DNA of 64,000 nt. Source: Oharaeibacter diazotrophicus. Its GTDB lineage: Bacteria > Pseudomonadota > Alphaproteobacteria > Rhizobiales > Pleomorphomonadaceae. Position 1 is the first letter of the stretch; every line of letters starts with the position of its first letter. The notes beneath the pieces are model-generated. The model worked only from the letters and a program-made list of their open reading frames with translations. It made no database searches and was not told the DNA's origin. The position numbers and the translations under genes are program-made. Below are positions 1 to 64,000 of this stretch, in pieces. The stretch covers positions 248,001 through 312,000 of the forward strand of contig NZ_SNXY01000009.1 in the NCBI RefSeq assembly GCF_004362745.1, in the 5' to 3' direction.

Positions 1-145
1 CGCCATCCTGCCGCCCCCGCCCGTCCAGGTCGTTCGTCGTCCCGCCGAAGCGGTTCGCAGAAATCCACGCCGCTCGCCGGCGGCGGGCCGCCACCGGCAG
101 GCCCGGCGCTGCGACCGGCTGGAAAAGCCCATTACGATCCGATGC

Positions 146-550
146 ATGAGGAAGATCAAGCCATCTCCGACGGCGCCGGCGCGGCGCGCCGTGCGGGTCG
201 ACCGACGCCCGCCGCCGCCCTCGCGCGACACCCCCGTGGCCGTGGCCGGGGCGGTGTTCCGCATCACGATCGAGACCGACGATCCCGCCCTCGCGGCGGC
301 GATCCGTGCCCGGCTGCCCGAGGCCGCAAAGGTGGGGCTGCGGCGGTTGAGGCGCGCGCCCGACCTCGACCGGCTCACCGCCCGCCAGCGCGAGGTGCTC
401 GACCTGCTGCTCGAGCGTCGGTCGAACAAGGAGATCGGGCGCCTGCTCGGCCTGTCGCCGTTCACCGTCCGCAACCACGTCTCGGACCTGTTCGCGGCGC
501 TCGGCGTGTCCTCGCGCGAGGCGGTGCGCGCCCTCGTCGGGAAGCCGTGA
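146..550 (+). CDS. LuxR-family HTH transcriptional regulator, short form
   Basis: This is a 134-residue protein whose second half (about residues 74-128) is a LuxR/GerE helix-turn-helix. It carries the hallmark stretch LTARQREVLDLL, then NKEIGRLLGLSPFTVRNHV. The first half has no intact receiver domain: the segment starting VFRITIETDDPALAAAI looks like the first strand and helix of one, without a recognisable phospho-acceptor pocket. It probably binds DNA on its own or through a partner. A second ATG lies 4 nt upstream in another frame. The chosen ATG gives the HTH frame but has only a weak ribosome site. It is convergent with the lipoprotein gene that follows. The HTH call is strong; target genes are unknown. 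Confidence 0.8.
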   Translation: MRKIKPSPTAPARRAVRVDRRPPPPSRDTPVAVAGAVFRITIETDDPALAAAIRARLPEAAKVGLRRLRRAPDLDRLTARQREVLDLLLERRSNKEIGRLLGLSPFTVRNHVSDLFAALGVSSREAVRALVGKP

Positions 551-576
551 CCGGTCGGACCGGGGTCGGGCGCGGA

Positions 577-1002
577 TCAGAAGCGGATGTCGGCCTCGGT
601 GGCCTTTCCCGGCTCGACCGCGACGGAGACCGCGGCGACCGCCTGCTCGCCCTGGACCGAGAGCTGGAACCTGCCCGGGGGCAGCGGCCACGCGTAGCTG
701 CCGTCGGGACCGGTGATCACACCGAGTTCGGGAACGGCGGCGGTCGTCCCCGGCAAGGCGGCCGCCGCGACGACGGCCCCGGCGACGGGGGCGCCGTCGC
801 TCGTGAGCACCCGGCCGCGCACGCCGACGAAATCGGACGGGCCGGCCGCGGCGCCGCCGCCCGCATCGGAGACCTGCGCATCGCCGCCGGTCCCTTCGCA
901 GCCCACGAGGACCAGCGCCAGCGCGACCACGGCCGCGACGGCGAGCGGGCGTTGCACCGGGCGGACGTTCCGCCCGGTGCGATCACGGTTCGGCCGGTTC
1001 AC
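577..1002 (-). CDS. Lipoprotein with carboxypeptidase-regulatory-like fold
   Basis: This is a predicted 141-residue lipoprotein. A basic N-terminus is followed by a hydrophobic stretch ending LVLVGC, a lipobox with the lipidated Cys near residue 33. After a Gly/Ala-rich linker comes one repeat of the type RGRVLTSDGAPVAGAVV...GPDGSYAWPLPPGRF, the pattern of carboxypeptidase regulatory-like (transthyretin-fold) domains. I chose the GTG start because it overlaps the stop of the upstream protease gene as GTGA, which implies translational coupling. Such domains usually mediate binding or structural stabilisation and have no enzymatic role. A link to the coupled secreted protease (anchor, inhibitor or chaperone) is inference only. 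Confidence 0.65.
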   Translation of the reverse strand: MNRPNRDRTGRNVRPVQRPLAVAAVVALALVLVGCEGTGGDAQVSDAGGGAAAGPSDFVGVRGRVLTSDGAPVAGAVVAAAALPGTTAAVPELGVITGPDGSYAWPLPPGRFQLSVQGEQAVAAVSVAVEPGKATEADIRF

Positions 1003-1949
1003 GGCGCGTCGCGCCAGGACCGGAGGTTGGCGACGGCGGCTTCCGTCAGGCGCGTACCGGAGTTGGACGAGCTGCCGCCGTTGGTGTGGATCGCCATCGC
1101 GGCTCGGCCGTAGCTCGGATGGACGCGCCACACCGGGCTGCCGCTCTGGCAGCCGTAGGTGTCCATCGTGTAGGTGATCTTGCGGGTCTGCGTGGACGCC
1201 ACGGTGCCGGACATCGTCCACATGGTGCCGCTCGGCTTGTCGCAGGGATAGCCGGTGACCGTGGCGGGCGACCCGGTCAGGCTCGCGCTCTGCCAGTAGA
1301 AGCCGAACCAGCCCGTCTTGGTGCCGACCGTGCAGTCGAGCTTGATCGCACCGTAGTCGTAGTTGGTGTCGTTGCTATTGGCCCAGCCGGCGACCGTGTA
1401 GAGCCGGCGCGCCTTGCAGGTGCCGTAGGGCTTGGTCGCGGCGTTGCGGCCGGGCGTCAGGATGTAGGTCGTGCGGTCGTAGAAGCCGGCCGAGCCGCCC
1501 GAGCCCTTGTGGACGCAGTGACCGGCGGTCGCCAGCGTATCCTTGCCGATCATCCAGCCGGTGCAGCCGTAGTAGCCGCCGCCGGCGGTCTGCTTGAACA
1601 GGATCTCGACGATCGCCCGGTACGGGAACGTGGTGGTCGCCGTGATCTGCGTACGGCCGTCGGATCCGATCACGGACCCCGGCGCGGAGAAGCCGTCGAG
1701 GGGATCGCTCGCACCCGGGGAGACGACGACGCCGCCCGAACCACCCGACGAACCACCGCCGGTGCCGGCGAAGGACGCCAGGCCGCGGGCGGCGCCGACG
1801 GCGGACGGCACGGCCGAACCGTCGCTCGACAGGATCGAGTCCGGACCCGCGGCGGACGCGGGCAGAGAAGACGCGGAAAGGGACGAAACGGCGAGGGCCG
1901 AACCCCAAAGGGTCGCGCAAACCACGCGACGAATGCGACGAGTAGTCAT
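999..1949 (-). CDS. Secreted trypsin-like serine protease (V8/glutamyl endopeptidase type)
   Basis: This 316-residue exported serine protease has an N-terminal signal peptide (MTTRRIRRVVC then a hydrophobic stretch ending near ASA). A Gly/Ser-rich propeptide-like segment follows, then a chymotrypsin-fold domain. The catalytic triad is visible: His in LATAGHCVH, Asp in NYDYGAIKLD and Ser in YGCQSGSPVW. This arrangement, with few extra disulfides, fits the S1B/V8-like group that cleaves after acidic residues; the exact specificity is inferred. The ATG lies 9 nt downstream of GGAGG. Its stop overlaps the start of the lipoprotein gene by 4 nt. It is divergent from the guanine deaminase gene. Confidence 0.85.
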   Translation of the reverse strand: MTTRRIRRVVCATLWGSALAVSSLSASSLPASAAGPDSILSSDGSAVPSAVGAARGLASFAGTGGGSSGGSGGVVVSPGASDPLDGFSAPGSVIGSDGRTQITATTTFPYRAIVEILFKQTAGGGYYGCTGWMIGKDTLATAGHCVHKGSGGSAGFYDRTTYILTPGRNAATKPYGTCKARRLYTVAGWANSNDTNYDYGAIKLDCTVGTKTGWFGFYWQSASLTGSPATVTGYPCDKPSGTMWTMSGTVASTQTRKITYTMDTYGCQSGSPVWRVHPSYGRAAMAIHTNGGSSSNSGTRLTEAAVANLRSWRDAP

Positions 1950-2005
1950 GATGGAAAACCTCCGCGTGCCCAGAAATCCCCCGGGACACGATGAGAAACA
2001 TAGCA

Positions 2006-2024
2006 GTTCCACAGATGTCGGAAC
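2006..2024. promoter_or_regulatory. Inverted repeat in divergent promoter region
   Basis: The 171-bp gap between the protease gene and the guanine deaminase gene contains GTTCC, 9 nt, then GGAAC. On the minus strand a TATGTT-like -10 lies just downstream. A regulator acting on the protease promoter is possible. The arms are only 5 bp, so this could be chance. Confidence 0.25.
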
Positions 2025-2120
2025 AGGGGGTCGCCACGTGCCGCGCCGGCTCGCCAGGGGCGCGCGAGTCTGGCATTGTCGAAAATCGACGCCGCGCTTC
2101 CGACGAGTTCCGCGACACCG

Positions 2121-3437
2121 ATGACAATCACTTCCCGCCGTATCCTGCGCGGCCGAATCCTGAGCTTCCTGCGCCGTCCCGCCGGCGTCGGCGACGCCTC
2201 CAGCTACCGCCATCTCGCCGACGGCGTCGTCGTGGTCGAGGACGGGCGCATCGTCGCCGTGGCGGACGCCGGTGAGATCGACGCGTTCCGCACCGCCGGA
2301 TGCGTCGTCGACGACCACCGCGGCAAACTGATCCTGCCGGGCTTCGTCGACACCCACATCCACTTCCCGCAGACGCGGGTGATCGCCAGCTACGGCGAAC
2401 AGTTGCTCGAGTGGCTGTCGAAATACACCTTCCCGGCCGAAATGCGCTACGCCGACCGCGGCCACGCCGAGGCCGGCGCGCGCTTCTTCCTGGACGAGCT
2501 CGCCCGCAACGGCACCACCACCGCCGTGGTCTACGGCTCGGTGCACCGCGAGGCGATCGAGGCCTTCTTCGAGGAGAGCGAGCGGCGCGGCACGCTGATG
2601 CTCGCCGGCAAGACGATGATGGACCGCGGCGCGCCGGCGCCGCTGACCGACACCGCCGAGAGCGGCTATCGCGACACCACCGCACTCGTGAAGGCCTGGC
2701 ACCGGCGCGGCCGCCAGCGCGTGGTGGTGACGCCGCGCTTCGCCATCACCTCGACGCCGGCGCAGTTGGAGGCGGCGGGCGCCCTCGCCCGCGAGAACCC
2801 GGACTGCCTCGTGCAGACCCACATGTCGGAGAACCGCGCCGAGATCGCCTACACCGCCGAGCTCTATCCCGAGCGCGCCGGCTATCTCGACGTCTACGAC
2901 CACTACGGCCTCGTCGGCCCGCGCACGCTCCTCGGCCACTGCATCCATCTCCGACCCGACGAGATCGAGCGGATGAGCGAAGCGGGGGCGGTCGCGGTGT
3001 TCTGCCCGACCTCCAACCTCTTCATCGGCTCGGGCCTGTTCGACCACGACGGCCTCGAGAAGGGACCGCACCCGGTACGGATCGGCCTCGCCACCGACGT
3101 CGGCGGCGGCACCGACTACTCGATGCTGCGCACCGCGGCCGAGGCCTACAAGATCATGCAGTTGCGCGGGCAGAAGCTGTCGGCGCTGTCGGCCTTCGAC
3201 CGCATGACCCGGGCCAACGCCGAGGTGATCGGCGAAGCGGATGAGATCGGCCGGATCGAGCCGGGCCTCGCCGCCGACCTCGTCGTGCTCGATTCCCGCG
3301 CCACCCCCGCCATGGCCCATCGGATGGAGGCCGTCGACGGCGACCTCGAGGAGGAGCTCTTCGTGCTGATGACCCTCGGCGACGACCGGGCCGTGGCCGC
3401 CACCTACGTGGCCGGACGCCCCGTCGGCGCGCGCTGA
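2121..3437 (+). CDS. guaD: Guanine deaminase
   Basis: Guanine deaminase hydrolyses guanine to xanthine plus ammonia in purine salvage and catabolism, in the cytosol. The 438-residue protein belongs to the amidohydrolase superfamily. The metal-binding HxH is in GFVDTHIHFPQ. The family signature around the second metal site is seen as QTHMSENRAEI and GHCIHL, and the late Asp as LATDVGGGTDYSML. FPQTRVIASYGEQLLEWL is typical of GuaD and separates it from other deaminases. An in-frame TTG lies 45 nt upstream, but the ATG matches the usual N-terminus. A LacI-type regulator follows after 29 nt, suggesting an operon for purine use. Confidence 0.92.
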   Translation: MTITSRRILRGRILSFLRRPAGVGDASSYRHLADGVVVVEDGRIVAVADAGEIDAFRTAGCVVDDHRGKLILPGFVDTHIHFPQTRVIASYGEQLLEWLSKYTFPAEMRYADRGHAEAGARFFLDELARNGTTTAVVYGSVHREAIEAFFEESERRGTLMLAGKTMMDRGAPAPLTDTAESGYRDTTALVKAWHRRGRQRVVVTPRFAITSTPAQLEAAGALARENPDCLVQTHMSENRAEIAYTAELYPERAGYLDVYDHYGLVGPRTLLGHCIHLRPDEIERMSEAGAVAVFCPTSNLFIGSGLFDHDGLEKGPHPVRIGLATDVGGGTDYSMLRTAAEAYKIMQLRGQKLSALSAFDRMTRANAEVIGEADEIGRIEPGLAADLVVLDSRATPAMAHRMEAVDGDLEEELFVLMTLGDDRAVAATYVAGRPVGAR

Positions 3438-3466
3438 CGCCGTCGACCGGTGCCGAAGGAGGTCCG

Positions 3467-4483
3467 ATGCCGAGCAAGATCGCTGACGTCGCGCGCCGTG
3501 CCGGCGTCTCCACGGCGACCGTCAGCCGTACGCTGTCCGCTCCCGACATGGTGCGGCCGGAGACCCGGCAACGCGTGATGGCCGCGGTGGCGGCGCTCGA
3601 CTACACGCCCAACGTCGCCGCCCGCAACCTGCGCTCCGGCTCGACCAACACCGTGCTGGTGGTACTGCCCAAGCTCGCGAACGGCTTCTTCGGCGAGGTG
3701 GTGCGCGGCGTCGAGGCGGAGCTGGCGCGCGAGGGCTACGGGCTGATCGTCAGCGACCTCGACGACGTCGAGGAGCGCGAGCAGCACGTGATCCGGCTGG
3801 TCGCCGCCGGTCACGTCGACGGCGTGCTGCTGTTCTCCGGCCGGATGCCGCGCTCGGGCGGGCGCAGCCTCGCCTGCTTCGGGCTGCCCGTGGTGGCCGC
3901 CAACGCCCGGATCGACCATCCGGGCGTGCCCAACGTCCTCGTCGACGAGCGTCCCGCCTCGGCGGCGCAGGTGCGCCACCTCCACGGGCTCGGCCACCGC
4001 CGCATCGGCTATCTCGCTTCGCTGCCCGGCAACGTCAACGACGTCCCGCGCTGGGCCGGCTTCCTCGACGGCCTCGCCGAGGTCGGGCTGCCGACGGAGC
4101 GGGCGCTTCGCTTCGAGGGCGACTATTCCTTCGCGTCCGGCGCCCGCAGCGCCGCCGCCTTCCTGGCGATGTCGCCCGACGAACGCCCGACCGGCATCGC
4201 CTCGGGATCCGACGAGATGGCGATCGCGTTCATGAACAGGATCCGGGCCGCCGGCGTCCGCGTTCCCGAGGAGGTCTCGGTGATCGGTTTCGACGGCATC
4301 GAGTTCGGCGCCTACTGCGAACCCGGCTTGACCACCATGCGCCAGCCGCAGCGCCCCGTCGGCGTCGCGGCGGCGCGCAAGTTGCTCGAAGGGCTCGACG
4401 GTGCGCCGGAGTTCCGGCTCGACGTCGAACTCGGGACGGAACTGGTACTGCGGGGCAGCACGGCTCCGCCGCCGCGGGCCTGA
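3467..4483 (+). CDS. LacI/GalR-family transcriptional regulator
   Basis: This 338-residue repressor-type protein has an N-terminal LacI helix-turn-helix (IADVARRAGVSTATVSRTLS, residues 4-23) and hinge helix (AARNLRSGSTNTVLVV). A periplasmic-binding-protein-like effector domain with FGCYC-type architecture follows (VIGFDGIEFGAYCEPGLTTM near the C-terminus). A strong AGGAGG ribosome site precedes the ATG. It directly follows guaD, so it may control purine use. LacI effectors are more often sugars, however, and no sugar operon is adjacent. The effector cannot be read from the sequence. Confidence 0.9.
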   Translation: MPSKIADVARRAGVSTATVSRTLSAPDMVRPETRQRVMAAVAALDYTPNVAARNLRSGSTNTVLVVLPKLANGFFGEVVRGVEAELAREGYGLIVSDLDDVEEREQHVIRLVAAGHVDGVLLFSGRMPRSGGRSLACFGLPVVAANARIDHPGVPNVLVDERPASAAQVRHLHGLGHRRIGYLASLPGNVNDVPRWAGFLDGLAEVGLPTERALRFEGDYSFASGARSAAAFLAMSPDERPTGIASGSDEMAIAFMNRIRAAGVRVPEEVSVIGFDGIEFGAYCEPGLTTMRQPQRPVGVAAARKLLEGLDGAPEFRLDVELGTELVLRGSTAPPPRA

Positions 4484-4569
4484 CGGCCGCGCCCGGCGGC
4501 ACGACGACAGCGGGCCGCGGCGGCGCTATCTTCGCCGCGGGGCGGACGAACGGGAAGGGCGGAACGGCG

Positions 4570-5352
4570 ATGGACGACGGCACGGCCAGTTGGCTCGATC
4601 TGCGCGAGGAGGCCGACCGGGCGGCGCGCGACCCCGCGCTCGCGGCGGCGGCCGCCGCCTTCGCCGACGCGGCCGAGGGTACCGCGACCATCGTCGACCT
4701 CGGCGCCGGCACCGGCGCGATGCTGCGCGCGCTGGCGCCCCTGCTCGAGCGACCGGCGCGCTGGCGCCTCGTCGACGACGACCCCGCCCTCGCCGCGGTC
4801 GCCGCGGCCCGGCATCCCGAGGTCGAGACGGTGACGATGGCGCTCGCCGGCAACGTGCTGTTTCCCTTTGCCGACGCCACGCTGGTGACCACCGCCGACC
4901 TCGTCGGCGACGTTCCGGAGAGCTTCGTCGCCCGGCTGGTCGCCTCGCTGGCGTCGCGCCGCGCCGGCTTCTACGCCGCCGGCGTGTTCGACGGCACCGT
5001 GGTCTTCGAGCCGCCGCACGCACTGGACGAGGCCGTCGTCGCGGCGCACGACCGCTTCCTGCGCGCCGACGATGGCGGTGGGCCGGCGCTCGGCGCGACC
5101 GCCGTCGAGGTTCTCGCCCGCACGCTCGACCGCGCCGGCTACGCCGTCTCAGTGGCGAAGACGCCGTGGCGACTCGGACCCGACGACGGCGCGCTCGCCG
5201 GCGTGCTGCTGCGCCGGCTCGCCGACGCCGCCGCGGAGACGCTGGAGCGCGAGGCGGTCGGCGACTGGCTCGCCTTCCGGCTCGAGGCGGCCGAGACCAC
5301 GGACGGACGCGTCACCGTCGGCCACGACGACCTGTTCGCAAAGCCGCTCTGA
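4570..5352 (+). CDS. Class I SAM-dependent methyltransferase
   Basis: This 260-residue protein has a Rossmann-type SAM-binding start, IVDLGAGTGAMLRALAP (motif I near residue 40). Acidic residues follow at the end of the second strand (WRLVDDDPALA). The C-terminal half carries EPPHALDEAVVAAHDRFLR and ends in AKPL. The gene lies 86 nt after the LacI gene and is convergent, with a 15-nt gap, to the membrane sulfatase-like gene. The methyl acceptor is unknown; small-molecule methyltransferases of this size are common. The fold is seen in the sequence, the substrate is not. Confidence 0.75.
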   Translation: MDDGTASWLDLREEADRAARDPALAAAAAAFADAAEGTATIVDLGAGTGAMLRALAPLLERPARWRLVDDDPALAAVAAARHPEVETVTMALAGNVLFPFADATLVTTADLVGDVPESFVARLVASLASRRAGFYAAGVFDGTVVFEPPHALDEAVVAAHDRFLRADDGGGPALGATAVEVLARTLDRAGYAVSVAKTPWRLGPDDGALAGVLLRRLADAAAETLEREAVGDWLAFRLEAAETTDGRVTVGHDDLFAKPL

Positions 5353-5367
5353 CGCCGGCCCCCGCGA

Positions 5368-7107
5368 TCAGGGCACCGGGTTCGGCGGCCGCCCGACCGG
5401 CGCCGGCGGTGCGGCGGGCGCGGGGGTGGACGGCCGCGGGGCGGCGGGGCCGGCGGACATCGCCCCGACGAAGCGGTCGCGGAAGGCGCTCATGCGCCAC
5501 TGCGGCGCGCCGCGCGCCGGCAGCATGCCCGCGCTCCAGCCCCAGGAGGCGACGGCGTCGATCACGCGGCGGTCGCGCGCGACGAGGTGGACCGGGACGA
5601 CCGGCGTCGCGCGCCCGAGCGCCCGGCCCGGCGGCGCCTCGCCGACAAGCACGACGACCAGACGGCCGTCGCCGTAGGTGCGCAGCCAGGAGACCAGCGT
5701 CGTCAGGCTGCCCTCGATCGCGCGGCGGTATCGGGCCCGGGCGTCACCCGAGGCGGCCGGACGCGCCGCCGCGAGACCGCTGCCGTCGCCGAGGCTGCGC
5801 CAGGACGCCAGCGGCGGCGGCGCCGGCCAGGGCGACCTCGTGCCGGCGAGCGCGATCTCGGCCATCACCGGACGGTCCGGAGCGCCGGCGCGTTCCAGCC
5901 GCTGGAAGGCAGCGAGAGTGAACTGGTCGGGGATCGGCGCGTCCGGGCCGGTCGGCGGAGCGTAGCCGAGTTCGGCGGCGTCGTGGACGCGGTCGTGGCC
6001 GTACCACGGGCTCTCGCCTCGGCCAGCCGGGAAGGCGGGCATCAGCGCCGCCGTCCGCCAGCCGGCGCGGCGGAACAGCGCGCCGAGCGACGGGCGGCCG
6101 GAGGCGACGACGTCGTCGTAGTCGCCGGTGGTCGGGACCCAGCGGCCGGAGGTCAGCGCGACGCGGCCGAGCCAGCCCGCGTCGCCCTCCGACGGCGCCT
6201 CCAGGAAGGCGGAACGGGCGGTGAGGCCGGCGGCGGCGACGTCGCGGCCGGCGCGCTCCAGCAGCGGGCCGATGGTGGTGGCGTAGTCGGGATCGTCGAG
6301 CAGCACGCGGCCGTAGTTCGGCAGGTAGACGATCGCGACGTCCTTGCCGCGCAGCACCGAGAACAGCCGGTCCGTCGGCACCGCCGCCGCGGCGTCGTCG
6401 TCGCGCGAGGCCGGTGCGGGCTTGGGGCGGGCCGGAACGGCGGCGGGGTCGGGGGCCTTCGCCACCGGTGCGGAGGTCGCCCGCGGACGGGCCGCCGCCA
6501 CCTCGGCCGGGGCGTAGGACATCGCGCCGACGTGGTCGGCGACGAGGCGGACGTTGCGCCAGCCGGCGACCGCGCTGTCGGCGACGACGCCGGCGGCGAT
6601 CGCCAGCACCAGGATCGAGGCGAGCACCGGGCGGCCGCGGGCATAGGGGTCGAGGGCGGCGGCGACGCGGCGCAGCGCCACGTCGAGGAGCCGGAACACG
6701 AGGCCGGCCGCCAGCAGCGCGCCGCCGACGGCGCCGGCGATGCGCGCCGTCGCGAGCGTGCCGCCGCCGGCGGCCGCCATGCGGTAGAGCCGCGACGGAT
6801 CGGCACGGAGGTCGAAGGCACGGTCGTAGGTCGCGAAGGCCCAGAGATCGCCCGCCTTGAGGGCGACCAGAAGCGTCAGCACCAGTGCGGTGGCGAGGCG
6901 CAGAGGCGCGGCGGCGGCGCCGCGGCCGAGCGAGAGCGCCAGGAGCACGAACAGCGCCTCGAGCGGCAGCGCCACCTGCGGCGGGAAGCCGTAGGCGTCG
7001 GGGCGCGCCGGCGCGACCAGCACGGCGGCGATCAGCGCGAGCGCCGCCACAAGCCCCGCGGCCGCGGGGGTCGTCCCGCGCTTCGTACGCCGCCGCCTCG
7101 CCGCCAT
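5368..7107 (-). CDS. Inner-membrane sulfatase/alkaline-phosphatase-like protein
   Basis: This 579-residue protein has about five membrane segments in its first 190 residues, such as AALALIAAVLV and LVLTLLVALKAGDLWAF. A Pro/Ala-rich linker and an extracytoplasmic domain follow. The domain resembles the sulfatase/phosphoethanolamine transferase superfamily: DVAIVYLPNYGR, then an S-E-G-D-A-G-W-L region and GRPSLGALFRRAGWRTA. The usual metal-ligand DN motif and a clear Thr/Cys nucleophile are not evident, so it may be catalytically divergent. It is divergent from UDP-glucose dehydrogenase, which suggests a role in modifying envelope polymers. The ATG was chosen to give a basic N-terminus before the first membrane segment. 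The tail is Pro/Ala-rich. Confidence 0.6.
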   Translation of the reverse strand: MAARRRRTKRGTTPAAAGLVAALALIAAVLVAPARPDAYGFPPQVALPLEALFVLLALSLGRGAAAAPLRLATALVLTLLVALKAGDLWAFATYDRAFDLRADPSRLYRMAAAGGGTLATARIAGAVGGALLAAGLVFRLLDVALRRVAAALDPYARGRPVLASILVLAIAAGVVADSAVAGWRNVRLVADHVGAMSYAPAEVAAARPRATSAPVAKAPDPAAVPARPKPAPASRDDDAAAAVPTDRLFSVLRGKDVAIVYLPNYGRVLLDDPDYATTIGPLLERAGRDVAAAGLTARSAFLEAPSEGDAGWLGRVALTSGRWVPTTGDYDDVVASGRPSLGALFRRAGWRTAALMPAFPAGRGESPWYGHDRVHDAAELGYAPPTGPDAPIPDQFTLAAFQRLERAGAPDRPVMAEIALAGTRSPWPAPPPLASWRSLGDGSGLAAARPAASGDARARYRRAIEGSLTTLVSWLRTYGDGRLVVVLVGEAPPGRALGRATPVVPVHLVARDRRVIDAVASWGWSAGMLPARGAPQWRMSAFRDRFVGAMSAGPAAPRPSTPAPAAPPAPVGRPPNPVP

Positions 7108-7356
7108 CGCCACCGATTCTCCGCGTTCCACGCCGCACCCGAATCGATCCTGACCCGCCCGGGCGATCCGGTCCAGAGGCCGCGCACGGCGGTGCGCACG
7201 CGCTCGCTGCACCGCACATTCGCGGCTGGGATGCATCTTCGGGGCTATGGCCGGCGGGCGCGAGATGGGATATGCGGGTCTCGGAACCGGGACGGGATCA
7301 CGGCGGGCCCGGCCGCCGCCGCGGCACCGACGGACATTCATTTCAGGGGAAAGCTC

Positions 7357-8685
7357 ATGCGCATTGCGATGATCGGGTCTGGTTACGTCGGTCTGGTCTC
7401 CGGGGCGTGCTTCGCCGATTTCGGCCACGACGTCGTCTGCATCGACAAGGCGGCCGAGAAGATCGAAGCCCTGAAGAACAATAGGATCCCGATCTTCGAG
7501 CCGGGCCTCGACGCCTTGGTGAAGAGCAACGTCGACGCCGGCCGCCTGTCGTTCACGACCGACCTCGCCGAGCCCGTCGCCGCCGCCGACGTGGTGTTCA
7601 TCGCCGTCGGCACGCCGTCGCGCCGCGGCGACGGCCATGCGGACCTCTCCTACGTCTACGGAGCCGCGCGCGAAATCGCCCGTGCGATCAAGGGCTTCAC
7701 CGTGGTCGTCACCAAGTCGACCGTGCCGGTCGGCACCGGTGACGAGGTCGAGCGCATCATCCGCGAGGAGAACCCGGAGGCCGACGTCGCCGTCGTCTCC
7801 AATCCGGAGTTCCTGCGCGAGGGCGCCGCGATCGGCGACTTCAAGCGCCCGGACCGCATCGTGGTCGGCATCGAGGACGAGCGCGCCCGCGAGCCGATGA
7901 CCGAGGTCTACCGCCCGCTCTACCTCAATCAGGCGCCGCTGCTGTTCACCAGCCGCCGCACCTCAGAGCTGATCAAGTACGCCGCCAACGCCTTCCTCGC
8001 GATGAAGATCACCTTCATCAACGAGATCGCGGACCTCTGCGAGCACGTCGGCGCCGACGTCCAGCAGGTCGCGCGCGGCATCGGCCTCGACAACCGCATC
8101 GGCTCGAAGTTCCTGCACGCCGGCCCGGGCTACGGCGGCTCGTGCTTCCCGAAGGACACGCTGGCCCTCGTCAAGACCGCGCAGGACTACGCCAGCCCGA
8201 TCCGCCTGATCGAGACCACGGTCAGCATCAACGACCAGCGCAAGCGCGCGATGGCGCGCAAGGTGATCCAGGCCGTCGGCGGCGACGCCCGCGGCAAGAC
8301 GATCGCCGTGCTCGGCCTCACCTTCAAGCCGAACACCGACGACATGCGCGACGCCCCGTCGCTGTCGATCATCCAGGCGCTGCAGGACGCCGGCGCGGTG
8401 ATCCGCGCCTACGACCCGGAGGGCATGGAGCCGGCCAAGGCGATGCTGTCGGGCGTCTCCTACGGCACGTCGGCCTACGACGTCGCCGAGGGCGCCGACG
8501 CGGTGGTGATCGTGACCGAGTGGGACGTGTTCCGCGCCCTCGACTTCCCGCGCCTCAAGAGCATCGTCAAGGCGCCGGTGTTCGTCGACCTGCGCAACGT
8601 CTACCCGCGCGAGGAGGTCGAGCGCCACGGCTTCGCCTTCACCGGGGTCGGCCGCGCCACCAAGCCGGCGGCGGGCGGCGCGTGA
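7357..8685 (+). CDS. ugd: UDP-glucose 6-dehydrogenase
   Basis: This cytosolic enzyme oxidises UDP-glucose to UDP-glucuronate using two NAD+. The 442-residue protein has the N-terminal NAD-binding motif [11 protein letters not shown], the central helix motif [20 protein letters not shown], and the catalytic cysteine in [13 protein letters not shown]-terminal UDP-binding domain contains [17 protein letters not shown]. Length and motif order match canonical Ugd. An AGGGGAAAG ribosome site precedes the ATG. The stop overlaps the next start (TGATG), so the product UDP-GlcA is probably passed to the coupled epimerase. Confidence 0.96.
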
Positions 8686-9695
8686 TGCGCTTCCTCGTCA
8701 CCGGGACCGCCGGTTTCATCGGCTTCCACCTCGCCCGCAGGCTGCTCGACGACGGCCACGTCGTCGTCGGCTTCGACGGCATGACGCCCTACTACGACGT
8801 GGCGCTCAAGCACGAGCGCCATGCCATGCTCGCGACGCGCGAGGGCTTCACCGCCGTCGAGGGCATGCTGGAGGACATGGACGCGCTGCGGCGCGCGGCG
8901 GACCTGGCGAAGGCGGACGTGATCGTGCATCTCGCCGCCCAGGCGGGGGTGCGCTACAGCATCGAAAATCCCCGGGCCTACGTCGACAGCAACCTGATCG
9001 GCTCGTTCAACCTGCTCGAGATCGCCCGCGAGACGGCGCCGCGGCACCTGCTGCTGGCCTCGACCAGTTCGGTCTACGGCTCGAACCTCGTCATCCCCTT
9101 CGCCGAGACCGACCGCGCCGACGAGCCGATGACGATCTACGCCGCCTCCAAGAAGGCGATGGAGGCGATGGCGCACGCCTACGCCCATCTCCACGCCATT
9201 CCGACGACGGCGTTCCGTTTCTTCACCGTCTACGGTCCGTGGGGCCGGCCGGACATGGCGCTGTTCAAGTTCGTCGACGCCATCCTCGCCGGACGGCCGA
9301 TCGACGTCTACGGCGAAGGCCGGATGCAGCGCGACTTCACCTACGTCGACGACCTGATCGAAGCGGTCGTCCGCCTGATCGACGTGGTGCCCGGGCCGGA
9401 CAACCGTGTCACCGCCACCGGCGTCGTCGACACGCTGTCGCACGTGGCGCCGTTCCGCGTCGTCAACCTCGGCGGCGGCCAGCCGATCGGCCTCGTCGAC
9501 TTCGTCGACACCGTCGAGGCCGCCGTCGGCCGGACCGCGGTGCGCAACATGCTGCCGATGCAGCCGGGCGACGTGCCGCGCACCTTCGCCGCGGCCGACC
9601 TCCTGAAGGCGCTGACCGGCTACGTGCCGTCGACGCCGCTCGCCGACGGCGTCGCCGCCTTCGTGTCCTGGTACCGGGACTGGCGCGGGGTGTGA
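8685..9695 (+). CDS. UDP-glucuronate 4-epimerase-like NAD-dependent epimerase
   Basis: This 336-residue extended short-chain dehydrogenase probably interconverts UDP-glucuronate and UDP-galacturonate. The NAD motif GTAGFIGFH is near the N-terminus, the catalytic Ser/Tyr/Lys are in STSSVYG and [11 protein letters not shown], and [13 protein letters not shown] fits the UDP-glucuronate epimerase (LspL/WbnF-like) group. The start overlaps the ugd stop by one base. Galacturonate is common in rhizobial lipid A and exopolysaccharide. Activity on another UDP-sugar is possible, but the ugd coupling favours this call. Confidence 0.87.
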
Positions 9696-9845
9696 GTCCC
9701 GCAGGGGCGGAGCGGGTCGCCGGAGGCCCACCGCCCTCCCCGCACCCGCGCCGATCGCCCATCGGGCACGCGACGGATGCCGCGCGCCGTCCGCGTCTGC
9801 GATGATGGCGGCCGAGGCCGAAGCGGCTTCGCGCGAGGAGGCGGC

Positions 9846-11792
9846 ATGGCGATGGAAACCGTCGTTCCCGGGGACGCACCGGGAACTGGCACCGACCACG
9901 ACGACGACGACGACGTCCGCGCCTTCTCGCCGATGGCGCTCGCGCGGATCGCCGTCACCTTCGCCGCCGGCGTGCTGGTCTGGCTCGACGTCCACGAGCC
10001 CTGGGTCCGGCTCGACGTGATCGGCGTCGCCGGCCTCGTCTTCGGCGGCTGGCCGATCTTCCGCGAGGCGTGGTCGAGCCTGATGGAACGGCGCATGACC
10101 ATGGAACTCTCCATGGTCATCGCGATCGCCGCCGCCGCCTCGATCGCCGAGTTCCTGACCGCGCTCGTCATCCTGGTGTTCGTGCTGGTGGCCGAGGAAC
10201 TCGAGCACCTGACCGTCGCCCGCGGCCGCAGCGCCATCCACGCGCTCACCGACGTGATGCCGCGCACCGCCAGGGCGCGGCGCGCGGGCGCCGTCGTCAC
10301 GGTCGCGGTCGACGACCTCGTGGCGGGCGACCGCGTGCTGGTGGCACCGGGCGAGGCGATCCCGGTCGACGGCGCCGTCGTCGACGGCCGTTCCCACGTC
10401 GACCAGTCGCGTATCACCGGCGAGTCGATGCCGGCCGCCAAGGGGGCCGGCGACCCGGTCTACGCCGGTTCGGTCAACCAGGCCGGCGCGATCGAGATCG
10501 TGGTCGAGCGGGTCGGCGCCGACACCAGCTACGGCCGTATCGTCGAAGCGGTGGAGCGCGCCGGCCGCAGCCGCGCGCCTGTGCATCGCCTCGCCGATCG
10601 TCTGGCCGGACAACTGGTCTGGTTCGCCTTCGCCTCGGCCGCGGTCACCTTCCTGGTGACGCGCGACATCCACGACACCATCTCGGTGGTGATCGTCGCC
10701 GGCGCCTGCGGCGTCGCCGCCGGCACGCCGCTCGCGATCCTCGGCGGCATCGGCCGTTCCGCCCGGCTCGGGGCCGTGGTCAAGGGCGGTCTGCACCTCG
10801 AGAACCTCTCCAGGGTCGACACCGTGGTGGTCGACAAGACCGGCACGCTGACCTTCGGCGAACCGTCGGTCGGCGCCGTGCTGCCGGAGGGCGGCACCGA
10901 CGCAGACACCCTGCTCGCCCTCGCCGCCGCCGCCGAAGCCCGCTCGGAACATCCGCTCGCCCGCGCCGTGGTGCGCGCCGCGGCGGCGCGCGGTCTCGCC
11001 CCCCTCGAGGCGGAGACCTTCGACAACACCGTCGGCCTCGGCATCCGCGCCGTCGTCGACGGCCGGCGCGTCCTCTGCGGCAACCGCCGCCTGCTCGAGG
11101 CCGACGGCGTCGAGGTGCCGCCGATCGAGCGCGACGCGGCGTCCTCGCAGGTGCTGGTCGCGATCGACGGCCGCTTCGCCGGGCGGATCCTGGTCGCGGA
11201 CGCGGTCAGGCCCGAGGCGGCCGGCGCGGTCCGCGCCCTCGGCGCCATGGGCATCCGCACGGTCCTGCTCACCGGCGACGTGCCGGCGGTGGCCGAGGCG
11301 GTCGCGGGCGCGCTCGGCATCGCAGAGGTCGGCGCGGAGATGCTGCCGGAGGACAAGCTCGCCCGGATCGAGGCGCTGACCGCGGCGGGCCGCGTGGTGG
11401 CGATGGTCGGCGACGGCGTCAACGACGCCCCGGCGCTGATCCGCGCGACGGTCGGCGTCGCGATGGGTTCGGGCACCGACGTCGCCCGGGAGAGCGCCGA
11501 CGTGCTGCTGATCGGCAACGACCTCGCCCGTTTCGTCGAGACCATCGAGGTCGCCCGCCGCACCCGGCGCGTGATCATGCAGAACTTCGCGGGCACGCTG
11601 ACGGTCGATCTCCTCGGCATCGCCCTCGCCGCCACCGGCCACCTCGACCCGATGCTGGCCGCCTTCGTCCACGTCTCGTCGGAGCTGGTCTTCCTGCTCA
11701 ACTCCGCCCGGTTGCTGCCCGGCCGGGACCGCGGCGCGCCCCGGACTCCGGGCGCGACTTACGGCTTGCCATCCGCAGTGCGGAATCGATAA
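9846..11792 (+). CDS. P1B-like heavy-metal P-type ATPase with non-CPC TM6 motif
   Basis: This 648-residue ATP-driven cation pump sits in the inner membrane. The catalytic elements are complete: actuator TGES, phosphorylation site DKTGTLTFGE, nucleotide-domain SEHPLA and hinge MVGDGVNDAPAL. It lacks an N-terminal HMA domain and instead has an acidic His/Asp stretch (TDHDDDDDV). The membrane-6 metal motif, normally CPC or a close variant, reads AGACGVAAGTPLAI here, so the proline and first cysteine are missing. The ion is therefore unclear. A GAGGAGG ribosome site supports the ATG. It sits between polysaccharide genes with no metalloregulator beside it. Confidence 0.85.
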   Translation: MAMETVVPGDAPGTGTDHDDDDDVRAFSPMALARIAVTFAAGVLVWLDVHEPWVRLDVIGVAGLVFGGWPIFREAWSSLMERRMTMELSMVIAIAAAASIAEFLTALVILVFVLVAEELEHLTVARGRSAIHALTDVMPRTARARRAGAVVTVAVDDLVAGDRVLVAPGEAIPVDGAVVDGRSHVDQSRITGESMPAAKGAGDPVYAGSVNQAGAIEIVVERVGADTSYGRIVEAVERAGRSRAPVHRLADRLAGQLVWFAFASAAVTFLVTRDIHDTISVVIVAGACGVAAGTPLAILGGIGRSARLGAVVKGGLHLENLSRVDTVVVDKTGTLTFGEPSVGAVLPEGGTDADTLLALAAAAEARSEHPLARAVVRAAAARGLAPLEAETFDNTVGLGIRAVVDGRRVLCGNRRLLEADGVEVPPIERDAASSQVLVAIDGRFAGRILVADAVRPEAAGAVRALGAMGIRTVLLTGDVPAVAEAVAGALGIAEVGAEMLPEDKLARIEALTAAGRVVAMVGDGVNDAPALIRATVGVAMGSGTDVARESADVLLIGNDLARFVETIEVARRTRRVIMQNFAGTLTVDLLGIALAATGHLDPMLAAFVHVSSELVFLLNSARLLPGRDRGAPRTPGATYGLPSAVRNR

Positions 11793-11966
11793 CTTGCGCC
11801 CTCAGATGGGGTTCGGGGCAAGCAAATCGGCGACGGTGTCAGTTCACCGCGCGACCGGAGACGGCGGTGTACGGGGCGTTCCGGGGCACGTCGTACGGAT
11901 ACTCAAGTCATTCGAGGGAATTGAATAGAAACGCCATCCGTTATCGGACAGTCTTTGAAACAGGGG

Positions 11967-13520
11967 ATGATCGACTTGAGCTTTGACGATCCGACCGCTT
12001 CCTTCAAGCGGCCCGCCGCCGATCCCGTGCCGAACACGGCCGCGTTCGAAACGACGCCCCTCGTGAAGCCGACCGGCTTCCGCGAATACGACGCGCGGTG
12101 GTGGTTCGGCCATCCCGGCTCGCCGAAGACGCCGGAGCTCAACCTGATGGGCGTTCAGGCCCTCGGTCTCGGTCTCGGCACCCTGCTGCACGAACTCGGC
12201 AAGCCGCTCGAGGTCGTCACCGGCCACGACTTCCGCGGCTACTCGATGGGCATCAAGATCGCACTGGCGCAGGGCCTGATGGCCGCCGGCTGCAAGGTGC
12301 ACGACATCGGCCTCGCGCTGTCGCCGATGGCCTATTTCGCCCAGTTCGCCCTCGACGTCCCGGCGGTCGCGATGGTGACCGCGAGCCACAACGACAACGG
12401 CTGGACCGGCGTCAAGATGGGCTGCGACCGTCCGGTCACCTTCGGTCCGGAGGAGATGGGCCGTCTGAAGGAGATCGTGCTCTCCGGCGCCTTTCGCTCG
12501 GCGCCGGGCGGTGCCTACCGCTACGTCGACGGCTTCGCCGACGTCTACGCCGACGACCTCGTCGCCGACCGCCGGATCAACCGCAAGCTGCGCGTGATCG
12601 CCGCCTGCGGCAACGGTACGGCCGGTGCCTTCGCCCCGGCGGTGCTGGAACGCCTCGGCGTCGAGGTGATCCCGCTCGACGCCGAGCTCGACTGGACCTT
12701 CCCGCGCTACAATCCCAATCCCGAGGACATGGAGATGCTCCATGCCATGGCGCACGCGGTGAAGGAACACGGCGCCGACCTCGCCCTCGGCTTCGACGGC
12801 GACGGTGACCGCTGCGGCGTGGTCGACGAGAAGGGCAACGAGATCTTCGCCGACAAGATCGGCGTGATGCTGGCGCGCGACCTCGCCACCGTCCACCCGA
12901 AGCCGACCTTCGTCGTCGACGTCAAGTCGACCGGCCTCTACCACTCCGACCCGGTGCTGCGCGACCTCGGCGTCACCACCGACTACTGGAAGACCGGCCA
13001 CAGCTACATCAAGCGCCGGGTCCGCGACCTGCAGGCGCTCGCCGGCTTCGAGAAGTCCGGCCACTTCTTCTTCAACGCCCCGGTCGGCCGCGGCTACGAC
13101 GACGGTCTCGTCACCGCGATCGCGGTGCTGCAGATGCTCGACCGCAATCCCGGCAAGTCGATGAGCGAGCTCTACGACGCCCTGCCGAAGACCTGGGGCT
13201 CGCCGACGATGTCGCCGCACTGCGCCGACGAGGTGAAGTACGACGTGGTCGACCGCGTCGTCGCCCGCTTCCGCGCGATGGCCGCGGCGGGCGAGACGAT
13301 CGCCGGCCACGCGATCACCGACATCGTCACCGTCAACGGCGTCCGCGTCACCACCGCCGACGGCACCTGGGGCCTCGTGCGCGCGTCGTCGAACAAGCCG
13401 GAACTCGTCGTCGTCGTCGAGAGCCCGGCCTCGGAAGCGCGCCTGCACGAGATGTTCCACGCGGTCGACGGCGTGCTCCGGGAGAACCCGGAAGTCGGCG
13501 CCTACAACCAGACGATCTGA
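11967..13520 (+). CDS. manB: Phosphomannomutase/phosphoglucomutase
   Basis: This alpha-D-phosphohexomutase interconverts mannose-6-P and mannose-1-P and feeds GDP-mannose synthesis by ManC downstream. The 517-residue protein has the phosphoserine loop in VTASHNDNGWTGVKMG and the Mg-binding loop FDGDGDRCGVV. It has the sugar-binding GYDDG segment and the C-terminal phosphate-binding motif RASSNKPEL. Start choice is uncertain: a TTG at 11976 has the better-spaced AGGGG, while the ATG at 11967 sits on top of it. Dual glucose/mannose specificity is possible, as in ExoC/AlgC enzymes. Confidence 0.9.
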   Translation: MIDLSFDDPTASFKRPAADPVPNTAAFETTPLVKPTGFREYDARWWFGHPGSPKTPELNLMGVQALGLGLGTLLHELGKPLEVVTGHDFRGYSMGIKIALAQGLMAAGCKVHDIGLALSPMAYFAQFALDVPAVAMVTASHNDNGWTGVKMGCDRPVTFGPEEMGRLKEIVLSGAFRSAPGGAYRYVDGFADVYADDLVADRRINRKLRVIAACGNGTAGAFAPAVLERLGVEVIPLDAELDWTFPRYNPNPEDMEMLHAMAHAVKEHGADLALGFDGDGDRCGVVDEKGNEIFADKIGVMLARDLATVHPKPTFVVDVKSTGLYHSDPVLRDLGVTTDYWKTGHSYIKRRVRDLQALAGFEKSGHFFFNAPVGRGYDDGLVTAIAVLQMLDRNPGKSMSELYDALPKTWGSPTMSPHCADEVKYDVVDRVVARFRAMAAAGETIAGHAITDIVTVNGVRVTTADGTWGLVRASSNKPELVVVVESPASEARLHEMFHAVDGVLRENPEVGAYNQTI

Positions 13521-13528
13521 ACCGGGAC

Positions 13529-13567
13529 GGGGCCGCGCCGCCGCGGCCCCTCCGCCGCGAGCGGCGG
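13529..13567 (+). terminator. Two consecutive GC hairpins after manB
   Basis: GGGGCCGCG and CGCGGCCCC pair perfectly with a 4-nt loop (13529-13550). A second 7-bp stem, CCGCCGC/GCGGCGG, follows directly. There is no T tract, so this may be an attenuator or RNA-stability element instead of a full terminator. Confidence 0.45.
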
Positions 13568-13662
13568 CCGCCGGCGGGGAGCGTCCCGTAACGCAGGGCG
13601 GGACCGCCGGGATGGACAGCCGACCGGGTCCCCGGACCCGCCGATGGGAAGAACGACAGACG

Positions 13663-14607
13663 ATGACGCGTGTTCTGGTTACGGGTTCGGCCGGCTTCAC
13701 GGGGCGGCACTTCCGGGCGCGGCTCGCCGAACGTGCCGACGTGACGGCACTGTGGACGGCGCGCACCGCCGAGGACGGCCTCGAGGCGCTGGAACTGACC
13801 GACGCCGAGGCGGTCGACGCGGCGGTCGCCGCGTTCCGGCCCGACTGCGTGGTGCACCTCGCCGCGCAGGCCTCGCTGGTCAGGGCCGACCAGTCGCCGG
13901 CGTCTTCCTGGCGCTCGAACGTCGACGCCACGATCAATCTCGCCCTCGCGGTCGCCCGGCACGTGCCGGAGAGCCGCTTCGTGTTCGCCTCGACGGCTCA
14001 GGTCTACGGCCGCGTGTTCCTGCAGGAGGCGCCGGTCGACGAGACCTCGCCGATCGCCCCCGAGGGCGTCTACCCGCACACCAAGGCCGCCGCCGAGATG
14101 GCGCTGCGCGACATGCTGCCGGCCACGGTCGAGACCGTGGTGCTGCGCTCGTTCAACCAGATCGGCGCCGAGCAGGAGCGCGCCTACGTCACCGCCACCT
14201 TCGCGGCCCAGGTCGCCGAGGCCGAGGCGGGGCTGCGGGGCACCGCCATCCGCGTCGGCAACCTCGCCGCGGTGCGCGACTTCCTCGACGTGCGCGACTT
14301 CGTCCGACTGCTCGACACGGTCGCGACCGGCCCGCGCAAGGCGGCGGGATACCGGATCTACAACGTCGGCTCCGGCAACCCGGTCAGCATCGGCTCGATC
14401 CTCGAGCGGCTCCGGGCGATGTCGACGGTGGCGCTGACGGTCGACGTCGATCCGGCCCTGTTCAGGCCGATCGACGTGCCGTATACGGCGGGGGCTTTCG
14501 AGGCCGTTCGCAAGGACTACGACTGGTGCACGAGCATCTCGCTCGAACGCAGCCTCGAGGACATTCTCGCCCATTGGCGTCGGACCGTCGGCACCCGGGT
14601 CCGGTGA
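13663..14607 (+). CDS. rmd: GDP-4-dehydro-6-deoxy-D-mannose reductase-like protein
   Basis: This 314-residue extended short-chain dehydrogenase has the NAD(P) motif GSAGFTGRHF, the catalytic stretch FASTAQVYG and YPHTKAAAEMAL. RSFNQIGAEQ also fits the Rmd group, which reduces the Gmd product to GDP-D-rhamnose. Gmd itself is encoded about 6 kb downstream on the same strand, supporting this assignment. A related alternative is a GDP-fucose-type or UDP-sugar epimerase. The ATG at the start of the Rossmann strand was chosen over an upstream in-frame ATG that would add 17 residues of low-complexity sequence. Confidence 0.78.
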   Translation: MTRVLVTGSAGFTGRHFRARLAERADVTALWTARTAEDGLEALELTDAEAVDAAVAAFRPDCVVHLAAQASLVRADQSPASSWRSNVDATINLALAVARHVPESRFVFASTAQVYGRVFLQEAPVDETSPIAPEGVYPHTKAAAEMALRDMLPATVETVVLRSFNQIGAEQERAYVTATFAAQVAEAEAGLRGTAIRVGNLAAVRDFLDVRDFVRLLDTVATGPRKAAGYRIYNVGSGNPVSIGSILERLRAMSTVALTVDVDPALFRPIDVPYTAGAFEAVRKDYDWCTSISLERSLEDILAHWRRTVGTRVR

Positions 14608-14630
14608 ACGGGATGAACAGAGGGAATTTG

Positions 14631-17162
14631 ATGAGCCTGGAAGAGATCCCCGCCACCGTGACGCCGACCGATCCGACGCCCGAGGACAAGCCGGCACCGC
14701 CGCCGGCACCGCCCAAGCCGTGCTCGCTCGGCCACGTCGACGGGGTCATCGGCGGCGTTCTCCACGGCTGGGCGATCGCCGACCCGTCGCAGCCCGCCCC
14801 GGTGCGCATCGTCGCCGGCGAGCGGCTGATCGGCATCGTGCAGGCGAGCGACGTTCGCAACGACGTCAAGGCCGCCGGCCATCCGACCGCCGTCTGCGGC
14901 TTCCGCTTCGATCTCAACGGCTTCCTCGACCGGCTGCGGCCGGGCACGGCCTTCGAACTCGAGGTCTACGCCGGCGACGACGACCAGCCGATCGGCCGCT
15001 GGCGGCCGGATTGGATGGGCGACTTCGGTGTCGTCGGCCGTCTCGCCCACGCGACCGCCGACAGCTTCGCCAAGCTGGTGCTGACGACGATCGAGAACCT
15101 GCGCCGCGCCGCCGCCGGCGCCTGGCCGGACGACCATGTCGCCGGCCCCGCCCCGGCGCCGTCGGAGATGCCGGCGCCGTGGGAGCGGCTGTTCGAGCCC
15201 ACCACGATCCCGGAGACGGTGCGCCGCATCGCCGGCAGCGGCACCAAGCCGACCGCCGGCTTCCTCGACTTCACGCGCTACCGCATGCGCGGCGACCAAC
15301 TGTTCCAGCCCGAGACCTTCCCGCGTCACCGCGACCTGTTCCTGCGCTGGTATCTCGAGCACTACTCGCGCCAGCGCGGTCACCTGCGCTCGCCGCTGCC
15401 GAAGGCGGACGTCGACTATCTCAACGAGGTCGGCAACTTCCCGCCGGCGTCGCGGGCGATGAGCCTGTTCCTGCCCGAGCATCCCGACTTCAAGGGCTCG
15501 ATAGAGCAGGGTGACACGGCCCGCCTGCTGTACTGGTGGGCGATGGAAAAGGCGCCGCAGCTCTGCGTCGAGGACTGCCTCGTGCCGGACTGGGTCGCCT
15601 CGCGGCTGGCGCGGATCCCGGGCGAGGACACCGGCAAGGTGTATCCGATCAGCCAGTTCATGCAGTTCGTGATCGCCGCCGATCCCCGGCTGCACTTCCT
15701 CGATCAGAGGAAGCCCGCGGACCGCTTCGCGCTCTACCTCTACTTCGTGCTGTTCGCGCTTTCGCGCCCCGACGTGCTGCGCTTCATGCCGGTCGAATAC
15801 CTGCGTCCGCTGCTGTCGGGCCGCAAGCTCGCCGACGGCTCGACCGCGGCCTTCCCCAAGCTGCTGCGCGCGGTAACGCGCCTGCCCGAGACGCTGATCC
15901 CCGACGACATCATGTCGGTCAACTTCGCCCGCCGGCTGTTCGACCCGGCGACGCTGCGCTTCCGCACCCGCACCAAGGGCCACCGCATCGCCTCGCCGGC
16001 CTTTTCGCTGCCGGATCCCTCGACCACCGTCGACGTCCAGCTGATCGGGCCGGTGGAGAAGGCGTCCGGCCTCGGTCAGGCGGCCCGGCTGTCGCTGTCG
16101 ATGCTCGAGCGCAGCGGCCGCAGCGTCTCGGCCTACGACTTCGGCATGGACAACCCGGCGCCCGAGGGATTCTCGTCGCAGAAGAAGCACGGCAAGCTGG
16201 CGCGTGCGCGCGTCAACCTGCTGCATCTCAACGGCGAGTCGATCCCGCTCGCCTACGCCTACATGCCGAACGTCTACGAAGGCGCCTACAACATCGGCTA
16301 CTTCTTCTGGGAGCTCGACAGCCCGGCCAACTGCCACCATCTCGCGCTGCAGCTGCTCGACGAGATCTGGGTGTCCTCGGAATACTGCCGAAAGGTCTTC
16401 CAGGCGCACACCGACAAGCCGGTGGTCAACGTCGGCATGTGCGCCGAGGACGTCCCCGAGTTCGCGCGCGAGGAATCGCGCGACCTGGTGAGGCGCTACA
16501 CCGGCGTCGACGACGAGACCTTCGTGTTCCTCGCCGCGTTCGACAGCTTCTCCTTCGTGCAGCGCAAGAACCCGATCGGCGTCATCCGGGCCTTCCAGGC
16601 CGCCTTCCCCGGCCGCCAGGACGTCTGCCTGCTCTTGAAGACGCACAACCGGCAGCGCGTCCACGACCCGAAGCAGATCCAGATCTGGGACGTGGTCGAC
16701 GACGCGGTGCGCTCGGATCCGCGGATCCGGTTGATCGACGAGACGATGCCCTACGACGACGTCATCCGCCTGAAGCGGGGCGTCGACTGCTACGTCTCGC
16801 TCCACAAGTCCGAGGGCTGGGGCTTCGGCATGCTGGAGGCGATGAGCGCCGGCACGCCGGTGATCGCCACCGCCTACTCCGGCAACATGGACTTCTGCGA
16901 CGACGAGGTCTGCTGGCTGGTGCCGTGGACCGAGTATTGCCTCGCCCACGACGAGTACATCTTCGTGGTGCCGGGCCAGAAGTGGGCCGAGCCCGACGTC
17001 GCCGCCGCCGCCCGGGTGATGCGCTCCGTCATCGGCTCGCCCGAGGAGCGCGCCGCCAAGGCCGAGGCGGCCCGGCGCCGGATCACGTCGAGCTTCTCGG
17101 AGGAGGCGGTCGCCCGCCGCTACGCCGCGCGGCTCGACGAGATCTTCGCGGCGCGGTCGTGA
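14631..17162 (+). CDS. Large GT4-type glycosyltransferase with N-terminal beta module
   Basis: This is an 843-residue protein. Residues about 33-95 form a small module with a GxVD...GVLHGWAIAD...GFRFDL pattern, which recurs at the ends of bacterial polysaccharide glycosyltransferases. A middle region of about 300 residues has no family I recognise. The C-terminal third is a GT-B glycosyltransferase with a GT4-type donor site, HKSEGWGFGMLEAMSAGTPVIA. The start with GAGGG 6-10 nt upstream was preferred over an ATG 18 nt earlier. No signal or membrane segment is seen, so it should act on the cytoplasmic face. Its place between rmd and manC suggests a mannose or D-rhamnose donor, which is inferred. 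Confidence 0.83.
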   Translation: MSLEEIPATVTPTDPTPEDKPAPPPAPPKPCSLGHVDGVIGGVLHGWAIADPSQPAPVRIVAGERLIGIVQASDVRNDVKAAGHPTAVCGFRFDLNGFLDRLRPGTAFELEVYAGDDDQPIGRWRPDWMGDFGVVGRLAHATADSFAKLVLTTIENLRRAAAGAWPDDHVAGPAPAPSEMPAPWERLFEPTTIPETVRRIAGSGTKPTAGFLDFTRYRMRGDQLFQPETFPRHRDLFLRWYLEHYSRQRGHLRSPLPKADVDYLNEVGNFPPASRAMSLFLPEHPDFKGSIEQGDTARLLYWWAMEKAPQLCVEDCLVPDWVASRLARIPGEDTGKVYPISQFMQFVIAADPRLHFLDQRKPADRFALYLYFVLFALSRPDVLRFMPVEYLRPLLSGRKLADGSTAAFPKLLRAVTRLPETLIPDDIMSVNFARRLFDPATLRFRTRTKGHRIASPAFSLPDPSTTVDVQLIGPVEKASGLGQAARLSLSMLERSGRSVSAYDFGMDNPAPEGFSSQKKHGKLARARVNLLHLNGESIPLAYAYMPNVYEGAYNIGYFFWELDSPANCHHLALQLLDEIWVSSEYCRKVFQAHTDKPVVNVGMCAEDVPEFAREESRDLVRRYTGVDDETFVFLAAFDSFSFVQRKNPIGVIRAFQAAFPGRQDVCLLLKTHNRQRVHDPKQIQIWDVVDDAVRSDPRIRLIDETMPYDDVIRLKRGVDCYVSLHKSEGWGFGMLEAMSAGTPVIATAYSGNMDFCDDEVCWLVPWTEYCLAHDEYIFVVPGQKWAEPDVAAAARVMRSVIGSPEERAAKAEAARRRITSSFSEEAVARRYAARLDEIFAARS

Positions 17163-17304
17163 CGGTGGCGCCGTTGCGGCGATCGCTTCCCGAATGCGCG
17201 CCGGCCCGCCGGCGTGCACCCACCGGGGCCCGGGCGACGACACCCGGGTCCGGCAACTCTCCCCAGTGGCCGGCGCCGACACGCCGGCCTTCGAAGGCGA
17301 CGCC

Positions 17305-18807
17305 ATGACCGAGACCGCCCCGTTCCGGCATCCGATCGCCATCCTGTCCTACAACCGGCCGCACTACCTGAGGGAGGTGCTGGTCAGCCTCGCGGCGCAG
17401 TCGCTCGCCTTCGACCCCGCCGACGTCCACCTGTTCCAGGACGGCTACCGCAGCCGTTTCGGCGGTCCGGCGGTCGACGAGACGCTGAAGGACGAGTGCG
17501 TCGCGGTGTTCCGGGCGCTGTTCCCGGACGGCGTCGTCCACGCCAGCGACGTCAACCTCGGCATCGCGCTCCACTTCGACAAGGCCGAACGATTTTTCTT
17601 CGAGGAGCGCGGCGTCGACTGCGCCGTCTTCCTCGAGGACGACCTCATCCTCGGGCCGGACTATCTCGCCGCCCTGGACCAGCTGATCGACTTCGCGCTC
17701 GGCGAGGATCTGGTGGCCTACGTCGCCGCCTACGGCGACCATCGCGCCAGCCTCGAGACGCAGTGCGCCGACCCGGCCGCGATCATCCCGATGCAGCACA
17801 AGTGGGGCTTCGCGCTGACGAAGCGGCAGTGGCTGCGCCAGCGCGACATCCTCGACGGCTATCTCGCGATCGTCCGCGAGCGCGAGTATGCCAAGCGCGA
17901 CGTCAAGCGGATCTCGGCCTACTTCCGCACCCTCGGCTACGACCTGCCGGCGAGTTCGCAGGACGCGGCCAAGGACATCGCCTCGATGGTGCTCGGTACC
18001 GCCAAGGTGATGACGAGAGCCTGTTTCGGCCGCTACATCGGCCAGGAAGGCGTCCACTTCAGCAAGGAGCTGTTCACGGAACTCGGCTTCGACAAGGCGG
18101 TCGAATTCTCCGGGCCGCTGCCGACCTTCCGCATGCCGGACCGCGACACGCTCGCGCGCTGGGCCGACGCGATGCGCCGCGCCGGCGCGATTCCCCCGGC
18201 GAGCGCGGCCGCCAATGCCGCGGCGGTGCGTGCGCCGGGCCTCGGCGCCGCCGAGATCGCCGCGCTTGAGCGCTGGCTCGGCCGCTCGACCGCCGTGCTC
18301 GTCTACGGCGTCAACGGCATCGCCGAACTCGCGGCCGCCACCGGTGTCGCCCGGCTCGTCGGCATCGATTCGGACTCCGCGCAGATCGCGGCCGCCGAGG
18401 CCGACCCCGCCGTCCTCGCGATGGTCGCCGCCGGCCGGGCGGTGCTCCGGCACGTCGACATCGGGCCCGTGCGCGAGTGGGGCTACCCCAGGGACAAGGC
18501 CGCCGCCGCCTCCTGGCCGGCCTATTCGTTGGCGGCGTTCGACGGGCCGGATGCGATCGTGCCGGACCTGGTGGTGGCGAAGGGCCGCTTCCGCGTCGGC
18601 GTGGTGGCGCAGGCGATCCTCGCCAACCCGGCCGGCCCCGTGTTCGTGCTGCCCGACTTCTGGTCGCGCCGGCATTATCATCCGATCCTGGAGTTCGTCG
18701 ACGAGGTCGAGCGCGTCAACGACATGCTGATCGCCCGCCCGAAAGCCGACCTCGACCTCCGGCGCCTCGCCCGGGTGGCGAGCACCCATCTCATGGACCC
18801 GCGATGA
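17305..18807 (+). CDS. Glycosyltransferase (GT-A fold) fused to a methyltransferase-like domain
   Basis: This 500-residue protein joins two modules. The first (about 1-300) starts with FRHPIAILSYNRPHYLREVL and carries a metal-binding acidic cluster, VFLEDDLILGPDYL, as in GT2/GT13-like enzymes. The second (about 310-500) has VLVYGVNGIAELAAATG followed by LVGIDSDSAQI, DIGPVREWGYP and PDLVVAKGRFRVG. That pattern is shared with stand-alone SAM-methyltransferase-like proteins of polysaccharide loci. One polypeptide may thus transfer and modify a sugar or terminate a chain. The glycine loop of the second module is weak (YGVNG), so SAM binding is unproven. Confidence 0.75.
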   Translation: MTETAPFRHPIAILSYNRPHYLREVLVSLAAQSLAFDPADVHLFQDGYRSRFGGPAVDETLKDECVAVFRALFPDGVVHASDVNLGIALHFDKAERFFFEERGVDCAVFLEDDLILGPDYLAALDQLIDFALGEDLVAYVAAYGDHRASLETQCADPAAIIPMQHKWGFALTKRQWLRQRDILDGYLAIVREREYAKRDVKRISAYFRTLGYDLPASSQDAAKDIASMVLGTAKVMTRACFGRYIGQEGVHFSKELFTELGFDKAVEFSGPLPTFRMPDRDTLARWADAMRRAGAIPPASAAANAAAVRAPGLGAAEIAALERWLGRSTAVLVYGVNGIAELAAATGVARLVGIDSDSAQIAAAEADPAVLAMVAAGRAVLRHVDIGPVREWGYPRDKAAAASWPAYSLAAFDGPDAIVPDLVVAKGRFRVGVVAQAILANPAGPVFVLPDFWSRRHYHPILEFVDEVERVNDMLIARPKADLDLRRLARVASTHLMDPR

Positions 18808-19030
18808 CACGCGACCGCCGGCACGTTCTTCGCACCTGCGAAAGACCCGCGCCGGCGGACCGGTTCCTTCGTGCCGCGGATGGGACGAAGCGGGCGTTTC
18901 GGAACGTTTTGCACTTGCAACACGACGGCTCGGCTGCTTGCATCCGGGCGACCCGGCCGTCGTTCTCCCCCCCGCGCGATCGCCGCGGGCCGACTGTTTC
19001 AGCCGATCGGCTATTTCGGAGAAACGATTG

Positions 19031-21498
<2,468 letters not shown>

Positions 21499-21504
21499 GA
21501 CCGG

Positions 21505-21542
21505 CCTCGGGCACGTCCCGATCCGTCGGGACGTGCCCGAGG
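21505..21542. terminator. Perfect 17-bp hairpin after gmd
   Basis: A 17-bp perfect stem (21505-21521 with 21526-21542) is closed by the 4-nt loop TCCG and starts 6 nt after the gmd stop. It has no T tract. It may stabilise the gmd mRNA 3' end or assist termination. Confidence 0.6.
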
Positions 21543-21592
21543 CTCGGGTCGATCCGCGACGCCCGACCGGGCGCGCCTCGAACCGGAATCCG

Positions 21593-21633
21593 GGCGGTCG
21601 GCACCTCGCGTGCCGGCCGCCCTCTTGTTTTCG
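21593..21633 (+). terminator. Rho-independent-like terminator for the gmd transcript
   Basis: A 12-bp stem with one G-T wobble (21593-21604 with 21610-21621) and a 5-nt loop is followed by CTCTTGTTTT. This is the clearest stem-plus-T-tract arrangement in the gap for transcription from the plus strand. Confidence 0.6.
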
Positions 21634-21696
21634 GAGGCGGCGTCTTCGGAGGGGACGCCGACGGGCTGTCCCGACGCCGAGGGGGACGCGGACGAC

Positions 21697-21739
21697 AACG
21701 AAAACGGGGCGGTGCCGTCGGCACCGCCCCGTTTTCGTT
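21697..21739. terminator. Bidirectional terminator between gmd and the giant glycosyltransferase
   Basis: A perfect 20-bp stem (21697-21716 with 21720-21739) has a 3-nt loop. Each outer arm contains AAAA or TTTT, so T-rich tails form in both directions. It lies 20 nt beyond the stop of the minus-strand glycosyltransferase gene and suits termination of both convergent transcripts. Confidence 0.8.
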
Positions 21740-21758
21740 CCGGACCGCCGACGAGCGA

Positions 21759-24700
21759 TCAGGCGAGGTCGCCCTCGAAGTCGGCGTCGACGCCGAGGTC
21801 GGCCGGCTCCTGCGGCTCGACCTCGACGGCGGCCGGCGCTTCGAGGTCGCCGCGACGGACGATCCGCATGCAGCGGAAGTCCACCACCGAGTCCGCCTTC
21901 ACGAAGACGCGGACCTCGAGATCGTCGACCGGCTCTTCGATCTCGACCGCCAAGCGGGCGACGAGCCCGCCCTTGGCGTCGACGCCTTCGGCGAGCACGG
22001 CGAGGCCGGCGGCCGCCAGGGTCAGCGTACCCTGTCGGGCGCTGACGTCGGCGACGCAGTCCGAGAAGGTGGCCGCGTCGCCCTCGCCGTAGATCTCGAC
22101 GTCGTAGCGACCCGACCCGACCGGAACGTAGGGGCCGAACACCAGATAGCCGGCCCGTTCGCTCGACCGGATCATGCCGCCCTCGCGCCGGCCGCACTGG
22201 GTCTGCAGGCGCGGGGAGGTCGCGAAATAGGTCGCGGTGCCGTAGCGGTCGGGATCGAGTTCGGCTCCGGCCGCGGCGACGGCCCCCGCCAGCGCCTCGG
22301 CGACCTCGACGGCGACTTCGGCGATCCCGCCTTCCTCCGCGTCCAGCACACGGACCCGGTGGACGTCGAGCGCGACCGAGCGCCCCCCGGTCGGCAGCCC
22401 CGGCCACATCGAGAGGTCCGGTACAATGCCGTCGACCGCCCCCAGCCACGCACCGTCGCGCAGCAGGTTGGAATCGAGCCGCCAGGGGAAGCCGTCGGCG
22501 GCCGGCTCGACCACGACGAGGCCCTTGCCGCAGCGCAGCGCCAGGACGTCCGAGAGCGCCGCGAGGTTGTCCTCGGTCGGGCCGCCCTCGAGGACGAGCA
22601 GGACACGGTCGCCGGGGCGCAGGTCGATCACCTCCGCGTCGGGGCCGGCCGTCGCGGCGACGTAGCCGCGGCCGTCGCGGCGGGCGAGCACCGGACGGAG
22701 GCCCTGCACCGAGCGCCGGGCGAGCGCGGTGGCGATCGCCGCGGCGGCGCCCGGCGCTTCGACGCCGTCACCGAGCGCCGACACGTCGACCACGAGGCGC
22801 GGCCGCTCCAGGAGTTCGAGATAGGCGGCCTGGTAGCGCCGCGCACGCTCGGCCGGCTCGCCGTCGTCGAGGCCGACCAGGCTCTCGCCTGGCATGCAGC
22901 CGTCGAGCCGGGCGCCCTTGAACATCACGCCGAGTTCGCGGGCGTCGGCGGACAGGCCGAGGAGGAGCGGCGCGGTGCGTCGACCGCGACGCAGGCCGAT
23001 CTCGACGCGCCGGCGTCCCGGCGGCAGCAGCCCGCCGAGCGGAACCAGAACCTCGCCGAGGTCGACACCCCCGACGGCACCGGCCGGGACGGGCAGCGGA
23101 GCGAGAGCCTGCCCGTCGATCTCGACGAAGATCTCGTCGCCCTCGGCGCCGTCGACGACGGCGCCGAGACGCAGCAGCAGGAACTCGCTACCGCCCTCGG
23201 CGAGGTCGACCCGGTAGACCAGTCGACCGCAATCGCCGACGGACCAGACCCGGTGCCCCTCAGAGCCGTACCACGCGCCGTCGAGGACGCGGTCGGCATG
23301 GGCGGAGTCGGGCAGATGCGGCGCGTCGCGGGTGATCGGCAGGCCCGGAGCCCCCGACACGCCGGGATCCAGGCGGACGGCCAGCAGCGACGTCCCCTTG
23401 TCGCCCGCGGCGGGCCCGTCGACCAGGAACACCGAGATCGTGGCCGGCGAGCGGGCGGCGAGCAGGGCGAAGGGCACGTCGACGTGGAGTTCGGCCACGC
23501 CCTCCGCCTCGAAGCGCCGCTCCGCGACGATCTCGCCGTTGACGTGGACGAGCACGTCGCAGTCGGCGGCGGCGGCCGAACCCGGGGCGACCAGGACGCG
23601 CAGGCGGCAGGTCTCTTGGGCGGGGTCGAGGAACGGCAGACCGCCGGTGAACGTCACCGTGCCGTTGACGGGCGTGAAGGCATAGGTCGCCGCCGCCATC
23701 GCCGGATTGGCGACGACCACCTTGGCGGCGGCACTGCCGCCGAAGACCCACTCGCCGATCGGCAGCGCCGGCCGCACCGGCGAGTGCCGCATCGCGTTTT
23801 CCAACGGCACGTCGAGGCCGACGGCCTTGCGGACGTCGAGCTGGTAGGCGAGGTCGTAGCCGGTGGTGGCGTGCGGCTTGGCCTGGACGGCGAAGGCGAC
23901 CACGCCGAGCCCGAGGTTGCGCGGGTCGGTGGAGCCCCCGATGACCTCGGCGACCTTGAAGATGCGACTGGCGACGAACTCCAGCACGAGGACGCCGTCG
24001 TCGCCGACGAGATCGGCGGGAATCGCTGCGATGTTGAGCACGTGCGGCGTGTGGCCGGCGGGCACGGTGACCGGGTTGCGGTAGCGCCAGTCGGCCACCT
24101 TGGTGCCGTTGGCCACGACCGTGTAGGCCACCTCGAACTGCGGCGGCGCGAGCACGCGCGCCATCATGTGCAGGACGAGGTCGGACGTCGGCCTGCGATC
24201 GAGCTGCAGGCGGACCCGCGGCGACGCGTCGACCACCCAGGTGCCCCAGGCCTCGGGCTGCGACCAGCCGCCCTCGAGGAAGCGGGCGGCCCCGATGCCG
24301 TCCGACAGGAGGACCAGTTCACCGAGCGTGTAGCGGTTACGCTGGCGGGTCGTGGTCGGCTCGCGCAGCACGGTCACGAGGTCGCGGCTGGTGTCGGCCC
24401 AGGTGGTCTGGCGGTAGGTGTCGCGGATCTGCGCCTCGCGGGCGGCCCGGGCGCTGGCCGAGCCGGCGTAGTGCATGATCCGCGCCGCCCATTCGACACG
24501 GTCGAGCGGATCGATCAGGTCGGTGACGGTCGGGGCGATCTCCGGCACCGACGACCGGTTGGAGGCGACGCAGATCTTGCCGTAGGCGAGGCTCTCGCCG
24601 ACCGGCAGGCCCCAGCCCTCGTAGAGCGAGGGATAGGCCGTCATCAGGCAGTTGCGGTAGAGCCAGTCGAGCGCGGAATCGTCGACGTCGGTGAGGATGT

Positions 24701-27569
24701 GGATGAAGCGGTTGACCGTGCGGTCGAGCCGCATCGTACGCGCCAGTTCGCCGCCGTTCCACGACACGCCGCCGACGATCACCAGATGCGGACAGGCATC
24801 GCCCATCTTGTCGCGGAGGATCGACCAGACGTCGTAGAGCAGCCCGTAGTTCTTGCGGGCGTGGATCGCGCCGGTGGACAGCACGAAGGGACGGCGCCCG
24901 AACTTCTCCTGGATCGCGAGGCCCGACGCCGACAGGGCGGTGGCGAAGGTGCCGATGTCGTCGGCGAGCCGGATCTTCTGGGTCGGCGCGAGGTCGAGGT
25001 CGATGTCGAGGGCGGCGCGGATCGAATCCTCGCGGGTGTTCTCGGAGTAGACCAGCAGCCGATCGACCTTGGAGAACAACGTCGACATGTTGCGCACGAA
25101 CGGCTCGGAATAGCCGTCCGCGAACCACGCCGGGAACAGGTAGGGGGTCAGGTCGTGCATCAGCACGCAGAGCTCGGCCTCGGCGGCGCGGGCGAAGCCG
25201 ACGATCGACTGGGCATACTCCGCGTTCTGCATCCAGCTGCTGCCGACGACGACGAAGCGGGCACCGCGCCAGGACGCATCAGGCTTGACGACCTGCGCGA
25301 GGCCGCTGTTGGCGAAGTCCTTGACGCGGCCGCCGCGGGCGACCACCGCCGGCACCTCGACGAAGCCGATCGCCGAGTTGCGCCACGCGACGAAGCGGAT
25401 CTCGGTGTCCGCCACGCCGGGCAGTTCGCGCGCCAGCGCGGCCTCGACGCGCACGATGCCCGAGCGCAGCGTGGCGTTGTTGGACATGGTGGTGATGTCG
25501 AGCACGATGCGCACCGGCGCACCGGCGGCGAGCGCCGGCCGGGTCTCGACGGTGGCGAGGCGCGCCGCGGCGGTCGGCACCCTGCCCTCGCCGCGAGCCT
25601 CGCGGACCTCGCGGTAGAGGTCGAGGGTGGAGTCGACGTGGCGCTCCCACGAGAAGGTGGTGCGCACGTGCTCGGCGAGCGCGGCGTCGTGGCGGCCCTC
25701 GCGGCCGGAGAGGTCCCACATCGCCACGAGCTCGTCGCGGATCGAATCCGGGTCCGAGGGGTCGCAGTAGCGGGCGTGGTCGCCGAAGTACTCGCGCTCG
25801 GACGAGCGGTCGCTGAGCAGCAGCCGGGCGCCGGCGGCACCGGCCTCCAGCGCGGCGAGCGGCGCGCCCTCCGCCCAGCTCGGCAGGGTGACGACGCGCG
25901 CGCCGGCGATCGCCGAACGCAGCATCGGCGATCCCGGGTCGAGCCGATTGACCATGACGAGGTCGGGGCCGCCGAGACGGCGGACGTGGTTGGCGTAGGC
26001 CTCGTCGCCGGCGTGGCCGACCAGCACCAGCGGCAGCCCGGCCTCGCGGGCCGCGATCGCCAGCATCAGCTGGTTCTTGCGGTGCTCGACGCGGGCGACG
26101 CAGAGGACGTAGTCGCCGAGGCCGTGGGCCTCCCGGAACATGTCGGGGTCGCCGTCGGCGAAGTGGGCGGCGTCGACCGGGTTGACGATCAGGCGCGAGA
26201 TCGCCGGCTCGGACGGGCTGAGGCGGCGGTAGAGCTTGCGCTCGTACTCGGACAGGTAGACCACCGCGTCGGCGATCTCGCCGATCTCGCGCAGGCCGCC
26301 GAGGTAACCCGGTTCCGGCTCCTCGATCGCGCGCGCGCCCGGGCGGTCGACGAGGTGCAGACGGCGCGCCTCGGCGAAGATCGCGCGGGCGTCCTCGGGC
26401 GCCTCGACCTTGCGCGCCGTGCGCATGACCTCGTGCTGCCAGTAGGGCGCCTCGGAGAGGTCGAGCAGGATCGGCGAGAACACGAAGGGCTTGCCGAGCG
26501 CGGCGGCGCGCCGGGCGATACGGGCGGCGCTCGCCGGCGGCCAGATGTTGTAGGCGTGGACGAGGTCGAAGCCGGTCAGCTTCGAGGTCGGGAACGACAG
26601 CGCCTCGGCCCGGGTGCCGCGGTCGCGCATCAGCGCGGCGGTCTTCGGCACGCGCACGCTCGGCCCGCCGACGATGGTCGATTCGAGCCCCGCGGTGACC
26701 AGCGCCACCGACTTGTAGGGCCGCACGGCCGGAGCGGCGACGGTCGTGCCGCCGCCGATGCCGCGCTCGGCGAGCAGCTTGCGGAACAGGCGATCGTGCT
26801 CGCCGGCCCAGCGGTCCCACGTGACGGCGAGCACGGACTCGCGCAGCGCCATCTTCTCGCCGAGCAGCCTGACGAGCAGCGCGCGCAGGGAGTCCGCATT
26901 GCCCTTTTCGAAGGCATGGTGCGGGAAATCGGGCACCCAGCCGACGTCGGAGCCGATCACCGGCACGCCCGAGGCGAGCGCCTCGAGGACGCACATCGGG
27001 CCACCCTCGTTGAGGGCGGGGACCAGCACGTAGTCGAGCGTGCGGTAGAAGGCCGGCAGGTCGGCCTCGTCGACGCGGTGCCCCGCCTCCGGCCAGCCGT
27101 CGCCGGTGAACACCCACTCGATGCCGGGGACGTCCATCACCGCGTTGACGAGCGCCTCGCCCTTGCGGCCGGTGTGGTAGGTGCGACCGACCACGCCGAC
27201 GCGCAGCTTCGGCACGAAACGGTCGAGGTCGACGCCGGGCAGGATCACCGCCGGCGATTCGATGCCGATCTCCTTCAGGATGGTCGCGGTCGCCTCGGAC
27301 ATGGCGATGCAGGCGTCGACGTCCTTCGCGGTGCGGATGAACTTGGCCCTGGCGTTGGCCTCGTCCTCGATGTGCGTGAACAGCGCGACCTCGATCGGCG
27401 AAGCGCGCTCCTTGCGACAACCATAGGTGACGTAATAGTTCAGCGCCGCCGACGTATTCGGCTCGGTATCGTACGTGACACCTGAAATGCGATCGGCGAT
27501 CTCTTTAGCCAGACGTTCCAGAATCCAACCGCGATCCGAAATCACCACATGGATTGATTCAGACGTCAT
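21759..27569 (-). CDS. Giant protein with three GT4-type glycosyltransferase domains and C-terminal beta modules
   Basis: This is a 1936-residue protein. Domain 1 (about 1-275) has VRVGVVGRTYHTGRKG-like and LNEGGPMCVLEALASGVPVIG motifs. Domain 2 (about 285-665) has VARVEHRKNQ and SWAEGAPLAALEAGAAG. Domain 3 (about 685-1075) has LSTGAIHARKNYGLL and PSLYEGWGLPVGESLAYGK. The remaining 860 residues carry jelly-roll-like modules starting at GWSQPEAWGTWV (about 1100), GAWYGSEGHRVWS and a final GYLVFGPYVPVGSGRY segment, plus a region without a recognisable family. No membrane segment is seen. It probably builds several linkages of one oligosaccharide repeat. The start codon lies 15 nt after AAGGGTGAG. 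Its first 150 bp are less GC-rich than the rest. Confidence 0.85.
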   Translation of the reverse strand: MTSESIHVVISDRGWILERLAKEIADRISGVTYDTEPNTSAALNYYVTYGCRKERASPIEVALFTHIEDEANARAKFIRTAKDVDACIAMSEATATILKEIGIESPAVILPGVDLDRFVPKLRVGVVGRTYHTGRKGEALVNAVMDVPGIEWVFTGDGWPEAGHRVDEADLPAFYRTLDYVLVPALNEGGPMCVLEALASGVPVIGSDVGWVPDFPHHAFEKGNADSLRALLVRLLGEKMALRESVLAVTWDRWAGEHDRLFRKLLAERGIGGGTTVAAPAVRPYKSVALVTAGLESTIVGGPSVRVPKTAALMRDRGTRAEALSFPTSKLTGFDLVHAYNIWPPASAARIARRAAALGKPFVFSPILLDLSEAPYWQHEVMRTARKVEAPEDARAIFAEARRLHLVDRPGARAIEEPEPGYLGGLREIGEIADAVVYLSEYERKLYRRLSPSEPAISRLIVNPVDAAHFADGDPDMFREAHGLGDYVLCVARVEHRKNQLMLAIAAREAGLPLVLVGHAGDEAYANHVRRLGGPDLVMVNRLDPGSPMLRSAIAGARVVTLPSWAEGAPLAALEAGAAGARLLLSDRSSEREYFGDHARYCDPSDPDSIRDELVAMWDLSGREGRHDAALAEHVRTTFSWERHVDSTLDLYREVREARGEGRVPTAAARLATVETRPALAAGAPVRIVLDITTMSNNATLRSGIVRVEAALARELPGVADTEIRFVAWRNSAIGFVEVPAVVARGGRVKDFANSGLAQVVKPDASWRGARFVVVGSSWMQNAEYAQSIVGFARAAEAELCVLMHDLTPYLFPAWFADGYSEPFVRNMSTLFSKVDRLLVYSENTREDSIRAALDIDLDLAPTQKIRLADDIGTFATALSASGLAIQEKFGRRPFVLSTGAIHARKNYGLLYDVWSILRDKMGDACPHLVIVGGVSWNGGELARTMRLDRTVNRFIHILTDVDDSALDWLYRNCLMTAYPSLYEGWGLPVGESLAYGKICVASNRSSVPEIAPTVTDLIDPLDRVEWAARIMHYAGSASARAAREAQIRDTYRQTTWADTSRDLVTVLREPTTTRQRNRYTLGELVLLSDGIGAARFLEGGWSQPEAWGTWVVDASPRVRLQLDRRPTSDLVLHMMARVLAPPQFEVAYTVVANGTKVADWRYRNPVTVPAGHTPHVLNIAAIPADLVGDDGVLVLEFVASRIFKVAEVIGGSTDPRNLGLGVVAFAVQAKPHATTGYDLAYQLDVRKAVGLDVPLENAMRHSPVRPALPIGEWVFGGSAAAKVVVANPAMAAATYAFTPVNGTVTFTGGLPFLDPAQETCRLRVLVAPGSAAAADCDVLVHVNGEIVAERRFEAEGVAELHVDVPFALLAARSPATISVFLVDGPAAGDKGTSLLAVRLDPGVSGAPGLPITRDAPHLPDSAHADRVLDGAWYGSEGHRVWSVGDCGRLVYRVDLAEGGSEFLLLRLGAVVDGAEGDEIFVEIDGQALAPLPVPAGAVGGVDLGEVLVPLGGLLPPGRRRVEIGLRRGRRTAPLLLGLSADARELGVMFKGARLDGCMPGESLVGLDDGEPAERARRYQAAYLELLERPRLVVDVSALGDGVEAPGAAAAIATALARRSVQGLRPVLARRDGRGYVAATAGPDAEVIDLRPGDRVLLVLEGGPTEDNLAALSDVLALRCGKGLVVVEPAADGFPWRLDSNLLRDGAWLGAVDGIVPDLSMWPGLPTGGRSVALDVHRVRVLDAEEGGIAEVAVEVAEALAGAVAAAGAELDPDRYGTATYFATSPRLQTQCGRREGGMIRSSERAGYLVFGPYVPVGSGRYDVEIYGEGDAATFSDCVADVSARQGTLTLAAAGLAVLAEGVDAKGGLVARLAVEIEEPVDDLEVRVFVKADSVVDFRCMRIVRRGDLEAPAAVEVEPQEPADLGVDADFEGDLA

Positions 27570-27928
27570 TGCAATCAGCTCACCCTTGAAGAACAGCCGT
27601 CGGACCCTAGCGAAACCGAAGCGATCGCGAAAGTCCGTCGTCGCAATCCCCGCGACAGCGTGGATTTCCGCACCGATCTTCGGTCGGTGTGGCGCGACGG
27701 CGTCGATGCATGCAAGTTCCGGGCAGGATCGTCGACGACGCGCCGGCGACGCGCCGGACCGGACCTTACGGGACGGCCGGCGCCGGCCGACCCGCCCCCG
27801 CATCCGCGGCGGCCGTCGGCAAAATCCGAGAAGCGCGGCGCGGAATGATGCTATGACGTGCCGACATGGCCTCGACCCGGTGGCCGCGCCAGCCCGACGT
27901 CCGGACCGACGCGAAGCGAGAGGATGAG
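27570..27928. other. Divergent intergenic region between the giant glycosyltransferase and rfbC
   Basis: This 359-bp stretch has no credible gene and should hold two divergent promoters. It contains an exact 11-bp tandem direct repeat (27736-27746 and 27747-27757, unit CGACGCGCCGG). I could not pick convincing -35/-10 pairs. Confidence 0.5.
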
Positions 27929-28492
27929 ATGCAGACGATCGAGACGAGTATTCCCGGCATTCTCCGCGTCGTCCCGAAGAGGCATTCCGATCCGCGCGGC
28001 TATTTCTCCGAGGTCTTCCGTGACGACCTGTTCCGCGCCGGCGTCGCGGACCTCGCGTTCATCCAGGACAACATGTCTCTCTCGCGCGAAGTCGGCACCA
28101 TCCGTGGGCTGCACTTCCAGAGCGAGCCGAAGCCGCAGGGCAAGCTGGTGCGCTGCCTCGCCGGCGCCATCCTCGACGTCGCCGTCGACATCCGCGTGGG
28201 CTCGCCGACCTTCGGCCGCCACGTCGCGGTCGAGCTGACGCCGGAGAACGGCGAATGGCTGTGGATCCCGGTCGGCTTCGCCCACGGCTTCTGCACGCTC
28301 GTGCCGGACACCGTCGTGCTCTACAAGGTGACCGACTACTATTCGGCCGCCGCCGACAAGGGCGTCGCCTTCGACGATCCGGACATCGGCATCGCCTGGC
28401 CGGTCGAGCCGGCCGCCGCCGTACTGTCCGACAAGGACCGCCGCCAGCCGCGGCTCGCCGACCTGCCGACCTATTTCACCCATTCCGCCTGA
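27929..28492 (+). CDS. rfbC: dTDP-4-dehydrorhamnose 3,5-epimerase
   Basis: This third enzyme of dTDP-L-rhamnose synthesis epimerises C3 and C5 of dTDP-4-keto-6-deoxyglucose. The 187-residue cupin has the family opening [11 protein letters not shown], the catalytic-His stretch GTIRGLHFQ and then [13 protein letters not shown]. Conserved K and Y residues follow ([10 protein letters not shown]). Length matches the family. It heads the compact rfbCBDA operon. The ATG with GAGAGG upstream was preferred over an ATG 63 nt earlier. Confidence 0.96.
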
Positions 28493-28547
28493 GCCATTCG
28501 ACGGTGCCGCCCGCGCGGGCGGCGTCAGCACAACGGGTTTTCGAGAC

Positions 28548-29603
28548 ATGCGCATTCTGGTCACCGGCGGCGCCGGTTTCATCGGATCGGCCGTGGTCCG
28601 CCATCTGGTCGGACTCGGCGCCGAGGTCCTGACGGTCGACAAGCTGACCTACGCCGGCAACCTCGAATCGCTGCGCACGATCGAGAACGCCCCGAACCAC
28701 CGCTTCCTGAAGGCCGACATCTGCGACCGCGGCGCGATCGCCGAGGCCTTCGCCTCGTTCCGGCCGGAGCGCGTCTACCACCTCGCCGCCGAGAGCCACG
28801 TCGACCGTTCGATCACCGGCGCCGCCGACTTCGTGAACACCAACGTCTTCGGCACCTTCACCATGCTGGAGGCCGCCCGCGCGCACTACGCGGGCCTCTC
28901 CGCCGAGGAGAAGGCGGCTTTCCGCTTCCTGCACGTCTCCACCGACGAGGTCTACGGCTCGCTCGGCCCCGACGGTCTCTTCACCGAGACGACGCCCTAC
29001 GACCCCTCCTCGCCCTATTCGGCGTCGAAGGCGGCGTCGGACCACCTCGCGGTCGCCTGGCACCGGACCTACGGCCTGCCGGTGGTGATCTCGAACTGCT
29101 CGAACAACTACGGGCCCTACCACTTCCCCGAGAAGCTGATCCCGCTGATCATCCTCAACGCCCTGCACGGCAAGCCGCTGCCGGTCTATGGCGACGGCTC
29201 GAACATCCGCGACTGGCTCTACGTCGAGGACCACGCCAAGGCGATCCACCTGATCGGCTCCAAGGGCCGGTTCGGCGAGAAGTACAACGTCGGCGGCCGC
29301 AACGAGCGCAAGAACATCGACGTCGTGCGCCGGGTCTGCGCCATCCTCGACGACGCCGCGCCGAAGGCCGAGAAGCACGAGAGCCTGATCCGCTTCGTCA
29401 CCGACCGTCCCGGCCACGACCACCGTTACGCCATCGACGCCACCAAGCTCGAGAGCGAACTCGGCTGGCGCGCCGAGGAGACCTTCGAGACCGGCATCGA
29501 CAAGACCGTGCGCTGGTACCTCGCCAACGAGTGGTGGTGGCGGCCGCTGCGCGACAAGGTCTACGCCGGCGAGCGCCTCGGCGTCCTGAATCAGGCGGGG
29601 TGA
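28548..29603 (+). CDS. rfbB: dTDP-glucose 4,6-dehydratase
   Basis: This enzyme converts dTDP-glucose to dTDP-4-keto-6-deoxyglucose. The 351-residue extended SDR has [14 protein letters not shown] at the N-terminus, the catalytic [10 protein letters not shown] and the [11 protein letters not shown] motif. [18 protein letters not shown] is diagnostic for RfbB. It lies 55 nt after rfbC and its stop is 5 nt before rfbD, so the genes are co-transcribed. Confidence 0.97.
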
Positions 29604-29608
29604 GCGCC

Positions 29609-30490
29609 ATGCGTCTGCTCGTCACCGGCCGCGAGGGCCAGGTCGTCACCGCGCTGAAGGAGATCGGCCCGGCGGCCGGTCACGAGATCGTCGCGCTCGG
29701 CCGCCCCGACCTCGACCTCGCCGATGCCGCTTCGGTCGCGGCCGCGGTCGAGCGGGTCCGACCCGACGCCGTGATCTCCGCCGCCGCCTACACCGCGGTC
29801 GACAAGGCCGAGACCGAGCCGGACGTCGCGCTCGCCGTCAACGCCACCGGGCCGGGCGCGCTCGCCGCCGCGGCGGCGCGGCTCGGCATCCCGGTCGTCC
29901 ACCTGTCCACCGACTACGTCTTCGACGGCACCAAGCCGACGCCCTACGTCGAGACCGATCCGGTCGGCCCGCGGAGCGTCTACGGCTCGACCAAGCTCGA
30001 GGGCGAGCGCGCGGTGCTGGCGGCGCAGCCGCGCTCGGCTGTGCTGCGCACCGCCTGGGTCTACGCCCCGTTCGGCGCCAATTTCGTGCGCACCATGCTG
30101 CGCCTGTCCGAGACCATGGACGTCGTCCGCGTCGTCGCCGACCAGCGGGGAACGCCGACGTCGGCGCACGACATCGCCGCGGCGGTGGTCGCGGTCGCCG
30201 GCAACCTCGTCGCCCGGGCGGACGACGCGGCGCTCGCCGGCGTGTTCCACATGACCGGCGCCGGCGAGGCGACGTGGGCCGACTTCGCCGAGGCGGTGTT
30301 CGCGGGCGCCGCCCGGCGCGGCGGCAAGGCACCGCGCGTGGAGCGCATCACCACGGCCGAGTTCCCGCGGCCGGCGCCGCGGCCGGCCAACTCGCGGCTC
30401 GACTGCGGCAAGCTCGCCCGCACCCACGGCGTGACGCTGCCGGACTGGCGCGTCTCGCTCGACGCGGTGCTGGACCGCCTGCTCGCCTGA
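29609..30490 (+). CDS. rfbD: dTDP-4-dehydrorhamnose reductase
   Basis: This last enzyme of the pathway reduces dTDP-4-keto-L-rhamnose to dTDP-L-rhamnose with NAD(P)H. The 293-residue protein has the GREGQVV nucleotide motif, [19 protein letters not shown] and the catalytic YGSTKLEGE. All are typical of RfbD. Only 5 nt separate it from rfbB. The short Met-Arg-Leu-Leu start places the Rossmann strand at the very N-terminus, as expected. Confidence 0.96.
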
Positions 30491-30542
30491 AGCTTTCGGC
30501 CGGCGGGGGCCGGCGTCGTTCTATCCCGACGGAGGAATTTCG

Positions 30543-31418
<876 letters not shown>

Positions 31419-31545
31419 CGGTCGGTCCGGTCGCCGGAACGGTCCGACCCCTGGTGGCGGGACGCCCGGCGTTCCGCTAACCATCGCAGGAAATGTCCGC
31501 GCGGCCCGCGAATCGGCCGCGCCATTCTCGCGGGGGGATCGACCG

Positions 31546-32505
<960 letters not shown>

Positions 32506-32535
32506 CGGGGGCGAGGTCGCGCGGCAAGGTGGTCC

Positions 32536-32571
32536 GGGGCGGGAAGATTGGCTGGGGCGGGAAGATTGGCT
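32536..32571. repeat. Two 18-bp tandem copies of the tRNA-Gln 3' end region
   Basis: The unit GGGGCGGGAAGATTGGCT occurs twice head to tail and runs directly into the tRNA. Read on the tRNA strand, the terminal GCCCCAGCCA is followed by ATCTTCCC and then repeated. This looks like slippage or unequal crossover at the tRNA end. Confidence 0.85.
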
Positions 32572-32641
32572 GGGGCGCCTGGATTCGAACCAGGGGATGG
32601 CGGAATCAAAATCCGCTGCCTTACCACTTGGCTACGCCCCA
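32567..32641 (-). tRNA. tRNA-Gln (anticodon TTG)
   Basis: Reading the minus strand gives a complete cloverleaf of 75 nt including encoded CCA. The acceptor stem is TGGGGCG/CGCCCCA. The anticodon stem GCGGA/TCCGC encloses the loop TTTTGAT, giving the anticodon TTG. The T arm has GGTTCGAATCC. The discriminator is G, as usual for tRNA-Gln. Confidence 0.97.
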
Positions 32642-32932
32642 ACACGGCGCACGGCCTCTCCGGCCGGCGTCGCGGCACGATATAGCCGCGCACGCGGAGG
32701 CTGGCAACGGCGCATCGCCCGCGGGCGGTTGCTCCCCCGGATCGTCCCCCTGTGCGCCCGGACGGCGGGGTGCTCGGCGGGCCGGGACGGGCTCGGCGCC
32801 GGCACCGGCCCACGGGCGAGCCGACGGGGCGCGCAAGCGCCTCGCGTTCGCCGGCGATCGTCGCGGGCGCGGTCGAGCCGTTCGCGGTGAGGAACGAGGC
32901 CGTCTCCGGCGCACCGGTGCGACCGGTGCTGA

Positions 32933-32969
32933 AAACGAAAAACCCCGGCGCGGCCGGGGTTTTTCGTTT
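32933..32969. terminator. Rho-independent terminator of tRNA-Pro
   Basis: A perfect 17-bp stem has a 3-nt loop (32950-32952). The CCCCGGC core is flanked by five A on one side and five T on the other, so it works in both directions. It lies about 40 nt beyond the 3' end of tRNA-Pro on the minus strand. Confidence 0.88.
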
Positions 32970-33009
32970 GCCGAGATGCCCGGGAGGCATCTTCGGTATG
33001 GACGGCGGC

Positions 33010-33086
33010 TGGTCGGAGTGGCAGGATTCGAACCTGCGACCCCCTGCTCCCGAAGCAGGTGCGCTACCAGGCTGCGCTACACTCCG
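33010..33086 (-). tRNA. tRNA-Pro (anticodon CGG)
   Basis: A 77-nt cloverleaf including encoded CCA is read on the minus strand. The acceptor stem is CGGAGTG/CACTCCG. The anticodon stem CCTGC/GCAGG encloses TTCGGGA, giving CGG. The T arm has GGTTCGAATCC. A strong terminator follows. Confidence 0.97.
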
Positions 33087-33724
33087 TCGCCGTGGCCGGG
33101 TGTATAGCGACCGATTCCGGAAGCCGCAAGCCCCGTCTTCGCTTTTTCCGTCCGCCGCTCCGACGGCGTCGCTCCGCACTGTCGGCAAAGCCGGCAAAAC
33201 CCTGGAAAACCGTGGTTTTCCGTCCCGGCTCGTGGCACGGGCGGATCGGGGCGCCGCGCCCGGTGCACGGTCGGGGCCGTGGGCGGTCCGACGCGCCCAA
33301 GAGGCCGCGAGGCCGGGCGGTACGCCAGCGCGACGACTGCGGCGATCGGGACAGGAAGCCGGGTTCGCGCGCTGCCGGCCGGCTATTTTCGATGCTGCGG
33401 CGCCGAAGCAGGACGGCGGTTCGGCGGCCGCACCGCCGAGGATGGGCTCGCGGTTCGGCCGCATGCGACATTTCGCCGGGCCGCGGCGGCGGCCGCGCTA
33501 CTCCGCGCGATCGACCACACGACGTCGTGCCCCGGGGGCCCGGACGTATCCAAAGGCCACGCTCGAACGAGCGGCGTTCCGGCGAAGCGGACGCCGGTCG
33601 TCCGATGACATCGGGACGCCCGCGCACGGCGCTCGGACAAGGCTCGTACGCCCGGCCGGTACCCGGACGGGTACCCCCTCCCCGCGATGCCCCGACCGGA
33701 GGTCGGGCCGTCGCGAAATCGGGC
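33087..33724. other. 638-bp stretch without a recognisable gene
   Basis: Open frames here are Arg/Pro-rich and show no conserved motif, ribosome site or family signature. The promoter of the minus-strand tRNA-Pro must lie at its left end. A small perfect palindrome (GGAAAACC-GT-GGTTTTCC, 33204-33221) is present. I see nothing else. Confidence 0.5.
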
Positions 33725-33910
33725 TCAGTCCTCGTACTGCGGCATGTCCGTGGAGACCGGCCGCGGCGCCTTCTTCGGCGCGCGGGTCATCGAGGCGGCG
33801 GCGCTGACGGCGGAGATGCCGATCGCCTGGTACTGCCGCTCGAGATCGGAACGCACACCCTGCTGCTGCTGCTCCTGACGCTCGCCGCGGTCACCGAACT
33901 CGCTCTGCAT
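33725..33910 (-). CDS. Small hypothetical protein
   Basis: This is a 61-residue soluble protein I do not recognise. It starts MQSEFGDRGERQEQQQQG and ends in a Pro-rich, basic-then-acidic tail (RAPKKAPRPVSTDMPQYED). The Gln run and charged N-terminus suggest a helix. A GGGGG run lies 5-9 nt before the ATG. Amino-acid use is more balanced than in the Arg-rich false frames nearby, which is the main support. No neighbour suggests a role. Confidence 0.5.
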   Translation of the reverse strand: MQSEFGDRGERQEQQQQGVRSDLERQYQAIGISAVSAAASMTRAPKKAPRPVSTDMPQYED

Positions 33911-34270
33911 TTCATCCCCCGTGCCGGGCGCGGACAGCGCCCGATATGAACCATTCACACATAATCGACGCGTTTCGCTTCGCCGGCGAAACGCTCGCCT
34001 TTAAGAAATAAGCGATGAAACGGGGCGGAACAAGGGCAGAAAGCCGAGACTTTTTACGCGATACCCTCGAAAGCGGATCGTATTGCACCGCACAACGCAA
34101 GGATATCGAAAGTTAATCGGAGGTGAACGGATCCCTGCGATTTCAAGAGATCAGAAGCTCGGAGTCCTGCACGTATTGCATCGCTGAATGCACTGCGACG
34201 TCGCCTCGGCGGCCCTTCGGCCGGTCCCTCGACGGCTCGCGACGCCGCGACGCGCAGACCGAGGCCGGAG
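33911..34270. other. 360-bp lower-GC intergenic stretch with a hairpin
   Basis: This gap is noticeably richer in A and T than its surroundings. It contains a 9-bp perfect stem, GCGTTTCGC/GCGAAACGC, with a 7-nt loop (33970-33994). It probably holds the promoter of the small minus-strand gene. A GGAGG at 34119-34123 on the plus strand is not followed by a convincing gene. Confidence 0.45.
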
Positions 34271-34615
34271 TCAGCGCCGGTTCTCGAACCAGGACCACGC
34301 CTCGGTGTCGTCGAGCGAACGCTCGATCCGGTCGAATCGGTCGTCGAGGGCGTCGGCGTCCTCGTCGGCGCGGAAGGGGATCGCGACGTCGTCGCCGTCG
34401 GCGGAGAGGGTCGCGCCGTTGGCGGCGGCGAAGCGGACGAGGCGGGCGCCGGCGGCGTGGGCCGGATCGAAGCGGCGGCCGTCGGCACGGTCGGCGACTA
34501 GCGAGACCGTGCCGCCGCCGGCGTCCGCCGCGACGGCGCCGACGAGGGGGTGGTCGGCGAGCCGGGCGAGGCGGGCGTCGAAGGCGGCGCGGAGCGCGGC
34601 GGGGTCGTTCGGCAT
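34271..34615 (-). CDS. Hypothetical protein
   Basis: This 114-residue soluble protein starts MPNDPAALRAAFDARLARL and has an acidic C-terminal half ending SWFENRR. No known domain is recognised. The internal GTVSLVADRADGRRFDPAHAAGARLVRF pattern suggests alternating strands and helices. A GAGG lies 8-11 nt before the ATG. It is divergent from the acyl-CoA ligase gene (221 nt apart). Function is unknown. Confidence 0.6.
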   Translation of the reverse strand: MPNDPAALRAAFDARLARLADHPLVGAVAADAGGGTVSLVADRADGRRFDPAHAAGARLVRFAAANGATLSADGDDVAIPFRADEDADALDDRFDRIERSLDDTEAWSWFENRR

Positions 34616-34836
34616 CGGGGATCCTCGTGGCGGTCGGGCGGTGGCGCCGTGGTCGAATCGGACGGTCGTCGGCCTTGCCTGCCGTTGCGGCAAGCGCGCC
34701 CCGCGCCGGCAGGTGACGCAGCGGCCGCGCGCCGGTGCCGGCACGCGGCCGATTTCGGTTGCAACCATCGCTTCCTCCGCGACACTGGACCGGCCGGAAC
34801 AGCGCGGCAAGCGCGTCGGCGGGAGGAGACACCAGC

Positions 34837-36434
<1,598 letters not shown>

Positions 36435-36456
<22 letters not shown>

Positions 36457-37112
36457 GCCGCGGCGTCGGAGCGGGCGATCCGGACATGGGTCGCCCGGGC
36501 GCCGGGCACCACCTCGGTGACGGAATAGCCGAGCGCCGGCAGGTCGAGGCCGGCGAACAGCGCCTCGCCGCGCCCGAGCAGCACGGGCGAGAGCGCGAGA
36601 TGGAGCCGGTCGATCAGGCCGGCGGCGAGGTATCGCCGGATCGTCGCGCCGCCGCCGCCGATGCGGACGTCGCGGTCGCCGGCGGCGGCGCGGGCCCGTT
36701 CCAGCGCGGCCTCGATGCCGTCGGTGACGAAATGGAAGGTGGTGCCGCCCTTCATCGGCAGGTCCGGCCGCGGATGGTGCGTCAGGACGAAGACCGGCAC
36801 GTGGTAGGGCGGCTCGTCGCCCCACCAACCGGTCCAGGTCTCGTCCGGCCAGGGCCCGCGGACCGGGCCGAACATGTTGCGGCCGAGGATCCAGGCGCCG
36901 ACGTTGTCGAAGCTCTCGGCGGCGAAGGCCTCGTCGGCGCCGTCGGCGTCGCCGCCGTCCTCGCCGAACATCGTCTTGAAGGTGCGGGTGGCGAAGGCCC
37001 AGGCGAACAGGCGCTCGCCGCCGACGCCGAGCGGGTGGTCCAGGTCCTGGTCGGGTCCGGCGGCGAAGCCGTCGAGCGAAACGGAGAAGGCGGCGACGCG
37101 AACGGCGGACAT
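36435..37112 (-). CDS. Dihydrofolate-reductase-fold family protein (RibD C-terminal type)
   Basis: This 225-residue protein has the opening VRVAAFSVSLDGFAAGPDQ, the central GRNMFGPVRGPWPDE and the late cofactor-binding GGGGATIRRYLAAGLIDRLHL. All three are typical of the YyaP/YwjB branch of the DHFR/RibD family. It likely uses NADPH, but substrates of this branch are mostly unknown. Its 3' end overlaps the convergent acyl-CoA ligase gene by 22 nt. A second, shorter family member is encoded at 51058-51576. Confidence 0.88.
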
Positions 37113-37190
37113 GGCAGGTCCCTCCCTGGCGGCCCCCCCCCTCCTGGGAGGATGACGTCCGCCCGGCGCGCCGGCAAGACCGTTCGGCGG

Positions 37191-38984
37191 TCAGGCGGCG
37201 GCGTCGCGCCCGCCCGCGGCGGGTGGCGGAGGCGGTGGATCGGTGCGGCGGCGGGCGGCTTCGCGGAGGTCGCGGCGGAACTCGTCGCGCTTGTCGTGGA
37301 TCGACGCGATCACCGGGCCCATCGGCACGCCGAGGCCGACCAGCACGGTCTCGGAGAGCTGCAGGCTGGCCTCGACGGTCTCCGGCACGGCATCGGTGAC
37401 GCCGACGCCGTAGAGGTGGCGGGCGTGCGCGCCGTCACGGGCGCGGGCGAACACCGGCACCTCGGGCGCGAGTACGCGCACCCAGCCGACCACGGCGTCG
37501 ATCACCGCGGGCTCGTGGACGGTGACGACCACGGCGGCGGCGTCGGCGATGCCGCAGGAGATGAGGAAGGCCGGCGTCGCGGCGTCGCCGTAGTGGACGT
37601 CGTGGCCGGCGAGGCGGTCGCGGGCGACGGCGAGCGCGTCGCTGTCGACGACGAGATGCGGCCGGCCGTGGGCGGCGAGCAGCGAACACACCACCCTGCC
37701 GACGCGGCCGTGGCCGACCACCAGCGTGTGGCCGCCGGCCGGCTGCGGCGGCGAGGGCGGCGCATCCGGCGGCTCCACGGGGGCGAACCAGCGCTCGGCG
37801 CGGGTCGAGGCGGCGACCAGCGGCGGCACCAGCGCCATCGACAGCGCCGCGGCGGTGAGCACGAAGGCGGCGGTGCCGGCGCCGACCACGCCGGCGGTCA
37901 CCGCGACGCCGATGCCGACGAAGGCGAACTCGCCGGCGGGCCCGAGCATCATGCCGGCCTCGGCCGCGGTCGCCGTGCCGACGCCGAACAGCCGCGCCAG
38001 CGCGGCGGCGACGAGGCCCTTGCCGACGACGAGCGCGGCGACGGTGGCGGCCAGTTGGAGCGGTTCGCGCAGGATCTCGCCGGGGTCGACCCCCATGCCG
38101 ACGGAGAAGAAGAACACGCCGAGGAGAAGGCCCTTGAACGGCTCGATGATCGACTGGATCGCCTTGCGGTACTCGGTCTCGGCGAGCAGCACGCCGGCGA
38201 CGAAGGCGCCGAGCCCCATCGAGACGCCGGCGCGGGCGGCGACGACGCCGGTGCCGACGATCACGAACAGGATCGCCGCCATGAACAATTCCGGCGAACG
38301 CAGCGTGGCGACGAGGCGGAACAGCGGCCTGAGCAGCAGCCGGCCGGCGACGGCGATCACCGCGAGGGCGACCGCCGCCTGCCCGAGCGCGGCGGCGAGG
38401 CCGCCGAGCACCGAACCGCCCTCGCCCGCGAGCGCCGAGATCAGGAGGAAGATCGGCACCACCGAGAGGTCCTGGGCGAGCAGCACGGCGAAGGCGGTGC
38501 GGCCACCCGCGGTCGCGATGCGCTTCTCGCCGGACAGCGTTTCGACCACCATGGCGGTCGACGACAGGGCGAGGCAGGCGCCGATCACCGCCGTGGCCTT
38601 GGCGTCGACGCCGAGGACGGCGACGACGGCGCCGATCGCGGCGGCGCTCGCCACCACCTGCGCCATGCCGAGGCCGAACACCAGCTTGCGCATGGTGGCG
38701 AGGCGGGCGAAGGAGAGCTCGAGGCCGATCAGGAACAGCAGGAAGACGACGCCGAGGTCGGCGATGGCGGCGACGCCCTTCGGCTCGACCACCGTTAACC
38801 ACCATAGCAGCGGCACGCTGTCCTTGAGGGTGCCGAGACCGAGCGGCCCGAGCGCCGCGCCGGCTGCGAGGTAGCCGAGGATCGGATGCAGGCCGAGCCG
38901 GCGCATCACCGGCACCACCACGCCGGCGGTCCCGAGCACGACGAGGGCGTCGCTGTAGGCGGTGATGTCGATGGAATCGGTCAC
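37191..38984 (-). CDS. CPA2-family cation/proton antiporter with TrkA-N domain
   Basis: This 597-residue integral membrane protein resembles KefB/RosB-type potassium or sodium/proton antiporters. About 12 membrane segments cover residues 10-400, including LGVVFLLFLIGLELSF and the conserved SSTAMVVETLS. A cytosolic NAD-binding regulatory domain follows (HTLVVGHGRVGRVVCSLLAAHG, then DSDALAVARDRL). A Pro-rich tail ends the protein. It is transcribed alone. Cation choice cannot be read from the sequence. Confidence 0.92.
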   Translation of the reverse strand: MTDSIDITAYSDALVVLGTAGVVVPVMRRLGLHPILGYLAAGAALGPLGLGTLKDSVPLLWWLTVVEPKGVAAIADLGVVFLLFLIGLELSFARLATMRKLVFGLGMAQVVASAAAIGAVVAVLGVDAKATAVIGACLALSSTAMVVETLSGEKRIATAGGRTAFAVLLAQDLSVVPIFLLISALAGEGGSVLGGLAAALGQAAVALAVIAVAGRLLLRPLFRLVATLRSPELFMAAILFVIVGTGVVAARAGVSMGLGAFVAGVLLAETEYRKAIQSIIEPFKGLLLGVFFFSVGMGVDPGEILREPLQLAATVAALVVGKGLVAAALARLFGVGTATAAEAGMMLGPAGEFAFVGIGVAVTAGVVGAGTAAFVLTAAALSMALVPPLVAASTRAERWFAPVEPPDAPPSPPQPAGGHTLVVGHGRVGRVVCSLLAAHGRPHLVVDSDALAVARDRLAGHDVHYGDAATPAFLISCGIADAAAVVVTVHEPAVIDAVVGWVRVLAPEVPVFARARDGAHARHLYGVGVTDAVPETVEASLQLSETVLVGLGVPMGPVIASIHDKRDEFRRDLREAARRRTDPPPPPPAAGGRDAAA

Positions 38985-39122
38985 GGGCGGCTTCGGTTCG
39001 ACGGCAGGGACGGCGGCATTGGATCACGCACGCGCGCGCTCCGCCATGCCCGGAGGGCGATCGCCCGATCAAGGTCGGACGGGTGCCGTCCGACATCCCG
39101 CGGGCGCTCGCCCGAGGCGAGG

Positions 39123-39166
39123 TTGGAATATGGCGGTGATCATGCTATATGGATAACCGTGATCAC
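39123..39166 (+). promoter_or_regulatory. Promoter and palindromic operator of the RES/Xre-type pair
   Basis: TTGGAA (39123-39128), a 16-nt spacer and TATATG, preceded by an extended TG, form a good sigma70-type promoter. A perfect inverted repeat, GTGATCA (39136-39142) and TGATCAC (39160-39166), brackets the -10 and the likely +1. This is the expected place for an autorepressing antitoxin. Confidence 0.65.
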
Positions 39167-39184
39167 TCTCCGCCGGTGACGACC

Positions 39185-39859
39185 ATGTCCTCCCTGCCCC
39201 TTCCCTTCGCCGAGATCGCGGCCTTCGCCGGCACGCCCGACGAGGTGCGCGAGGATCTCGACGGCATCTCGGCGACGCGGGTGGTCGCGTTGACGCTCGG
39301 GCACGGCAGTGCGGCCGAGGCGGAGGCGCTCGCCGAAACCGTGAGCCGGCTGGCGCCGATCGTCGGCACCGTCGTCGCGCTGCGCCAGGACGAGGCGCTG
39401 CGCGCGATCGTCGAGGGTCTGGTGCCCAACGTGCCGCCGCCGCCGCACCGGCTGATCGAGGCGCGGATGACCGCGGAGGCGCGCCGGGCGGTGCTCGCGA
39501 GCGGCGACTGGATGACCGCCGCCGAGATCGCCGCGGTCGCCGGCTTCAGCCCCGGCAACCCGAGCGCCCAGCCGAACCGGTGGAAGCGCGACGGACGGAT
39601 CTTTGCGCTCCGCCACAACGGCGTCGACTATTTCCCGGCCTACGGCCTCGATCCCGCCACCGGCCATCGGCCGGTCCCCGCGCTCGCCCGGGTGATCGAG
39701 ATCCTGCGCGCCGTCCGCGACGACTGGGGCCTCGCCTACTGGTTCGCCTCGGTCAACGGCTTCCTCGGCGGCCGGCGGCCGCAGGACCTCTTGATCGACG
39801 CGCCCGAGCGGGTGATCGCCGCCGCCGAGGACGAGGCGGCCGGCGTCGCGCATGGCTGA
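39185..39859 (+). CDS. Antitoxin of a RES/Xre-type toxin-antitoxin pair
   Basis: This 224-residue protein has a helical, probably DNA-binding middle (DWMTAAEIAAVAGFSPGNPSAQPNRWKRDGRIFAL). Its C-terminal region fits the Xre/MbcA/ParS toxin-binding domain: LAYWFASVNGFLGGRRP followed by DLLIDAPERVIAAAEDE. The next gene overlaps by 8 nt and encodes a RES-domain protein, the usual toxin partner. An ATG at 39149 is in frame but lies inside the -10 element, so the start at 39185 is preferred. It is larger than many antitoxins of this class, with about 90 extra N-terminal residues. Confidence 0.78.
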   Translation: MSSLPLPFAEIAAFAGTPDEVREDLDGISATRVVALTLGHGSAAEAEALAETVSRLAPIVGTVVALRQDEALRAIVEGLVPNVPPPPHRLIEARMTAEARRAVLASGDWMTAAEIAAVAGFSPGNPSAQPNRWKRDGRIFALRHNGVDYFPAYGLDPATGHRPVPALARVIEILRAVRDDWGLAYWFASVNGFLGGRRPQDLLIDAPERVIAAAEDEAAGVAHG

Positions 39860-40508
39860 CGCCGCCGCGGTGCCGCCGCCCCCGGCGCCGGTCGACCTCG
39901 CTGTGGCGATCACGCCCCTGGTCTGGCCGGCCGGAAGGGTGCTCCATCGCGTCCATCCCGACGCCTACGGCGCCACCGTGTTCAACCCGGGCGTCAACGG
40001 CAACGCGCGCTTCAGTCCGATCCGCGACGGGAGCGGTGCGCCGATCCCGACGCTCTACGGCGGCACCAGCTTCGACTGCGCCGCCATGGAGACGGTGTTC
40101 CACGACGTGCCGCACGCGCCCGGCCTGAAGACGGTTGGCCGGCACAGGATCGCCGACAAGGTCCACGCCGTGATCGCCCCGACGCGCGACCTCGCGCTCG
40201 CCGACCTGACGGCCACCGCGCTCCGCCGGCTCGGCGTCCGGCGCGGCGACCTGATCGACACCGAGAAGGACCGCTATCCAGGCACGCGGCTCTGGGCCGA
40301 GGCGATCCACGCCGCCTGTCCGGCGCTCGAGGGGCTCGCGTGGGTGTCCAGGCAGGACGACCGCGCCATGGCGGTCGTGCTGTTCGGCGACCGGATCGCG
40401 TCGACGGACCTTGCCGCCGCCGGCCCCTCCCGTCCGCTCCTCGCCGACGTCGCGGCCTACGGCGAACTGCTGGCGCTCGCCGAGCGCATCGGCGTCCTCG
40501 TGGTTTGA
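39852..40508 (+). CDS. RES-domain toxin
   Basis: This 218-residue RES-family protein is predicted to degrade or ADP-ribosylate using NAD+, as known family members MbcT and ParT do. The key residues are visible: Arg in NARFSPIRDG, Tyr in TLYGGTSF and Glu in AAMETVFHDVP. An overlap with the antitoxin gene ensures coupled translation. The C-terminal part ends LALAERIGVLVV. The active-site set looks intact, so the toxin is probably functional. Whether it depletes NAD or modifies a protein cannot be told. Confidence 0.85.
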   Translation: MADAAAVPPPPAPVDLAVAITPLVWPAGRVLHRVHPDAYGATVFNPGVNGNARFSPIRDGSGAPIPTLYGGTSFDCAAMETVFHDVPHAPGLKTVGRHRIADKVHAVIAPTRDLALADLTATALRRLGVRRGDLIDTEKDRYPGTRLWAEAIHAACPALEGLAWVSRQDDRAMAVVLFGDRIASTDLAAAGPSRPLLADVAAYGELLALAERIGVLVV

Positions 40509-40521
40509 GCTGCGCCCACCG

Positions 40522-41451
40522 TCAGTGCCCCATCAGCGCCTGGACGTGGGCGCCGACGCTGCGCGACAGGCCGAGCAGGTCGTAGCCGCCCTCGAGCAGG
40601 GAGACGACGCGGCCGGCGCAGACGCGGTCGGCGACCTCCATCATCCGCCGCGTCGCCCAGGCGAAATCGGCCTCGACGAGGTTGATCTCGGCGAGCGGGT
40701 CGCGGTGGTGGGCGTCGAAGCCGGCGGAGATGATCAGGAGATCCGGCCGAAACGCCTCGATCGCCGGCAGGACGCGGCTCTCCATCGCCTCGCGGAACAC
40801 CGCGCCGTCGGCCCCCGCCGAGAGCGGGGCGTTGACGATGTTGTCGGCGACGCCGGTCTCGCCGAGGGCGCCGGTGCCGGGATAGAGCGGCATCTGGTGG
40901 GTCGAGGCGTAAAGCACGGTCGGGTCGGACCAGAAGATGTCCTGGGTGCCGTTGCCGTGGTGGACGTCGAAATCCATGATCGCGACGCGCTCGGCGCCGT
41001 GCACCGCCTGGGCGTGGCGGGCGGCGACGGCGGCGTGGTTGAACAGGCAGAAGCCCATCGCCGTCATGTGCTCGGCGTGGTGGCCGGGCGGGCGGTGGGC
41101 GGAGAAGGCGTTCTGGACGAGGCCGGTCATCACCTCGTCGACCGCCTGACAGGCGGCGCCGGAGGCGCGGAGCGCCGCGGTGTAGGAGCCGGGCGACACC
41201 GTTGTGTCGCTGTCGAGGCGCAGGAGGCCCTCGGCCGGGATCTGGTTGCGGATGTGCTCGACGAAGGCGCGCGGATGGGCGCGGGCGACCTGGTCGATCG
41301 TGCCCAGCGGCGCCTGCTCGCGGATCAGGTCCTGGAACTCCTCGCGCTCGAGCACCTGCTCGACGGCGCGCAGACGGTCGGCGCGCTCGGGATGGCCGAG
41401 CGGGGTGTGGTGGTCGAGATAGGCGGCGTGACTGAGATAGAGCGTACGCAA
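40522..41451 (-). CDS. Histone-deacetylase-family amidohydrolase
   Basis: This 309-residue Zn-dependent deacetylase of the class II HDAC/acetylpolyamine amidohydrolase type removes acetyl groups from amines or lysines. The active-site motifs are AHRPPGHHAEHM (tandem His), MDFDVHHGNGTQDIF (Zn ligands) and ISAGFDAHHRDPLAE. GGYDLLGLSRSV closes the domain. A TTG at 41451 lies 6 nt after GGGGAGG and gives the usual RTLYLSH start. An upstream ATG at 41493 would add 14 atypical residues. It is convergent with the RES toxin gene. Confidence 0.9.
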   Translation of the reverse strand: MRTLYLSHAAYLDHHTPLGHPERADRLRAVEQVLEREEFQDLIREQAPLGTIDQVARAHPRAFVEHIRNQIPAEGLLRLDSDTTVSPGSYTAALRASGAACQAVDEVMTGLVQNAFSAHRPPGHHAEHMTAMGFCLFNHAAVAARHAQAVHGAERVAIMDFDVHHGNGTQDIFWSDPTVLYASTHQMPLYPGTGALGETGVADNIVNAPLSAGADGAVFREAMESRVLPAIEAFRPDLLIISAGFDAHHRDPLAEINLVEADFAWATRRMMEVADRVCAGRVVSLLEGGYDLLGLSRSVGAHVQALMGH

Positions 41452-41875
41452 GAACGGCCTCCCCGGCGCCGCCCTCCGATCGGCGCCCAGCAAGGCCGAG
41501 TTGAGGCCCGGGGCGGGCGGGTGTCAATCACCCGCTCGTCTGTCGGTCGAAACGCTTAGGCGGGTTGCTCGCCGGCGAGCCGCGCCGCGGGCGCCGGCGG
41601 ACGACCGGACGCGCTCGAAGCGGCAGGAACCGCCGCGGAGGCGAATCGAGACGGCCCGGCCAAGTGGATTTCCGTTTACAATCGGAAAAATCATCCGTAG
41701 GATCATATAGATCCAAGGGAGTTTCGGACCGCCTCGCGTCTATTCGCGCCTTCGACGACGTGTCGACGGCCCTATTTTTTCGCCTGCCCCTTGGATCGAC
41801 ACGGACAGCCCAGGTTTTTTCGTCCCGGTCGACATCCGGGTCGAAGCACGATCGATCATTTCGGGGGAGATCACC
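41452..41875. other. 424-bp intergenic region with AT-rich promoter-like segment
   Basis: No gene is seen here. A low-GC core near 41660-41715 contains TTTCCG, 8 nt, CGGAAA (6-bp arms) and GATCATATAGATC (13-bp near-palindrome). These could be promoter elements for the secreted-protein gene. A long 5' leader would then precede its ATG. Confidence 0.4.
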
Positions 41876-42355
41876 ATGAATATGCTTTCCGCGGCGGCCC
41901 TCGTGGCCGCCGGCCTTGTCGCGTCCGCCGTTCCCGCCGCGGCCGAGAACCTGTTGTCGACGATCTTCGCGCCCGAGCAGACCTTCTCGGAGCCGAAGTT
42001 CCTCGCCGTGTTCCCGTCGGGGTCCTTCACCCAGGCCTTCTTCGTGCAGACGCCGCAGACGGTGATGATCTCGGTGTCCGCGGTCTGCGGCGCCACCGGC
42101 ACCGGCAACCAGGGCGTGGCTCTGAAGCTGATGATCGACGGCAAGGCGGTCTATCCGACCAACCAGATCGGCAACGTGTTCTGCGCCGCCGACCACACGC
42201 CGCTGGCGACGCCGGGCTCGGAGATGCACAGCTTCGTCACCAGCGTGGAGGTCAAGGCGTCGATGGCGAGCCACAGCCTGCAGCTCCAGGCGATCCCGCT
42301 CGGCACCGGAACGACCGGCCGGATCAAGAACCTGTCGATCCAGGTCTGGAACTGA
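41876..42355 (+). CDS. Secreted hypothetical protein
   Basis: This 159-residue protein has a clear signal peptide (MNMLSAAALVAAGLVASAVPAAA, cleavage likely after residue 23). The mature part has alternating strands and two cysteines (AVCGATG and VFCAADH) that could form a disulfide. No family is recognised. A GGGGGAG ribosome site lies before the ATG. A long AT-rich leader upstream suggests its own, perhaps strongly regulated, promoter. Function is unknown; the fold is probably all-beta. Confidence 0.75.
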   Translation: MNMLSAAALVAAGLVASAVPAAAENLLSTIFAPEQTFSEPKFLAVFPSGSFTQAFFVQTPQTVMISVSAVCGATGTGNQGVALKLMIDGKAVYPTNQIGNVFCAADHTPLATPGSEMHSFVTSVEVKASMASHSLQLQAIPLGTGTTGRIKNLSIQVWN

Positions 42356-42382
42356 TCCCGACCGTCGGCGCGGCGGATCCGG

Positions 42383-43384
42383 TCACGCTCCGGATGCGCC
42401 GTCGCCGCGCGGGGCCGCGGCGCGGGCGAGGCGGTCGCGGATCGCCTCGCCGAGACCCTCGGCCGGGATCGGCGCCACCGCCAGGCTGGCGGTCCCCGCG
42501 CCGTCGAGCGCGCGGAGCATGCCGAACAGGTTGGCGGCGGCCTCGACGAGGTCGCCGGCGGGACTGAGGTTCATGACGGCGACGGCTCGCTCCGCCCCCG
42601 GCGGCGGCACGGGACCGAAGGCGAGCAGCGCCTCGCCGGGCAGGATCTCGGCCGCGTCGAGCCGGACACGGGCGGCCGGCGCGTAGTGCGAGGTCAGCAT
42701 GCCCGGCGCCAGCGGCGCGACGTCGTCGCTCGCCGGCCCGTCCGCCACCGGCGCGCCGACAACCGCTTCGATCGCCGCCCGCGCGATGCCGCCCGGGCGC
42801 AGGATGCGCGCGACGCCGTCCGTCACCGCCACGATGGTCGATTCGACGCCGACGCGGGTGGGACCGCCGTCGACGACGGCGTCGATGCGCCCGTCGAGGT
42901 CGACGAGCACGTGGTCGGCGGTGGTCGGGCTGACGTGGCCGGAGCGGTTGGCGCTCGGCGCGGCGACAGGCCGCCCGACCGCCTCCAGCAGGCGGCGCGC
43001 CACCGGGTGGTCCGGCACGCGGATCGCCAGGGTGTCGAGCCCGGCGGTGGCGAGTTCGGAGACCGGGCAGTCCGGCCGGCGCGGCAGCACCAGCGTCAGC
43101 GGCCCGGGCCAGAAGGCGTTCGCCAGCCGGACGGAGATCGGATCGAACAGCGCGAGCCGCTCGGCCGAGGCGAGGTCCGGAACGTGCGCGATCAACGGGT
43201 TGAAGCTCGGCCGGCCCTTGGCCTCGTAGATGCCGGCGACCGCCGCCCCGTCGGTGGCGTCGGCGCCGAGGCCGTAGACCGTCTCGGTCGGCAGGGCGAC
43301 GAGGCCGCCCGAAGCGAGCAGCGCCGCGGCGGCGACGATGCCTTCCCCGGAGGTGTCGAGGCGACGGGTCTGCTTCTTTCGCAT
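42383..43384 (-). CDS. L-threonylcarbamoyladenylate synthase (Sua5 type)
   Basis: This enzyme makes threonylcarbamoyl-AMP from threonine, bicarbonate and ATP, for the t6A37 modification of ANN-decoding tRNAs. The 333-residue protein has the YrdC core with PTETVYGLGADA, KGRPSFNPLI and PSANRSGHVSP. A C-terminal Sua5 domain follows after LAPGMLTSHYAP, so it is the long Sua5 form as opposed to the short TsaC form. The ATG at the basic MRKKQTRR start was chosen. It is divergent from the acyl-CoA dehydrogenase operon. Confidence 0.94.
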   Translation of the reverse strand: MRKKQTRRLDTSGEGIVAAAALLASGGLVALPTETVYGLGADATDGAAVAGIYEAKGRPSFNPLIAHVPDLASAERLALFDPISVRLANAFWPGPLTLVLPRRPDCPVSELATAGLDTLAIRVPDHPVARRLLEAVGRPVAAPSANRSGHVSPTTADHVLVDLDGRIDAVVDGGPTRVGVESTIVAVTDGVARILRPGGIARAAIEAVVGAPVADGPASDDVAPLAPGMLTSHYAPAARVRLDAAEILPGEALLAFGPVPPPGAERAVAVMNLSPAGDLVEAAANLFGMLRALDGAGTASLAVAPIPAEGLGEAIRDRLARAAAPRGDGASGA

Positions 43385-43442
43385 AGCTGGCGTCGGAGCC
43401 CCTCTCCGGGTCATTGTCCCCGGGCGACGACGGATGCCGCAG

Positions 43443-43473
43443 TTGACGTTTACGTAAAGTAGAGTTACGTAAG
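43443..43473 (+). promoter_or_regulatory. LiuR/FadR-like operator over a promoter, beta-oxidation operon
   Basis: TTGACGTTTACGTAAA is followed 6 nt later by a second TTACGTAA. The 10-bp TTTACGTAAA (43449-43458) is a perfect palindrome. It resembles sites known for MerR-family LiuR regulators of branched-chain amino-acid and fatty-acid catabolism. TTGACG could also be the -35 with TACGTA as -10 after 17 nt, so binding would block transcription. The acyl-CoA dehydrogenase ATG is 90 nt downstream. Confidence 0.6.
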
Positions 43474-43561
43474 TCCGGGCAGGCCGCCGTCCGATCCGCC
43501 GGTTTCAACCCGGACGGATCGTCCCGTCAAGACGACAGCGACCACCTGGGGAGAGATCGAC

Positions 43562-45331
43562 ATGGCCTTCGCGGCACCCGTCGCCGACATCGCGTTCTGG
43601 CTGCGCACCGTCGCGGGCCTCGACGAGGACCTCGCCGCCGGCGTGTTCCCGGATCTCTCGGCGGACCTCGTCGACGCCGTGCTCGCCGAGGCCGGCCGCT
43701 TCGCCACCGACGAGATCGCCCCGCTCAACGTCCTCGGCGATCGCGAGGGCGCCCGCTTCGAGAACGGTGCGGTGACGATGCCGGCGGCGTGGAAGCCGGT
43801 TTTCGAGCGCTGGGTCGAGGGCGGCTGGACCGCGCTCGACGGCGATCCCGAATACGGCGGCCAAGGCCTGCCGGTGATGCTCTACGCCGCCACGCTCGAG
43901 ATGTGGAACGCCGCCTCCACGGCCTTCGCCACCGGTCCGATGCTGACGGCCGGCGCGATCGAGGCGCTCTCGGCCCACGGCAGCGCGGAGCAGAAGGCGA
44001 CCTACCTGCCCAAGCTGATCGCCGGCACCTGGACCGGCACGATGAACCTGACGGAGTCGCAGGCCGGTTCCGACCTCGGGCCGATGCGCACCCGCGCCGA
44101 GCCGGTCGGCGACGGCAGCTACCGGATCACCGGCCAGAAGATCTTCATCACCTACGGCGACCACGACCTCACCGACAACATCGTCCACCTCGTGCTCGCC
44201 CGCCTGCCGGACGCGCCGGCGGGCACGCGCGGCATCTCGCTGTTCGTGGTGCCGAAGTTCCTGGTCGGTGCCGACGGTTCGCTCGGCGCCCGCAATGCGG
44301 CCGGGCCGGTCGGCATCGAGCACAAGCTCGGCATCCACGCCTCGCCGACCTGCGTGATGCAGTTCGACGGCGCCGTCGGCTGGCTGGTCGGCGAACCGAA
44401 CCGCGGCCTCGCCGCCATGTTCACCATGATGAACAGCGCGCGGATGTCGGTCGGCGTCCAGGGCGTCGGCGTCGCCGAGCGCGCCTACCAGCGCGCCCTC
44501 GCCTACGCGCTCGACCGCCGCCAGGGCCGCGCGCCCGGCTGGACCGGCGAGGGCTTGAGCCCGATCGTCCACCACCCGGACGTCAAGCGGATGCTGCTGA
44601 CCATGCGCGCGCAGACCGACGTCGCGCGCGCTCTCTGCTTCTCGCTCGCCCGCGCGATCGACCGCGGCCGCACCGGCCCGGAGGAGGCGCGCGCCGCCTT
44701 CGCCGAGCGCGCCGCGCTGCTGACGCCGATCGCCAAGGCCTTCGCCACCGACACCGGCGTCGAGGTCGCTTCGCTCGGCGTCCAGGTCCACGGCGGCATG
44801 GGCTACATCGAGGAGACCGGCGCTGCCCAGCACCTGCGCGACGCCCGCATCCTGACGATCTACGAGGGCACCAACGGCATCCAGGCGATCGACCTCGTCA
44901 CCCGCAAGCTGACGCTGCGCGGCGGCGAAGTGGTCTCGGCGTGGCTCGCCGAACTCGGCGCGATCGCCCGCGAGGCGCTCGCCGTCGGCGAGGCCGACCT
45001 CGGCGAACGGGTCGAGGCCGCGCTCGCCGATCTCGCGGGCGCCACCCACGCGCTGCAGCGCGCGCTCGCCGAGGGCCGCGGCACCGACGCCCTCGCGGGC
45101 GCCACCGCCTATCTCCGCCTCGCCGCGCTCGCCGCCGGCGGCGCCTACCACCTCGCCGCCGTGCTCGCCGACCGCGCCGCCGGCACCGCGACGCCCGCCG
45201 CCGCCCGCCGGCTCGCGGTGGCACGCTTCTATGCCACCGACATCCTGCCGCAGACCGGCGGCCTCGCCGCCGCGGCGACCGCCGGCGGCGCCGTGCTCGT
45301 CGGCGTCACCCCCGACATCCTCACCGCCTGA
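43562..45331 (+). CDS. Acyl-CoA dehydrogenase (long form)
   Basis: This 589-residue FAD enzyme introduces the alpha-beta double bond in acyl-CoA. The sequence has MNLTESQAGSDLGPMRTRA (substrate and FAD binding), the flavin segment KIFITYGDHDLTDN and a catalytic Glu in TIYEGTNGIQAIDL. A C-terminal extension of about 120 residues follows, as in the long FadE/DmdC-like group with an extra helical domain. It starts an operon with an enoyl-CoA hydratase (19 nt apart) and a short-chain dehydrogenase. Chain-length preference is unknown. Confidence 0.93.
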   Translation: MAFAAPVADIAFWLRTVAGLDEDLAAGVFPDLSADLVDAVLAEAGRFATDEIAPLNVLGDREGARFENGAVTMPAAWKPVFERWVEGGWTALDGDPEYGGQGLPVMLYAATLEMWNAASTAFATGPMLTAGAIEALSAHGSAEQKATYLPKLIAGTWTGTMNLTESQAGSDLGPMRTRAEPVGDGSYRITGQKIFITYGDHDLTDNIVHLVLARLPDAPAGTRGISLFVVPKFLVGADGSLGARNAAGPVGIEHKLGIHASPTCVMQFDGAVGWLVGEPNRGLAAMFTMMNSARMSVGVQGVGVAERAYQRALAYALDRRQGRAPGWTGEGLSPIVHHPDVKRMLLTMRAQTDVARALCFSLARAIDRGRTGPEEARAAFAERAALLTPIAKAFATDTGVEVASLGVQVHGGMGYIEETGAAQHLRDARILTIYEGTNGIQAIDLVTRKLTLRGGEVVSAWLAELGAIAREALAVGEADLGERVEAALADLAGATHALQRALAEGRGTDALAGATAYLRLAALAAGGAYHLAAVLADRAAGTATPAAARRLAVARFYATDILPQTGGLAAAATAGGAVLVGVTPDILTA

Positions 45332-45350
45332 CCGACGGAGCGACCGCGCC

Positions 45351-46100
45351 GTGACCGACCTCGTCTCCATCGACCTCCGCGACGGCGTCCGCGTCGTCCG
45401 GATCGACCGCCCGGTGAAGAAGAACGCGCTGACCGCGCCGATGTACCGGGCGCTCGCCGACGCGATCGCCTCGGCCGAGGGCGATCCGTCGGTCGGCGCC
45501 GTACTGATCCTCGGCCATCCCGGCGCCTTCTCGGCCGGCAACGACATCGGCGAGTTCGTCGCGGCGGCGCAGAGCGGCGCGCTCGGCGAGCCGATCCTCG
45601 CGTTCCTGCGCGCGCTCGCCACCGCGCCGGTGCCGCTGGTGGCCGCGGTGGACGGGCTCGCGGTCGGCGTCGGCACCACGCTGCTGTTCCACTGCGACCT
45701 GGTGCTGGCCTCGGAGAAGGCGGTGTTCCGCACCCCCTTCGTCGACCTCGGCCTCATCCCGGAGGCCGGCTCCAGCCTGATCGCGCCGCGCATCATGGGC
45801 GGGCCGCTGGCGCTGGAGCTGCTCGCCGGCGGCGCCGCCTTCGACGCCGAGAAGGGCCGGCTCGCCGGCTTCGTCAACCGGGTGGTGCCGTCGGCGACGA
45901 TCGAGGCCGACGCCTTCGCCGCCGCGCAGGCGCTCGCCGCCAAGCCGCGGCAGGCGATGGCGCTGGCGCGCCGGCTCGTCAAGGGCGATCCGGCCGACGT
46001 GCTCGCCCGCATCGACGAGGAGGCGAAGCTGTTCGCCGAGCGGCTGCGCTCGGCCGAGGCCCAGGCCGCCTTCCGCGCCTTCATGGACCGCAAGGGCTGA
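45351..46100 (+). CDS. Enoyl-CoA hydratase/isomerase
   Basis: This 249-residue crotonase-fold enzyme hydrates or isomerises enoyl-CoA. The oxyanion-hole stretch PGAFSAGNDIGEF and the second glycine motif in VDGLAVGVGTTLLFHCD are visible. In the catalytic region FRTPFVDLGLIPEAGSS one acidic residue is at the usual place. GTG is the start, 19 nt after the dehydrogenase stop. A true hydratase usually has two Glu; only one is obvious, so isomerase activity is possible. Confidence 0.9.
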   Translation: MTDLVSIDLRDGVRVVRIDRPVKKNALTAPMYRALADAIASAEGDPSVGAVLILGHPGAFSAGNDIGEFVAAAQSGALGEPILAFLRALATAPVPLVAAVDGLAVGVGTTLLFHCDLVLASEKAVFRTPFVDLGLIPEAGSSLIAPRIMGGPLALELLAGGAAFDAEKGRLAGFVNRVVPSATIEADAFAAAQALAAKPRQAMALARRLVKGDPADVLARIDEEAKLFAERLRSAEAQAAFRAFMDRKG

Positions 46101-46182
46101 ACCGGACGGGAACGACGGAGAGAACGGACGCGCGTCGGCGGAGGAGCGCCGGCCGCGGGCCCATATCGGGAGGAGAGATCGG

Positions 46183-47046
46183 ATGTCGCTTCAGGGCAAG
46201 ACGCTGTTCGTGACCGGCGGGTCGCGCGGGATCGGCCTCGCCATCGCCGTGCGCGCCGCCCGCGACGGCGCCAACGTGGTGATCGCCGCCAAGACCTCGG
46301 AGCCGCATCCGAAGCTGCCCGGCACGATCCACACCGCCGCGGCGGAGATCGAGGCGGCCGGCGGCCGGGCGCTGCCGCTGATGGTCGACATCCGCGAGGA
46401 CGCCGAGGTGTTCGCCGCGATGGAGAAGGCCGCCGACCATTTCGGCGGTATCGACATCGTCGTCAACAACGCCTCGGCGATCCAGCTGACGAAGACGCCG
46501 GACACCGACATGAAGCGCTTCGACCTGATGCACCAGGTCAACGCGCGCGGCACCTTCCTGGCCTCGAAGGCGGCGATTCCCTACCTCAAGAAGTCCGCCA
46601 ACCCGCACATCCTGATGCTGTCGCCGCCGCTCGACATGAAGGAGCGCTGGTTCGCCCCGCACGTCGCCTACACCATGGCGAAGATGGGCATGAGCATGGT
46701 GGCGCTCGGGCTCGCCGGCGAACTCAGCCGCGACGGCATCGCCGTCAACGCGCTGTGGCCGCGCACCACCATCGCGACCAGCGCGATCCGCTACGTGGTC
46801 GGCGAGACGCTGATGGAGATGAGCCGGACCCCGGAGATCATGGCCGACGCCGCCCACGCGATCCTGACCAAGGACTCGCGCGGCTTCACCGGCAACTTCC
46901 TGATCGACGACATGGTGCTGGCCGACGAGGGCGTCACCGACTTCGACCGCTACCGCGTCGATCCCGGCAAGCGCCTCGCGCCGGACTTCTTCGTGCCCGA
47001 CGACCGGACTCCGCCGCCGGGCGTGAGCTTCGACCCGGTCGCCTGA
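46183..47046 (+). CDS. Short-chain dehydrogenase/reductase, HSDL2-like
   Basis: This 287-residue NAD(P)-dependent oxidoreductase has the cofactor motif TGGSRGIGLAIA, the NNASAI segment and the active-site Tyr/Lys in YTMAKMGMS. The long IAAKTSEPHPKLPGTIHTAA insertion is characteristic of the human HSDL2-like group linked to fatty-acid metabolism. The upstream Ser position reads MLSPPLD. It is third in the beta-oxidation operon, 82 nt after the hydratase. The substrate is probably a hydroxyacyl compound, by context. Confidence 0.87.
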   Translation: MSLQGKTLFVTGGSRGIGLAIAVRAARDGANVVIAAKTSEPHPKLPGTIHTAAAEIEAAGGRALPLMVDIREDAEVFAAMEKAADHFGGIDIVVNNASAIQLTKTPDTDMKRFDLMHQVNARGTFLASKAAIPYLKKSANPHILMLSPPLDMKERWFAPHVAYTMAKMGMSMVALGLAGELSRDGIAVNALWPRTTIATSAIRYVVGETLMEMSRTPEIMADAAHAILTKDSRGFTGNFLIDDMVLADEGVTDFDRYRVDPGKRLAPDFFVPDDRTPPPGVSFDPVA

Positions 47047-47053
47047 CGAACCT

Positions 47054-47815
47054 TCAGCGCCAGATCGGCAGCCCGGCGACCGCCGCCGCGGCGATCACGC
47101 CGTAGGCGAAGCGGCGGTAGAATACGGGGCTGGCGAAACCGAACAGCAGGCTGCCGAGCCAGAGCCCGGCGGCGTAGACCGGCGCCAGCACCACCGCGAG
47201 CAGCACGACCTCGCGGGTGATCAGGCCGCCGATCAGGTAGGTGGTCATGGTGACGCCGCTGCCGATCAGGAAGTAGAGCGAGGCCGAGGCGCGGATCGTC
47301 GCCGGGGCCCGGTCGCGGCCGAGCCAGAACAGCACCACCGGCGGCGCGCCGATCTGGGCGAGGCCGTTGAGGAAGCCGGCGACGACGCCGACGCCGCCCG
47401 ACACCGCCGGCCCGACGTCGCGCCGCACCCGCCAGCCGGAGGCGAGCGCGGCGACGCAGACGATCACGATCGCCGAGATCGCCCAGCGCGCCGCCACCGG
47501 ATCGAGCGCCGACAGCGCCAGGAAGCCGAGCGGTACGCCGAGGAGGCCACCGAGCGCGATCGGCGCGACGTCGCGGACGTCGGCCTGCGGCAGGAGGCGG
47601 ATCGTCGCCGGGATCACCGCCGGCAGGTCGAACAGCAGCAGCGTCGCCGCCGCGACCTTGGGGCCGTAGAGCGCCGCGGCGACGGGGATGTAGATCATGC
47701 CGGCGCCGAAGCCGGCGAAGCCGCGCACGGTGGCGGCGAAGGCCACGACCGCCAGCACGGCGAGGGTCTCGCCGCGGGCGAGGATGGCGAGGAGGTCGGC
47801 GGTCGGATCGGTCAC
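47054..47815 (-). CDS. TSUP/TauE-SafE family membrane permease
   Basis: This 253-residue membrane protein has about eight hydrophobic segments. Members of the family export or import sulfite, sulfonates or related organic anions. AATVRGFAGFGAGMIYIPVA at the N-terminus and VAGFLNGLAQIGAPPVVLFWL in the second half are the family's repeated signatures. A GTG start (VTDPTADLL) was chosen. It is convergent with the short-chain dehydrogenase gene, with a 7-nt gap. The substrate is unknown. Confidence 0.9.
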   Translation of the reverse strand: MTDPTADLLAILARGETLAVLAVVAFAATVRGFAGFGAGMIYIPVAAALYGPKVAAATLLLFDLPAVIPATIRLLPQADVRDVAPIALGGLLGVPLGFLALSALDPVAARWAISAIVIVCVAALASGWRVRRDVGPAVSGGVGVVAGFLNGLAQIGAPPVVLFWLGRDRAPATIRASASLYFLIGSGVTMTTYLIGGLITREVVLLAVVLAPVYAAGLWLGSLLFGFASPVFYRRFAYGVIAAAAVAGLPIWR

Positions 47816-48085
47816 GGGCGCGCTCCGGGGCTCGGTGGGGAGCACCCTCCGGCACGCGGGCATAGCCGGCCGGCCAAGCGCCGGCAACGCATTCCGGCCG
47901 TCCGGAGGCCGGCAGTGAGTTCCGTTCGGCCGGAGGTTGGTAAAGGGTTTCCCACCGATGCCGCCTTTCTTTCGCCCGACGGGGCCCCACATTCCGGCCG
48001 TGCGGCGCCGGCCCGAATTGAACCGGGGCGCCGCGGCTGATATGCCCGGCCGACAGGATACCGGCCTCTCCGAGGACCCTTCGAC

Positions 48086-50002
48086 TTGACCCGCCCGATC
48101 ACGCCCCTGCTCGACACCATCGCGTCGCCCGCCGACATGAAGCGCCTCGCGCCGGCCGAGCTGCGCCAACTCGCCGATGAGGTGCGTGCGGAGATGATCG
48201 ATGCGGTGTCGCTGACCGGAGGCCATCTCGGCGCCGGCCTCGGCGTCGTCGAGCTGACGGTGGCGCTGCACGCGGTGTTCGACACCCCGCGCGACCGGCT
48301 GATCTGGGACGTCGGCCACCAGGCCTATCCGCACAAGATCCTGACCGGCCGGCGCGACCGCATCCGTACGCTGCGCCAGCCGGGCGGCCTGTCGGGCTTC
48401 ACCCGGCGGTCGGAGAGCGACTACGACCCGTTCGGCGCGGCGCATTCCTCGACCTCGATTTCCGCCGGTCTCGGCATGGCGGTGGCGCGCGATCTCTCGG
48501 GCGGTCGCAACGCGGTGGTCGCGGTGATCGGCGACGGCGCCATGAGCGCCGGCATGGCCTACGAGGCGATGAACAACGCCGGCGCCATGGACAGCCGGCT
48601 GATCGTCATCCTCAACGACAACGACATGTCGATCGCCCCGCCGGCGGGGGCGATGAGCGCCTATCTCGCCCGCCTCGTCTCGGGGCCGACCTATCGCTCG
48701 CTGCGCGAGGCGATGAAGCAGCTCGCCAAGGTGCTGCCGAAGCGCCTGCGCGAGAAGGCCAAGCTCGCCGAGGAATACGCCCGCGGCTTCTGGACCGGCG
48801 GCACCCTGTTCGAGGAACTCGGCTTCTACTACGTCGGCCCGGTCGACGGGCACAATCTCGACCACCTGCTGCCGGTGCTGCGCAACGTCCGCGACGCCGA
48901 GGACGGGCCGATCCTGGTCCACGTCGTCACCCAGAAGGGCAAGGGCTATCCGCCGGCCGAGGCGGCGGCCGACAAGTACCACGGCGTCGGTCGCTTCGAC
49001 GTCGTCACCGGCCAGCTGGCGCCGGCCAAGTCGAATGCGCCGAGCTACACCGAGGTGTTCGCGCGCTCGCTGATCGACGAGGCCGCGCGCGACGAGCGCA
49101 TCGTCGCCGTCACCGCGGCGATGCCGGCGGGCACCGGCCTAGACCTCTTCGGCGAGGTCTTCCCCGACCGCGTCTTCGACGTCGGCATCGCCGAGCAGCA
49201 CGCCGTCACCTTCGCCGCCGGCATGGCGACCGAGGGCCTGAAGCCGTTCTGCGCGATCTACTCGACCTTCCTGCAACGCGCCTACGACCAGGTCGTCCAC
49301 GACGTCGCCCTGCAGAACCTGCCGGTGCGGCTGCCGATCGACCGCGCCGGTCTGGTCGGCGCCGACGGCGCCACCCACGCCGGCTCGTTCGACGTCGCCT
49401 TCCTCGGCTGCATTCCCGGCATGACCATCATGGCCGCTGCAGACGAGGCCGAGCTCGTGCACATGGTGGCGACCGCCGCCGCCCACGACGACGGCCCGAT
49501 CGCCTTCCGCTATCCGCGCGGCGAGGGCCGCGGCGTCGAGCTGCCGGCGCGCGGCACGCCGCTCGCGATCGGCCGCGGCCGGGTCGTGCGCGAGGGCACC
49601 AAGATCGCGATCCTGTCGCTCGGCGCCCGGCTCGGCGAGGCGCTGAAGGCCGCCGACGAACTCGACGGCTACGGCCTCTCCACCACCGTCGCCGACGCCC
49701 GCTTCGCCAAGCCGCTCGACCGCGACCTCGTCCGCCGGCTCGCCCGCGAGCACGAGGTGCTGATCACGGTCGAGGAGGGTTCGGTCGGCGGCTTCGGCTG
49801 CTTCGTGCTGCACGCCCTGGCCGAGGACGGCCTGCTCGACCGCGGCCTGCGCGTGCGCGCCATGGTGCTGCCCGACGTCTACCTCGACCACGACAAGCCC
49901 GACGCCCTCTACACCCGCGCCGGCCTCGATGCCCGCGGCATCGTCGCCAAGGTGTTCGAGGCGCTCGGGCGGGAGAAGCTGGGGCTGGCCGGGAGGGCTT
50001 GA
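48086..50002 (+). CDS. dxs: 1-deoxy-D-xylulose-5-phosphate synthase
   Basis: This thiamine-diphosphate enzyme is the first step of the MEP isoprenoid pathway and also supplies DXP for vitamins B1 and B6. The 638-residue protein has the [12 protein letters not shown] and [18 protein letters not shown] cofactor motifs. The transketolase-type Glu is in [14 protein letters not shown], with [14 protein letters not shown] following. The start is TTG, with GAGG 11-14 nt upstream; no ATG fits better. Pyridoxamine oxidase (pdxH), which acts on the B6 branch, is encoded 3 kb away. Confidence 0.96.
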
Positions 50003-50035
50003 GCGGGGGCAGGAGCGTCGCGTTCGCGGCCGACG

Positions 50036-50163
50036 ACCCCACCCCGGCCCTTCGGGCCGACCCTCCCCACGAGGGGGAGGGTACATCCCCGGCCTCGACG
50101 GCGCAGCCCGCTACCCTCCCCCTCGTGGGGAGGGTCGACGGCTGTAGGCTGGCGGGGTGGGGT
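50036..50163. repeat. REPIN-like inverted pair of palindromic repeats
   Basis: Two 25-bp arms (50059-50083 and 50112-50136) are exact reverse complements separated by 28 nt. Each is itself a near-palindrome of CCCTCCCC...GGGGAGGG type. Outer arms (50036-50049 and 50151-50163) also pair with one extra base. GGCCC-TTC-GGGCC forms another small hairpin. Such doublets are typical dispersed intergenic elements of Hyphomicrobiales. It lies between dxs and the GNAT gene. Confidence 0.85.
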
Positions 50164-50263
50164 ACGCCTCCACCGCCGCGACGCTCCTCTCCCCGGGGCT
50201 TCGCAATCACCCCGCCTCCCTGTACTCCTATCCCCGGTGCGCTCCTTCCCTTCCCGGTGATCC

Positions 50264-50977
50264 ATGACCCACGACCTCACCCCGCTCGGCGATCCCATCG
50301 GCCCCGTCGTCCCCGGCTGGACGCCGCGGCCCCGGCCGCCGCGGACGGCGATGGAGGGGCGGTTCTGCCGGGTGGTGCCGCTCGACGCGATCGTGCACGC
50401 CCGCGACCTCTTCGAGGCGCAGGCGCGCGACCGCGACGGCCGGATGTGGACGTGGATGCCGGCGGGTCCGTTCGGCGACTTCGCCGAGTATCTCGCCTGG
50501 GCCGAGGCCGCGGAGAAGAGCGAGGATCCGCTGTTCTTCGCCGTGATCGACCGCGCCACCGGCAAGCCGGTGGGCACCGCGAGCTTCCTCCGGATCGACC
50601 CCGCCAACGGCGCGATCGAGGTCGGCTGGATCGCATGGTCCCCGCTCCTGCAGCGCACGCCCGCGGCCACCGAGGCGATGGCGCTGATGATGGCGCGGGT
50701 GTTCGACGAGCTCGGCTACCGCCGCTACGAGTGGAAGTGCAACGACCTCAACGCCGCCTCCAAGCGGGCGGCGGAGCGCCTCGGTTTCACCTTCGAGGGC
50801 CTTTTCCGGCAGGCGGCGGTGGTCAAGGGCCGCAACCGCGACACCGCGTGGTATTCGATCCTCGACGGCGAGTGGCCGCGCGCCAAGGCGGCCTTCGCGG
50901 CCTGGCTCGCCCCGGAGAACTTCGGCGCCGACGGCACCCAGAAGCGCGGCCTCGCCGAGATCCGCGCCTCGCTCTGA
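50264..50977 (+). CDS. GNAT-family N-acetyltransferase (RimJ/RimL-like)
   Basis: This 237-residue acetyl-CoA-dependent transferase has a GNAT core with PLFFAVIDRATGKPVGTASF and IEVGWIAWSPLLQRTPAATEA. Strand 4 and helix 3 are followed by NDLNAASKRAAERLGFTFEG, which is typical of RimJ/YdaF-like enzymes. It probably acetylates a protein N-terminus or small amine. It follows the REPIN-like element and has no operon partner. Confidence 0.88.
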   Translation: MTHDLTPLGDPIGPVVPGWTPRPRPPRTAMEGRFCRVVPLDAIVHARDLFEAQARDRDGRMWTWMPAGPFGDFAEYLAWAEAAEKSEDPLFFAVIDRATGKPVGTASFLRIDPANGAIEVGWIAWSPLLQRTPAATEAMALMMARVFDELGYRRYEWKCNDLNAASKRAAERLGFTFEGLFRQAAVVKGRNRDTAWYSILDGEWPRAKAAFAAWLAPENFGADGTQKRGLAEIRASL

Positions 50978-51057
50978 ACGGTTCGCGACGCTGCTGACGC
51001 GTCCCGTCGGCGCGGCATCCGAGACTGTCGGCTCCGATCGCACCCGGAGCCGACCCC

Positions 51058-51576
51058 ATGACCCGCATCCTCGGCTACATCGCCGAAACCCTCGACGGCT
51101 ACATCGCCGAGCCCGACGGCAGCTACGGCTTCCTCGATCCCTACGGCGCGGCCGACTGCGGCTACGACGCCTTCTACGCCGGCATCGGCACGCTGGTGAT
51201 GGGGCGCGGCACCTTCGAGGCCTGCCTGAAGCACCCGTCCTGGCCCTATCGCGGCCGCCGCTCGATCGTGGTCACGCGGACCCCGCCGCCGAGCCTGCCA
51301 CCGGATACGGAGGTCTGGACATCCGGTGTCGACGCGCTGATCGCGCATCTGCGCGAACCCGGCGTCGCCGGCGACGTCTGGGTGCTCGGCGGCGGCCTGT
51401 TGCAGCAGGCCTTCCTCGACCGCGACGCCATAGACCGGCTGGAGATCTACGTCGTCCCGGTGATCCTCGGCGACGGCATCCCGCTGTTCCCGGGCACCGA
51501 CGTCCGGCGCACGCTGAAGCTGGTCGAGGTCGCCCGCTTCGGCGAGATCGCGCAGCTGGTCTACGCCCGGGCGTGA
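51058..51576 (+). CDS. Dihydrofolate-reductase-fold family protein (short form)
   Basis: This 172-residue protein of the RibD C-terminal/DHFR family opens with ILGYIAETLDGYIAEPDGS. MGRGTFEACL and the cofactor loop VLGGGLLQQAFLDRDAIDRLEIYVVPVILGDG-type pattern follow. It is a distant relative of the protein encoded at 36435-37112. The true reaction is unknown; folate reduction is unlikely for this branch. It is convergent (4-nt gap) with the aldo/keto reductase gene. Confidence 0.88.
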   Translation: MTRILGYIAETLDGYIAEPDGSYGFLDPYGAADCGYDAFYAGIGTLVMGRGTFEACLKHPSWPYRGRRSIVVTRTPPPSLPPDTEVWTSGVDALIAHLREPGVAGDVWVLGGGLLQQAFLDRDAIDRLEIYVVPVILGDGIPLFPGTDVRRTLKLVEVARFGEIAQLVYARA

Positions 51577-51580
51577 AGCC

Positions 51581-52591
51581 TCAGGGCGTCGGCGCGTCGG
51601 GGCGCATCAGGCCCTCGGCCTTGAGGTCGGCCCAGAGGGCGGACGGGATCGCGGCAGCGAGCAGGGCGAGGTTGGCGTCGAGTTCGCGCGGGCTCGCCAT
51701 GCCGGGGATGACGCAGGCGACGGCCGGGTGGGTCAGCGGGAAGGCGAGCGCGGCGGCCGGCAGCGCCACGCCGTGGCGCCGGCAAACCGCCTCGATCCGG
51801 CCGACGCGCTCCAGGATCTCCGCCGGCGCCGGGGCGTAGTTGTAGCGCGCGCCCGGTACCGGACCGGTGGCGAGGATGCCGGAGTTGAACGCGCCACCGA
51901 CCACGATCGACGCGCCGACCTTCTCGCAGCGCGGCAGGAAGGAGGCGAGCGCCTCCTGTTCCAGCAGCGTGTAGCGGCCGGCGAGCAGGAAGCAGTCCCA
52001 ATCGAGGTGGTCCATCGCCGCCTCGCAGACCTGCCACTCGTTGACGCCGAGGCCGATCGCCGACACCGCGCCCGACCGGCGCAACTCGTCCATCGCCCGG
52101 GCGCCGCCGTCCATGGCGATCCGGAAGGTCTCCTCGTGGGCGTCGCCGTGGGTGACCCGGCCGATGTCGTGCATCAGGAGGACGTCGACGCGGTCGAGGC
52201 CGAGGCGCTGCAGCGAGTGCTCGAAGGAGCGCATCACGCCGTCGTAGGAATAGTCGTAGACCGGCTCGAACGGCAGGGCGTCGACATAGTCGGCGCGGGC
52301 GGGATGGTCGCCCGGGTTCGGCTTCAGGACGCGGCCGACCTTGGTGGAGAGCACGAAGTCGCCGCGCGGCTTGTCGCGCAGGACGTCGCCGAGCCGGCGC
52401 TCGGACAGGCCGAAGCCGTAGAAGGGCGCAGTGTCGAAGAAGCGGAAGCCGGCGGCCCAGACCGCTTCCAGCAGCGCCTCGGCGTCGGCGCGCGGCACGG
52501 TGCGGAAAAGGTTGCCGAGCGGGGCGCCGCCGAAGCCGTAGGCGGTGACCCCGAGGCCGGAGCGGCCAAGCGGGCGGCGGGCGAAGTCCAT
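51581..52591 (-). CDS. Aldo/keto reductase (D-threo-aldose/L-fucose dehydrogenase type)
   Basis: This 336-residue NAD(P)-dependent TIM-barrel oxidoreductase opens with RPLGRSGLGVTAYGFGGAPLG. The catalytic Asp/Tyr are in FFDTAPFYGFGLSERRLG, the Lys is in VLSTKVGR and the His is in VLLMHDIGR. The HGDAHEETFRIAMDGGARAM insertion fits the pyridoxal 4-dehydrogenase/L-fucose dehydrogenase branch. It lies third after pdxH and xseB on the same strand; a role in B6 metabolism is therefore conceivable but unproven. Confidence 0.9.
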   Translation of the reverse strand: MDFARRPLGRSGLGVTAYGFGGAPLGNLFRTVPRADAEALLEAVWAAGFRFFDTAPFYGFGLSERRLGDVLRDKPRGDFVLSTKVGRVLKPNPGDHPARADYVDALPFEPVYDYSYDGVMRSFEHSLQRLGLDRVDVLLMHDIGRVTHGDAHEETFRIAMDGGARAMDELRRSGAVSAIGLGVNEWQVCEAAMDHLDWDCFLLAGRYTLLEQEALASFLPRCEKVGASIVVGGAFNSGILATGPVPGARYNYAPAPAEILERVGRIEAVCRRHGVALPAAALAFPLTHPAVACVIPGMASPRELDANLALLAAAIPSALWADLKAEGLMRPDAPTP

Positions 52592-52629
52592 CGCGGATCC
52601 GGGAAACGTGGTTGCGGAGCGTATGGCGG

Positions 52630-52875
52630 TCAGCCGACATCGAGCGGCTCGGTGCCCGCCGGGCGGCCGTCGGCGGCGAGGCGGATCTTCTCCACCCGCG
52701 CCTCGGCGGTCTTCAGCAGGGCGTCGCAATGGGCGCGCAGGGCATCGCCGCGCTCGTAGATCGCGATCGATTCCTCGAGCGGCACCGAGCCCTGTTCGAG
52801 GCGGGCGACGATGCCCTCGAGTTCCTTCAGCGCCTGCTCGAAGGAAAGCGCGGAGACGGCGGCGGCGGCGGCCAT
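52630..52875 (-). CDS. xseB: Exodeoxyribonuclease VII small subunit
   Basis: This 81-residue helical subunit binds several-fold to XseA in the single-strand exonuclease VII complex. The family signature [20 protein letters not shown] and the later [19 protein letters not shown] are clear. The C-terminal [20 protein letters not shown] is typical for alphaproteobacteria. It is 48 nt after pdxH and 38 nt before the aldo/keto reductase gene. The large subunit xseA is not in the window. Confidence 0.95.
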
Positions 52876-52923
52876 GGGTCTTGTCCTCTGGATGTCTCGG
52901 GGCGCGGCGGTCGGGCGGCGGCG

Positions 52924-53538
52924 TCAGGGATAGAGCCGCGCCTTCGACCAGCCGTCCGGGCCGGCGGTGAAGCGGACGCGGTCGTGCAGGCGGAACAGGC
53001 CGTCCTGCCAGAATTCGATCTCGACCGGCGCGACGCGCAGGCCCGTCCAGTGCGCCGGGCGGGGTACCTCGCCGACGGCGTACTTCAAGCCATACTCGGC
53101 GACGGCCTTCTCGAGCGCGAAGCGGCTCTCCAGCGGCTGCGACTGCTTGGAGGCCCAGGCGCCGATCCGGCTGCCGCGTGGGCGGCTCTGGAAATAGGCG
53201 TCGGCCTCGGCGTCCGACACGGTCGAGACGGTGCCGCGGACGCGGACCTGACGGCGCCGGCTCTTCCAGTGGAACAGCAGCGCCGCCTTGCCGGCGGCGA
53301 GGATCTCGCGGCCCTTGCGGCTCTCGAGGTTGGTGTAGAAGACGAAGCCGGCCTCGTCCCAGTCCTTCAGCAGCACCATGCGCACGTTGGGCAGGCCGTC
53401 GGGATCGACGGTGGCGACCGCCATGGCGTTGGGATCGTTGGGCTCGCTCGCCTCGGCCTCGGCCAGCCAGGCCGCGAACAGGCGGAACGGCTCGTCGGAG
53501 AGGGTGAAGTCGGCGGACGGGGCGTCGGCTGTCGTCAT
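52924..53538 (-). CDS. pdxH: Pyridoxamine/pyridoxine 5'-phosphate oxidase
   Basis: This FMN enzyme makes pyridoxal 5'-phosphate. The 204-residue protein has [26 protein letters not shown], with the FMN-binding [14 protein letters not shown]. Substrate-binding residues lie in RQVRVRG and in [14 protein letters not shown], and the C-terminal signature is [14 protein letters not shown]. All motifs look complete. The ATG chosen gives a short acidic N-terminus. It starts an operon pdxH-xseB-aldo/keto reductase. Confidence 0.95.
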
Positions 53539-53771
53539 GGCGGGGCGGAGGATCCGGTCGGGGCGCGCACGACAAGGGGTATAGAGCGCCGCGACCGGCG
53601 TGGAAACACCCGGCCGCTTCGGAGTAGGCTCGGTCCCCGAAGATTCGTGCGAGCGCGGACCATCTCCGTCGGGGACTGGACCATAACGCGAACGCACACC
53701 ACATGTGAGACCGAGTTCAGTCGGCGGCCCGGGGGCGGCCGGCAATCCCGCTCACGAGGACAGACGACCCC

Positions 53772-54773
53772 ATGCGCGATCCCTACGTGGTCCTGGGCGT
53801 GCCGAAGAGCGCGAGCGAGGCCGAGATCAAGAAGGCCTTCCGCAAGGCCGCCAAGCAGCATCATCCCGACGCCAACAAGGACGATCCCAAGGCGCAGGAC
53901 CGTTTCGCCGAGATCAACACCGCCTACGAGATCCTCGGCGACGCCGACAAGCGCCGCAAGTTCGACGCCGGCGAGATCGACGCCGAGGGCAAGCCGAAAT
54001 TCTCCGGCTTCGAGGGCTTCGACTTCGGCGGCGGCGGCGGCGCCCAGCGCGGCGGCTTCCGCTCGGCCGGCGGCGGCTTCGGCGGCCAGCGCGGCACCGA
54101 GGACATCCTGAACGACATCTTCGGCGACGCCTTCGCCGGCTTCGCCTCCGGCGCGCGCAAGACCGGCGGCGGACGCCGCCGCGCGGCCGGACCCGAGGCC
54201 GAGTTCGGCGCCTTCGCCGGCGGGCCGGGCGCCGGCGCCGCGGCCAAGGGCGCGGACACCATGGTGACCGCGCGGGTGCGGCTCGAAGATCTCGTCGGCT
54301 CCGGCAAGGTCCGCGTCACCCTGCCCTCGGGCAAGACGCTCGACGTCAAGATCCCCCTGGGCTTCGAACCGGGACAGCAGATGCGCCTCAAGGGCCAGGG
54401 CGGCGAGGGCGCGCCGCCGGGCGACGCCATCGTCATCCTGGTGCACGAGCCGCACCCGCTGTTCCGCCCCGACGGCTACAATCTCAGGCTCGACCTGCCG
54501 GTCTCGCTCGACGAGGCGGTGCTCGGCGCCAAGGTGCGGGTGCCGACGCTCGAGGGCGCGGTCGACATGACGCTGCCGGCCGGCACCACCGGCGCGCGGC
54601 CGTTCCGGCTGAAGGGCAAGGGCCTGCCGGACAAGGCCGGCGGGCGCGGCGACCTCTACGTCACACCGCGCGTGGTGCTGCCGGACGGCGCCGACGGCGG
54701 CCTCGAACAGCTGATGAAGCGCTGGCGCGAGGTGAAGCCCTATTCGCCGCGCGGCCCCGAGTTCGGCGGCTGA
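53772..54773 (+). CDS. DnaJ/CbpA-like J-domain co-chaperone
   Basis: This 333-residue DnaJ homologue stimulates DnaK ATPase activity. The J domain (residues 1-70) has the HPD motif in QHHPDANKDD. A Gly/Phe-rich segment (GGGGGAQRGG) is followed by two C-terminal substrate-binding domains (TLPSGKTLDVKIPLGFEPGQQMRLKG). The cysteine-rich zinc domain is missing, so it is type II, as in CbpA. The next gene encodes a DUF1499 protein 7 nt away. Confidence 0.92.
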   Translation: MRDPYVVLGVPKSASEAEIKKAFRKAAKQHHPDANKDDPKAQDRFAEINTAYEILGDADKRRKFDAGEIDAEGKPKFSGFEGFDFGGGGGAQRGGFRSAGGGFGGQRGTEDILNDIFGDAFAGFASGARKTGGGRRRAAGPEAEFGAFAGGPGAGAAAKGADTMVTARVRLEDLVGSGKVRVTLPSGKTLDVKIPLGFEPGQQMRLKGQGGEGAPPGDAIVILVHEPHPLFRPDGYNLRLDLPVSLDEAVLGAKVRVPTLEGAVDMTLPAGTTGARPFRLKGKGLPDKAGGRGDLYVTPRVVLPDGADGGLEQLMKRWREVKPYSPRGPEFGG

Positions 54774-54780
54774 CCCGGCG

Positions 54781-55554
54781 ATGAAGTCGCTGCCGCCGCG
54801 TCCGGCCCGCGCCGTCGGCCCCGCCCGTTTCTTCGGGGCGCTGGCCTTCGCGGTGCTGGCGGAGGCGGCGCTGGCGCGCCGGTTCGACCTCGTCGACGGC
54901 ACCACGCTGATGGCGGCGCTGGCGACGGTGCCGGTGATCGCCGCGGTCGGGATCGGCTGCGCCCTGGTCGCCTTCGCCGACGTCTGGCGCGACGGCTCGC
55001 CAGGCCTCGGGCGCGCCCTCGGCGGCTTCGCCCTGTCGGCGCTGGCGCTTGCGCCGCTCGCCGGGGCCGCAGGCGGCGCCCTGTTGTTCCCCCCGATCGA
55101 CGAGGTCTCGACCGACCTCGACGACCGCCCGGTGTTCCACGCGCGGCCGCCGCGGCCGGCCCTGCCGATCGAGACCCGCGCGCCCGTGACCGACTACGCC
55201 GACCTGCAGCGCAGCTTCTATCCCGACATCCTGCCGCGCTCGCTGCCGCTCTCGACCGTCGAAGCCCACGCCGTGGTGGCGCGCACGCTCGCCGAGCTCG
55301 GCTGGACCGTGACAGCCGAGGCCGAGCCGGCGAGCGAGGACGACACCGGCACGCTCGACGCCGAGGCACGCTCGCTGCTGCTCGGCCTGCCGATCGACGT
55401 CGCGGTGCGGATCGCGCCCGACGGCGCCGGCTCGCGCATCGACGTGCGCTCGGGATCGCAGATGCCGATGGTCGACCTCGGCGAGAACGCCCGGCGCATC
55501 CGTGCCTTCTTCGCCAAGCTCGACGAAGTCGCCAAGCGTCCCGCCGCCGGGTGA
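54781..55554 (+). CDS. DUF1499-family membrane protein
   Basis: This 257-residue protein has three N-terminal hydrophobic segments (FFGALAFAVLAEAAL; LATVPVIAAVGIGCALVA; GGFALSALALAPLAGAAGGAL). A periplasmic or cytosolic DUF1499 domain follows: VTDYADLQRSFYPDILPRSLPL, then VVARTLAELGWTVTAEA and the conserved FAKLDEV end. The family is common in alphaproteobacteria and has no proven function. The gene is 7 nt after the J-domain gene, suggesting co-transcription. Confidence 0.85.
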   Translation: MKSLPPRPARAVGPARFFGALAFAVLAEAALARRFDLVDGTTLMAALATVPVIAAVGIGCALVAFADVWRDGSPGLGRALGGFALSALALAPLAGAAGGALLFPPIDEVSTDLDDRPVFHARPPRPALPIETRAPVTDYADLQRSFYPDILPRSLPLSTVEAHAVVARTLAELGWTVTAEAEPASEDDTGTLDAEARSLLLGLPIDVAVRIAPDGAGSRIDVRSGSQMPMVDLGENARRIRAFFAKLDEVAKRPAAG

Positions 55555-55564
55555 CGACGGGCGG

Positions 55565-56470
55565 TCACGCCGCCGCGTAGGCGCCGGTGAGCACCGGGTC
55601 GCCGTCGGTTGCGACCACCCCCTTCTCGACCAGCCATTCCAGCTGCGCGAACACCGACAGGCCGGCCGCGCCCCAGAGCCTGCGGTCGGTGTCGGCGTAG
55701 ACGGTGGCGACGATCTCCGGGATCGTCCGCGCGCCCGCCGCGACGGCGGCGAGCACCGCGGCCTCGCGGGCGAGGCGGTGCTCGGCGAGCCCGGCGAGGA
55801 AGGCGTGGGCGTCGCACACCGGTCCGCCGTGGCCGGGCAGATAGAGCGCCTCGGGTCGCTCCGCGAGGCGGGCGAGCGAGGCCATGTAGGGCGCCATCGC
55901 GCCGTCGGGCGGGGCGACGATGGTGGTCGACCACGCCATGACGTGATCGCCGGAGATCAGCACCCCGGCCTCCTCGAGCGCGAAACAGAGGTGGTTGGCG
56001 GTGTGGCCGGGCGTCGCCAGCGCCGTCACCGGGCCGGCGGCGGTGGCGACGCGCTCGCCGTCCGACAGGATCCGGTCGGGCGCGTGGTCGGCGTCGGCGG
56101 AAGCGTCGAGGGCGGTGGCTTCGCCGAGGTGGAGCGGACGGGAGAAGACATGCGGGCCGCAGCCGATCACCGCCGCGCCCGTCGCCGCGGCGAGCGGACG
56201 GGCGCCCGGCGAATGGTCGCGGTGGGTGTGGGTGACCAGGATCTCGCGGATCGGCCGACCGCCGGCTGCGGCGAGGATGGCGGCGCGGTGCGCCGGGTCG
56301 TCCGGCCCGGGATCGACCACGACCAGCGCGGCGGTGCCGAGGAGATAGGTGTTGGTGCCGTGGAAGGTGTAGCCGCCGGGATTGCGGGCGGTGAGCCGGC
56401 GGATGCCGGGCACGAGTTCGACGGCTTCGCCATAGGCGGGATCGAAGTTGCGGTCGAAGCGGATCGCCAC
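55565..56470 (-). CDS. MBL-fold metallo-hydrolase (LACTB2-like)
   Basis: This 301-residue metallo-beta-lactamase-fold hydrolase has the metal motif HTHRDHS, in ILVTHTHRDHSPG. A second His is in LATPGHTANHLCF and the bridging Asp in VLISGDHVMAW. A helical C-terminal domain with TIPEIVATVYADTDRRLWGAA is typical of the LACTB2/MBLAC branch, some of which cleave RNA. The start lies 1 nt after the stop of the M48 protease gene, so the two are coupled. The substrate is unknown. Confidence 0.9.
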   Translation of the reverse strand: MAIRFDRNFDPAYGEAVELVPGIRRLTARNPGGYTFHGTNTYLLGTAALVVVDPGPDDPAHRAAILAAAGGRPIREILVTHTHRDHSPGARPLAAATGAAVIGCGPHVFSRPLHLGEATALDASADADHAPDRILSDGERVATAAGPVTALATPGHTANHLCFALEEAGVLISGDHVMAWSTTIVAPPDGAMAPYMASLARLAERPEALYLPGHGGPVCDAHAFLAGLAEHRLAREAAVLAAVAAGARTIPEIVATVYADTDRRLWGAAGLSVFAQLEWLVEKGVVATDGDPVLTGAYAAA

Positions 56471-56471
56471 G

Positions 56472-57551
56472 TCAGAAGTCTCCGCAGATGGATCGGATGG
56501 CGGCCCAGTCGGCCGCGGTGAGCGCCGGTCCGGCGCCGCGGTGTGCGGTGGCGGCGGCGGCCGTGATCGCCGCGGCGCGGTCGGCGCCGAGCGGGTGGGT
56601 CGAGATCAACCCGCCGGCGACGTCGCCGCCCGTCGTTTCGATCGTCGCGAGGAAGGGCGCCAGCGCGGTCGGATCGCCGCCGGCGGCGGCGAGCGCCGTC
56701 ACCGCGAAGGCGTCCGCCTCGCGCTCCGCGTCGCGCGAGTAGGCCGAGCCGATCACGAGCCGGCCGGCGCCGGCGACGAGGCCGGAGGGATCTCCGGTGA
56801 CCATGCCGAACATCAGGGCGAGGCCGCCCTCGTGGACCATCGCCTTCAGGCCGTGGCGCAGGTGGACGTGGCCGATCTCGTGGGCGAGCACGCCGGCGAA
56901 GGCGTCGGGCGAGGCGTGCCGCAGCAGCGCTTCGGTGACGACGATGGTGCCGCCGGGCAGCGCCAGGGCGTTCGGCACGTCCGACCGATGGACCGCCACG
57001 TGCCAGTCGATCGGCCTGACGCCGCCGGCGTCGGCGAGCCGGCCCGCGAGGGCGTCGAGGGCGCGCTGCCCGGCCGGGGCCTCGCAGCGCGGTCCGGCCG
57101 CGACGGTATCGAGCACGCCCGGCAGGCCGGCCCGGTCGATAGCGGCGACGACGTCGTCCGGCACCAGCGCCGCCGCCGAATCGGCGAGCGCGGTCAGCCC
57201 GCGCCACGCGCCGTAGACGGCGAGCACGACCAGCGCGAGGACGGCGACGGCGCCGATGGCGAGCCCGCCCGGCATCCGGCCGCGTCGCTCGCGCGGCAGC
57301 GCCTTCAGCGCGGCCTCGAAGGCGGCGCGCGTGGCAGGTTCGGCGATCTCGAGTCGTTCGGCGGCACCGCGGCGGGTCAGCACGAAGGCGTCGCGCTCGG
57401 TGCCGCGGACGAGGCCGCCGAACGGCCAGCGGCCGATCTCCTCGCCGGCGGCGCCGCGCAGCGTCAGCCCGCGCATGTCGAGCGCCACGCCGACGCCCCG
57501 TCCGGGTGCACCGGCGCGCTCGCGCAGCACCGCCCTGCCCTCGATCCACAT
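56472..57551 (-). CDS. M48-family membrane-associated metalloprotease
   Basis: This 359-residue Zn-protease has one membrane segment (AIGAVAVLALVVLAVYGAW) after a cytosolic N-terminal region of about 110 residues. The extracytoplasmic catalytic domain has the HEIGH motif in VLAHEIGHVHLRHG, and a downstream Glu in RDAEREADAFAV supplies the third Zn ligand. It resembles BepA/LoiP-type enzymes of envelope quality control, but with an added N-terminal domain. It overlaps no gene but is 1 nt from the MBL gene. Confidence 0.9.
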   Translation of the reverse strand: MWIEGRAVLRERAGAPGRGVGVALDMRGLTLRGAAGEEIGRWPFGGLVRGTERDAFVLTRRGAAERLEIAEPATRAAFEAALKALPRERRGRMPGGLAIGAVAVLALVVLAVYGAWRGLTALADSAAALVPDDVVAAIDRAGLPGVLDTVAAGPRCEAPAGQRALDALAGRLADAGGVRPIDWHVAVHRSDVPNALALPGGTIVVTEALLRHASPDAFAGVLAHEIGHVHLRHGLKAMVHEGGLALMFGMVTGDPSGLVAGAGRLVIGSAYSRDAEREADAFAVTALAAAGGDPTALAPFLATIETTGGDVAGGLISTHPLGADRAAAITAAAATAHRGAGPALTAADWAAIRSICGDF

Positions 57552-57740
57552 GCCCGAGACCTCCTTCGCCGCCGGCGCCCATCGTGCCGGTGCGGTGCCC
57601 GTCTGTCACCGCTCCGCAATTCGGCCGGAAATCCGCCGGTCGGCGGACGCCGCGGCGCCCTACCTCGTCCAAGCTCCAGGTCCACGCTCCGGTTCCACGG
57701 CGGCACCGGGGGGCACCGCCGCCGCACCGGGGGAGACACC

Positions 57741-58862
57741 ATGACCATGTTCGCCAGGACGCTTCTCGCCGCCACGCTGCTTTCGGCCGCACCCGCCGTC
57801 GCGCTCGCCGCCCCGGATGGGCAGCAGCGGCCGGTCGAGCGCGTCGAGGTCGCCTTCGTGCTCGACACCACAGGATCGATGGCCGACCTGATCGACGGCG
57901 CCAAGAAGAAGATCTGGTCGATCGCCGACGAGATCCGCCGCACCCGCCCGGACGCCGACATCCGCTTCGCCCTGGTCGGCTACCGGGATCGCGGCGACGT
58001 CTACGTCACCGACGTCACGGCCCTGACCGGCGACCTCCACGGCCTCTACGGCAGGCTGGTCGGCTACGAGGCCGACGGCGGCGGCGACTGGCCGGAGGCG
58101 GTCAACGAGGCGCTGGCGACGGCGGTGAACCGGCTCGAGTGGACCGACGGCGGGGCGACCCGCCGGATGGTGTTCCTGGTCGGCGACGCGCCGCCGCACA
58201 TGGACTACATCCAGGACGTCGCCTTCACCGATACGCTGAAGATCGCCGAACGCCGGGGCATCGTCGTCAACGCGGTGCAGGCCGGCGCGGCGGAGGACAC
58301 CGAGGTCGCCTGGCGCGCGATCGCCGCGCTCGGGAAAGGCGACTACGTCGCGATCCCGCAGTCGGGCAACGTCAGGGTGATCGAGACGCCCTACGACCAG
58401 CAGATCCGGGAGCTGCAGCTCCAGCTCAACCTCACCGTCGTGCCCTACGGCGACCGCGACCAGCGCGGCGCGGTGGAGGACAAGCTCCGCCTCAAGGCCC
58501 AGGCCGCCCCGGCGGCGGCGTCCGACATGGCCTCCTACGAGATCCGTCCGACGGCGCCGGCGGCACGCAGCGTCGTCACCGGCGGCGGCGACCTCGTCGC
58601 CGACGTCCAGTCCGGCGAGGCCGACCTCGCGACCGTCGACCGCGACGCGCTCCCGGAGGAGGTGCGCGACCTCGCGCCCGCCGAGCTCGAGGCGGCGGTG
58701 AAGGCGAAGATCGCCGAGCGCGAGCGGATCCAGGGCGAGGTCGCCGACCTCGTCGCCAAGCGCGACGCCTTCCTGAGCGAGGCGGCCGCCAAGGCCGGCC
58801 CCGCCGAGGGCGACAGCTTCGACGGCGCGATCCGGCAGACGATCGCCCGCCAGATGCTCTGA
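57741..58862 (+). CDS. Secreted von Willebrand factor A domain protein
   Basis: This 373-residue exported protein has a signal peptide (LLAATLLSAAPAVALA) and a vWA domain with the MIDAS motif VLDTTGSMADL (D-x-T-x-S form). A TALTGDL region and a later Asp in VGDAPPHMDY follow. DGGGDWPEAVNEAL is typical of periplasmic vWA proteins. The last 120 residues are helical and charged. It likely binds metal ions and a protein partner. GGGGGAG precedes the ATG. Confidence 0.88.
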   Translation: MTMFARTLLAATLLSAAPAVALAAPDGQQRPVERVEVAFVLDTTGSMADLIDGAKKKIWSIADEIRRTRPDADIRFALVGYRDRGDVYVTDVTALTGDLHGLYGRLVGYEADGGGDWPEAVNEALATAVNRLEWTDGGATRRMVFLVGDAPPHMDYIQDVAFTDTLKIAERRGIVVNAVQAGAAEDTEVAWRAIAALGKGDYVAIPQSGNVRVIETPYDQQIRELQLQLNLTVVPYGDRDQRGAVEDKLRLKAQAAPAAASDMASYEIRPTAPAARSVVTGGGDLVADVQSGEADLATVDRDALPEEVRDLAPAELEAAVKAKIAERERIQGEVADLVAKRDAFLSEAAAKAGPAEGDSFDGAIRQTIARQML

Positions 58863-58873
58863 CGGCGGCCGCG

Positions 58874-59284
58874 TCAGCCCGTGGACGCCGGCGGCTTGCG
58901 GCCGATCTCCTCGACCGCGCCGCCGGCGGCCTTCCAGGCGGTGAATCCGCCGGTGAGGTGCGAGACCGCGGGCAGGCCCATGTCCTGCGCCGTCCTGGTC
59001 GCCAGCGCCGAACGCCAAGCGCTGGCGCAGAAGAACACCGTGCGCCGGCCCTCGCCGAACACCGGCTTGAAATAGGGGCTGTCCGGGTCGATCCAGAACT
59101 CCAGCATGCCGCGGGGGCAGGAGAAGGCGCCGGGGATCGAGCCCTCGCGCTCGCGCTCACGGGGATCGCGCAGGTCGACGAACAGCACCTCGCCGGCGGC
59201 GGCGAGCGCGATCGCCTCGTCCACCGGCACCGCCGTGATCTCGGCCTCCGCCTCGCGCAGCAGGTCCTTGTAGCCCTTCCTCAT
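58874..59284 (-). CDS. Rhodanese-like domain protein
   Basis: This 136-residue cytosolic single-domain rhodanese may act as a persulfide carrier. The catalytic Cys is in VFFCASAWRSALA (loop C-A-S-A-W-R). EVLFVDLRDPREREREGSIPGAF and the HLTGGFTAWKAAGG end match the family. It is convergent with the vWA protein gene, with an 11-nt gap, and sits at the edge of the AT-rich island. Confidence 0.92.
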   Translation of the reverse strand: MRKGYKDLLREAEAEITAVPVDEAIALAAAGEVLFVDLRDPREREREGSIPGAFSCPRGMLEFWIDPDSPYFKPVFGEGRRTVFFCASAWRSALATRTAQDMGLPAVSHLTGGFTAWKAAGGAVEEIGRKPPASTG

Positions 59285-59467
59285 GCGGATCCTCCCGATC
59301 GTCGTCCGGTCGTGGGGGGGAGCGTAACGAGGGAGGCGGGCGGATTGAAGCGCTAACGGGCAGGTAGCCGCACGGGAATAGCCGGACTGGCCGCGGCCGC
59401 GCGGAGAGAGCGCGGCGCAGCTCCTCGCCGGCACCTATTTAATCTGCGATTCTCAATTCTACGCCGC

Positions 59468-59707
59468 TCACGTTATATCTTCTCTGTGCCTTGGAATATA
59501 TGATAGGCTATCGCTATTCCCATCGAAATGTATATATCCCGCCTCGCCGGACAAAATTACTATTCCATGCTTGAGAAACGCCCATGCATCTTTGTGAGAA
59601 TTATCAATAAACTCTCTCTTATCAAGATCGGCAACAACTATTCCTGATAAACTACTTCCGATATAAAGCAAATCCCCAACACCAATATCTATATTGTCGA
59701 CTTTCAT
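59468..59707 (-). CDS. Small protein, possible immunity protein
   Basis: This 79-residue acidic protein is encoded in DNA with much lower GC content than the surrounding genome. The motif pattern GDLLYIGSSLSGIVVADLD and AWAFLKHGIVILSGEAGYIHF resembles contact-dependent immunity proteins; this is from memory of the pattern and not from a search. Its ATG overlaps the TGA of the upstream 91-residue gene (ATGA), so it is translated with it. The base composition implies horizontal acquisition. No DNA-binding or membrane segment is present. Confidence 0.6.
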   Translation of the reverse strand: MKVDNIDIGVGDLLYIGSSLSGIVVADLDKREFIDNSHKDAWAFLKHGIVILSGEAGYIHFDGNSDSLSYIPRHREDIT

Positions 59708-59979
59708 TTGAGCGGCTCTACTTGAATAAAGCCAAATGGCGATGGTATTCCACCTGCACCATCAGACATCCAAAAAACACTTACAAACTGGAGCGGGGAA
59801 TGGCCTTCCGCATACAGAATATATTGGTTTTCTGGAAAATGCCAATGAGTTCCGCTGGGAGCGACTTTATCACGCGATAACCCATAGTGCCAACGGGAAC
59901 TATTCTTCCGGAAATATTCTGGCAAGGTGGACACATCAGCGGAGTAAGTTCGCCTGTATTCGCACCGCCTCTGTAGCAA
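59704..59979 (-). CDS. Hypothetical protein, possible toxin C-terminal domain
   Basis: This open frame of 91 codons is in low-GC DNA. The readable domain runs YRRTYSADVSTLPEYFRK, then NSSRWHYGLSRDKV and THWHFPENQYILYAEG, ending FIQVEPLK. No family is recognised. The TTG start is arbitrary, because sequence similar in composition continues upstream in another frame. The gene is probably the 3' part of a longer coding sequence broken by a frameshift. Its stop overlaps the next start, as in toxin-immunity pairs. A role as toxin domain is inferred only. Confidence 0.5.
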   Translation of the reverse strand: MLQRRCEYRRTYSADVSTLPEYFRKNSSRWHYGLSRDKVAPSGTHWHFPENQYILYAEGHSPLQFVSVFWMSDGAGGIPSPFGFIQVEPLK

Positions 59980-60340
59980 ATCCGTTGCTCTGACGACGGT
60001 CGTACAGCACGGAGACCCAATAGCAAGGCACCGTTACCTCATGGTACGCCATAAAGCGCCCCCTGAATTCGCTCCTGCCATCGAGTTCTGCCGAACGTAC
60101 CCATACACGCTCGGCCCGTCCCCCAGCCCCAGCGGTTCCGACCGCACATACCGCCGCAGAGAAGCGCCGTATTACCGGTGCCAGTTCCACGACAGTCCGT
60201 TCTCCAGCTGGAATCACGGGCCGGGGAAGCGGGCGTTGAGGCCAGCTATGGCTCGATCCGAGCAGGCGAACCACCCACGTCCCCACAGGGCCGCGCAGTC
60301 GGAATCGGATGGTGCGCGGGGGAACCCCATGGATGATATG
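59980..60340 (-). pseudogene. Frame-disrupted 5' part of the toxin-like gene
   Basis: In a frame shifted from the 91-codon gene, an uninterrupted beta-rich reading runs through GPVGTWVVRLLGS, ERTVVELAPVIRRF and RGRFMAYHEVTVPCYWVSVLYDRR. It stops just inside the next gene's 5' end (59936). It has no good start in frame; the nearest ATG (about 60330) is one base out, next to a C5 run. Two single-base shifts would join ATG, this part and the downstream 91 codons. A sequencing error in the C run cannot be excluded. Confidence 0.45.
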
Positions 60341-60366
60341 CCCCCACCGCCGCCACCCCGCTCCCG

Positions 60367-60825
60367 TCAGATCGGCAGCTTGGTCGTGCGCTTCACCGTG
60401 CGCAGCGTCAGCGTCGACATCACACGGACCACCCCGGGCAGCGGCGTCAGGATCTCGGTGTGGAGGCGTTCGAGGTCGGCGCTGTCGCGGTAGACGACGC
60501 GCAGCAGGTAGTCGTGCTGGCCGGCGAGCAGGTAGCACTCGGTGATCTCCGGCACCGTGCGCACCGCCGCCTCGAATTTCTCCAGCGCGTCGCGGCCCTG
60601 GCTGTCGAGGGTGACCGAGACGTAGGCGGTGCCGGCAAGGCCGGCGATGCGGGCGTCCAGCAGGGCGACGTAGCGGGCGACGAGACCGCTCTCCTCGAGC
60701 AGCCTGGTGCGCCTGAGACAGGCCGACGGCGAGAGGTGGACGCGCTCGGCGAGTTCGGCGTTGGTCAGCCGGGCGTTTTGCTGGAGCGCGATCAGGATCG
60801 CACGATCGGTGGCGTCGAGCTTCAT
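60367..60825 (-). CDS. Lrp/AsnC-family transcriptional regulator
   Basis: This 152-residue regulator has an N-terminal winged helix-turn-helix (DRAILIALQQNARLTNAELAERV, then LSPSACLRRTRLLEE) and a C-terminal RAM domain (ECYLLAGQHDYLLRVVYRD). It probably binds an amino acid and controls the divergent alanine dehydrogenase gene, 218 nt away, as AldR-type regulators do. The ATG with GAGAG upstream was chosen over an upstream in-frame alternative start that adds about 47 residues. Confidence 0.92.
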   Translation of the reverse strand: MKLDATDRAILIALQQNARLTNAELAERVHLSPSACLRRTRLLEESGLVARYVALLDARIAGLAGTAYVSVTLDSQGRDALEKFEAAVRTVPEITECYLLAGQHDYLLRVVYRDSADLERLHTEILTPLPGVVRVMSTLTLRTVKRTTKLPI

Positions 60826-61043
60826 CTCTCGAACTTCCTGCGACGAAACCGACGAACCATAGCACGATCTGCGAAGTTGCGGCCCCCGACGCCCTCCGGA
60901 TCGCAGGAAATTGCGTTGGGCCGAGCGCATGATTTCCGTCGTATCCGGCCCGGACGAGGCGGGCACGATGAGGTCGACAGCCTCCGCGGGGGAACGGGGG
61001 ACGCCGACGGGCCGGCAAGAACGACGATCGGAGGAGATCGAAG

Positions 61044-62162
61044 ATGCGCGTCGGTGTGCCCAAGGAGATCAAGGACCACGAGGATCGCGTCGGCCTGGTG
61101 CCGTCGTCGGTGCGCGAACTCGCCGGCCACGGCCACGAGGTGCTGGTGGAGACCGGCGCCGGCCGCGGCATCGGCGTCGACGACGAGGCCTATCGCGCCG
61201 CCGGCGCCCGCATCGTCGACGGCGCCGACGAGGTGTTCGCGACCGCGGACATGATCGTCAAGGTCAAGGAGCCGCAGGCGGTGGAGCGGCGCAAGCTGCG
61301 CGAGGGCCAGATCCTCTTCACCTATCTGCACCTCGCGCCCGATCCCGATCAGGCCCGCGACCTGATGGCCTCCGGCGCCACCTGCATCGCCTACGAGACG
61401 GTGACGGCCGCCAACGGCTCGCTGCCGCTGCTGGCGCCGATGTCGGAGGTGGCGGGCCGGATGGCGCCGCAGGTCGGCGCGCACTGCCTCGAGAACGCTG
61501 GCGGCGGCATGGGCGTGCTGCTCGGCGGCGTGCCGGGCGTGCTGCCGGCCGAGGTGGTGATCCTCGGCGGCGGCGTCGCCGGCACCAACGCGGCGCAGGT
61601 CGCGATCGGCCTCGGCGCCGACGTCACCGTCGTCGACCGTTCGCTCGACGTGCTGCGCCGGCTGGTCGCCACCTTCGGCTCGCGGGTCAAGACCGCCCAT
61701 TCCAACGCCGACACCATCGGCCGGCTGGTCACCCGCGCCGACCTCGTGATCTCCACCGTGCTGGTGCCCGGTGCCGCAGCGCCGAAGCTCGTCACCCGGG
61801 AGCACGTCGCCGCGATGAAGACCGGCTCGGTGCTGGTCGACGTCGCGATCGACCAGGGCGGCGCCGCCGAGACCTCGCGCGCCACCACCCACTCGAACCC
61901 GACCTACGTGGTCGACGGCGTGGTGCACTATTGCGTCGCCAACATGCCGGGCGGCGTCGCGCGCACGTCGGCCTTCGCGCTCAACAACGCGACCCTGCCC
62001 TTCACGCTGGCGATCGCCGACAAGGGCTGGAAGCGCGCCCTCGCCGAGGACCGCCACCTCGCCGCCGGCCTCAACGTCCACGCCGGCCGCATCACCTACA
62101 AGGCGGTCGCCGATGCCCTCGGCTTCGACTACCGCGACACCGCGCAGGCTCTCGCCGCCTGA
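61044..62162 (+). CDS. ald: Alanine dehydrogenase
   Basis: This enzyme catalyses reversible oxidative deamination of L-alanine to pyruvate and ammonia, with NAD+. The 372-residue protein starts [18 protein letters not shown]. The catalytic Lys lies in IVKVKEPQ and the His in FTYLHLAPD. The Rossmann motif is [18 protein letters not shown]-terminal [14 protein letters not shown] is diagnostic. GGAGGAG precedes the ATG. It is divergent from an Lrp gene and is likely induced by alanine. Confidence 0.96.
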
Positions 62163-62179
62163 ACCGAGTACCCGGAAAT

Positions 62180-62207
62180 CGGAAGGCGGACGCGCGTCCG
62201 CCTTCCG
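62180..62207. terminator. Perfect 28-bp palindrome between convergent genes
   Basis: CGGAAGGCGGACGC is followed directly by its exact reverse complement, forming up to a 14-bp stem (12 bp plus a small loop in practice). It lies 18 nt after the ald stop and 22 nt from the stop of the minus-strand secreted-protein gene. There is no T tract. Confidence 0.6.
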
Positions 62208-62228
62208 CCCCCCCGCCGATGCGGACGG

Positions 62229-62825
62229 TCAGTCGAAGAAGATCGTCACGTCCTCCTCGACCTTCGGCCCGAAGGTGTCGCGCTGGTTGGAGCGGCCGAT
62301 GAAAATGTCGGTGCCGTCGGCGAAGCTGTCGCCGTCGGAGTCGGTGCCGTAGAGCGAGCACTCGAACTGCCGGAAGACGGTGGGTGTCGGCTCGGCGATC
62401 TCGTCGGTCGGCATGGTCGTCGGGACGACGAGCGAGCGCGGCCGGTCCTTCCAGGCCGTGTTGATCGAAACGCGGTAGTCGATTCGCTCGGAGGCATTCG
62501 GCCGGCTCGCCCCGACGGGCTTCCAGAACACCGCGACGTAGACGCTGCAGCGCAGCGTATCGGTCGGCTCCACCCTCAGACCCGCCGGCGCGGTGTAGGA
62601 GAGGTTCATCGTGAGGCTGCCGGAGACGTAGGCGCTGTCGGCCGGCGGCGGCGGCGCGGCGACGGCGTCCTCTGGAACGGATCCGGTGGCGAGCGGCTCG
62701 AAGCGGCCGGTGGCCGGATCGAACCAGCCAGGGATCGCCCCCGGCGGCGGGCGGCCGGCCGCCGCCGACGCGGCCGAGGCCAGCAGCACGGCGGCGAGCG
62801 CCACGAGGCGGCGGGCCGGCCGCAT
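62229..62825 (-). CDS. Secreted protein of a tandem cluster, member 4 (longest)
   Basis: This 198-residue exported protein has a signal peptide ([20 protein letters not shown]). A Pro-rich linker is followed by a beta-rich region ([43 protein letters not shown]) and an acidic Asp/Ser stretch ([18 protein letters not shown]). [12 protein letters not shown] looks like a calcium-binding thrombospondin-type-3 or EF-like loop. Its ATG overlaps the stop of the preceding gene by one base; a GTG one codon earlier is an alternative. The overall layout is like its neighbours, but similarity is weaker. Confidence 0.75.
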
Positions 62826-63304
62826 CACAGCGCCCCGCTCATCGTCAGCTTGACCGTGGTGTCGTTCTTCGGCAGCGCGATGCTGCGCTGGATCGACCCG
62901 TAGGCGCCGTACTGCCGTCCACCGTCGAACCGGTAGTAGGACGGGCTGATCGAGACCGACATTTTGCCGGTCCGATCGGCGACCGACCAGCGATAGGGCA
63001 CCACGACCACGTAGCGCGCCTTGCGGCCGACCACCGACACCTGGACCGACGACGACGAGGTGTTGGAATAGGTGTCGTCGTACCAGGAGAGATAGGCGGC
63101 GACGCCGACGACGGCACCGTCGGGGATGGCGTCGTTGAAAACCAGCTCGCCGCTGATCCGGATCTTGCCGCGGGCGTCGATGCGTACGATCGCGGCCTCG
63201 GTGGCGACGACGGTGCCGGCGGGTTCCCCGTCGGCGCGGGCCGGGCCCGACCCGAGCACTGCGGCGGAAAGGGCTGCGGCGAGGACCAGGAGCTTGGGCG
63301 TCAC
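62825..63304 (-). CDS. Secreted protein of a tandem cluster, member 3
   Basis: This 159-residue exported protein has a signal peptide (LLVLAAALSAAVLGSGPARA). The mature part contains VVGVAAYLSWYDDTYSN, then ARYVVVVPYRWSVADRTGKMSV and ends SIALPKNDTTVKLTMSGAL. This aligns by eye with members 1 and 2, and so forms one family. The GTG start follows GGGAGA at a good distance. The Ser/Thr-rich strands suggest a beta-sandwich. No known family is recognised. Confidence 0.8.
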   Translation of the reverse strand: MTPKLLVLAAALSAAVLGSGPARADGEPAGTVVATEAAIVRIDARGKIRISGELVFNDAIPDGAVVGVAAYLSWYDDTYSNTSSSSVQVSVVGRKARYVVVVPYRWSVADRTGKMSVSISPSYYRFDGGRQYGAYGSIQRSIALPKNDTTVKLTMSGAL

Positions 63305-63331
63305 GGCATCGTCTCCCAGGATCGAGAACCT

Positions 63332-63721
63332 TCAGAGTGCGGCCGGCACGTGGACCGTGGTGACGCCGCCGCGGGGCAGCGGCAGCGTGAGGTTGAGCGC
63401 TGTGGACCGTCCGGTGGTGCCCGACGACACCGTCACGCCGACGCGGACCACCGTGTCGGCGGGATCGAGGTCGACGCGATAGGGCAGTTCGATCGCGACC
63501 CGCCCGCCCTTCGGCACGGCGGTGACCGTGGCGCTGCCGGAATAGTTGAACGACCCGAAGCGCGCGGTCGCACCGACCTGGACGCCGGGCAGCGACGTGC
63601 CGCCGCCGTCGAGGAACACGGTGGCGACGACGCGGATCGTGCCGGTACGCTCGGCCGCGCCGGCGGAACTCGCGGCGACCAGTGCCGCCGCGGCGGCCAG
63701 GGCGATCGGGAAGCCTCGCAT
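63332..63721 (-). CDS. Secreted protein of a tandem cluster, member 2
   Basis: This 129-residue exported protein has a signal peptide (FPIALAAAAALVAASSAGAA). The mature part has VQVGATARFGSFNYSGSA, then RVAIELPYRVDLDPADTVVRV and a C-terminal LPLPRGGVTTVHVPAAL. The pattern LPYR...D...V...LPLP...V...L is shared with its neighbours. GAGGAGA precedes the ATG. It is 27 nt from member 3 and 26 nt from member 1. Function is unknown. Confidence 0.8.
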   Translation of the reverse strand: MRGFPIALAAAAALVAASSAGAAERTGTIRVVATVFLDGGGTSLPGVQVGATARFGSFNYSGSATVTAVPKGGRVAIELPYRVDLDPADTVVRVGVTVSSGTTGRSTALNLTLPLPRGGVTTVHVPAAL

Positions 63722-63747
63722 GGCGGTCGTCTCCTCGGCGCGCAGGG

Positions 63748-64000
63748 TCAGAGGGCGAGACGGACGGGGATCACGAGCCGTCCACCGGCCTGCGGCAGGG
63801 GGACGCGGAGCATCTGGCTGGTCCGTGGCCGGGCGGTGCCGACCGCGGTCGAGGCGTCGACCCAGACGGTCAGCATCGTCTTCTCGTCGGCAGCCCGGAA
63901 GCCGTAGGGCAAGGCCGCGGTGTAGGAGGCGGTGGCGCCGACGCGCCGCGCGGCGCCCTCCGTACGGTAGTCGTTGTAGCTGCGCTCGGTCGCGGTGCCG
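63748..64000 (-). CDS. Secreted-family protein of a tandem cluster, member 1 (partial, 5' end outside)
   Basis: Only the last 83 residues are inside the window. They include RRVGATASYTAALPYGFRAADEKTMLTVWV-type sequence and the end VPLPQAGGRLVIPVRLAL. These match the C-terminal half of members 2 and 3 (GATA...LPY...D...V...LP...L). The stop is at 63748-63750. The start and any signal peptide lie beyond the window edge, so the cluster may contain more copies upstream. Confidence 0.75.
   Translation of the reverse strand, partial: GTATERSYNDYRTEGAARRVGATASYTAALPYGFRAADEKTMLTVWVDASTAVGTARPRTSQMLRVPLPQAGGRLVIPVRLAL

Follow-up and report, generated by a model that had tools for sequence, protein, structure and literature searches.

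A four-gene set of exported proteins with a predicted beta-sandwich domain, present in two diverged copies in Oharaeibacter diazotrophicus

A run of small genes for apparently secreted proteins lies at the end of a 64,000-nt stretch of the Oharaeibacter diazotrophicus genome (contig NZ_SNXY01000009.1, positions 248,001 to 312,000; hereafter the window), and raises the question of whether its products belong to one family and act together. A preliminary description of the DNA had taken the run for a tandem amplification of secreted beta-proteins, possibly a surface assembly or a defence or adhesion system, continuing past the window edge. The host is a soil-type bacterium with a genome of 4.99 Mb. 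The best reading of the data presented here is an undescribed, fast-diverging family of exported proteins with a predicted beta-sandwich domain, co-expressed as a set of four.

When the contig is read past the window edge, the locus (cluster 1) comprises exactly four minus-strand genes in the order A1-B1-C1-D1. A1 (63748-64290, equal to 3748-4290 of stretch L009; 180 aa) has positions 63748-64000 inside the window and its start 290 nt beyond the edge, and is followed by B1 (63332-63721, 129 aa), C1 (62825-63304, 159 aa, GTG start) and D1 (62229-62825, 198 aa), giving a length order of long-short-short-long. The close spacing described previously was confirmed, with gaps of 26 nt and 27 nt and then a 1-nt overlap in which the ATG of D1 meets the stop of C1 (TGATG); translation of D1 most likely begins with the ATG at 62825 and not at position 62828. 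RBS-like purine-rich runs precede A1, B1 and C1. The cluster thus does extend beyond the edge, but with the remainder of A1 and no amplification: four genes and not "at least four". Further copies are ruled out, as the contig holds no fifth copy upstream of A1 and carries there a divergent 113-aa ORF without family, a tRNA (uracil-5)-methyltransferase-like gene and an S4/FtsJ methyltransferase gene.

Signal peptides had been proposed for the complete members, and all four proteins, A1 to D1, begin with a hydrophobic stretch followed by (-3,-1) cleavage-like sites, as judged by a simple hydropathy script (not SignalP) and by eye. A1, B1 and C1 contain no cysteine, hence no lipobox, and D1 has cysteines at positions 93 and 156 only. 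The GC3 of the cluster 1 genes (0.90-0.93) is close to that of their neighbours (0.92-0.97), leaving a recent foreign origin unsupported. D1 converges with an alanine dehydrogenase gene, and between the two gene ends lies a perfect 12-bp GC-rich hairpin (62180-62207), around which a 53-nt stretch folds at -37.7 kcal/mol (z -4.8); this is likely a two-way terminator without a T run. The one sigma-70 match in a scan of L009 2050-4900 is on the opposite strand, the scan gave no site resembling a terminator with a T run, and no shared promoter motif is claimed after inspection of the upstream regions by eye.

Two features of the surroundings are recorded in their own right. The GC content of the window falls to about 0.50 at 59300-60200, against about 0.70 over most of the surrounding sequence, and the two overlapping minus-strand ORFs in this stretch (59468-59707, 79 aa; 59704-59979, 91 aa) have a GC3 of 0.33-0.43 and no Pfam match at E<=0.01; this is possibly a small foreign island. 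On the other side, L009:9519-9905 (minus strand) encodes a small protein of 128 aa with a signal-peptide-like start, no Pfam match at E<=0.01 and no visible kinship to the cluster.

The same genome harbours a second, unlinked four-gene cluster on contig C6, on the plus strand and in the same order: A2 (L013:8043-8549), B2 (L013:8564-8962), C2 (L013:9055-9507) and D2 (L013:9537-10184), with gaps of 14, 92 and 29 nt. It also carries a single gene, S (L021:5632-6126). Cluster 2 and S were the sole matches when A1, C1 and D1 were each searched against 20 genomes of the family with every first-look candidate scored. The proposed tandem amplification finds no support as an open-ended array; a four-gene unit is present twice in the genome with its order kept. 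About 0.7 kb upstream of S ends a 775-aa ORF (L021:2578-4905, plus strand) rich in GGxGDD-like repeats, which are presumably of the RTX type.

Genes at the same position in the two clusters are clearly related. Smith-Waterman comparison of the mature proteins gave Z 10.9 for A1-A2, 13.2 for B1-B2, 27.1 for C1-C2 and 11.6 for D1-D2, each with 0/300 shuffles as good, the shuffles keeping composition but not strand periodicity. Links within cluster 1 are weak (A1-B1 Z 3.8, A1-C1 3.7, B1-C1 2.5), so that the kinship of A1, B1 and C1 becomes clear only via the members of cluster 2. All four cluster 1 genes have the same-position gene as best partner; in the reverse direction this holds for four of four by raw score and two of four by Z, the exceptions being A2 and B2, whose Z is greater against C1 than against A1 or B1. 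In domain trees (IQ-TREE, 13 and 11 domains; unrooted, with mostly weak supports) C1 and C2 pair with supports of 74 and 79 and A1 and A2 with 43 and 69, while B1 and B2 are sisters in neither. The data are read most simply if the four-gene set predates the copying of the block, a view that the domain trees do not contradict and do not firmly support.

What unites the proteins apart from their order is a domain and a motif, which are distributed differently. A1, B1 (LPYR...LPLP) and C1 (VPYRW...IALP) do share what was previously noted for the first three members, namely a PY strand, an acidic turn and an LP..G strand at the C-terminus, and with the motif removed, A1, A2, B1, B2, C1, C2 and S are still connected by way of one another (1000 shuffles). 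From the host genome, the domain profile A5 retrieves S and the A, B and C members of both clusters, all of them its own seeds, and nothing more at E<=1. At least three members, A1, B1 and C1, are best explained as each carrying one copy of a beta-sandwich domain that is undescribed and about 110 residues long.

The motif was missed in the preliminary description. Just after the signal peptide, A1, A2, D1, D2 and, in a weaker form, S carry (P)PG.IPG.FDPATG.F.P(L); the longer members A1 and D1 share GW[YF]DPATxRFxP in their N-terminal parts (GWYDPATDRF in A1, outside the window). Within the four-gene set it sits on the first and last gene only, B1 for instance being without it. The 26-residue motif of D1 (62676-62753) is identical to that of D2 at 19 positions (73%; Z 15.2), and the A1/D1 comparison gave Z 11.2; that between A1 and S is weak (Z 2.2, 36/1000 shuffles equally good). 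A motif profile built from the five segments of A1, A2, D1, D2 and S necessarily matches these seeds; beyond them it found nothing at E<=1e-3 in the host genome or in 19 other genomes of the family. The remaining 22 of its 27 rows were weaker (E 0.005-0.94), 20 in other genomes and two in the host, and none of the ten inspected reads as a signal-peptide protein with a beta-domain.

The D proteins show how far the two elements can part. With the motif removed, D1 and D2 have a Z of 0.3 (1000 shuffles) as opposed to 15.2 for the motif, meaning that at the D position the tag was kept and the domain was not. The D1 domain reaches at best Z 3.3 against any other member, with 10/1000 shuffles equally good, and judged by its sequence is not detectably related to the beta-domain family; the D2 domain matches B1 (Z 8.2, 0/1000 shuffles), and D2 scores E 0.92 with the family profile A4. 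The tie of D1 to the family lies in the motif, because its domain is without detectable kinship and its structural model is poor. The earlier claim that the members are mostly paralogous accordingly stands for A1, B1 and C1, but not for the D1 domain, which is linked by the motif only. Member four was rightly described as longer and diverged with an Asp-rich loop. This 12-residue loop (62307-62342, read from the translation) is present in D1 and absent from the other translated members, D2 included. It fits DxDxDxxxDxxD, the consensus of EF-hand and thrombospondin-3 calcium loops, and gave no EF-hand or thrombospondin-3 match in Pfam; calcium binding by D1 is at this point a sequence pattern in one protein.

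Outside the host, relatives are few. Profile A4 found homologues in four of 396 other genomes drawn from the order and none in 384 other genomes drawn from the class, and the slightly larger profile A5 found none in 397 drawn from the phylum; these draws overlap in part, and the carrier counts are lower bounds, because for most of the rows scoring was limited to 11 first-look candidates. The carriers are Chenggangzhangella methanolivorans CHL1, Oryzibacter oryziterrae COJ-58, an uncultured Pleomorphomonas MAG and a Pseudoxanthobacter soli MAG; in the families of two of them, one of 18 and one of three genomes are positive, namely the carriers themselves. Three of the four came to light with the first profile, A3, and were then among the seeds of A4; one A3 row (G313, E 8.6e-4) was dropped as false, as it has an in-frame TGA and was not recovered with A4. 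A search for related loci with C1 alone covered 592 candidate stretches without finding a relative, and tblastn returned no match for S in plasmids or C1 in phages. In the Pleomorphomonas MAG the homologue occurs on two near-identical contigs (L053, L054), probably an assembly duplicate.

Like the cluster proteins, the single homologues have a signal-peptide-like start and a domain some 110-125 aa long, which contains a P(Y/F/-)xW-type strand and, C-terminally, a P..G.T strand. Unlike them, they lack the GxFDPATG motif, have no second A4 match nearby and carry two cysteines 29-31 residues apart, a pair found in all five stand-alone proteins (S and those of the four species) and missing from the mature A, B and C proteins of either cluster. 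No family name was found for them. Each carrier gave one A4 match per 10-11 kb stretch with no tandem partner detected (one of the two Pleomorphomonas MAG contigs), with the reservation that A4 is blind to D-type domains, as the E value of D2 illustrates, and could miss D-type partners beside the single genes. The tandem arrangement is kept between the two host loci but not seen in the four other species; as the four-gene set was not found in another species, its conservation rests on one genome.

The preliminary description placed the proteins in no known family, and this was borne out. A1 to D1 have no significant match in Pfam or NCBIfam, and no pilin or fimbrial family was listed at a limit of E<=10, although the HMMER filters drop most rows above 0.1. 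All rows from Pfam, NCBIfam and PHROGs have E>=0.014 and fall below the curated cut-off where one is shown; the best PHROGs row has E 0.05. DUF1942, which we take to be MPT63-like, scored at best 13.4 bits, for A2, against a cut-off of 22.4, so that membership is not supported; in a run of 11 domain sequences, one reached it at E 0.046. Among titles and abstract openings of the literature, no published description of these proteins or of such an assembly was found.

The mature part of C1, modelled with AlphaFold2 from seven sequences, is predicted with confidence to be an eight-strand beta-sandwich (pLDDT 90.1, pTM 0.79), in agreement with the earlier view of beta-proteins for this member. The alignment of D1 with its relatives was unstable in register, and D1 was therefore folded alone, yielding an all-beta model of low confidence (pLDDT 43.8). 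The C1 model had no match at E<=0.001 either in a viral fold library or, by Foldseek, in the PDB, where the best row was a streptococcal pilus adhesin (9.8e-3). VIA-align returned many sandwich folds, none distinctive, with Z up to 7.5, every row lying below the value of 8 under which, by the tool's own note, a score may mean only a common arrangement; one of them is a rhamnogalacturonan lyase domain (3.0 A over 82 residues). Sequence profile searches of the PDB gave nothing with A3, and with A5 a best E of 0.039 (fibronectin-binding protein A).

One may envisage that the operon yields four exported soluble proteins which, leaving the cytoplasm together, would form a hetero-oligomer, either periplasmic or located at the cell surface. 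The beta-sandwich domains could offer surfaces for binding or packing that are free to change, and the motif carried by A and D, which is the best-conserved element of D1 and D2, may dock the complex to a common partner. In a tree that is unrooted, S and the single-copy, Cys-paired relatives possibly lie near a stand-alone ancestor, and members A to C of the operon would then have lost the Cys pair after duplication. We infer that the set of four probably forms an extracytoplasmic complex; the fuller proposal of an exported set that assembles outside the cytoplasm, with variable sandwich surfaces and a terminal tag docking a partner, is tentative and falls somewhat short of an even chance. Its most specific form is an undescribed exported hetero-oligomer of the Hyphomicrobiales, with a fixed gene order, a tag (PG.IPG.FDPATG.F.PL) on the first and last members that in the D pair is more strongly constrained than the domain following it, a passage from a Cys-paired ancestor to a disulfide-free assembly, and two copies; taken as a whole this is doubtful.

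Alternatively, the proteins could be independent secreted ligand-binding modules, for instance for carbohydrates, that are co-transcribed without forming a complex, different ligands explaining the fast divergence. The strong divergence of the domains would suit this idea, as would rhamnogalacturonan-lyase and starch-binding or CBM-type domains among the VIA-align rows of C1 (Z 5.5-7.5), but these values are again in the range of a mere common arrangement, no CBM family matched above its cut-off, and the fixed gene order and shared motif are left unexplained; we regard it as unlikely, yet of some weight. The surface assembly of the preliminary description, in the sense of pilin-like or other surface-polymer subunits, is in keeping with exported beta-sandwich proteins encoded by several paralogues per operon, with the Bacteroidales adhesin or fimbrial chains 3liu, 5cag, 3r4r, 3up6 and 6jzk in VIA-align and with the streptococcal pilus chains that lead the Foldseek list. 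However, the Bacteroidales chains score Z 6.0-6.8, the level of many unrelated sandwiches, the pilus rows have TM-scores of 0.14-0.24 of the query, and no pilin family was matched. Nor did reading the ORF lists of window 52000-64000, L009 2000-12000 and L013 6000-14000 by eye reveal an usher, a chaperone, a sortase or a gene for secretion; Pfam on ten selected ORFs around the three loci gave alanine dehydrogenase, RNA methyltransferases, UbiA, a solute-binding protein, or nothing. A surface assembly of this kind is quite improbable, and what speaks for adhesion is a weak resemblance in fold.

It is also conceivable that D1 has no kinship with the domain family of A to C, the two having merely signal peptides and a short motif in common, as the low Z of the D1 domain against every other member would allow. 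The 73% identity of the D1 and D2 motifs speaks against this, as do the match of the D2 domain to B1, though not to the family profile, and the low-confidence D1 model, which is likewise all-beta, and we give it little credence. If the proteins were secreted effectors, toxins, decoys or defence proteins that conflict has diversified, strong divergence and a patchy distribution would be accounted for, but a role in defence found no support in these searches: PADLOC gave no matches for A1-D1 and S at E<=1, tblastn of S in plasmids and of C1 in phages was empty and GC3 is ordinary; this reading is very unlikely. We retain, as the preferred explanation, an exported set of four that would assemble outside the cytoplasm.

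These observations bring to light an exported domain family that lacks annotation but has named relatives, including two designated strains, and a confident predicted fold for one member. They also provide a test case in one genome, which keeps two diverged four-gene copies whose terminal tag is better conserved, between D1 and D2, than the domains. Should the tag be a docking signal, a small extracytoplasmic assembly would be revealed, one without a description in the titles and abstract openings surveyed.

Several known systems resemble parts of this picture. The secretin pilotins of T3SS and T2SS are, like C1, small exported single beta-sandwiches, and the C1 model aligns with them at Z 7.4 over 97 residues (2yjl, 3.3 A) and 7.2 over 103 (5wec), tied with unrelated folds. 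In an excerpt of PMC3276575 the pilot is described as usually a lipoprotein; membership is not supported here, the lipobox cysteine after the signal peptide being absent from all four proteins. Fimbrial or adhesin chains of systems other than chaperone-usher align with C1 at Z 6.0-6.8, among many sandwiches, and a chaperone-usher pilin is not supported, no linked chaperone or usher gene having been seen in the ORF lists read and no pilin or fimbrial profile having matched. Starch-binding and transthyretin-like sandwiches, which we take to be CBM20 and TTR-related, share the overall arrangement of C1 with Z of about 5.5-6.9, in the range of common arrangements, and no CBM20 or starch-binding profile matched a cluster protein above cut-off. 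The short [YF]DPAT..F of the cluster motif resembles the core of RHS repeats, YDPxTGRF. Unlike an RHS protein, A1 and D1 have no RHS match in Pfam, and the motif of the clusters stands singly, directly behind a signal peptide.
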